Below, piece after piece: positions 1 through 32,859 of a stretch of 32,859 nucleotides of DNA. The stretch spans positions 1 through 32,859 of the forward strand of contig JAJZET010000131.1 in assembly GCA_021805685.1 (NCBI GenBank), written 5' to 3'. The notes under the pieces were generated by a model. It made no database searches. It was not told the DNA's origin and saw nothing but the letters and a program-made list of their open reading frames with translations. A program made the translations under genes and the position numbers. The stretch's first letter is position 1. Each line of letters starts with the position of its first letter. The DNA comes from Pseudomonadota bacterium. GTDB lineage: Bacteria > Pseudomonadota > Gammaproteobacteria > Xanthomonadales > Rhodanobacteraceae.

Positions 1-192
1 CGTGAGCGACGACAGGAGACGTGCGTCCGCAGGGCGGAAAATTACACTCCATCGCTATCGCAGTGGCCGCCATGCCATAGATCGTGTCTATCAAAGGCAG
101 TGCGAAACCCTGCTTCTCAACAGCCTGATAGGAGAATTCAATGCTGGCGAGCCGGAACCTTGCGTCTCTTTCCCAGCCTGAGGTTGATGTCG

Positions 193-498
193 ATGTTGCA
201 ACTACGACCCGTTTGCGAAAACTGTGGAGCGGCACTGCCGCCGCACGCCACCAATGCCCGCATCTGTTCCTTCGAGTGCACTTTTTGCAGCGAATGCGTT
301 GAGCTACTCGGCAACGTCTGTCCGAACTGTGGCGGTGGCTTCTGTGAGCGGCCGATTCGCCCGCAAACGGAGTGGAAAGAAGGAAACTTCCTGGGTGCGG
401 CGCCGGCTGAGACTAGGTCATTCGTGCGCCCGGTCGACTTAGCCGCACACAAAAACTTCGCTCTGCCTATCAGTTCCTTGCCGCCAAGTTTGCGTTGA
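193..498 (+). CDS. DUF1272 domain-containing protein
   Basis: Small cysteine-rich protein of about 101 residues, recognised as DUF1272 from the opening MLQLRPVCENCG, the core ARICSFECTFCSEC and the closing CPNCGG..CERPIRP. Cys pairs at residues 8/11, 25/29/32/35 and 43/46 suggest a zinc ribbon or rubredoxin-like metal site. The family has no established function. I chose the ATG at 193 because family members start with ML.LRP and a GAGG lies 9 bases upstream; an in-frame ATG at 187 would add two residues, and one at 100 would add 31 residues unlike the family. The C-terminal 40 residues beyond RPIRP are not recognisable. The surrounding bases are less GC-rich than the rest of the window, suggesting an acquired or accessory gene. 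It stands alone, with no partner genes visible. Confidence 0.75.
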   Translation: MLQLRPVCENCGAALPPHATNARICSFECTFCSECVELLGNVCPNCGGGFCERPIRPQTEWKEGNFLGAAPAETRSFVRPVDLAAHKNFALPISSLPPSLR

Positions 499-782
499 TG
501 CGTGTCTGAGCAGGCAAGACTATCGAAGTCTTACCCGGAGATGTATGGGACGGCACGGACGCCTGGGCGGCCTTGCGCCCACGATGTTCGAGGAGATCAA
601 CTCAAAAAGCAGCGCTAAACGTCTACGAAAGCCGGGGCGTACCACCAAGCTCGCGCGGGCTACAATCTTCGAGCACTGCTCGCCTTGCGGCCGGCCATGA
701 CTCGACACCAGCAGGTAGGTCTGCGGGCATTTCTGGCGGGTGCAATGGCTAGTTCACGCTAAAACAGACACTTGGGCCGCTT
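499..782. other. Intergenic stretch with a possible IS3-type transposase remnant
   Basis: No intact gene is seen here. On the plus strand, the frame through 545-697 reads HGRLGGLAPTMFEE, which fits the pattern H-x-x-L-G-x-L-x-P-x-x-F-E found at the C-terminus of IS3-family OrfB transposases; the rest of that frame is not recognisable and it closes at a TGA near 697. This is a weak resemblance to one short motif. A TACAAT at 661-666 could be a -10 box for a transcript into trpG, but no good -35 is visible. trpE, the usual partner directly before trpG, is not here. Confidence 0.25.
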
Positions 783-1382
783 ATGCTGCTGATGATCGAC
801 AACTACGACAGTTTCACCTTCAATCTCGTGCAGTACCTGGGCGAGCTGGGGCAGGAGGTGAAGGTGGTACGCAACGACGCGCTGGACGTGGCCGGCATCC
901 GTGCACTGAAGCCCGCGCACATCATGATCTCGCCGGGGCCGGGCACGCCGGACGACGCGGGCGTGTCGCTGGACGTGCTACGCGAGCTGTCGGGCGAGAT
1001 ACCGGTGTTTGGCGTGTGCCTGGGCCACCAGGCGATTGGCCAGGCCTTTGGCGGCAAGGTGATCCGCGCTAAGCGGATCATGCACGGCAAGACCTCGCCG
1101 GTGCGCCATCGCGGCCAGGGCGTGTTCGCCGGGTTGCCCGACCCGTTCGAGGCGACCCGCTACCACTCGCTGGTGGTGGAGCAGGGCTCGCTGCCGGACT
1201 GCCTGGAAGTGACCGCGTGGACCGAGAACGCGGACGGCAGCGTCGATGAGATCATGGGACTGCGCCACAAGACCCTGCCAGTCGAGGGCGTGCAGTTCCA
1301 CCCCGAGTCCATCCTCACCCAGCATGGCCACGACATGCTGGCGAATTTCCTCGGCCTGCCGCGGCGGAAGCTGGCGGCATGA
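783..1382 (+). CDS. trpG: Anthranilate synthase glutamine amidotransferase component (TrpG)
   Basis: Releases ammonia from glutamine for the TrpE subunit, which converts chorismate to anthranilate, the first step of tryptophan synthesis. The 199-residue class I amidotransferase is complete: start [12 protein letters not shown], oxyanion strand [11 protein letters not shown] at 50-60, nucleophile Cys79 in FGVCLGHQ, and the His173/Glu175 pair in VQFHPES. The ATG at 783 is the family's conserved start, though no clear Shine-Dalgarno precedes it. The stop overlaps the trpD start in ATGA, so translation is coupled. TrpE is not encoded in this window; TrpG can also serve as PabA in some bacteria, which the sequence cannot decide. 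Confidence 0.96.
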
Positions 1383-2434
1383 GCGCGCGCGAGATCACCA
1401 TCACGCCGCAGGAGGCCCTGCAGCGCACGATCGAGCACCGCGAAATCTTCCACGACGAGATGATCGCGCTGATGCGCCAGATCATGGCGGGCGAAGTGAG
1501 TCCGCTGATGACCGCGGCCATCGTTACCGGTCTGCGCGTGAAGAAGGAAACCATCGGCGAGATCACCGGCGCGGCGCGCGTGATGCGCGAACTCGCACAC
1601 AAGGTGAAGGCGCAGGGTGACACCAGCCACCTGCTCGACATCGTCGGCACCGGCGGCGACGGTGCGTCCAGTTTCAACATCTCCACCGCCTCGATGTTCG
1701 TGGCGGCGGCGGCCGGTGCACGGATCGCCAAGCACGGCGGGCGCAGCGTGTCATCGAAGTCCGGCAGTGCCGACGTGCTGGAGGCGCTGGGGGCGCGCAT
1801 CGACCTCGCGCCCGCGCAGGTGGCGGCGTGCCTGGACGAGACCGGCATCGGCTTCATGTTCGCGCCCAACCATCATCCGGCGATGAAGGTGGTGGCGCCG
1901 GTGCGCAAGGAGATGGGCGTGCGCACGCTGTTCAACATCCTCGGTCCGTTGACCAACCCGGCTGGCGCGCCGAACATCCTGATGGGCGTGTTCCATCCCG
2001 ACCTGGTGGGCATCCAGGTGCGCGTGCTGCAGCAGCTCGGTGCGCGCCGCGCGCTGGTGGTATGGGGCCGCGACGGCATGGACGAAATCTCGCTGGGCGC
2101 GGCCACCCTGGTCGGCGAGCTGCGCGACGGCGTGGTGCGCGAATACGAAGTGGAGCCGGAGGACTTCGGCCTGGCGATGGCCTCCAGTCGCAACCTGCGC
2201 GTGGCCGACGTGGCCGAGTCCAAGGCGATGCTGGAGCAGGCGCTGGCCGGCGAACGCGGCGTACCGCACGACATCGTCTGTCTCAACGCGGGCGCGGCGC
2301 TGTACGCGGCGAACATGGCCGGAACGATCGCCGAGGGCATCGCGCTGGCGCGCGCCACGATTGCCAGCGGCGCAGCGCATGCGAAAATGCGTGCCTTCGT
2401 GGCGGCGACACAGCGGCTGGCCGGGATGGCATGA
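1379..2434 (+). CDS. trpD: Anthranilate phosphoribosyltransferase
   Basis: Transfers phosphoribose from PRPP to anthranilate, the second committed step of tryptophan synthesis. The 351-residue product has the glycine-rich PRPP loop GTGGDG at 90-95 followed by SSFNISTAS, and the [15 protein letters not shown] segment at 118-132 that binds anthranilate and Mg-PRPP. The N-terminal helical part carries the usual HREIFHDEM start region. Length is typical of the monofunctional enzyme, so there is no TrpG-TrpD fusion. It overlaps trpG by four bases and is followed by a gap of 64 bases to the chosen trpC start. Confidence 0.97.
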
Positions 2435-2498
2435 TTGGCCCGGGGGTGCGATGACGCTCGCCCCGCCACGATGCTCCGGCCCCGACTCCCCCAAGCCC

Positions 2499-3293
2499 AT
2501 GACCGACATCCTCAATCGCATCCTCGCCCGCAAGGCGGAAGAAGTGGCCGAACGCCAGGCCCGCCTGCCGCTCGCCGAACTCGTCGCACGCATCCACGAC
2601 CTGCCCGACACGCGCGGTTTCGCCGCGGCGATGGAGGCGAAGATCGCCGCGGGCGAGCCCGCGGTGATCGCCGAGGTTAAGAAGGCCAGCCCCAGCAAGG
2701 GCGTCATCCGGCCTGACTTCGACCCGGCGGCCATCGCCAGGAGCTACGAGAAGGGCGGCGCGGCCTGCCTCTCGGTGCTCACCGACAGCGATTTCTTCCA
2801 GGGCAGCGAAGCCTTCCTGCAGCAGGCGCGCGCGGCGTGCTCGCTGCCGGTGCTGCGCAAGGACTTCATCATCGACCCGTACCAGGTGCACGAGGCGCGC
2901 GCGATCGGCGCGGACTGCGTGCTGCTGATCGTCTCGGCGCTGGACGACGACGTGCTGCTGCAGCTCTCGCTGCAGGCCGCCGAGCTCGACCTCGACGTGC
3001 TGTGCGAGGTGCACGACGAGGAGGAGCTGGAGCGCGCGCTGGCGTTGCCGGTACCGCTGATCGGCGTCAACAACCGAAATCTGCGCAGCTTCGAAACCTC
3101 GCTGGAGACCTCGCTGCGGCTGCAGGAGCTGATGGAGTACGACCGCATCCTGGTCGCCGAATCCGGCATCCGCACGCCCGAGGACGTGGCGCAGCTGCGC
3201 GAGGGCGGCATCAACGCGTTCCTGGTCGGCGAGGCGTTCATGCGCGCCGCGGACCCGGGCGCGGAACTGAAGCGCCTGTTCGGCACGAAGTGA
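2499..3293 (+). CDS. trpC: Indole-3-glycerol-phosphate synthase
   Basis: Cyclises CdRP to indole-3-glycerol phosphate in tryptophan synthesis. The 264-residue product is a monofunctional TIM barrel without a TrpF domain. Catalytic and substrate positions by family motif: Glu59 and Lys61 in [12 protein letters not shown], Lys121 in [11 protein letters not shown], Glu170 in LCEVHDEEE, Asn191 in GVNNRNL, and the phosphate-binding ESGI and GEAFM turns near the C-terminus. I chose the ATG at 2499, giving [16 protein letters not shown], which matches family N-termini. An in-frame ATG at 2451 has a better upstream purine run (GGGGGTGCG) and would add 16 unconserved residues, so it remains an alternative. 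Confidence 0.95.
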
Positions 3294-3298
3294 ACCCC

Positions 3299-3997
3299 AT
3301 GCAGCTCGAAGGTATCGAATCGCCCGCGGCAGCGGGCGACGACGCGGCCCTGCCGCGCGTGGCGCTGTTCGACTTCGACGGCGTGCTGCTGCACGGCGAC
3401 GCGTTCGGGTTGTTCATCCGCAGCCGCTACCGGCGCGCCTGGCTGCGCAAGCTGCTGGTGGTTCCCTGCCTGCCGTGGCTGCTGCTGATGCTGCCGTTCT
3501 CGCGCCGCCTGGTGTCGCGCACCCTGGTGCACGTCGCGTTGTTCGGCACGGGCGAGGCGCGCTATCGGGCGCAGGCGCAGGCCTTCGCCACCGAGCTGGT
3601 GCAGCACTCGCGTCGCTTCAACCGCGATGCGCTGCGCCAGCTGCGCCGCCACCAGCAGGCGGGCGACCGCGTGATCGTGGTGACCGGCTGCGAGCACGCG
3701 CTGGTGGGCGGCATCCTCGAACAGCTCGGATTGGGCGATGTGGAGCTGCTGGCCTCACGGCTGCGCGCCACCGGGCTGGGCATGCGCACCGGGTTCCACA
3801 ACGTCGGTGCGAACAAGCTCAAGGCGCTGGCTGCGCACGGGGTGGGCGCATGGAACGTAGCCTACACCGACTCGCTGGCGGACGTGCCCATGCTCAAGCC
3901 CGCCGCCGAGCCGGTGCTGGTCAACGGCACGCCCAAGCTGTGCAAGCGGATGGACGCTGCGCTGGGGCGGGTGGTCGGGCGGGTGGAGTGGCGCTGA
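3299..3997 (+). CDS. HAD-superfamily phosphatase, PgpC-like
   Basis: A 232-residue HAD hydrolase of the IB type. Motif I is DFDGV at 25-29 (nucleophile Asp25, acid Asp27), motif II is Thr129 in VVTG, the conserved lysine is probably Lys173, and motif III is DSLAD at 191-195. A hydrophobic cap segment at about 52-68 (LLVVPCLPWLLLMLP) and the phrase FGTGEARY resemble phosphatidylglycerophosphatase C (PgpC, formerly YfhB), which dephosphorylates PGP in phosphatidylglycerol synthesis. That substrate is an inference from overall resemblance; other HAD-IB phosphatases such as SerB-like enzymes are possible. It starts five bases after the trpC stop and so should be cotranscribed with trpGDC, although it has no obvious tryptophan role. 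Confidence 0.85.
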   Translation: MQLEGIESPAAAGDDAALPRVALFDFDGVLLHGDAFGLFIRSRYRRAWLRKLLVVPCLPWLLLMLPFSRRLVSRTLVHVALFGTGEARYRAQAQAFATELVQHSRRFNRDALRQLRRHQQAGDRVIVVTGCEHALVGGILEQLGLGDVELLASRLRATGLGMRTGFHNVGANKLKALAAHGVGAWNVAYTDSLADVPMLKPAAEPVLVNGTPKLCKRMDAALGRVVGRVEWR

Positions 3998-4097
3998 GTT
4001 TGTCTGGCTTTGCTGCTTGCATGGGGCCTGTTTCTTAGGCTTTTGCTAGGGGCAAGGTGGTTTTGGGTGATTGCCGCAAGGGACAAAGCGGCTTCGG

Positions 4098-4226
4098 TCG
4101 CCTGCTGGCGCCCGGCTCAAGGACGGGCGCGTGGTATGCGCGGATATCCCGGATCGCTACGACTGCACGCAGCCCGAGCTGGTGGCGCTGCCGCAGCGGA
4201 AGATCGGCCCGTTGCTGCAGAGCTGA
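4098..4226 (+). pseudogene. Degraded 3' fragment of a tyrosine-phosphatase-like gene (COG4551 type)
   Basis: An open plus-strand frame without a start codon reads RLKDGRVVCADIPDRYDC followed by TQPELVALPQRKIGPLLQ and a TGA at 4224. This matches the typical C-terminus of predicted low-molecular-weight tyrosine phosphatases of the COG4551 group (pattern LDIPDxYxxMxPxLxxLLxxxVxPxL). The N-terminal catalytic loop (CxxNxxRS) is absent upstream, where the sequence is non-coding. I read it as the surviving tail of a deleted gene. The remaining 3998-4097 holds nothing recognisable. Confidence 0.6.
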
Positions 4227-4236
4227 ATCGACGGAT

Positions 4237-4878
4237 TCAAAGCCGGTATGCCACCGTCTTCATCACCATCGAGCTGGCCTGCATCAGTTGCGGGACCGGG
4301 AATGGCAGGTCGATGCCGCCGCGTGCCTGGGCGTTCTGCGCGTGGCGCACCTCGTCGGCCTGCATCTGTGCCAGCACCGCGCGCGAGCGCTCGTCCTGCG
4401 CCGGTAGGCGTTCCAGGTGTTCGGCCAGGTGCGCTTCCACCTGGCGCTCGGTTTCCACCACGAAGCCCAGGCTCACCGCGTCGCCGGCCAGCGCGGCCAG
4501 CGCGCCGATGGCGTAGCTGCCGGCGTACCACAGCGGGTTGAGCAGGCTGGGGCGGCTGTCCAGTTCCCTCAGCCGCTCGCCGCACCAGGCGAGATGGTCG
4601 GTCTCCTCGGCGGCGGCGCGCAGCAGGTGTTCGCGGTTCGCCTCGTTGCGGGCCAGTGCGGCCTGCCCGTCGTAAAGCGCCTGTGCGCAGACCTCGCCGG
4701 TGTGGTTAATGCGCATCAGGCCGGCGGCATGGCGACGCTCGGCGTCGTCCAGTTCCGCCGGGGCGATGCCGTGCGCGGGCGAGCTGCGATTGGCCTCCGG
4801 CGCGCCGGCCACGGTTTCCAGCGCGCGTTCGATACCGGCGAGCAGGCGATCCAGCGGGCTTAGCGTGCGTGCGTTCAT
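4237..4878 (-). CDS. coq7: Coq7-type demethoxyubiquinol hydroxylase
   Basis: Diiron monooxygenase that hydroxylates the ring of the demethoxyubiquinol intermediate in the last hydroxylation of ubiquinone synthesis; it is the alternative to UbiF in many proteobacteria and acts at the inner membrane. The 213-residue product carries the ferritin-like ligands: Glu62 in [11 protein letters not shown], the Glu92-x-x-His95 pair in EETDHLAWC, Glu142 in [11 protein letters not shown], and Glu176-x-x-His179 in DEVRHAQNA. About 45 N-terminal residues are extra relative to the core, common in bacterial members. Its start overlaps the stop of the upstream GlcF-like gene by four bases (ATGA), implying translational coupling. 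Confidence 0.95.
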
Positions 4879-6062
4879 GCGGTCTTCTCCAGTTGCTGCG
4901 CCAGCAGGCTCAGCGGGTGTTGCGTGGTCCAGGACACAGCATCGTCACCCGCGGCGAGATGCAGGCGGCAACCGATATTGGACGACAGCAGTCGCGCGGG
5001 CGCCAGCGCGGCAAGCGGTCGCAGCACGGCTTCGCGCAACTGCGACGCGCGTTCCGGGAATTCGAGAAGGTGGCTGCCAGCTGCGCCGCAGCAGCTTGGC
5101 GACCGCGGCAGCGGAGCGATCTCGAGCTGCGGTACGCGGCGCAGCACCTGCAGCATCGCGGTTTCGCTGCGCGCCACGTTGGCCTGGGTGCAGGGCAGGT
5201 GCAACGCCACGCACAGGGGCAGTGGGCGGAAGTGCAGGCGCTCGGCGCGTTCGGCCAACAGGCTCCATGGATCGAGCACGGTCACGTCGGGCAGCGCGTG
5301 GCGCAGCGTGCCGAGGCAACCCGGCGTCACGCTCAGCAGGCGCGTGGCGCCGCTGGCCTGCCATGCCTGCCGCACGCGCCGGGCGGCTTTTCCCGCCGTC
5401 GCGGCTTCGCCGCCATGCAGGTCCATGGCGCCACAGCAGAAGGCGGGCAGCACGTGGACGCGGTAGCCGGCGGCGCGCAACAGGGCCAGCGCTGCCTGCT
5501 GCGCCTCGGCATCTTCCACGCTCGCCACGCAGCCAGGGAACAGGGCGAGTTCGGCCCTCGCCGCATCGCCTTGCGGCAGGGGCATGGGCGGAGTGTCCGG
5601 CACCAATCGCAGCGCGGCGCGCCAGGGTGAGTAGGCTGGCAGGCGGCGAGCCAACAGCCGGCTCCACTGCGCCGCACCGAGCCTCGCGCCGATCCAGCGC
5701 AGCGTCCGCAATATTCGAGGGCGCTGCAGCAAGCCAAGCAGGCGACGCGGTCGCCGTGGTGCCGGGCCGAGCAGGGCGCGCGTCCCGATCAGCAGTTCGT
5801 CGTAACGCACCTCGGCGGGGCAGGCCCGTTGGCAGCTCAGGCAGCCCAGGCAGTGATCCAGGTGGGCGCGCAGATCGGCCGTCGGATCAGTCGCGCCGCG
5901 GGCCAGTGCGGCGGCGATGGCGATGCGCCCGCGCGGCGACTCCGCCTCGCTGCGGTCCAGCGCATAGGTGGGACAGGCCGGCAGGCACAGGCCGCACTGC
6001 ACGCACTGGTCGGCCAGGTCCGCGATGCGTGTGGGGGGCTGTTCAAGTGCCATGCGGGGCAT
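4875..6062 (-). CDS. GlcF-like (Fe-S)-binding CCG-domain oxidoreductase subunit
   Basis: A 395-residue protein built like GlcF, the iron-sulfur subunit of glycolate oxidase. Two complete 4Fe-4S motifs lie at Cys20/23/26/30 ([12 protein letters not shown]) and Cys71/74/77/81 ([12 protein letters not shown]). Two CCG domains follow, with [11 protein letters not shown] at 208-218 and SCCGAAGSH at 323-331, plus HLPCT and NIGCRLHL. Such subunits pass electrons from a flavoprotein (GlcD/GlcE or a D-lactate dehydrogenase) to quinones. No flavoprotein partner is encoded here. The gene instead overlaps coq7 and heads a two-gene minus-strand unit, so its electron donor is unknown. A start at 6053 (second Met) is an alternative. 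Confidence 0.85.
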
Positions 6063-6101
6063 GCTATCATTGCCAGCTCACAGCCCACCGGATCGGTGGA
6101 C

Positions 6102-6131
6102 TTGCGCAAGCGATGACGGCTCCGCTATCAT
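6102..6131 (+). promoter_or_regulatory. Probable rplM-rpsI promoter
   Basis: TTGCGC at 6102-6107 and TATCAT at 6126-6131 are separated by 18 bases and lie 65 bases before the rplM start. A second CTATCAT occurs at 6064-6070, so there may be two start sites in the divergent region between the GlcF-like gene and rplM. The call rests only on motif likeness and position. Confidence 0.45.
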
Positions 6132-6196
6132 CTCGCGCCTTTGCTTCACCGATTATTGTGCAACCGCCCTCGCCGGCGGCATACGGGTATCTCGAA

Positions 6197-6625
6197 ATGA
6201 AAACTTTCAGCGCCAAGGCAGAAAGCGTCAAGCGCGACTGGTTCGTGGTGGACGCCACGAACAAGACGCTCGGTCGCCTGTCGACCGAAATCGCGCGTCG
6301 CCTGCGCGGCAAGCACAAGCCTGAGTTCACCCCGCACGTGGACACCGGCGACTACATCGTCGTGGTCAACGCGCAGAAGGTGGCGGTCACCGGCGCCAAG
6401 CTGGACGACAAGATGTATCACCGCTTCACCGGCTACGTCGGCAACCTCAAGACCACCAGTCTGAAGGACATGCTGGCGACCCACCCGGAGCGCGTGATCG
6501 AGATCGCCGTCAAGGGCATGCTGCCGAAGAACGCGCTGGGCCGCGAGATGTACCGCAAGCTCAAGGTGTACGGCGGCGCCGAGCACCCGCATGCCGCGCA
6601 GCAGCCGCAGGCGTTGGAAGTCTAA
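6197..6625 (+). CDS. rplM: 50S ribosomal protein L13
   Basis: Early-assembly protein of the large ribosomal subunit. The 142-residue length equals the E. coli protein, with the family start [20 protein letters not shown], the rRNA-binding stretch [17 protein letters not shown], and the conserved [15 protein letters not shown]. The start is set by this N-terminus: the open frame runs far upstream but that part is the reverse complement of the GlcF-like gene. The Shine-Dalgarno is weak (GGGTATCTCGAA before the ATG). In E. coli L13 represses its own operon post-transcriptionally; whether this leader does so cannot be seen. rpsI follows nine bases later. Confidence 0.98.
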
Positions 6626-6634
6626 GGAACCATC

Positions 6635-7027
6635 ATGGCGATTCAGCAGAATTACGGCACCGGCCGCCGCAAGACCTCCGCCGCCCGCGTGTTCCTGCGC
6701 AAGGGCACCGGCGCGATCGAAGTCAACGGCAAGACCCTCGACCAGTTCTTCGGTCGCGAGACCTCGCGCATGATCGTGCGCCAGCCGCTCGAACTGACCC
6801 AGAACACCGACAAGTTCGACATCAAGGTCACCGTTGAAGGCGGCGGCATCACCGGCCAGGCTGGCGCGATCCGCCTCGGCATTGCCCGCGCGCTGATCGA
6901 GTACGACGAAAGCCTGAAGTCGCCGCTGCGCAAGGCCGGCTTCGTGACCCGCGACGCCCGCGAGGTCGAGCGCAAGAAGGTCGGCCTCCACAAGGCCCGC
7001 CGCGCCACGCAGTTCTCGAAGCGCTAA
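6635..7027 (+). CDS. rpsI: 30S ribosomal protein S9
   Basis: Small-subunit protein whose C-terminal tail contacts the P-site tRNA. The 130-residue product is complete: [16 protein letters not shown] near the N-terminus, [19 protein letters not shown] in the middle, and the basic tail ending QFSKR. A TAAGGA sits just upstream of the ATG, overlapping the rplM stop region, as in the classic rplM-rpsI operon. The tRNA-Gln gene begins 54 bases after the stop, so the tRNA may be part of the same transcript. Confidence 0.98.
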
Positions 7028-7081
7028 CCGCGCTTCGACGTGCGGCGCTCCAGGTCAGAGCGCGCCGACACGCCAAGGTTT

Positions 7082-7155
7082 TGGGAGATCGTCTAATGGT
7101 AGGACTGCAGACTCTGACTCTGCCTATCTAGGTTCGAATCCTAGTCTCCCAGCCA
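7082..7155 (+). tRNA. tRNA-Gln (anticodon CTG)
   Basis: Full cloverleaf: acceptor TGGGAGA (7082-7088) pairs with TCTCCCA (7145-7151). The D arm uses GTC/GAC around AATGGTAG, and the anticodon arm is GCAGA-CTCTGAC-TCTGC with anticodon CTG. The T arm is CTAGG-TTCGAAT-CCTAG, followed by discriminator G and an encoded CCA at 7153-7155. It reads CAG codons. The A-run of the following terminator begins at the last base of the CCA. Confidence 0.97.
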
Positions 7156-7193
7156 AAAAAATGGGCCCCGCCATTGGCGGGGCCCATTTTTTT
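7155..7193 (+). terminator. Strong bidirectional-type rho-independent terminator
   Basis: A perfect 12-bp stem, ATGGGCCCCGCC at 7161-7172 with its complement at 7176-7187 and loop ATT, is flanked by seven A's before and seven T's after. It ends the rplM-rpsI-tRNA transcript and could also stop transcription arriving on the minus strand from the membrane-protein operon. Confidence 0.9.
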
Positions 7194-7226
7194 AGCTGGG
7201 AGGTAGGGGAGTCGGACCCCGTTCGA

Positions 7227-7312
7227 CAATTTTGTTTGGAACAAAATTGGACAGCGCGTTAGCGCTGGCCCCGTAGCGCGCAGCGCGGAGGGGTGAGCCC
7301 CATGGATGGGGC
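7227..7312. repeat. Cluster of short hairpins (REP-like) behind tRNA-Gln
   Basis: Palindromes follow each other closely: CAATTTTGTT/AACAAAATTG with a 3-base loop (7227-7249), AGCGC/GCGCT (7253-7266), a CCCC...GGGG pair enclosing alternating GC (about 7269-7293), and GCCCCAT/ATGGGGC (7297-7312). The density suggests an interspersed palindromic repeat or a mobile-element end rather than a gene. No second copy is seen in this window. Confidence 0.4.
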
Positions 7313-7363
7313 GAACAATCCTAGCCGCAAAGTCGCAAGGTCCCGTAGATGATTGAAGAAACA

Positions 7364-7495
7364 TCAAGAACGAGCATAAAGACGCTCAAGCCGATGAAGG
7401 TCCGAGATCTTCAAATCGTCTAGGTACGAGCTTGCCCTTGCTAACGTGATTCTTCGCTCGCTTAGGGAATCGAACTCTCCTCTAGGGACTTGTTC
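7364..7495 (-). pseudogene. Possible gene fragment in an AT-richer patch
   Basis: A minus-strand frame of 43 sense codons closed upstream by TAA reads EQVPRGEFDSLSERRITLA then RASSYLDDLKISDLHRLERL and ends at a TGA (7364-7366). The composition looks like real protein (balanced D, E, L and R content), unlike the GC-driven shadow frames around it. There is no start codon and I recognise no family. The rest of 7313-7529 shows nothing else. It may be the tail of a lost gene carried with the adjacent hairpins. Confidence 0.25.
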
Positions 7496-7529
7496 TTATA
7501 CCCGTCGCCGACCCAAAAGCCAGTTTCCT

Positions 7530-7937
7530 TCATACCAGCGTAGTAGCCACCCCAAACCCGATTGCCATCACCGCCGCCACCGCCAGGCACGCACTCCCTG
7601 GCCGGACACGGTGCGCATCCGCCCGCGGCGTCAAGCGCCACACAAGAAGCGCGCCGACCAGCATGTCCGCCACCAGCGCCCATCGCAGCAGCCCGGAGGT
7701 GAGCAGCGGCCGAAACGGTGGCTGCAGGTGTCCCTCATACGCCGCCACGCCGACCACCATCAGCATGCCGAGCAGTGTCCACAGCAGGCAAGCGAGATAG
7801 ATGCGGTTGAACACCACATCGCAGCGTTCGGTCCAGCGCAGCACGACCCAGGCGATCAAGGCACAGAACAGCGCAGCGATGCTGCCATAGAGCACCCACC
7901 ACACCAGGCTGCTGACAACGGTGAGCAGGACGTTCAT
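7530..7937 (-). CDS. Small hydrophobic membrane protein of unknown function
   Basis: A 135-residue protein with four likely membrane spans, at about 5-33, 47-66, 84-102 and 113-133, starting MNVLLTVVSSLVWWVLYG. No family is recognised. The ATG at 7937 overlaps the stop of the Mpo1-like gene by four bases (ATGA), which fixes the start and implies coupled translation. The frame remains open far upstream, but that part is the reverse frame of the Mpo1-like gene. Likely inner-membrane; a functional link with its neighbour is suggested only by the overlap. Confidence 0.7.
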   Translation of the reverse strand: MNVLLTVVSSLVWWVLYGSIAALFCALIAWVVLRWTERCDVVFNRIYLACLLWTLLGMLMVVGVAAYEGHLQPPFRPLLTSGLLRWALVADMLVGALLVWRLTPRADAHRVRPGSACLAVAAVMAIGFGVATTLV

Positions 7938-8425
7938 GCGATGTGCCTGAAGCCGAGACGGCGCAGCAGCTTGGCCATCAGCCATGCGGGGCCGATCAGC
8001 AGATAAGCGAGGTCGGTAAGGAAGCTGGGTTTGCGGCCTTCGAACTTGTGGCCGATGAACTGGCCTATCCACGCCACCACGAACACGCCGACCGCAAGCC
8101 AGCGGAGATCGGCAGCACCGAGCCGTGCATAGAGGAAATTGGTGAGCAGGCCGAGCGCCGCGAACGCGACCAGCAGCGCCAACGCCAGCGTACGCGAGCG
8201 CTTCCAGTACCAGTAGAACGCCAGCACCATCACCACCACCGCCCAGGCGCCGGGACGCAGCCACGCCTGCGGCACCGGTATCGTCCACAGCAGGGCAATC
8301 ACCGACCATACGATGGGCGGCACGCAGCACCAGTGAAAGACCTGATTCACCGGGTTGCGGTGATCGTTGCTGTAGCTGTCCAGCCAGTCCTGCATGCTGC
8401 GCCGGTCGGCGGCTTGCGTGGTCAT
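7934..8425 (-). CDS. Mpo1-like (DUF962) integral membrane protein
   Basis: A 163-residue protein of the Mpo1/YGL010w family. Diagnostic stretches are the N-terminal SNDHRNPVNQVFHWCCVPP (His22, His31) and the later WIGQFIGHKFEGRKP (His126, Glu129) followed by a hydrophobic tail; these histidines are likely iron ligands. Between them lie three or four membrane spans. Yeast Mpo1 is an Fe(II)-dependent dioxygenase in alpha-oxidation of 2-hydroxy fatty acids made during phytosphingosine breakdown; bacterial members are mostly untested, so the substrate here is unknown. It sits 65 bases downstream of purC and overlaps the next small membrane gene. Confidence 0.88.
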   Translation of the reverse strand: MTTQAADRRSMQDWLDSYSNDHRNPVNQVFHWCCVPPIVWSVIALLWTIPVPQAWLRPGAWAVVVMVLAFYWYWKRSRTLALALLVAFAALGLLTNFLYARLGAADLRWLAVGVFVVAWIGQFIGHKFEGRKPSFLTDLAYLLIGPAWLMAKLLRRLGFRHIA

Positions 8426-8490
8426 GGTGCGTTCCCCGGGAGGCTCAGGGATGCAATAGCAACATGCCGGCGGCGCCTACCGCAAGCCGC

Positions 8491-9387
8491 TCAATCCAGC
8501 CGGATGCCCGCCAGCCGTTCCAGTGCTTCGGCGTACTTGGCCGCGGTGCGCGCGATCACCTCGTCGGGAATCACCGGGCCGGGCGCGGTCTTGTTCCACG
8601 GCTGGGTTTCCAGCCAGTCGCGCACGAACTGCTTGTCGTAGCTGGGTGGGCTGATGCCCACCTGGTAGCTGTCGGCGGGCCAGAAGCGGGAGGAGTCCGG
8701 CGTGAGCATCTCGTCCATCACGTAGAGCCTGCCGTCGGCATCGGTGCCGAACTCGAACTTGGTATCGGCGATGATGATGCCGCGTGCGGCGGCATAGGCG
8801 GCGGCCCACTGGTAGATGGCCAGGGTCGCGTCGCGCACCTGCTCGGCCAGTTCGCGGCCCACCGCGTTCACCACGGCATCGAAGCTCACGTTCTCGTCGT
8901 GGTCGCCTACGGCAGCCTTGGTCGACGGGGTGAAGATCGGCGCGGGCAACTGCTGGGCCTGCTTGAGGCCGGCGGGCAATGCGATGCCGCAGATCGCGCC
9001 GGTCTTCTGGTAGTCCTTCCAGCCCGAGCCGATGATGTAGCCGCGGGCGATGGCTTCCACCGGCACCGGCTTCAGCCGGCGGGTGACCACGGCGCGCTTT
9101 TCGTAGAGCTTCAGGTCGGTGCCGCGCGGCAGCACGTCGGCCAGCGGCACGTCGAGCAGGTGGTTGGGCACCAGGTGCGCGGTCTTGCCGAACCAGAAGT
9201 TGGAGATCTGGGTGAGCATCTCGCCCTTGCCCGGGATCGGGTTGGGCAGCACGACGTCGAACGCGGAAAGCCGGTCGGTGGCCACCATCAGCAGGCGCTG
9301 ATCGTCCAGCGCGTAGACGTCGCGCACCTTGCCGCGATGGATCAGTTCCAGGCCGGGCAGGTTCGATTGCGGCAGGGTGGTGGGCAC
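8491..9387 (-). CDS. purC: SAICAR synthetase (PurC)
   Basis: Ligates aspartate to CAIR with ATP in purine synthesis. The 298-residue product shows [13 protein letters not shown], the [20 protein letters not shown] nucleotide-binding region, the [16 protein letters not shown] segment, [14 protein letters not shown] and the [19 protein letters not shown] strand. It is the longer bacterial/eukaryotic-like form rather than the E. coli-sized one of about 237 residues. No ATG gives the family start; GTG at 9387-9385 (reading [13 protein letters not shown]) does, with a GGAA eight bases before it. Upstream in-frame codons are the reverse strand of the cytochrome gene. Confidence 0.95.
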
Positions 9388-9504
9388 GACGGCGGTTCCG
9401 TGGGCGAAGGGGGAACGCTCATTGTAGCGGCTGACGCCGGTGTCGCCGCGGTGGATCGCGGGCGGCGCTGCTAGAATTCGCGGCTTTGAACCCGGCGTTC
9501 GTCG
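9388..9504. promoter_or_regulatory. Divergent promoter region between purC and the cytochrome gene
   Basis: On the minus strand TACAAT (complement of 9421-9426) lies about 34 bases before the purC GTG and is a good -10 candidate. On the plus strand TAGAAT at 9472-9477 lies 28 bases before the cytochrome ATG. Neither has a convincing -35 at the usual spacing. No purine-repressor palindrome was recognised. Confidence 0.35.
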
Positions 9505-9822
9505 ATGCGCATCCTGCTGACCGCGGCACTCAGCCTTGTCGTAGCCTCCCCGGCGCTGGCGCAAGCGGCGCCGCCCAGGCCGTCGCGGCTGGGCCTGTGC
9601 GCGGCCTGCCATGGTGAAACCGGCGAGGCAGTGGTGCCCGGCGTGCCCAACCTCGCCGGGCAGCGGCTGGATTACCTGCGGGCGGCCTTGCAGCATTACC
9701 GCGACGGCAGCCGCGACGTGCCGGTGATGCGCGCCGCCATCGGCCCGCTCAGTGATGCCGAGCTGGCTGCGCTGGCACGCTGGTACAGCGCCCAGGTTCC
9801 GACGCCGGCGGCCAAGCCATGA
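9505..9822 (+). CDS. Periplasmic c-type cytochrome, class I
   Basis: A 105-residue precursor: a signal peptide of about 20 residues ([20 protein letters not shown]) is followed by one covalent haem site, CAACH at 32-36. The likely distal ligand is Met75 in [20 protein letters not shown]. The layout resembles one half of cytochrome c4 or a small c5/c553-like electron carrier. It probably shuttles electrons in the periplasm between a quinol oxidoreductase and a terminal oxidase, but the partner cannot be named. Its stop overlaps the start of the DjlA-like gene (ATGA). Confidence 0.88.
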
Positions 9823-10625
9823 GGTTTACCTACACCTTCTGGTTTGGCTTCTTCGGTCTGCTGATCGGCCATCTGCCCGGTGCCATCACCGGCGCCATCA
9901 TCGGCTTCGTGTTCGACAACCTGCAGCACAGCCAGCGCAAGCAGGCCACGCCGGAAGCAGGCGGCTTCATCGGGCCATTGTTCGCCTTGCTCGGTGCCGT
10001 GGCGAAATCCGATGGCCGCGTGTCCGAAGCGGAAATCGCCATCGCCGAACGCATGATGACGCGCATGGGGCTGGACGCCGCGCAGCGCCAGCAGGCCATC
10101 GCCAGCTTCAATGCGGGCAAGCAGCCCGAGTTCGACGTCATCCCCACCATCGACGGACTGCGCCGTTGGGCCGGGCTACGCCGCGACCATGCCTTCCCGG
10201 TGCTGGACGTGGTGATCGACACCGTACTCGCGGAAGGCAGTCCCGCGCCTGAGAAGATGGCGATCCTGCGCCAGCTCGCCTTCGCCCTGCGCGTCAGCGA
10301 CATGGAGCTGATGGCGCTGATGGCGATGAAGGGCTATGCGTGGAACGCGGGCGGCGCGTACGGCCGCGGAAGCCAGGGCTACGGCGGTGGCGGCTATGTA
10401 CCGCCGCAACGCAATACCCAGGGGCCCGATGCCTATGCCGTGCTCGGCATCGATCGCAGTGCCGATGATCGTGCGGTAAAGCGCGCCTATCGCAAGCTGA
10501 TTTCCGAACACCATCCCGACCGCCTCGGGGACCTGCCCGAGGCCATGCGCAAGCAGGCCGAGGCGCGCGCCAGCGAGATCAATGCGGCCTACGAGCGCAT
10601 CAAGTCGGAACGCGGGTTCAAATAA
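9819..10625 (+). CDS. djlA: DjlA-like membrane-anchored J-domain co-chaperone
   Basis: A 268-residue protein with an N-terminal hydrophobic anchor rich in small residues (about 8-32, [16 protein letters not shown]), a TerB-like helical domain (about 50-168, with [15 protein letters not shown]), a Gly/Tyr-rich linker (176-200) and a C-terminal J domain (203-268) with the HPD motif at 232-234. This is the DjlA order of domains. DjlA recruits DnaK to the inner membrane face; in E. coli it influences the Rcs envelope-stress pathway. It overlaps the cytochrome gene by four bases and precedes rpe by 15 bases. Confidence 0.9.
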
Positions 10626-10640
10626 CCGGGAAGCACCAGC

Positions 10641-11309
10641 ATGAGCAAGCAATCCGCCATCATCGCCCCCTCCATCCTTGCCGCCGACTTCGCGCGGCTG
10701 GGCGAGGACACCGCCGCGGCACTGGCCGCGGGCGCGGACTGGGTGCATTTCGACGTGATGGACAACCATTACGTGCCCAACCTCACCATGGGTCCGATGG
10801 TGCTGCAGTCGCTGCGCAAATACGGCATCTCCGCGCCGATCGACGTGCACCTGATGGTGAAGCCGGTAGACCGCATCGTGCCCGACTTCGCCAAGGCCGG
10901 CGCCACGCTGATCAGTTTCCATCCCGAGGCCACTGAGCACGTGGACCGCACCATCGGACTGATCAGGGATTCGGGCTGCCAGGCCGGGCTGGTGTTCAAC
11001 CCCGCCACCTCGCTGGATTGCCTGGACTACGTGCTGGACAAGCTCGACCTGGTGCTGATCATGTCGGTCAACCCCGGCTTCGGTGGCCAGAAGTTCATCC
11101 CGATGGCACTGGAGAAGCTGCGCCGCGTGCGCCGCATGATCGACGAGCGCGGCCTGTCCGTGCGGCTGGAAGTGGACGGCGGCGTCACTGCGGAAAACAT
11201 CGGTGCCATCGCCACCGCGGGGGCGGATACCTTTGTCGCCGGCTCGGCGATCTTCCACGCCAAGGATTACCGCGCCGAGATCGCCTCGATGCGCGCAGCC
11301 CTGGGCTGA
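10641..11309 (+). CDS. rpe: Ribulose-phosphate 3-epimerase
   Basis: Interconverts ribulose-5-phosphate and xylulose-5-phosphate in the pentose phosphate pathway. The 222-residue TIM barrel has the metal-site residues His36 and Asp38 ([14 protein letters not shown]), His70 (DVHLMV), and the later Asp in LEVDGGV, plus the flexible loop [12 protein letters not shown] and phosphate-binding GSAIF. The start is supported by family [18 protein letters not shown] and a GGAAG ten bases upstream. It is the last gene of the plus-strand cytochrome-djlA-rpe set. No clear plus-strand terminator follows. Confidence 0.97.
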
Positions 11310-11804
11310 AGCATTTGGTGGGCATCGGTGAAGCGCCGGGATGGTTGGTTTCCCCGCGCGTGCGCCGCGGCCGAATGCGACGGCCTTTACCGGTGCAACA
11401 AAAAGCCCCGGTGCGGGGAGGCCGCGCCGGGGCAAACGTCATCGCCTGACGTGCGAGGAGACACCATCGACTGGCGCCGTGGCGCGGATACGGCGGCTGG
11501 GGAGGGGAGGCGCCGCATCCGCGCCATCCACGGCAATGGAGGCGTCAGTCGGTAGGTCAGACCGGCTCTGGCCGGAATGGTTCCCCAAAAAGTTGTGCGT
11601 CTACGCTGACGGCGTGTGGTCCATTGCTTACACAAATGGCTGTCGCCCCTCTGCAAGCTGCCAATTGCCAGGCATCTGATTGATGGCAAGTGCAAGATGA
11701 CGGCATGTGCTCGATCCGGAGCGACAGACTCGGCGATACCGTACGTACTCGTCGCAAGGCGAATCAGCTCAGGCGACTTGTTACGAATCTCTACGGATCA
11801 TGGT
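11310..11804. other. 495-base intergenic region between rpe and yraN
   Basis: No protein gene is supported here. The region holds the minus-strand terminator at 11396-11433 and a near-perfect hairpin at about 11484-11523 (GCGGAT..CGGCG pairing with CGCCGCATCCGC). A stretch at 11560-11800 has no recognisable coding or RNA signature. The frames that stay open have arginine-heavy translations typical of non-coding high-GC DNA. A small RNA ending at the terminator is possible. Confidence 0.4.
11396..11433 (-). terminator. Rho-independent terminator, minus strand
   Basis: GCCCCGG at 11405-11411 pairs with CCGGGGC at 11427-11433, with an inner GCGG/CCGC pair. On the minus strand the stem is followed by TTTTTGTT. 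It is oriented to end transcripts from lpoA-yraN, although it sits about 370 bases beyond the yraN stop, or it could end a small RNA. Confidence 0.7.
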
Positions 11805-12161
11805 TCAGTCCGCCTCGAACGCCCCGCGTAGCCATTGCATCCGCGCATGATCGGCGGGGCCGTCGTAGCTCACCACGTCGAAGCGACAGGGGCGTTGTGC
11901 GTGCTGCGGGTGGGCAGCCAGCCACAGTTGCGCGGTGCGGATCAGCTTGTCCTGCTTGCCACGCGTGATCGAAGCGAGCGCATCGCCATGGCCGGCGCGC
12001 ACGCGGTAGCGCACTTCGACGAACACCACGGTGTCGCGGTCCAGCATCACCAGGTCGAGTTCGCCATGGCGGGTGGTGTAGTTGCGGGCCAGCGGTGTGA
12101 GACCGGCGCGCTCGAGCTCGGCACCGGCGCGTTGCTCGAAGGCGGCGCCGGTGCTGCGCAT
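11805..12161 (-). CDS. yraN: YraN family (UPF0102) endonuclease-fold protein
   Basis: A 118-residue protein with the family's restriction-endonuclease-like core: HGELDLVMLDRDTVVFVEVR, giving Glu34, Asp36 and Glu49 as probable metal ligands, followed by ITRGKQDKLIRTAQLWL. The last core residue is Arg51 where many nucleases have Lys, a change seen in this family. Cellular function is not established. The start ATG shares its A with the lpoA stop (TGATG), and yraN next to lpoA is a very common proteobacterial arrangement. Confidence 0.9.
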   Translation of the reverse strand: MRSTGAAFEQRAGAELERAGLTPLARNYTTRHGELDLVMLDRDTVVFVEVRYRVRAGHGDALASITRGKQDKLIRTAQLWLAAHPQHAQRPCRFDVVSYDGPADHARMQWLRGAFEAD

Positions 12162-14023
12162 CAATCGCCGGTCGACGATGCGGCGGCCGGTTGCGCGCTG
12201 CTGCTGGCCGGGGCCGGGCTGCTGGCGGAAGGTGCGGGCAGGTCGTCCACCTGCAGGTTGCCGGTGAGCGGACGGGCGAGACCGTTCTGGAATTTCGCCC
12301 AGGTCAGCACGCGGCTGATGCGGCCGAAGGCGTTGGCGGTGAGTTGGCCGGTGGCGCCGGGCAGGTAGCTGCCGGGGTGGCTGCCCAGCCAGTCCAGGTA
12401 GGGCACCAGGTTCCACGCATCCATGCCGAACGCGAACAGCCGTGCACTGCCGTCGCGTGCGGAGGGTAGCTTGGCGGCGATGTCGTCGCGGCGGGGCAGG
12501 CCGGGCTGCGCATTGAACAGCCACGGCGCGTCGCAGAACTCCACGCCATCGAGGTCGCCGTCGGCGGTGGGGTTATCGCTGCCGGCATAGATATGCGAGG
12601 TACCGAACACCGGCAGCGCGATCCTGGCGATATGCAGTTGTGGCAGCAGCAGGCGCGCCTGGCGCGGGCGCATGCTGATGAAGATGCCGGCATTGCTGCC
12701 CGCACCGGCCATGTTGAGCTGGCTGATGATGTCGGCGTAGCTGGTGGCGCCGGCAGGCAGGGCGGCCATGCCCACCACGCTGCCGCCGCGGGCGAGCAGT
12801 TCGGCCTTGAAGGCAGCGGCGGCGCGCTGCGCGAAGTCGTCGCCGGAGATCACCACGTAGGCCTGGTTCAGGCCGCGCTCGAGCATGTGGTCGGCGGCCT
12901 GGGCCCCCTCGGTTTCCGGCAGCAGGCCGAATTCGCTGGAGCCGCTGGGCGGAGCCTGCTTGTTGTCCGGATGGTTGAGCGCCAGCACCGGCACCGGCAG
13001 CGTGGGCTGGGCGAACAGTGCCGCGACCGCGCCACGGGTGAGCGGCCCCACCACCAGTTGCGCGCCATCGGCGACCGCCTGCCGATAAGCCTTGTTCGCG
13101 CCGTCGACGCTGCCTTGCGTGTCGTAGATGCGCACCGAGGCGCGAGGTGCGTGGGTATGCGCGGCCTCGGCGTAGGCGGCAAAGAAGCCTTCGGCGATGG
13201 TGTTGCCGGCGGCAGCGTAGGGGCCGCTCTGCGGCAGCAGCAAGGCGACGCGGGCGGGCATCCGGTAGCCTTCGCGCACCTCGGCACCCGCGCCAGGCAG
13301 CAGGGTGCCCACCGGCTGCTGCAGCGTCGGCGTGGGCTGCGCCACGGTGATGCCGTGCTGGCTCAGCGCCTGGTCCACCCAGGGCAGCATGCGGTCGCCC
13401 GGCTGCATCGCGGCGGCGCGACGCTTGAGCGAGGCCACGTCGAGCTGGGCCAGCTCGGAGAGAATCACCTTGCGGTTTTCGGCGCGGTCCAGCCCCTGCA
13501 GGTGGTCGTCCATCTGCACGCGGGTGCGCGCGGCGCCCCAGTGGTCGCCGGTGGCGGCCTGTGCGCGGGCGCGCAGTTCGAACAGGCGCAGTTGCAGCGC
13601 CTCGGGTACGGCGACGGTGGGCTGCGTGGTCAGCCGCAGCGCGGTGGCGGCGTCGTGGCGGTGCAGTGCGAGGTCGGCGCGCAACAGGTCGAAGCGCACC
13701 GCGTCGTCGCCGTGCAGGTTCTCGCGCTTGATCTTTGCGAGGGTGGGCGCGGCGGCATCGATGCGGCCCTCCTGGCTCCAGGCCTCGGCGGCGAGCACGC
13801 GGTAATGGTCGGCGCGCTCGCCGTATTGCGATGCCAGCGCGAGCCAAGCCTGTGCGGACTGGTCGAAATGCCCCTGCCGGGACAGTGCGGCGGCGCCATC
13901 GGCGGCGGCGACTTCGGCGGGCGAAGGTTTGGTGTTCGCGGGGACGCAACCGGCCAGGAGCAGCATGCCAGCCAGCAACAGGGCGGGACCAAGGGAGGAC
14001 CAGGTGAAGGAGCGCAGGCGCAT
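12161..14023 (-). CDS. lpoA: LpoA-like (LppC family) outer-membrane lipoprotein
   Basis: A 620-residue protein with a lipoprotein signal: basic MRLRSFTW, a hydrophobic run and lipobox LLAGC, giving lipidated Cys26. Residues about 35-215 are TPR-like helices rich in Ala and Leu. About 250-585 form a type I periplasmic-binding-protein fold (VALLLPQSGPYAAAGNTIAEGF, VVGPLTRGAVAALF). The last 30 residues are Ala/Ser/Pro low complexity. LpoA proteins reach across the periplasm and stimulate the class A synthase PBP1a. The ATG at 14023 is the only one preceding a proper signal peptide. It is translationally joined to yraN and divergent from rsmI, the standard neighbour pair. Confidence 0.92.
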   Translation of the reverse strand: MRLRSFTWSSLGPALLLAGMLLLAGCVPANTKPSPAEVAAADGAAALSRQGHFDQSAQAWLALASQYGERADHYRVLAAEAWSQEGRIDAAAPTLAKIKRENLHGDDAVRFDLLRADLALHRHDAATALRLTTQPTVAVPEALQLRLFELRARAQAATGDHWGAARTRVQMDDHLQGLDRAENRKVILSELAQLDVASLKRRAAAMQPGDRMLPWVDQALSQHGITVAQPTPTLQQPVGTLLPGAGAEVREGYRMPARVALLLPQSGPYAAAGNTIAEGFFAAYAEAAHTHAPRASVRIYDTQGSVDGANKAYRQAVADGAQLVVGPLTRGAVAALFAQPTLPVPVLALNHPDNKQAPPSGSSEFGLLPETEGAQAADHMLERGLNQAYVVISGDDFAQRAAAAFKAELLARGGSVVGMAALPAGATSYADIISQLNMAGAGSNAGIFISMRPRQARLLLPQLHIARIALPVFGTSHIYAGSDNPTADGDLDGVEFCDAPWLFNAQPGLPRRDDIAAKLPSARDGSARLFAFGMDAWNLVPYLDWLGSHPGSYLPGATGQLTANAFGRISRVLTWAKFQNGLARPLTGNLQVDDLPAPSASSPAPASSSAQPAAASSTGD

Positions 14024-14088
14024 CGGGGCTCTCTTTGCGTCGAGTGTGCGCGATGATAGCCCATCGTTTCCGCGACCCGGGTTTGCCC

Positions 14089-14916
14089 ATGTCCTCCGTT
14101 CAACCAGGCTGCCTGTGGGTGGTCGCCACGCCGGTCGGCCACCGCGACGATTTCTCCGCGCGCGCCATCGCCACCTTGCGCGAAGTGGCGGTGATCGCCG
14201 CCGAGGACACCCGCCACAGCAAGCCGCTGCTGCTCCACCACAACATCGCCACGCCGCTGCTTGCCTTGCACGAGCACAATGAGCGCGAGGTGGTGGATGC
14301 CATCGTGCGTCGCCTGCTCGGCGGCGAATCGGTGGCGCTGATTTCCGATGCGGGCACGCCGCTGATTTCCGATCCCGGTTTCCGGCTGGTGCGGGCGGCG
14401 CGCGCTGCCGGCGTGCGTTGCGCGCCCGTGCCGGGCGCGTGCGCGGCGATCGCGGCGTTGTCGGTGGCGGGCCTTCCGAGCGACCGCTTCGTGTTCGAGG
14501 GCTTCCTGCCGCCGAAATCCGCGGCACGCCGGACGCGCCTGCAGGAGCTGGCGGGCGAACCGCGCACGCTGATCTTCTACGAGTCCTCGCATCGCGTGGC
14601 CGAGAGCCTGGCCGACATGCGCGCGGTGTTCGGCGACGACCGCGAGGCGGTGCTGGCGCGCGAGCTCACCAAGATGTTCGAGACGGTGATCGGCGAGCCG
14701 CTGGCGCAGCTGGCCGCACGCGTGGCCAGCGATCCCGACCAGCAGCGCGGCGAATGCGTGATCCTGGTCGCTGGTCGCGGCGAAGAGGCCGATGCGAAGC
14801 TGGCCGAGGGCCAGCGCATCTTCGCCATCCTGCGCGAGGAGTTGCCGCCGGCGAAGGCGGCCAAGCTGGCGGCGGCGATCAGCGGCGCGCCGCGCAAGGC
14901 CCTGTACGAATCATGA
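14089..14916 (+). CDS. rsmI: 16S rRNA (cytidine(1402)-2'-O)-methyltransferase
   Basis: Adds the 2'-O-methyl group to C1402 of 16S rRNA at the decoding site. The 275-residue product has the tetrapyrrole-methylase fold marks: LWVVATPVGHRDDFSARA at the N-terminus, AAEDTRHSKPLL, the SAM-binding ISDAGTPLISDPGF, and VPGACAAIAALSVAGLPSDRF. The ATG at 14089 is preferred because family members start just before GCLWVVATP; the upstream in-frame ATG at 14035 adds 18 residues lying in the divergent promoter region. A minus-strand TATCAT (complement of 14053-14058) may serve lpoA. Confidence 0.95.
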   Translation: MSSVQPGCLWVVATPVGHRDDFSARAIATLREVAVIAAEDTRHSKPLLLHHNIATPLLALHEHNEREVVDAIVRRLLGGESVALISDAGTPLISDPGFRLVRAARAAGVRCAPVPGACAAIAALSVAGLPSDRFVFEGFLPPKSAARRTRLQELAGEPRTLIFYESSHRVAESLADMRAVFGDDREAVLARELTKMFETVIGEPLAQLAARVASDPDQQRGECVILVAGRGEEADAKLAEGQRIFAILREELPPAKAAKLAAAISGAPRKALYES

Positions 14917-14956
14917 TGCGGCGCGCTTTTCCGCATCGCGCGCACTACAATGGCGA

Positions 14957-15323
<367 letters not shown>

Positions 15324-15330
15324 TTGCGTT

Positions 15331-15368
15331 GCCCAACCGCCCCGGCCTTGCGCCGGGCGCGGTTGGGC
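15331..15368. other. Long GC-rich hairpin after rnpB
   Basis: GCCCAACCGC at 15331-15340 pairs with 15359-15368, and CCCGGC (15341-15346) with GCCGGG (15352-15357), giving a 16-bp stem with one bulged base. There is no T-run on either side. It begins about ten bases after the RNase P RNA, so it may mark the 3' end of the precursor or help termination or processing. Confidence 0.55.
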
Positions 15369-15571
15369 GCAGCGTCGACGGAGGCCATGAACGGGCGATT
15401 CATGCGGGATCCCTGCCAGCGGTCGTCGCGATCCGTTTCGCGGTGCCGGTGTGGCGCACCCATTGCAAGAAAATTTCTCTGTATTCAAGCATCTTGCGAA
15501 GGTTCCTCAGAAAGTGCTGGAAACACCGCCACAACTTCGCCTTTCCCTTTGATTCACAAGCAAAAATTTCC

Positions 15572-15600
15572 TTGACAGTCTCAGAGGCTGAGACTATCGT
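15572..15600 (+). promoter_or_regulatory. mraZ (dcw cluster) promoter with a palindromic spacer
   Basis: TTGACA (15572-15577) and TATCGT (15595-15600) are 17 bases apart, a near-consensus sigma-70 promoter. The spacer itself is a perfect inverted repeat, GTCTCAG-AGG-CTGAGAC (15578-15594), extendable by one A/T pair to 19 bases. AT-rich DNA precedes it. The predicted start is near 15607, about 35 bases before the mraZ GTG. Confidence 0.75.
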
Positions 15601-15634
15601 GGATTTCGGTGTGAAATCGTGGGTAATCGTGGGG
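15600..15634 (+). promoter_or_regulatory. MraZ operator: phased TGGGN-type repeats
   Basis: Four five-base units start exactly ten bases apart: TGGAT (15600), TGTGA (15610), TGGGT (15620) and TGGGG (15630). The last three spacers are TTCGG, AATCG and AATCG. In E. coli, MraZ binds direct TGGGN repeats with five-base spacers next to its own promoter; these match best in the last two units. The final unit doubles as the Shine-Dalgarno (GGGG, seven bases before the GTG). Confidence 0.7.
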
Positions 15635-15641
15635 TTAGTTC

Positions 15642-16088
15642 GTGTTTCAAGGCGAAACCGCCATCACTGTCGATGACAAGGGCCGTCTGGCCATACCGAC
15701 CGCATACCGCGAGTCGGTGGCGGGCGCCTGCGCGAACCGGCTGGTGATCACCTACAACCCGTTCGAGCTGGGCTGCCTGTGGCTGTTCCCGCATGCCGAG
15801 TGGGAGAAGGTGCGCGATCAGGTCAATGCCCTGCCCAAGGTCAAGGCGGCCCATCGCGACATGCAGATGAAGCTGGTGGGCGCCGCGACCGTCGTCGAGC
15901 CCGATGGCGCCGCACGCATCCTGCTGCCGGCCAGCCAGCGCGCGGCGGCGGGCATCGAGAAGAGGGCGGTGCTGCTGGGCATGGGCAACAAGTTCGAGCT
16001 TTGGAGCGAGCAGGCCCATCTGGCGAAGATCCGCCAGACGCTCGGCGAAGACGACATCACAGACGACATGGCCGCGCTGCAGCTGTAA
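15642..16088 (+). CDS. mraZ: MraZ, transcriptional regulator of the dcw cluster
   Basis: A 148-residue protein with two tandem SpoVT/AbrB-like halves. The first contains [20 protein letters not shown] (about 7-26) and the second [20 protein letters not shown] (about 81-100); both hold the swapped-hairpin DNA-binding pattern D-x-x-G-R. MraZ forms a ring and represses its own operon in E. coli. Translation starts at GTG, giving family FQGETAI; no ATG is available. It is the first gene of the cluster, followed after 48 bases by rsmH with its own GGGAGGG ribosome-binding site. Confidence 0.95.
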
Positions 16089-16136
16089 GGCGGCGCGAAA
16101 TTTTTACGGACGGGCAACGGGTCGGGAGGGTGCGGC

Positions 16137-17072
16137 ATGGCCGAAATGCGGCACATCCCGGTAATGCTGGACGAAGCGGTGGAGGGCCTTGCCGTGCAGG
16201 CAGGCGGGCGTTATCTCGATGGCACCTTTGGACGCGGCGGTCACGCCCGCGCCGTGCTGTCGCGCCTCGGCCCCGGCGGTCGCCTGCTGCTGATGGACCG
16301 CGACCCGCAAGCGATTGCCGAAGCACGTAGGGCGTTCGCCGACGAGCCGCGCGTGGCGATCCGCCATGCCAATTTCGGGAGTCTGGCCGAGTGGGACGAG
16401 ACCGTCGGCGGGCTGGACGGCGTGCTGCTCGATCTCGGCGTGTCCTCGCCACAGCTGGACGAGGCCGCGCGCGGCTTCAGCTTCATGGCCGACGCGCCGC
16501 TGGACATGCGCATGGATACCAGCCAGGGCGAAAGCGCGGCGGATTTCCTTGCGCAGGCCTCCGAGCGCGAAATCGCCGACGTGCTGTGGCAGTTCGGCGA
16601 GGAGCGCTTCAGCCGCAAGATCGCCCGCGCCATCGTCGAACGCCGCGCCGAAAGCCCGCTGACGCGCACCGGCGAACTCGCCGCGCTGATCGAGCGCGTG
16701 GTGGGCCGGCGCGAACCGGGCAAGCACCCGGCCACGCGCAGTTTCCAGGCGTTGCGCATCCGGGTGAACGGCGAACTGGACGCCGTGCGCCACGGGCTGG
16801 ATGCCGCGCTGTCGCGGCTGAAGCCGGGCGGCCGGCTCGCGGTCATCAGCTTCCACTCGCTGGAAGACCGTATCGTCAAGCAGTTCATCCGCGACCATAC
16901 CGGCCGTGTACAGGGCAGCCGGCGAGGGCCGCCGACTGCCGCGAAGCCCGCTGAGCTGGTTGCGGTGGGCAAGGCGCAATTTCCGTCCGATGCCGAGCTG
17001 GCGGCCAATCCGCGCGCTCGCTCGGCCGTGCTGCGCGTGGCCGAGAAGCTGCCGATGGCGGAGTGCGCATGA
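16137..17072 (+). CDS. rsmH: 16S rRNA (cytosine(1402)-N4)-methyltransferase
   Basis: Methylates N4 of C1402 of 16S rRNA, the same nucleotide whose ribose RsmI (at 14089) methylates, so both enzymes for m4Cm1402 are encoded within 3 kb. The 311-residue product has the SAM motif [10 protein letters not shown], the DRDPQAI acidic turn, [23 protein letters not shown] in overlapping pieces, and RVNGELDAV and [13 protein letters not shown] in the C-terminal half. A GGGAGGG lies seven bases before the ATG. The stop overlaps the ftsL ATG. Confidence 0.97.
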
Positions 17073-17341
17073 AGGCGATCCAGGCGCTCATCACGCTCGT
17101 CCTGCTGGCCGCCGTGATAGGCAGCGCGATCAGCCTGGTCTGGGCGCGCAACGAGAGCCGCACGCTGTTCGTGCAGTTGACCGCGCTGCAGAACCAGCGC
17201 GACGCCATGAACATTGAATACGGCCGCCTCGAGCTGGAGCAGGCCACCTTCGCCGAGCCGCGCCGCATCGACGAGGAGGCACGACAGCAACTGGGCATGG
17301 TCGATCCGCGCCCGCAAGACATCCGGTTGCTGCGCCAATGA
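17069..17341 (+). CDS. ftsL: Cell division protein FtsL
   Basis: Small bitopic divisome protein of 90 residues: a short N-terminal tail, one membrane span at about 5-25 ([20 protein letters not shown]), then a periplasmic coiled coil with the repeating pattern [19 protein letters not shown] and the family tail [13 protein letters not shown]. It binds FtsQ and FtsB and activates FtsW-FtsI. ATG 17069 overlaps the rsmH stop (ATGA) and is preferred to GTG 17063. It overlaps ftsI by four bases. Confidence 0.9.
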
Positions 17342-19200
17342 CGACCTGGCGTGACCGCATCCGACCGCAACCGCAGCGCACCGTGTCGCCCGGCCGGCGC
17401 CGCGGCGCCGCACCGAGCGCGCGCAAGCGCATGGTGCTGGTGGTGGCCGTGCTCAGCCTGATTTCGTTGGGCCTGGTGGCGCGCGCGTTCGACCTGCAGG
17501 TGGTGCGCAAGCGGTTCTACCAGAAGCAGGGCGATGCGCGCTTCCTGCGCGAGGTGCCGATCCCCGTCTCGCGCGGCACGATCTTCGACCGCAATGGCCA
17601 ACCGCTGGCGGTTTCCACGCCGGTCACCTCGATCTGGGCCAATCCCGCCCAGTTGCTGGCGAACTCCGACCGCATTCCCGAGCTGGCGAAGGCGCTGGGC
17701 GGCGATCCGCAGCAGATCACGCAATACCTGGAGCAGCGCTCCGACCGCGAGTTCGTCTACCTGCGCCGGCAGATGCCGCCGGAGGCGGCGCAGGCCGTGC
17801 TCGACCTCGATATCCCGGGCGTCAACGGCCAGCGCGAATTCAAGCGCTTCTATCCCTCGGGCGATGTCACCGCGCTCGTGCTCGGCGTCACCAATATCGA
17901 TGACCACGGCCAGGAGGGGCTGGAGCTCGCCTACGACGATTGGCTGGCCGGCAAGCCGGGCCTGAAGCGGGTGATCCGCGACGGCAGGGGCCACATCGTG
18001 GAGGATCTCGAGCAGGTGCGCGCACCCAAGCCGGGGCAGAACCTCACGCTCAGCATCGACCGCGGCATCCAGTTCCTCGCCTACAGCGAACTGAAGAAGG
18101 CAGTCGACAAGTTCAATGCCACCTCCGGCTCGATGGTGGTGATCGACGTGCATACCGGCGAGATCCTGGCGATGGCCAGCCTGCCGAGCTACAACCCCAA
18201 TGCAGTGGACGGCAGCAAGCCGTCGCAGCGACGCAACCGCGCGGTCACCGACGTGGTCGAGCCGGGTTCCACCATGAAGGCGTTCACCTTGGCGGCGGCG
18301 CTGTCCAGCGGTGCGTACACGCCGACCAGTCCGATCATCGACACCGGCAACGGCCACTGGTTCTTCCACGGCCACGACATCCGCGACGACGATCCGAACG
18401 GCCTGCTCACGCCGACCGGCGTGCTCACCCGCTCCAGCAACGTGGGTGCGGCGAAGATCGCCATGACGCTCGACACCACGCTGATGTACGACACCTACCG
18501 CGCGTTCGGTTTCGGCAACACCACCGGCAGCGGATTCCCCGGCGAGTCGTCGGGACTGCTGAAGATCAGCCGCGACTGGCGCCCGCTGGAAAAAGCCATC
18601 ATGGCCTACGGTTACGGCGTCAACGTCACGCCGCTGCAGCTGGCCAACGCCTACGCCACCATCGCCGACAACGGCGTGATGCACACGCCCACTTTCATCA
18701 AGGGCGACGACAGCCCGGGCAAGCAGATCATCTCGCCCACCGTCGCGCATGAACTGGTCAGCATGCTGGAAACCGTGACCGGTCCCAACAGCACCGGCGC
18801 CAATGCGCGCATCGCCAACTACAGCGTAGCGGGCAAGACCGGCACCTCGCACCAGGCGATCGCCGGCGGTTACGCCAAAAACACCTACAACTCGCTGTTC
18901 GCCGGCATCGTCCCTGCCAGCAATCCGCAGCTGGCGGCAGTGGTGGTGATCAACGGCACCACCAAGAACGGCTATTTCGGTGGCACCGTGTCCGCCCCGG
19001 TATTTTCCGCGGTGATGGGCGGCGCGCTGCGCCTGCTCGACATCCCGCCGGACAACATCGGTCGCTGGTACGTGGGCGGCCCGATCCAGGGCAACGGCGG
19101 CCTGGTCGGCAGCCAGGCGCAGCCGCCTGCCGCACCCAATGACGTGCCGGTGCACGAGGCGCCGGTGGACGAAGTCCCGGCCGATGGAGGCACGCCATGA
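17338..19200 (+). CDS. ftsI: Septal peptidoglycan transpeptidase FtsI (PBP3)
   Basis: Class B penicillin-binding protein that cross-links septal peptidoglycan with FtsW. The 620 residues comprise a basic cytoplasmic tail, a membrane span (about 31-49), the dimerisation/pedestal domain (RGTIFDRNGQPLAVST at 79-94) and the transpeptidase domain. The active-site triads are Ser311-Thr-Met-Lys314 (nucleophile Ser311), Ser366-Ser-Asn368 and Lys500-Thr-Gly-Thr503. A C-terminal Pro/Ala/Val/Asp-rich tail of about 30 residues is longer than in E. coli and looks unstructured. It overlaps ftsL and murE by four bases each. Confidence 0.97.
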   Translation: MTTWRDRIRPQPQRTVSPGRRRGAAPSARKRMVLVVAVLSLISLGLVARAFDLQVVRKRFYQKQGDARFLREVPIPVSRGTIFDRNGQPLAVSTPVTSIWANPAQLLANSDRIPELAKALGGDPQQITQYLEQRSDREFVYLRRQMPPEAAQAVLDLDIPGVNGQREFKRFYPSGDVTALVLGVTNIDDHGQEGLELAYDDWLAGKPGLKRVIRDGRGHIVEDLEQVRAPKPGQNLTLSIDRGIQFLAYSELKKAVDKFNATSGSMVVIDVHTGEILAMASLPSYNPNAVDGSKPSQRRNRAVTDVVEPGSTMKAFTLAAALSSGAYTPTSPIIDTGNGHWFFHGHDIRDDDPNGLLTPTGVLTRSSNVGAAKIAMTLDTTLMYDTYRAFGFGNTTGSGFPGESSGLLKISRDWRPLEKAIMAYGYGVNVTPLQLANAYATIADNGVMHTPTFIKGDDSPGKQIISPTVAHELVSMLETVTGPNSTGANARIANYSVAGKTGTSHQAIAGGYAKNTYNSLFAGIVPASNPQLAAVVVINGTTKNGYFGGTVSAPVFSAVMGGALRLLDIPPDNIGRWYVGGPIQGNGGLVGSQAQPPAAPNDVPVHEAPVDEVPADGGTP

Positions 19201-20675
19201 ACAACGGCCGCCTCGACCAACTGCTGCTGGGCATCGCCGACGTGGCGCCGGCCGCCGCGCGGATCGTGGTGTCCGGCCTGGCGCTGGATTCGCGCAAGGT
19301 TCGCCGCGGCGACGCTTTCTTCGCCCTGTGCGGCATGCAGGGCCATGGCATCCAGTTTGCCGCCAACGCGGTGCAGCGCGGTGCAGCCGTGGTGCTGGCC
19401 GAGGCGCCGGTGGTCGAGGTCGCGCCGCTGGAGGTGCCGGTACTGTGGATCGACGGCCTGCAGGCAAAGGTTGGTGAAATCGCCGCGCGCTTCCACGGCC
19501 GTCCGTCCGAAGAGCTGCGCGTGGTCGGCGTCACCGGCACCAACGGCAAGACATCCACCGTGCAACTACTGGCGCAGGCGCTCGAGTTCCTCGGTCACCG
19601 TGCCGCGAGCATCGGCACCCTGGGCGCCGGCCTGCATGGCCGCCTGCGCGATGGCGAACGCACCACCCCGGACGCGATCAGCGTGCACGGCCTGCTGGCG
19701 GAGTTCCGTGACGCCGGCGCCACGCACGTGGCGATGGAAGTGTCCTCGCACGCGCTGGAGCAGGGACGCGTCGGCGCAGTGGAGTTCGAAGTCGCTGCGT
19801 TCACCAACCTGACCCGCGACCACCTGGACTATCACGGCAGCATGGAAGCCTACGGCGCGGCCAAGGCCAAGTTGTTTGCCTGGCCCGGCCTGCGCGCCGC
19901 GGTCGTCAACGGCGACGACGCGTTCGGCGCGCAATTGCTGGCCCAGCTGCCGCCGGGCGTGCGCGCGTTGCGCGTGAGCGCCAAGGGCGATGCCGTTGCG
20001 GACTTGGCAGCAACCCACGTGGTCAGCTCCGCCGAAGGCCTGGCCTTCGTGCTGCGTACGCCCTGGGGCACGCACACCCTGCGCAGCCGCCTGCTGGGCC
20101 TGTTCAACGTGGCCAACCTGCTGACCGTCGCTGCTTGCCTTGGCGCGCTGGACGAGCCGTTCGACCGCGTCGTGGCGGCGCTGGAAAGCCTGCAACCGGT
20201 CAACGGTCGCATGAGCCGGCTGGGCGGGCGCGACGGCCTGCCGCTGGTGGTGGTGGACTACGCGCACACGCCGGATGCGCTGGAGCAGGTGTTGAAGGCG
20301 GTGCGCGCGCACTGCCGCGGGCGGCTGATCTGCGTGTTCGGCTGCGGTGGCGAACGCGACGCGGGCAAGCGCCCACTGATGGGGGCGATCGCGGCGCGGC
20401 TGGCCGACGTGGCGATCGTCACCGACGACAACCCGCGCGGCGAGAACGGCGACGCCATCGTGGCGCAGATCGTGGCAGGCATGGGTGCGGCGCGCGAGTA
20501 CGCCGTGCAGCGCGATCGTGCCGCCGCGATCGGGCAGGCGCTGGAGCTGGCCGCGGCCAACGACGTGGTGGTGATCGCCGGCAAGGGCCACGAAACCTAC
20601 CAGGAGGGCGCGGCGGGCAAGCGCCCGTTCGACGACATGCTGGTCGCGCGCGCGGCCCTGGAGCGACGCGCATGA
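19197..20675 (+). CDS. murE: UDP-MurNAc-tripeptide synthetase MurE (meso-DAP adding)
   Basis: Cytoplasmic ligase adding the third residue to the peptidoglycan stem. The 492 residues hold the ATP loop GTNGKTST (114-121), TTPD (157-160), the probable carbamylated Lys223 in AAKAKLF, and Asp411-Asn-Pro-Arg414, the DNPR motif that selects meso-diaminopimelate over lysine. The wall should therefore be the DAP type expected for a Gram-negative. Start and stop overlap ftsI and murF by four bases each. Confidence 0.97.
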   Translation: MNNGRLDQLLLGIADVAPAAARIVVSGLALDSRKVRRGDAFFALCGMQGHGIQFAANAVQRGAAVVLAEAPVVEVAPLEVPVLWIDGLQAKVGEIAARFHGRPSEELRVVGVTGTNGKTSTVQLLAQALEFLGHRAASIGTLGAGLHGRLRDGERTTPDAISVHGLLAEFRDAGATHVAMEVSSHALEQGRVGAVEFEVAAFTNLTRDHLDYHGSMEAYGAAKAKLFAWPGLRAAVVNGDDAFGAQLLAQLPPGVRALRVSAKGDAVADLAATHVVSSAEGLAFVLRTPWGTHTLRSRLLGLFNVANLLTVAACLGALDEPFDRVVAALESLQPVNGRMSRLGGRDGLPLVVVDYAHTPDALEQVLKAVRAHCRGRLICVFGCGGERDAGKRPLMGAIAARLADVAIVTDDNPRGENGDAIVAQIVAGMGAAREYAVQRDRAAAIGQALELAAANDVVVIAGKGHETYQEGAAGKRPFDDMLVARAALERRA

Positions 20676-22039
20676 TGCGACTCGGCGCTATCGCGATGTG
20701 GACGCACGGCCGCCTGCTTGGTGACGACGCTGCGGTGGTCGGCGTGGCCATCGACACCCGCAAGCTCAGGCCCGGCGACCTGTTCGCCGCGTTCAAGGGC
20801 GAACGCGTTGACGGTCACGACTACCTCGCGCAGGCGCAGGCCGCGGGTGCCGCCGGTGCGCTGGTCTCGCGCAAGGTCGACAGCCCGCTGCCGCAGGTGC
20901 TGGTGGACGACGTGGAGGCGGCGCTGGGCGACCTCGCCAGCGCGGTCCGCGCGCAGCGCCATGCGCGGGTGATCGGCATCACCGGCTCCAACGGCAAGAC
21001 CACGGTGAAGACGCTGACCGCCTCGATCCTGTCGTTGCACGGCCGCACCCACGTCAACACCGGCAGCTTCAACAACGAAATCGGTCTGCCGCTGACCCTG
21101 CTGTCGATGCCCGAGGACGCCGAATACGCCGTGCTGGAAATGGGTGCCGGCAAGCCGGGCGACATCGCCTATCTGGCCGCCATCGCACGGCCCGATATCG
21201 GCCTCGTCAACCTCATCGCGCCCGCGCATCTTGAGCGCATGGGCAGCGTGGAAGGCGTGGCCGAGACCAAGGGTGCGCTGTACCAGGCGCTGCCCGCGGA
21301 CGGCGTGGCGATCATCAATGCGGACGACGCGTTCGCCGGGTTCTTCGCCGGCCTGGCCGGCGCGCGCCACGTGCTGCGCTTCGGGCTGGACCGCCCGGCC
21401 GACGTGGGTGCGGAGAACGTGGAGCCGCGCGCCGACGGCTCGCGCTTCACGCTCGTCACGCCGCACGGCAGGGCGGAGGTGAACCTCGCGCTGCCCGGAC
21501 GCCACAACGTCGCCAACGCGCTGGCCGCAGCATCCATTGCGCTGGCGCTGGACGTGCCGGTCGCCACCATCGTGTCCGGGTTGGAGCAGGCGCAAGCCGT
21601 CACCGGCCGCTTGCGCCGCATCGCCCTGCGTGGCGGCGCCACGTTGATCGACGACAGCTACAACGCCAATCCCAGCTCGATGGCCGCGGCCATCGACACG
21701 CTGGCGTTGGCCAGCGGCGAACGCTGGCTGGTGCTGGGCGACATGGCCGAGCTGGGCGCCGATGCGCGCGCATTGCATGCCGGCGTAGGCGCGAAGGCGC
21801 GCGAGCGCGGCATCGAACGCCTGTTCGCCGTCGGTCCGCTGGGTGCGGCGGCGGTCGAGGCCTTCGGCGCCGGCGGCCAGCACTTCGCGGACAAGACGGC
21901 GCTGATCGCCGCACTGAAGGCGGATCTGCGCGACGACGTGACCTGTCTGGTCAAGGGTTCGCATTCCTCGGGGATGGAGCAAGTGGTGAAGGCGCTGGAA
22001 AACGCCACCCAACAGGAGGGCGCATCCGATGCTGCTTGA
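20672..22039 (+). CDS. murF: UDP-MurNAc-tripeptide:D-Ala-D-Ala ligase MurF
   Basis: Adds the D-Ala-D-Ala dipeptide made by Ddl to UDP-MurNAc-tripeptide. The 455-residue product has GSNGKTT at 105-111, the [11 protein letters not shown] segment, [18 protein letters not shown] before the third domain, and the [11 protein letters not shown] strand typical of MurF. Two consecutive ATGs (20672 and 20675) are available; the first overlaps the murE stop (ATGA) and is preferred. The 3' end overlaps mraY by 11 bases, the longest overlap in the cluster. Confidence 0.97.
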
Positions 22040-23129
22040 ACTTGCGGACTGGATGGCGCGGCACTTCACCACGCTGCACCTGTTCCAGTACATCACCTTC
22101 CGCACCATCATGGCCGCGCTCACCGCGCTGGCGCTCTCGCTGCTGTGCGGCCCCTGGCTGATCAACCGGCTGGCTGCGCTCAAGGCGGGTCAGGTGGTGC
22201 GCAGCGATGGTCCGCAGTCGCATCTATCCAAGGCCGGCACGCCTACCATGGGCGGCGTGATGATCCTGCTCGCGGTGACCGTGGCCACGCTGCTGTGGGC
22301 CGACCTGCACAACCGTTACGTATGGGTCGTGCTGGCAGTGATGCTGAGCTTCGGCCTGATCGGCTTCTACGACGATTACCGCAAGCTGGTGCTCAAGGAC
22401 AGCCGCGGCCTCGCCTCGCGCTGGAAGTATTTCTGGCAGTCGGTGTTCGGTCTGGGCGCGGCGCTGTTCCTGTATTTCACCGCCCCGCACGCCGTGGGCA
22501 ACGCGCCGGTGGCGGAGACGGCGCTGTTCGTGCCGCTGTTCAAGCACGTGGCGATCCCGCTGGGCGCGTTCTTCGTGGTGGTGGCGTATTTCATCGTGGT
22601 GGGTTTCTCCAACGCGGTGAACCTCACCGATGGCCTCGATGGCCTCGCCATCATGCCGACGGTGCTGGTAGCCGGCGCGCTGGGCACGTTCGCCTACCTG
22701 GCTGGCAACAAGGTGTTCTCCGAATACCTCGGCATTCCGTCGATCCCGGGTGCGGGCGAGCTGGCGATCTATTGCGGTGCGCTGGCCGGCGCCGGCCTGG
22801 GGTTCCTGTGGTTCAACACCTATCCGGCGCAGGTGTTCATGGGCGACGTGGGCGCATTGGCGATCGGTGCCGCCTTGGGCTGCATCGCGGTGATCGTGCG
22901 GCAGGAGATCGTGCTGCTGGTGATGGGCGGCGTGTTCGTGCTGGAAACCGCCTCGGTGATGATCCAGGTGGCCAGCTTCAAGCTCACCGGCAAGCGCGTG
23001 TTCCGCATGGCGCCGATCCACCACCACTTCGAGCTCAAGGGCTGGCCCGAACCGCGGGTGATCGTGCGCTTCTGGATCATCAGCGTCGTGCTGGTGCTGA
23101 TCGGCCTCGCTACGTTGAAGGTGCGCTGA
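22029..23129 (+). CDS. mraY: Phospho-MurNAc-pentapeptide transferase MraY
   Basis: Polytopic inner-membrane enzyme that transfers phospho-MurNAc-pentapeptide to undecaprenyl phosphate, forming lipid I. The 366-residue product has about ten spans and the signature residues: Asp115-Asp116 in [18 protein letters not shown] at 198-208, [14 protein letters not shown], and HHHFE at 331-335. Its stop is followed after one base by ftsW; in most gammaproteobacterial dcw clusters murD lies in this slot, and it is absent here. Confidence 0.97.
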
Positions 23130-23130
23130 G

Positions 23131-24366
23131 ATGTTCGGCTTCGGCACATCGCAGGCGGTCAAGCGACAGGGCCCGCGCGGCAGCTTCGACCGGTGGCTGC
23201 TGCTCGGGCTGGTCGGGCTGGCCAGCGTGGGACTGGTGATGGTGACGTCCAGCTCCATCGCGGTGGCCGACAGCAGCCATCTCGGCTCCTTTTACTACCT
23301 CAAGAGGGACGTGCTGTTCCTCTCGCTGGGCGCCATCGCGGCCGGCGTAGCGATGCGGCTGGAGCTCAAGCTGCTGGAGAAGTACGCCTTTCCGCTGCTC
23401 GGCATGGGGTTCGTGCTGCTGCTGGCGGTCTTCGTGCCGCATCTCGGCATGCGCATCAACGGCGCGCGGCGCTGGCTGAACCTGGTGATTACCAGCTTCC
23501 AGCCGGTGGAGGCGGTGAAGCTGATCGTGGTGGTGTACCTGGCGAGCTACCTGGTTCGCCGCCGCGACAGCATCGAGACGGAATTCCTCGGCCTGTTCAA
23601 GCCGATCATGGTGGCCGGTGCCGTGGTGGTGCTGCTGTTGCTGCAGCCGGACTTCGGCTCGTCCGCGCTGGTGATTTCGGTGACCATCGCAATGGTGTGG
23701 CTGGGCGGCGCGCGGCCGATCTACCTGTGTGGCATGGGCATGCCGCTGATGCCGCTGCTGTATATCGCGGCCACCGGCGAAAGCTATCGCGTGAAGCGGC
23801 TAACCTCCTTCATGAATCCGTGGGAACACCCGTTCACCGACGGCTTCCAGCTCACCCAGTCGCTGATGGCGATCGGCCGTGGCGAGTGGACGGGCGTGGG
23901 CCTGGGTTCCAGCGTGCTGAAGCTGTCCTACCTGCCCGAGGCGCACACCGACTTCATCTTCGCGGTGATCGGCGAAGAGCTTGGACTGGTCGGCATCGTG
24001 CTGGTGATGAGCCTGTTCGCCCTGGTGGTGGCCCGCGGCCTGGCGATGGGCCTGAAGGGCGTCGAGGTGGGCCAGCGCTTCGCCGGCTATGTCGCGTTCG
24101 GCATCTCGCTGATGCTGGCGATGCAGGCCATCGTGTCGGTCGGCGTGAACCTCGGCGCGCTGCCCACCAAGGGCCTCACCCTGCCGTTGATCAGCTACGG
24201 CGGCTCGTCGATGGTGCTGACCTGCGCCATGGCCGGGGTGCTGTTGCGTGCCACCTACGAGATCAACCGCGCGCTGGACGCGCGGCAGATGGCCAAACGC
24301 ATGCCCGAAGCGGTGGTCGCTCCCGACGCGAACGGCGCGGCACGCCCGCGCGAGGCGGCGGCATGA
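23131..24366 (+). CDS. ftsW: Septal peptidoglycan polymerase FtsW (SEDS)
   Basis: SEDS glycosyltransferase that polymerises lipid II at the septum in complex with FtsI. The 411-residue product has about ten membrane spans (first at 22-40), NGARRWLNL at 110-118, the KLIVVVYLASYL helix, and the catalytic-aspartate region PEAHTDFIFAVIGEELGL with Asp274. The C-terminal SYGGSSMVLTCAMAGVLL is the family end helix, followed by a cytoplasmic tail of about 45 residues. It overlaps murG by four bases. Confidence 0.96.
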   Translation: MFGFGTSQAVKRQGPRGSFDRWLLLGLVGLASVGLVMVTSSSIAVADSSHLGSFYYLKRDVLFLSLGAIAAGVAMRLELKLLEKYAFPLLGMGFVLLLAVFVPHLGMRINGARRWLNLVITSFQPVEAVKLIVVVYLASYLVRRRDSIETEFLGLFKPIMVAGAVVVLLLLQPDFGSSALVISVTIAMVWLGGARPIYLCGMGMPLMPLLYIAATGESYRVKRLTSFMNPWEHPFTDGFQLTQSLMAIGRGEWTGVGLGSSVLKLSYLPEAHTDFIFAVIGEELGLVGIVLVMSLFALVVARGLAMGLKGVEVGQRFAGYVAFGISLMLAMQAIVSVGVNLGALPTKGLTLPLISYGGSSMVLTCAMAGVLLRATYEINRALDARQMAKRMPEAVVAPDANGAARPREAAA

Positions 24367-25439
24367 GCATCGATACCCGTCCCGTGCTGATCATGGCCGG
24401 AGGCACCGGCGGCCACATCTTCCCCGGCCTCGCCGTGGCCGAGACGCTGCGCGCGCAAGGCGTGCCGGTGGCCTGGCTGGGCGCGGTGGGCGGCATGGAG
24501 GCGAAGGTGGTGCCGGCGCACGGCATCGAGCTGCACTCCATCCGCGTGGGAGGCCTGCGCGGCAAGGGCTGGAAGACGCGCCTCGCGGCACCGCTGATGC
24601 TATTGCGCGCGTTGCTGGCTTCGCTTGCCGTGCTGCGCCGGCTCAATCCGCGCAGCGTGCTGTCGATGGGCGGCTACGTGGCCGGTCCCGGCGGCCTGGC
24701 CGCCCGCCTGCTGCATCGGCCGCTGCTGGTGCACGAACAGAACCGCGTGGCCGGCTTCACCAACCGCAAGCTCGCCGTGCACGCGCAGCGCGTGCTGGCT
24801 GGTTTCGCGGATGCCCTGCCGAATGCCGAATGGGTGGGCAACCCGGTGCGTGCCGCCATTGCCGCGCTGGCACCGCCGGCCCAACGATTCGCCGGGCACG
24901 CGGCGCGTGCGCGCCTGCTGGTGCTGGGCGGCAGCCTCGGCGCGCGCGCACTCAACCTCGCACTGCCGCAGGCGCTGGCGCTGCTGCCAGTGGAGCGGCG
25001 CCCAGAGGTGCTGCACCAGTGCGGCAACCGAGGCCTCGACGAGGCACGCGAGGCCTATGCCAAAGCCGGTGTCGAGGCGCAGGTGGTGCCGTTCATCGAA
25101 GACATGGCGGGCACCTACGGCTGGGCCGACCTCGCAGTCTGCCGCGCCGGCGCACTGACCCTGGCCGAACTCACCGCGGCAGGGCTTGGAGCGGTGCTGG
25201 TGCCGTTCCCGCACGCCGTGGACGACCACCAGACCCGCAACGCCGAGGCGCTGGTCGCCGCCGGCGCCGCCGAACTCATTCAGGAACGCGATTTGAACGT
25301 GCAACAACTGGCGCAGCGCCTCGATGCGCTGCTGGCCGACCGCGCGCATCTGCTCGCCATGGCGGAAGCCGCGCGCGCGCTGGCCAAGCCCGATGCGGCG
25401 GTCGTGATCGCCCGCGCCTGCCTGGAGGTAGCGGCATGA
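24363..25439 (+). CDS. murG: Lipid II synthase MurG
   Basis: Peripheral inner-membrane GT-B glycosyltransferase adding GlcNAc to lipid I to make lipid II. The 358-residue product has the first glycine-rich loop [12 protein letters not shown] at 11-22, [11 protein letters not shown], the [12 protein letters not shown] segment, the second loop [12 protein letters not shown], and the UDP-GlcNAc site [19 protein letters not shown] with [14 protein letters not shown]. It starts inside the ftsW stop and ends inside the murC start, four bases each. Confidence 0.97.
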
Positions 25440-26881
25440 CGCCCCGCCGGCTGCTCGCCCACGAAGACCTGATGACCACGTTCCGCCGCGTGCATTTCAT
25501 CGGCATCGGTGGCGTGGGCATGAGCGGCATCGCGGAAGTGCTGCACAACCTCGGCTACGCGGTGTCCGGCTCGGACAAGTCGAACTCGCCCACCGCGCAG
25601 CGCCTCGCACGACTGGGCCTGGTGGTGCACGTGGGCCACGATGCCGCGAACGTGGGCGATGCCGACGTGGTGGTGACCTCCAGTGCGATCCAGCCGGACA
25701 ACCCCGAACTGGTGGCCGCCCGTGCCGCGCGCATCCCGGTGATCCCGCGCGCCGAGATGCTGGGCGAGCTGATGCGCTTCCGCCGCGGCATCGCCATTGC
25801 CGGCACGCACGGCAAGACCACCACCACCAGCCTGGTCGCCAGCGTGCTGGCCGAGGCGAACTACGACCCCACCTTCGTGATCGGCGGCCAGCTCAACGCG
25901 GCCGGCGCCAACGCCAGGCTGGGCACCGGGCAGTACCTGGTGGCGGAGGCCGACGAATCGGATGGCTCGTTCCTGCTGCTGTCGCCAGTGATCGCCGCGG
26001 TCACCAACATCGACGCCGACCACCTGGAGAATTACCACGGCGATTTCGCCGAGGTGAAGAAGGCCTTCGGCGACTTCCTGCATCGCCTGCCGTTCTATGG
26101 CCTGGCGGTGTTGTGCGTGGACGACGCCGAAGTGGCCCGGCTGGCGAAGACCACCACGCGCCGCGTGATGACCTACGGCATCGCCAGCGCCGATGCCGAC
26201 GTGCGCGCCTCCAATGTGCGCCAGCAAGGCTTCCAGATGCATTTCGACCTGCATCTGCCGGGCAACGCCGACGCGGTGGCGGTGACGCTGAACCTGCCGG
26301 GCCGGCACAACGTGCTGAACGCGCTGGCGGCCGCCAGCATCGGCTGGCAGCTCGGCGTGGGGGCAGAGGCGATTGCCCACGCGCTGGCGAACTTCCAGGG
26401 CGTCGGCCGGCGTTTCCATCGCCGCGGCGAGCTAGCCCTCGACCAGGGCGCCGTGCTGCTGGTGGACGACTACGGCCATCACCCCAGCGAACTGGCCGCG
26501 GTATTCGCGGCGGCGCGTGGTGGTTGGCCGGAACGGCGCCTGGTGGTCGGATTCCAGCCGCACCGCTACAGCCGCACGCGCGACCTGCTGGACGACTTCG
26601 CCAACGTGCTGGCCGAGGCCGACGTGCTGGTGCTGACCGAGGTCTATCCCGCCGGCGAAGCGCACATCGCCGGTGCCGACGGCCGCGCGTTGGCGCGTGC
26701 GGTGCGCGCGCGCGGCAAGGTCGATCCGGTGCTGATCGAACACCCGCGCGAACTCAAGGACACCCTGCCGGCGCTGCTGCGCGACGGCGACCTGCTGCTG
26801 CTGCTCGGCGCCGGCGACATCGGCGCGGCGGCCGTGGAACTGGCGCAGCTGGGCCAACTCAAGACCAAGGGCGCCGCGTGA
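25436..26881 (+). CDS. murC: UDP-MurNAc:L-alanine ligase MurC
   Basis: First cytoplasmic Mur ligase, adding L-Ala to UDP-MurNAc. The 481-residue product has the UDP-binding [16 protein letters not shown] near the N-terminus, the ATP loop GTHGKTTTT at 123-131, [10 protein letters not shown], and HNVLNALAA and DDYGHHPSE further on. ATG 25436 overlaps the murG stop; an internal ATG at 25472 would drop 12 residues, but family relatives also carry such an N-terminal tail. No murB follows, and none is visible elsewhere in the window. Confidence 0.97.
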
Positions 26882-27834
26882 TGGCAACGAAACCCGCAAC
26901 CCGCATCTCCAACCCCGCCGAGTTCGGCCGCGTCGCCGTGGTCATGGGCGGCAGTTCGGCCGAGCGCGAGGTGTCGCTGGACTCCGGGCGTAACGTGCTG
27001 GCGGCGCTGAAGGCGCGCGGGGTGGACGCGCATGCCATCGACGGCATCCCGGCCTTGCTCGATGCATTGCGCGCCGGCCATTTCGCGCGCGTATTCAACA
27101 TCCTGCACGGCCAGCACGGCGGCGGTGAGGACGGCGTGCTGCAAGGCGCGCTGGAATCGCTGAAGGTGCCGTACACCGGTTCGGGCGTGCTGGGTTCCGC
27201 GCTGTCGATGGACAAGACGCGCTCCAAGCTGGTGTGGCAGTCGCTGGGGCTCCCCACGCCGAAGTTCGTGGCGCTGCCGCGCGGTTCCGACGTGCATGCC
27301 GCGGCGGCGCGGATCGGCTTCCCGCTGATCGTGAAGCCGGCCTGCGAAGGCTCCAGCGTGGGCGTTACCCGGGTGTTCGAGGCGTCCCAGCTGGACAGCG
27401 CGGTGGACCTGGCGGCGAAGTATCCCGGCGACCTGTTGATGGAGACCCTGATCGAGGGCGACGAGCTCACCGTCGGCATCCTCGGCCGCGAGGTGCTGCC
27501 TTCCATCCACATCGTGCCGAAGGGTGCGTTCTACGACTACAACGCGAAGTACGTCGCCGAGGACACGCAGTACTTGTGCCCCGGGCTGCAGGGGGATGCC
27601 GAGAACGAGCTGCGCGCGCTGGCGCTGGACGCGTTCGACGCACTGGGCTGCGCCGGCTGGGGGCGCGTCGACGTGATGCGCGACCGCCAGGGCCGCAACT
27701 GGCTGCTGGAGGTGAACACCGCGCCGGGCATGACCTCGCACTCGCTGGTGCCCAAGGCTGCACGGGTCGCGGGGATCGACTACGAAGCACTGTGCTGGCG
27801 CGTGCTGGAAACCAGTTTCCGGGAGGGTGCATGA
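26881..27834 (+). CDS. ddl: D-alanine--D-alanine ligase
   Basis: ATP-grasp enzyme making the D-Ala-D-Ala dipeptide used by MurF. The 317-residue product shows [14 protein letters not shown] at 23-36, [14 protein letters not shown] at 72-85 (two residues longer than the E. coli DdlB loop), [12 protein letters not shown], the metal-binding [18 protein letters not shown], and YDYNAKY. It shares one base with the murC stop and overlaps ftsQ by four. Its place in the cluster corresponds to ddlB. Confidence 0.96.
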
Positions 27835-28571
27835 GGGCAGGCTCGCGCCCCGTCGCCTGGTGCCTGGCCGCCGCCTTGCTGGCGCTGCCCGTGGTGGGCG
27901 TGCTGAACGGCTGGTTCGCGGCCAGCCGCTGGCCGGTGACCAAGCTCACCGTGCAGGGGGAATTCAAGCACGTGACGATGGACGAACTGCGCGGCGCCGT
28001 GTTGCCGCGTCTGGGCAAGGGTTTCTTCGCCCTGAACCTCGATGCCGTACGCCAGGCCGTGGCCGCGCTGCCGTGGGTGGAGTCGGTGGAAGCGCGCAAG
28101 CGCTGGCCCGACACCCTGCAGCTGCGCGTGACCGAGCGCCAACCGTTCGCGCGCTGGAACGGTACGCAGCTGATCAGCCGGCAGGGCAAGGTGTTCGATG
28201 CGCCGCTCGACGCCGCTGACGCCGCGGCACTGCCGAGCCTGCAGGGGCCGGACGACCGCCTCGCCGAAGTGGTGAGCTTCTACGCCGACGTGCGCAAGGC
28301 CTTTGCCGCTGCCCACCTCGCGATCAACGGCGTGGCGCTGACCGCGCGCGGCAGCTGGAGCGTCACCACCACGAACGGCGCGCGCATCGTGATCGGCGAC
28401 CGCGACCTCGCCGGTGCAAGGCTGCGCCGCTTCCTCGATGTCTATCCGCAGATGATGGCCGGCCACGACCAGGGATTCGTCTACGCCGACCTGCGTTACA
28501 CCAACGGTTTTGCCGTGCGCTGGCCGGATCCCGCGCCCGCCGCCAAGACCACAACCGTGCGCCGCTCGTGA
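27831..28571 (+). CDS. ftsQ: Cell division protein FtsQ
   Basis: Bitopic divisome protein that docks FtsL-FtsB. The 246-residue product has a short cytoplasmic N-terminus, one span (about 8-27), a POTRA domain (about 35-105: [18 protein letters not shown] through [21 protein letters not shown]) and the beta domain with QPFARWNG and GLRYTNGF-like [16 protein letters not shown] near the end. The ATG overlaps the ddl stop. ftsA follows 13 bases later. Confidence 0.93.
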
Positions 28572-28584
28572 GGACGCAACAACC

Positions 28585-29820
28585 ATGAAGACGCGCAACG
28601 ACAAGCAACTGGTGGTCGGCCTCGACATCGGCACCTCCAAGGTGACCGCCATCGTCGGCGAGTACGAGCCGGGCGAGGAAATCACCGTCATCGGCATCGG
28701 CACCCATGTCTCCCGCGGCATGCGCAAGGGCATGGTGGTGGACATCGAATCCACCGTGCATTCGATCCAGCGGGCGGTGGAAGAGGCCGAGCTGATGGCC
28801 GGCTGCGACATCCGCGCGGTCACCGCCTCCATCTCGGGCAGCCACCTGGAGACGCGCAACTCGCACGGCAACGCGGCGATCCGCGAGCGCGAAGTGACGC
28901 CGGGCGACCTCGACCAGGTACTGGAGGCGGCCAGCGCGGTAGCGATCCCGGCTGATCGCAAGGTGCTCTACAAGGAGTCGCAGGAGTACCGCATCGACGG
29001 CCAGGACGGCATCCGCTCGCCGGTGGGCATGAGCGGCGTGCGCCTCGAGGCCAACGTGCACCTGGTCACCGGCGCCGCGGCGGCGGTGCAGAACATCACC
29101 AAGTCCATCCAGCGCTGCGGGCTGTCGGTGGACGAACTGGTGCCGTCGGCGCTGGCCAGCGCGCGCGCGGTGCTCACGCCGGACGAGCGTGAGCTGGGCG
29201 TCTGCCTGGTGGACATCGGCGCCGGTACCACCGACATCGCGATCTACACCCAGGGTTCGATCCGCTACACGGCCTCGCTGCCGATCGGCGGCGACCAGAT
29301 CACCGGCGACATCACTTACGCCGTGCAGACGCCGACCGCCCACGCGGAGGAGATCAAGATCAAGTACGCCTGCGCGCTGACCGCGCTGGCGCATGCCGAC
29401 GAGACCATCCAGGTGCCCAGCGTGGGCGACCGTCCGCCGCGCCGGCTGGCACGGCAGGCGTTGGCCCAGAGCGTACAGGCGCGCTACGAGGAAATCTTCG
29501 AGATGGTGCAGGACCGGTTGCGCAGCTCCGGCTACGACAGCCTGGTCGCCGCCGGCGTGGTGCTCACCGGTGGCGCCGCGCAGATGGAAGGCGCACTGGA
29601 GCTGGCCGAGGAGATCTTCCACAAGATGGTGCGACTCGGCGTGCCGCAGCAGATCACCGGCCTGGGCGAGGTCATCAGCAGTCCGCTGCACGCCACCGGT
29701 GCGGGCCTGCTGTTGCACGGCGCGCGCCACAGCGCGCCGGTGCGCGGCGGCGGCACCTCTTTCGGCCAGGTCGGCGGCGTGGTCGGCCGGGCGATCGGCT
29801 GGTTCAAGAAAAACTTCTAG
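28585..29820 (+). CDS. ftsA: Cell division protein FtsA
   Basis: Actin-like protein that tethers FtsZ to the inner membrane. The 411-residue product has the phosphate-1 loop VVGLDIGTSKVTAIVGE, the SHS2/1C insert (about 85-165, with ASISGSHLETRNSHG), phosphate-2 VDIGAGTTDIAIY, and VLTGGAAQMEG. The C-terminal VGRAIGWFKKNF is the amphipathic membrane-targeting helix. A GAGGA overlaps the end of ftsQ and serves as ribosome-binding site. A hairpin begins right at its stop codon. Confidence 0.96.
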   Translation: MKTRNDKQLVVGLDIGTSKVTAIVGEYEPGEEITVIGIGTHVSRGMRKGMVVDIESTVHSIQRAVEEAELMAGCDIRAVTASISGSHLETRNSHGNAAIREREVTPGDLDQVLEAASAVAIPADRKVLYKESQEYRIDGQDGIRSPVGMSGVRLEANVHLVTGAAAAVQNITKSIQRCGLSVDELVPSALASARAVLTPDERELGVCLVDIGAGTTDIAIYTQGSIRYTASLPIGGDQITGDITYAVQTPTAHAEEIKIKYACALTALAHADETIQVPSVGDRPPRRLARQALAQSVQARYEEIFEMVQDRLRSSGYDSLVAAGVVLTGGAAQMEGALELAEEIFHKMVRLGVPQQITGLGEVISSPLHATGAGLLLHGARHSAPVRGGGTSFGQVGGVVGRAIGWFKKNF

Positions 29821-29843
29821 CCGGGCGCCGCGAGGCGCCCGGC
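29820..29843 (+). other. Stable hairpin at the ftsA stop codon
   Basis: A 10-bp GC-only stem, with arms CCGGGCGCC (29821-29829) and GGCGCCCGG (29834-29842) plus one outer G-C pair, is closed by the tetraloop GCGA, a GNRA loop. It begins at the last base of the ftsA TAG. No T-run follows, so it is more likely an mRNA processing or stabilising element in the 146-base ftsA-ftsZ gap than a full terminator. Confidence 0.65.
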
Positions 29844-29966
29844 CGGGAGCGAACGGGTTTGGCGGCGCAGGAGGCGCAGCCACGGGCGGCGGGACCGCTG
29901 CCCACCACCACGGTGCGACAGGAGTCGCCCCATGGTTACAACGACAACAACTCTGGAGGACGGGAA

Positions 29967-31145
29967 ATGTTTGAACTGATCGAGAAACTCGCACCAAACG
30001 CAGTCATCAAGGTCATCGGCGTGGGCGGTGGCGGCGGCAACGCCGTGGCGCACATGATCAATGCCAACATCGAAGGCGTGGAGTTCATCGTCGCCAACAC
30101 CGACGCGCAGGCGATGAGCAGCTGCAACTCGCGCACCCACCTGCAACTGGGCGCGAACGTCACCAAGGGCCTGGGCGCGGGCGCCAACCCCGAGGTCGGC
30201 CGCCAGGCCGCGCTGGAGGATCGCGAGCGCATCGAGGCGATGCTGGAAGGCGCCGACATGGTGTTCATCACCGCCGGCATGGGCGGCGGCACCGGTACCG
30301 GCGCGGCACCGGTGGTGGCGCAGCTGGCCAAGGAGAAGGGCATCCTCACCGTGGCGGTGGTCACCAAGCCGTTCCCGTTCGAAGGCCGCCGCCGCATGCA
30401 GGTGGCGCAGAAGGGTATCGAGGACCTGTCGCAGCACGTCGACTCCCTGATCACCGTGCCGAACGAGAAGCTGATCAGCGTGCTGGGCCGCGAAGTCACC
30501 CTGGTCAATGCGTTCAAGGCCGCCAACAACGTGCTGCAGGGCGCGGTGCAGGGCATCGCCGACCTGATCACCGCGCCGGGCCTGATCAACGTCGACTTCG
30601 CCGACGTGCGTACCGTGATGAGCGAGATGGGCCTCGCCATGATGGGCACCGGCGTCGCCAGCGGCGACGATCGTGCGCAGGCCGCGGCCGAGCAGGCGAT
30701 CAAGAACCCGCTGCTGGAGGACGTCAACCTGAATGGCGCCTGCGGCATCCTGGTCAACGTCACCGCCGGCCCCAACCTGACCATGCGCGAGTTCGACGAG
30801 ATCGGTCGCGTCATCAACGATTTCGCCAGCGAAGACGCCACCGTGGTGATCGGCACCTCGCTCGACCCGGAGCTGAAGGACGAAGTCCGCGTCACCGTGG
30901 TCGCCACCGGTCTCAACCGCGCAAACTCGCGCCAGAGCGTGCGCGCCGTGGAAACCAAGCAGGTTGAGATGCGCCAGCGTCCGCGCCCGGTGGTCCTGCG
31001 TACCGGCACCGGCAATGAAGTGGTGGACTACGCCCAGCCGGAAGCGGCGTACGGCGGCAATCCGCGCGCCGAGGCTCCGGCCCGTCAGGACAACGGCCTG
31101 GATTACCTGGACATCCCGGCTTTCCTGCGTCGCCAGGCGGACTGA
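29967..31145 (+). CDS. ftsZ: Cell division protein FtsZ
   Basis: Tubulin-like GTPase that forms the Z ring. The 392-residue product has GVGGGGGNAVAHM at 18-30, the tubulin signature GGGTGTG at 106-112, the T7-loop region NVDFADVRTVMSEMG, a variable linker (about 325-375) and the conserved C-terminal peptide LDYLDIPAFLRRQAD that binds FtsA and ZipA. The start is fixed by MFELIEKLAPNAVIKVIGVGG in overlapping pieces and by a strong GGAGG ten bases upstream; the open frame further upstream is not conserved. Confidence 0.98.
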   Translation: MFELIEKLAPNAVIKVIGVGGGGGNAVAHMINANIEGVEFIVANTDAQAMSSCNSRTHLQLGANVTKGLGAGANPEVGRQAALEDRERIEAMLEGADMVFITAGMGGGTGTGAAPVVAQLAKEKGILTVAVVTKPFPFEGRRRMQVAQKGIEDLSQHVDSLITVPNEKLISVLGREVTLVNAFKAANNVLQGAVQGIADLITAPGLINVDFADVRTVMSEMGLAMMGTGVASGDDRAQAAAEQAIKNPLLEDVNLNGACGILVNVTAGPNLTMREFDEIGRVINDFASEDATVVIGTSLDPELKDEVRVTVVATGLNRANSRQSVRAVETKQVEMRQRPRPVVLRTGTGNEVVDYAQPEAAYGGNPRAEAPARQDNGLDYLDIPAFLRRQAD

Positions 31146-31151
31146 GCTGGA

Positions 31152-31171
31152 CGGCGCCCGGATGGGCGCCG
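31152..31171 (+). other. Hairpin after ftsZ
   Basis: CGGCGCCC (31152-31159) pairs with GGGCGCCG (31164-31171) around loop GGAT, starting six bases after the ftsZ stop. There is no T-run. It shares the GGGCGCC/GGCGCCC arms with the hairpin before ftsZ, so the ftsZ message would be bracketed by two similar structures. Confidence 0.6.
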
Positions 31172-31583
31172 CTCATGCATGATCACGAGGAGTTGAACGA
31201 ATCGCCTGCTGACTGGGTCAGAGCTGGAATGTGAAAATCGGTTGGCGGTCGCACGCCGCGTCGGGCTGTCAGCGGATGCTGCAGTGGCGCGTTCGGTGAC
31301 TGCAATCCCGTGACAATGCGACAAGGAAGCGCATGATGGGCTCCCGGGCGAATGTCCGGTGGCTGCCCATCCGTTGCCCCGGTGCCGGAATCCCGTCCCG
31401 GCCCGGGGCGGCGTGTCGACATGGCGCATGGTGGCGCCAGGGCATGTTCCGCGACGTGTGTCCCGGCACCTAAACCCGGGGCAACCCAACCAGACTGTAC
31501 GGTACGGTTTGCTATTGCAGCTAGTTAAAACTGTGTTAGCATTCGCCACCGCATTGGCTGCTACTTGGCAGGTACCAACGACG
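31172..31583 (+). promoter_or_regulatory. Long ftsZ-lpxC intergenic region with probable lpxC promoter
   Basis: No gene is supported in these 412 bases. Near the 3' end TTGCAG (31515-31520) and TAGCAT (31537-31542) are 16 bases apart and lie about 42 bases before the lpxC ATG, in a locally AT-rich stretch, a plausible promoter. The part at 31172-31500 has several short GC-rich palindromes but no recognisable RNA family or reading frame. The lpxC ribosome-binding site is weak (AGG 12 bases upstream). Confidence 0.45.
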
Positions 31584-32498
31584 ATGATCAAGCAGCGCAC
31601 CCTGAAGAACATCATTCGCGCCACCGGCGTGGGCCTGCACACCGGCGACAAGGTGTACATGACGCTGCGACCGGCGGCGCCCAACACCGGCATCGTGTTC
31701 CGCCGAACCGACCTCAATCCGCCGGTGGATCTGCAGGCCCGCCACGACAACGTGGGCGACACCCGTCTTTCCACCACGCTCGTGAATGGCGATGCGCGCG
31801 TCGCCACGGTCGAGCATCTGCTCTCGGCGATGGCCGGTCTCGGCATCGACAACGCCTACGTCGACCTGTCGGCGCCCGAGGTGCCGATCATGGACGGCAG
31901 CGCCGGCCCCTTCGTGTTCCTGTTGCAGTCCGCGGGCATCGAGGAGCAGAACGCCGCCAAGCGCTTTATCCGCATCAAGAAGCCGGTGAAGGTGCAGGAA
32001 GGCGACAAGTGGGCCAGCTTCGAGCCGTTCGACGGCTTCAAGGTAGGCTTCTCGATCGAGTTCAACCATCCGATCATCAGCAAGCGTACCTCGCGTGCCG
32101 AGATCGATTTCTCCACCACCTCGTTCGTGAAGGAAGTGAGCCGCGCGCGCACCTTCGGTTTCATGCGCGACATCGAGATGCTGCGCGAGCACAATCTTGC
32201 GCTGGGCGGTTCGATGGACAACGCCGTGGTGCTGGACGATTACCGCGTGCTCAACGAGGATGGCCTCCGTTACGAGGACGAGTTCGTCAAGCACAAGATC
32301 CTCGACGCGATCGGTGACCTCTACCTGTTGGGCCACAGCCTCGTGGGCGCGTACTACGCCCACAAGTCGGGCCACGAGCTCAACAACAAGCTGCTGCGCA
32401 CCCTGATGGCCGATGCCACGGCGTGGGAAGAAGTTAGCTACCAGGACGACCCGGCCACCTCGCCGATCTCGTACGCACATCCTGCCCAGGCGATCTGA
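31584..32498 (+). CDS. lpxC: UDP-3-O-acyl-N-acetylglucosamine deacetylase LpxC
   Basis: Zinc deacetylase, the committed step of lipid A synthesis. The 304-residue product has the zinc ligands His78 ([10 protein letters not shown]), His237 and Asp241 ([12 protein letters not shown]) and the general base region His264 (SGHELNN); the numbering is one less than in E. coli. The start [19 protein letters not shown] matches the family. It has its own probable promoter and a strong terminator, so it can be expressed apart from the dcw operon. In E. coli LpxC is degraded by FtsH through a C-terminal tail; here the tail ends SYAHPAQAI, which is different. Confidence 0.98.
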
Positions 32499-32518
32499 TC
32501 GCGCCTGCAGGCAGTCGG

Positions 32519-32553
32519 GCCGCCGCATCCTTTGGATGCGGCGGCTTTTTGTT
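32519..32553 (+). terminator. Rho-independent terminator after lpxC
   Basis: A perfect 12-bp stem, GCCGCCGCATCC (32519-32530) with loop TTT and its complement (32534-32545), is followed by TTTTTGTT. It lies 20 bases after the lpxC stop and closes the plus-strand cluster. Confidence 0.9.
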
Positions 32554-32624
32554 GGAAGCGCGGTAGCGGCCTGCGCTGCCGCAGGCGTCAAGACGGCCCA
32601 TGAAGGCCGCCGGTGGATGAGGCC

Positions 32625-32859
32625 TCAGCGCGGCTTTTCGCCTTGCCCGGCCAGCGCGGCCAGTCGACCGAACAGCTCCTGCCACTCGGGATCGGTGGTT
32701 GCCGCGGCCGCCGCGCGCAGATGATTGGCGGCTGCGGGCGTCAACGTGCGCGTTGGTTCGGGCTGCAGTTCGATCTTCGGCAGCGGGCTTACCTTGATGC
32801 CGATGCTTTCGGCGCGGATCTCGAGGCTGCGCGCGGTCGCGAGAATCTGCGATTGCAGC
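32625..32859 (-). CDS. 3' part of a DciA/DUF721-like gene
   Basis: The window's end cuts this minus-strand gene; the last 77 residues are visible, from LQSQILATARSLEIRAESIG to a TGA at 32625-32627. A beta-strand-like VSPLPKIELQP followed by TPAAANHLRAAAAATTDPEWQELFGRLAAL resembles the C-terminal tail of DUF721 proteins, the DciA family that helps load the replicative helicase. A DUF721 gene facing lpxC is also what I recall from xanthomonads. The conserved core lies outside the window, so the assignment is tentative. Confidence 0.5.
   Translation of the reverse strand, partial: LQSQILATARSLEIRAESIGIKVSPLPKIELQPEPTRTLTPAAANHLRAAAAATTDPEWQELFGRLAALAGQGEKPR

Follow-up and report, generated by a model that had tools for sequence, protein, structure and literature searches.

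Which factor, if any, reads the inverted repeat that fills the spacer of the mraZ promoter in Rhodanobacteraceae, and what does it do there? The window analysed here, a stretch of 32,859 nucleotides from a bacterium of this family (contig JAJZET010000131.1, assembly GCA_021805685.1), carries TTGACA-GTCTCAGAGGCTGAGAC-TATCGT at positions 15572-15600, upstream of mraZ, with a spacer of 17 bases composed of GTCTCAG (15578-15584), AGG (15585-15587) and CTGAGAC (15588-15594) (Table 1). The sequence and coordinates given for this palindrome by a first-pass annotation proved exact on re-reading. A promoter scan of positions 15000-16200 returned a single sigma-70-like site, TTGACA/TATCGT, matching 10 of 12 consensus letters with 0.1 expected per 1.2 kb, and RNase P RNA lies upstream of the promoter. 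The GTGG/GTGT repeats that follow are presumably MraZ boxes, i.e., direct GTGG-type repeats with a 10-base period, a pattern that the dyad, as an inverted repeat, does not share; the annotation had rightly kept the two apart. The first of these repeats overlaps the -10 box, and the GTG of repeats 2-4 is invariant in 125 promoters. Among 20 predicted proteins of the window, a subset of its genes, MraZ was the sole transcription-factor match in Pfam, and an RNA-family search found none at the dyad, three matches falling far under their cut-offs.

Table 1 Features in and around the mraZ promoter of the window, numbered from its first letter
Feature	Position	Strand	Basis
RNase P RNA	14959-15321		
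Conserved block 5' of the -35 box	15548-15560		
-35 box TTGACA, mraZ promoter	15572-15577	+	Direct sequence reading and promoter scan
Left half-site GTCTC of putative operator	15578-15582	+	Tree of 93 promoters: 1.2 parsimony steps per column
7-base centre AGAGGCT	15583-15589	+	Variable apart from first base A
Right half-site GAGAC of putative operator	15590-15594	+	Mean 2.0 steps per column; pairs with left half-site
-10 box TATCGT	15595-15600	+	Sequence reading and promoter scan
Four GTGG/GTGT repeats	15599-15632 (15599, 15609, 15619, 15629)	+	10-base period
mraZ, first gene of division/cell-wall cluster	15642-16088	+	GTG start; Pfam MraZ E 2.6e-24; NCBIfam TIGR00242

To follow the dyad across the order, 200 mraZ upstream regions were collected (80 named loci, the window and other genomes of the same order, with many duplicates), and 163 distinct promoters were kept, L140 and L200 being dropped as they did not fit the extraction rule. 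Of these promoters, 128 belong to Rhodanobacteraceae (family f1). The motif GTC[T/G]C-N7-G[A/C]GA[C/T] adjoining the -35 box is kept in 114 of the 128, 89 of them carrying the exact GTCTC-N7-GAGAC, and also occurs in two of six promoters of family f4, with none in the 27 of family f2 (presumably Xanthomonadaceae) or the two of f3. The 14 Rhodanobacteraceae promoters in which it is absent or broken come from genera g7, g9, g17, g26 and part of g5, together with L191, where the right arm reads GAGGC, and L098. The last of these, from a congener of the window's organism with a 1.5-Mb genome (G007), combines an 18-base spacer with the lack of a dyad. Across the family, the -35 box matches consensus at 6/6 letters in 124 of 128 promoters and at 5/6 in the remaining four, the spacer measures 17 bp in 125 and 18 in three, and the dyad lies 0 bases from the -10 box in 109 of 114 cases and 1 base from it in five.

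Column by column, the dyad behaves as two short half-sites around a free centre. On a tree of 93 of 94 promoters (L098, with its 18-base spacer and no dyad, was dropped), the -35 box changed 0.17 times per column and the -10 box 0.67 times, both values being lowered because the extraction rule fixes TTGAC and T[A/T]...TG. The left arm required 1.2 steps per column and the right arm 2.0 (1, 2, 1, 1 and 5), against 15.1 in the neighbouring sequence 5' of the promoter. The first base of the centre, an A without a conserved partner, required none, and the other six required 7-23 each, averaging 12.2 per column. The first-pass annotation had held that arms varying freely between relatives beside fixed hexamers would speak against its reading; the arms turned out nearly as fixed as the hexamers, and it is the centre that varies freely. 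Pairing follows the same division: in 43 distinct spacers of the family, selected for their left half-site, the match of the five arm pairs runs from the outside in at 88, 95, 100, 77 and 98%, compared with chance-level values of 37, 35 and 19% for the inner three. The spacing is held as well, as N7 is kept in two g5 promoters whose hexamers are 18 bases apart (L141 and L182, one with an altered right arm), and in four Frateuria-type promoters (L009, L021, L031 and L043) the whole dyad sits one base further upstream with the -35/-10 distance still 17. The variants GTCTC/GCGAC and GTCGC/GAGAC both occur at mraZ, and the conserved unit amounts to two 5-base half-sites, each with T or G in fourth place, around a 7-base gap (5+7+5).

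This revises the picture of a perfect palindrome in several respects. The 7+3+7 repeat is present as annotated, yet only its outer five pairs are conserved, and such palindromes are not rare here (12 perfect ones in the window against 5.7 expected, the mean of 20 Markov resamplings); its perfection is therefore partly luck, and the evidence lies in position and conservation. The further A/T pair said to extend it exists too, but its two members belong to the hexamers, closing the -35 box and opening the -10 box, and it is also found in related promoters lacking the dyad. As for compensating changes between the arms, both arms are conserved, but true double changes are few, most variation being GTCTC against GTCGC in either half-site. 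Taken on these terms, the mraZ dyad is very probably an operator, that is, a predicted protein-binding site, and this operator-like conservation bears out, from the DNA sequence, the annotated suggestion of a second regulator of the dcw cluster. A palindromic spacer as an order-wide property was considered and rejected, as the stems of 42 dyad-less spacers do not exceed those of shuffled spacers in length (p 0.33).

Two further elements were observed around these promoters. In nine of the 27 f2 promoters (L143-L169; e.g., L158 and L163), the -35 box lies inside an inverted repeat TTG-TTGA-CAAC, which could be a different operator replacing the spacer dyad. The block 5' of the -35 box in the window reads TTTGATTCACAAG and in many relatives CTTGATTCACAAG, where it forms a short inverted repeat CTTG-N5-CAAG; at 5.6 parsimony steps per column it changes less than the sequence further upstream (15.1) and is perhaps another operator or a UP-type element.

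If a protein binds the mraZ dyad, its other sites may reveal its role. Of 194 family genomes, 97 contain the exact form AGTCTC-N7-GAGACT, five of them having a second copy, and the reversed control hits eight genomes. It is found once in the window's genome, likewise when one mismatch is allowed, and, among the matches listed, the positions compared lie directly upstream of mraZ. With the -35 box attached, it occurs in two of 369 genomes of the class, both Rhodanobacteraceae. The exact form is thus essentially private to mraZ, and its additional copies were rejected as a regulon, their frequency not exceeding the control and their contexts showing no pattern, one lying inside a gene. The degenerate form GTCKCRNNNNNYGMGAC gave 6-9 sites per genome in six close relatives against 9-15 for the control, which counts against a regulon, and most of those with a context read (39 of 46, then two more) lie inside genes, and nine intergenic ones are singletons with no common theme. 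At polymerase and rmuC genes, a longer frame extending upstream of the conserved start led the rough ORF rule to class several sites as intragenic. At gene starts, however, more than one species has the degenerate form ahead of mraZ, a gene for a Y-family DNA polymerase, rmuC, recC and a RES gene, so that the search for further copies proposed by the annotation led to repair genes: three of the four recurrent targets besides mraZ act in DNA repair or recombination. The recC (Exonuc_V_gamma) dyad was seen in just two close relatives (G000 and G011). The RES dyad, GTCKC-N7-GMGAC, was seen in three species (L360 in G000, L361 in G013 and L362 in G010), between an Xre/MbcA antitoxin gene and the RES toxin gene and 2.7-5 kb from another WYL gene; by eye, no -10 stands at activator distance from it in these three species.

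The polymerase site recurs in three species of the six-relative scan. A close orthologue was present in 16 of 30 family genomes and none in 14, and with L247 dropped for want of upstream DNA, 15 remained. All 15 carry the dyad within one mismatch of GTCKC-N7-GMGAC, 12 exactly, and of the 12 outside the discovery set nine are exact and three have one mismatch; resampled sequence reaches this level in 3.7%. In 13 of 15, the dyad stands 10 bases before a TATACA-like -10, the other two having no -10 by the rule used. As the mismatch counts rest on the mraZ-derived consensus, aligning these 13 promoters on their -10 alone offers a less circular check, and columns GTC, T, C and G, C/A, GAC emerge from it.

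At rmuC, the six-relative scan had shown the dyad in G000, G009, G010, G011 and G013. Of 27 family loci (30 less L302-L304), 18 have the dyad within one mismatch, as do 15 of the 24 outside the discovery set, and seven of the 27 have three to four mismatches, which counts against the site. A second set, comprising f2 and family members without the mraZ dyad, started from 25 loci, of which 12 were dropped as divergent or fragments; nine of the remaining 13 lie within one mismatch, including six of nine f2 loci, giving 27 of 40 loci overall against 5-7% in resampled sequence. The start of rmuC was estimated for L298, L299 and L301, and L299 has an exact dyad outside the stretch used for the mismatch counts. 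In the g9 genome G022, an exact dyad precedes a distant RmuC, and mraZ there lacks one. A TA-type -10 follows the dyad in 22 of 40 loci, at a distance of nine bases in 19 of them and of 10 bases in three. The rmuC site is therefore more widespread than the mraZ site and probably older. In f2 loci such as L339, L341 and L342, the right half-site GAGAC is intact where the left has a mismatch, and stands nine bases before TA(A/C)ACT, reminiscent of the one-sided motif of PafBC.

Placing the dyads relative to the promoters separates mraZ from the repair genes. With the -10 box taken as -12 to -7, the polymerase dyad is centred near -31, and its half-sites flank the place expected for a -35 box; the best -35 over three spacings has 1-3 of 6 letters at polymerase and rmuC genes, although nine of 13 polymerase promoters reach 3/6, which counts against the absence of this box. 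Activation is therefore the most likely effect of the factor at these genes, whose dyads surround a missing -35 and stop 9-10 bases short of the -10. At mraZ, the centre of the dyad falls near -21, some 10 bases downstream of that position and between a near-perfect -35 and the -10, and none of 116 mraZ dyads has TAnnnT 8-11 bases past it, so there is no activator-type promoter at this site. With that route unavailable, steric hindrance of RNA polymerase would be the simplest outcome, and repression at mraZ by the bound factor is reasonably likely.

These observations suggest a shared, damage-linked regulator of repair genes and mraZ, an explanation that as a whole stands at about even. A dimeric transcription factor would bind the dyad and would count DNA-repair genes across the order among its targets. 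The factor, probably damage-responsive, would activate the polymerase and rmuC genes, and a strong site in the 17-base mraZ spacer of Rhodanobacteraceae, displaced downstream by about one helical turn, would let it hinder RNA polymerase and lower the expression of the division and cell-wall cluster. Shutdown of the dcw promoter by damage is thus a prediction.

A LexA-type repressor sitting on all the dyads, with damage derepressing repair genes and mraZ together, would account for the nature of the targets and for operators that overlap promoters. Yet the polymerase and rmuC promoters lack a good -35 (1-3/6), which would be odd if only derepression were needed, the LexA boxes of Xanthomonadales are TTAG-type, and damage-induced division genes would be unusual. 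This alternative is improbable.

Whether mraZ and the repair genes share a factor at all can be judged from the motif itself. A symmetric weight matrix built from 36 polymerase and rmuC sites places 15578 first in the window, at 22.3 bits with the next best site at 10.5; the mraZ site takes the top rank in 80 of 80 named loci, and scores above 8 bits occur in 116 of 128 family promoters but in 0 of 27 from f2. This evidence is partly circular, the mraZ consensus having been the means by which the repair-gene sites came to light. If mraZ had a regulator of its own, the resemblance being coincidental, the mostly single-copy nature of the exact form would fit, with second copies restricted to five of 194 family genomes. 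Such a private regulator would leave unexplained the common half-sites, the T/G choice at position 4 and the N7 gap in the same organisms, as well as the lead of about 12 bits that a matrix trained on repair genes gives to mraZ, and is quite improbable. It is likely that one and the same factor binds the mraZ dyad and the repair-gene dyads.

The first-pass annotation had likened the dyad to a MerR-like or repressor operator; in the MerR manner, the same or another factor would activate mraZ from inside the spacer. The dyad does lie between the -35 and -10 boxes, as in operators of the MerR family, and is exactly centred on the spacer. MerR promoters, however, have spacers of 19-20 bp, which their activators need, whereas the mraZ spacer is almost always 17 bp (18 in three of 128), already optimal and joined to a near-perfect -35, and the other targets show the geometry of WYL activators. 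The MerR suggestion therefore does not hold for the operator, and activation of this kind at mraZ is very improbable. Regulators other than MraZ do have precedents at this promoter. PdhR belongs to the GntR family, and its motif is unrelated to the mraZ dyad. It acts on the dcw promoter of Escherichia coli, where, according to the available text of the report, it responds to pyruvate and binds mraZ weakly (PMC3265435). NtrX of Rhodobacter sphaeroides likewise binds upstream of mraZ, but is described in the accessible part of its source as a response regulator and activator with the proposed motif GCAn9TGC (PMC7240162).

Conservation without any protein, the arms being kept through contacts with RNA polymerase or as an RNA hairpin, would suit arms that directly adjoin both hexamers, but is the least probable reading by far, as outgroup spacers keep both hexamers without arms, the dyad lies 5' of the predicted start and so outside the mRNA of the mraZ promoter, the GTCTC/GCGAC and GTCGC/GAGAC variants break a pair in a manner that suits half-sites and not a hairpin, and the repair-gene dyads are placed differently relative to the -10.

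For the shared regulator, a conserved DriD-like WYL protein is the leading candidate for the dyad-binding factor, although this assignment is tentative. WYL domains are present in 20 of 20 genomes tested, with one to four WYL proteins per genome, also in genomes without the mraZ dyad, which counts against the assignment. The DriD-like protein itself (~328 residues, MDRYER type; L307:1066-2049 in the window's genome) occurs in all 20, with a mean column identity of 79% and an invariant CSRAT.YRD helix. Its presence in genomes whose mraZ has no dyad would fit rmuC being the older target. Its sequence matches PafBC at 7.8e-17 and DriD (9pfq) at 9.6e-9, the entry 9PFQ being named as DriD in the available text of PMC12340889. 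A predicted structure (mean pLDDT 75, pTM 0.51) has DriD as its best fold match in the PDB (E 8.9e-18), with a TM score of 0.37 over the whole chain, so that the domain arrangement is poorly matched. NCBIfam holds no family for this protein, and no dyad was found near the 20 genes in stretches of 3.2 kb (2.3 kb in one case), giving no sign of autoregulation.

DriD of Caulobacter crescentus is described, in the portions of the sources available, as a homodimeric WYL activator of an SOS-independent damage response (PMC12340889, PMC4211646), with sites that have a 7-base gap, straddle a -35 of 1-2/6 matches and keep a fixed distance from the -10 (PMC12340889). The repair-gene promoters resemble this, with inverted half-sites and a 7-base gap at polymerase (15 of 15) and rmuC (27 of 40) genes and a poor -35 bracketed by the site at a fixed -10 distance. 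The proposed link between damage and division is a further likeness, as is the fold match of the candidate; the SOS and DriD checkpoints are reported, as far as the accessible text goes, to halt division by making an inhibitor protein (PMC4211646). At mraZ, by contrast, the site does not cover the -35 at that distance, the dyad abutting the -10 and leaving the -35 intact, and the half-site is GTC[T/G]C instead of ATACGAC. The DriD consensus given in the text available, ATACGAC-N7-GTCGTAT, has GAC beside the gap, whereas here GAC lies outside and is turned outward, so the letters do not match. Division is moreover blocked in Caulobacter through the inhibitor DidA and not through the dcw promoter, and in the available descriptions DriD is an activator, not a repressor, which leaves repression of mraZ without precedent in DriD. 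PafBC of mycobacteria, a WYL activator whose motif tTGTCRgtg-8nt-TannnT stands a fixed 8 nt before TAnnnT in the accessible text (PMC5656591), is comparable in that the repair genes here have their right half-site 9-10 nt ahead of the -10, but is a heterodimer reading one asymmetric motif in actinobacteria.

By analogy with DriD, the signal that activates the WYL protein would be single-stranded DNA formed on damage. The full combination, in which an ssDNA-sensing DriD-like WYL protein serves as order-wide repair activator and as direct dcw repressor in Rhodanobacteraceae, through a moved operator and with no division inhibitor, is rather unlikely to hold in every part. In a literature search covering titles and the beginnings of abstracts, with few subscription papers, neither the motif nor a WYL regulator at mraZ was reported among the matches listed, which is weak evidence of absence. 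The analysis thus proposes an order-wide repair regulon, comprising a translesion polymerase, rmuC and perhaps recC, with a defined operator, and now names a candidate regulator for the dyad. Judging from promoter sequences, one regulator may serve both slower division and the induction of repair. If true, this would be a simpler circuit than one relying on an inhibitor, in which, in one family, the master promoter of division would be occupied directly by the repair regulator.
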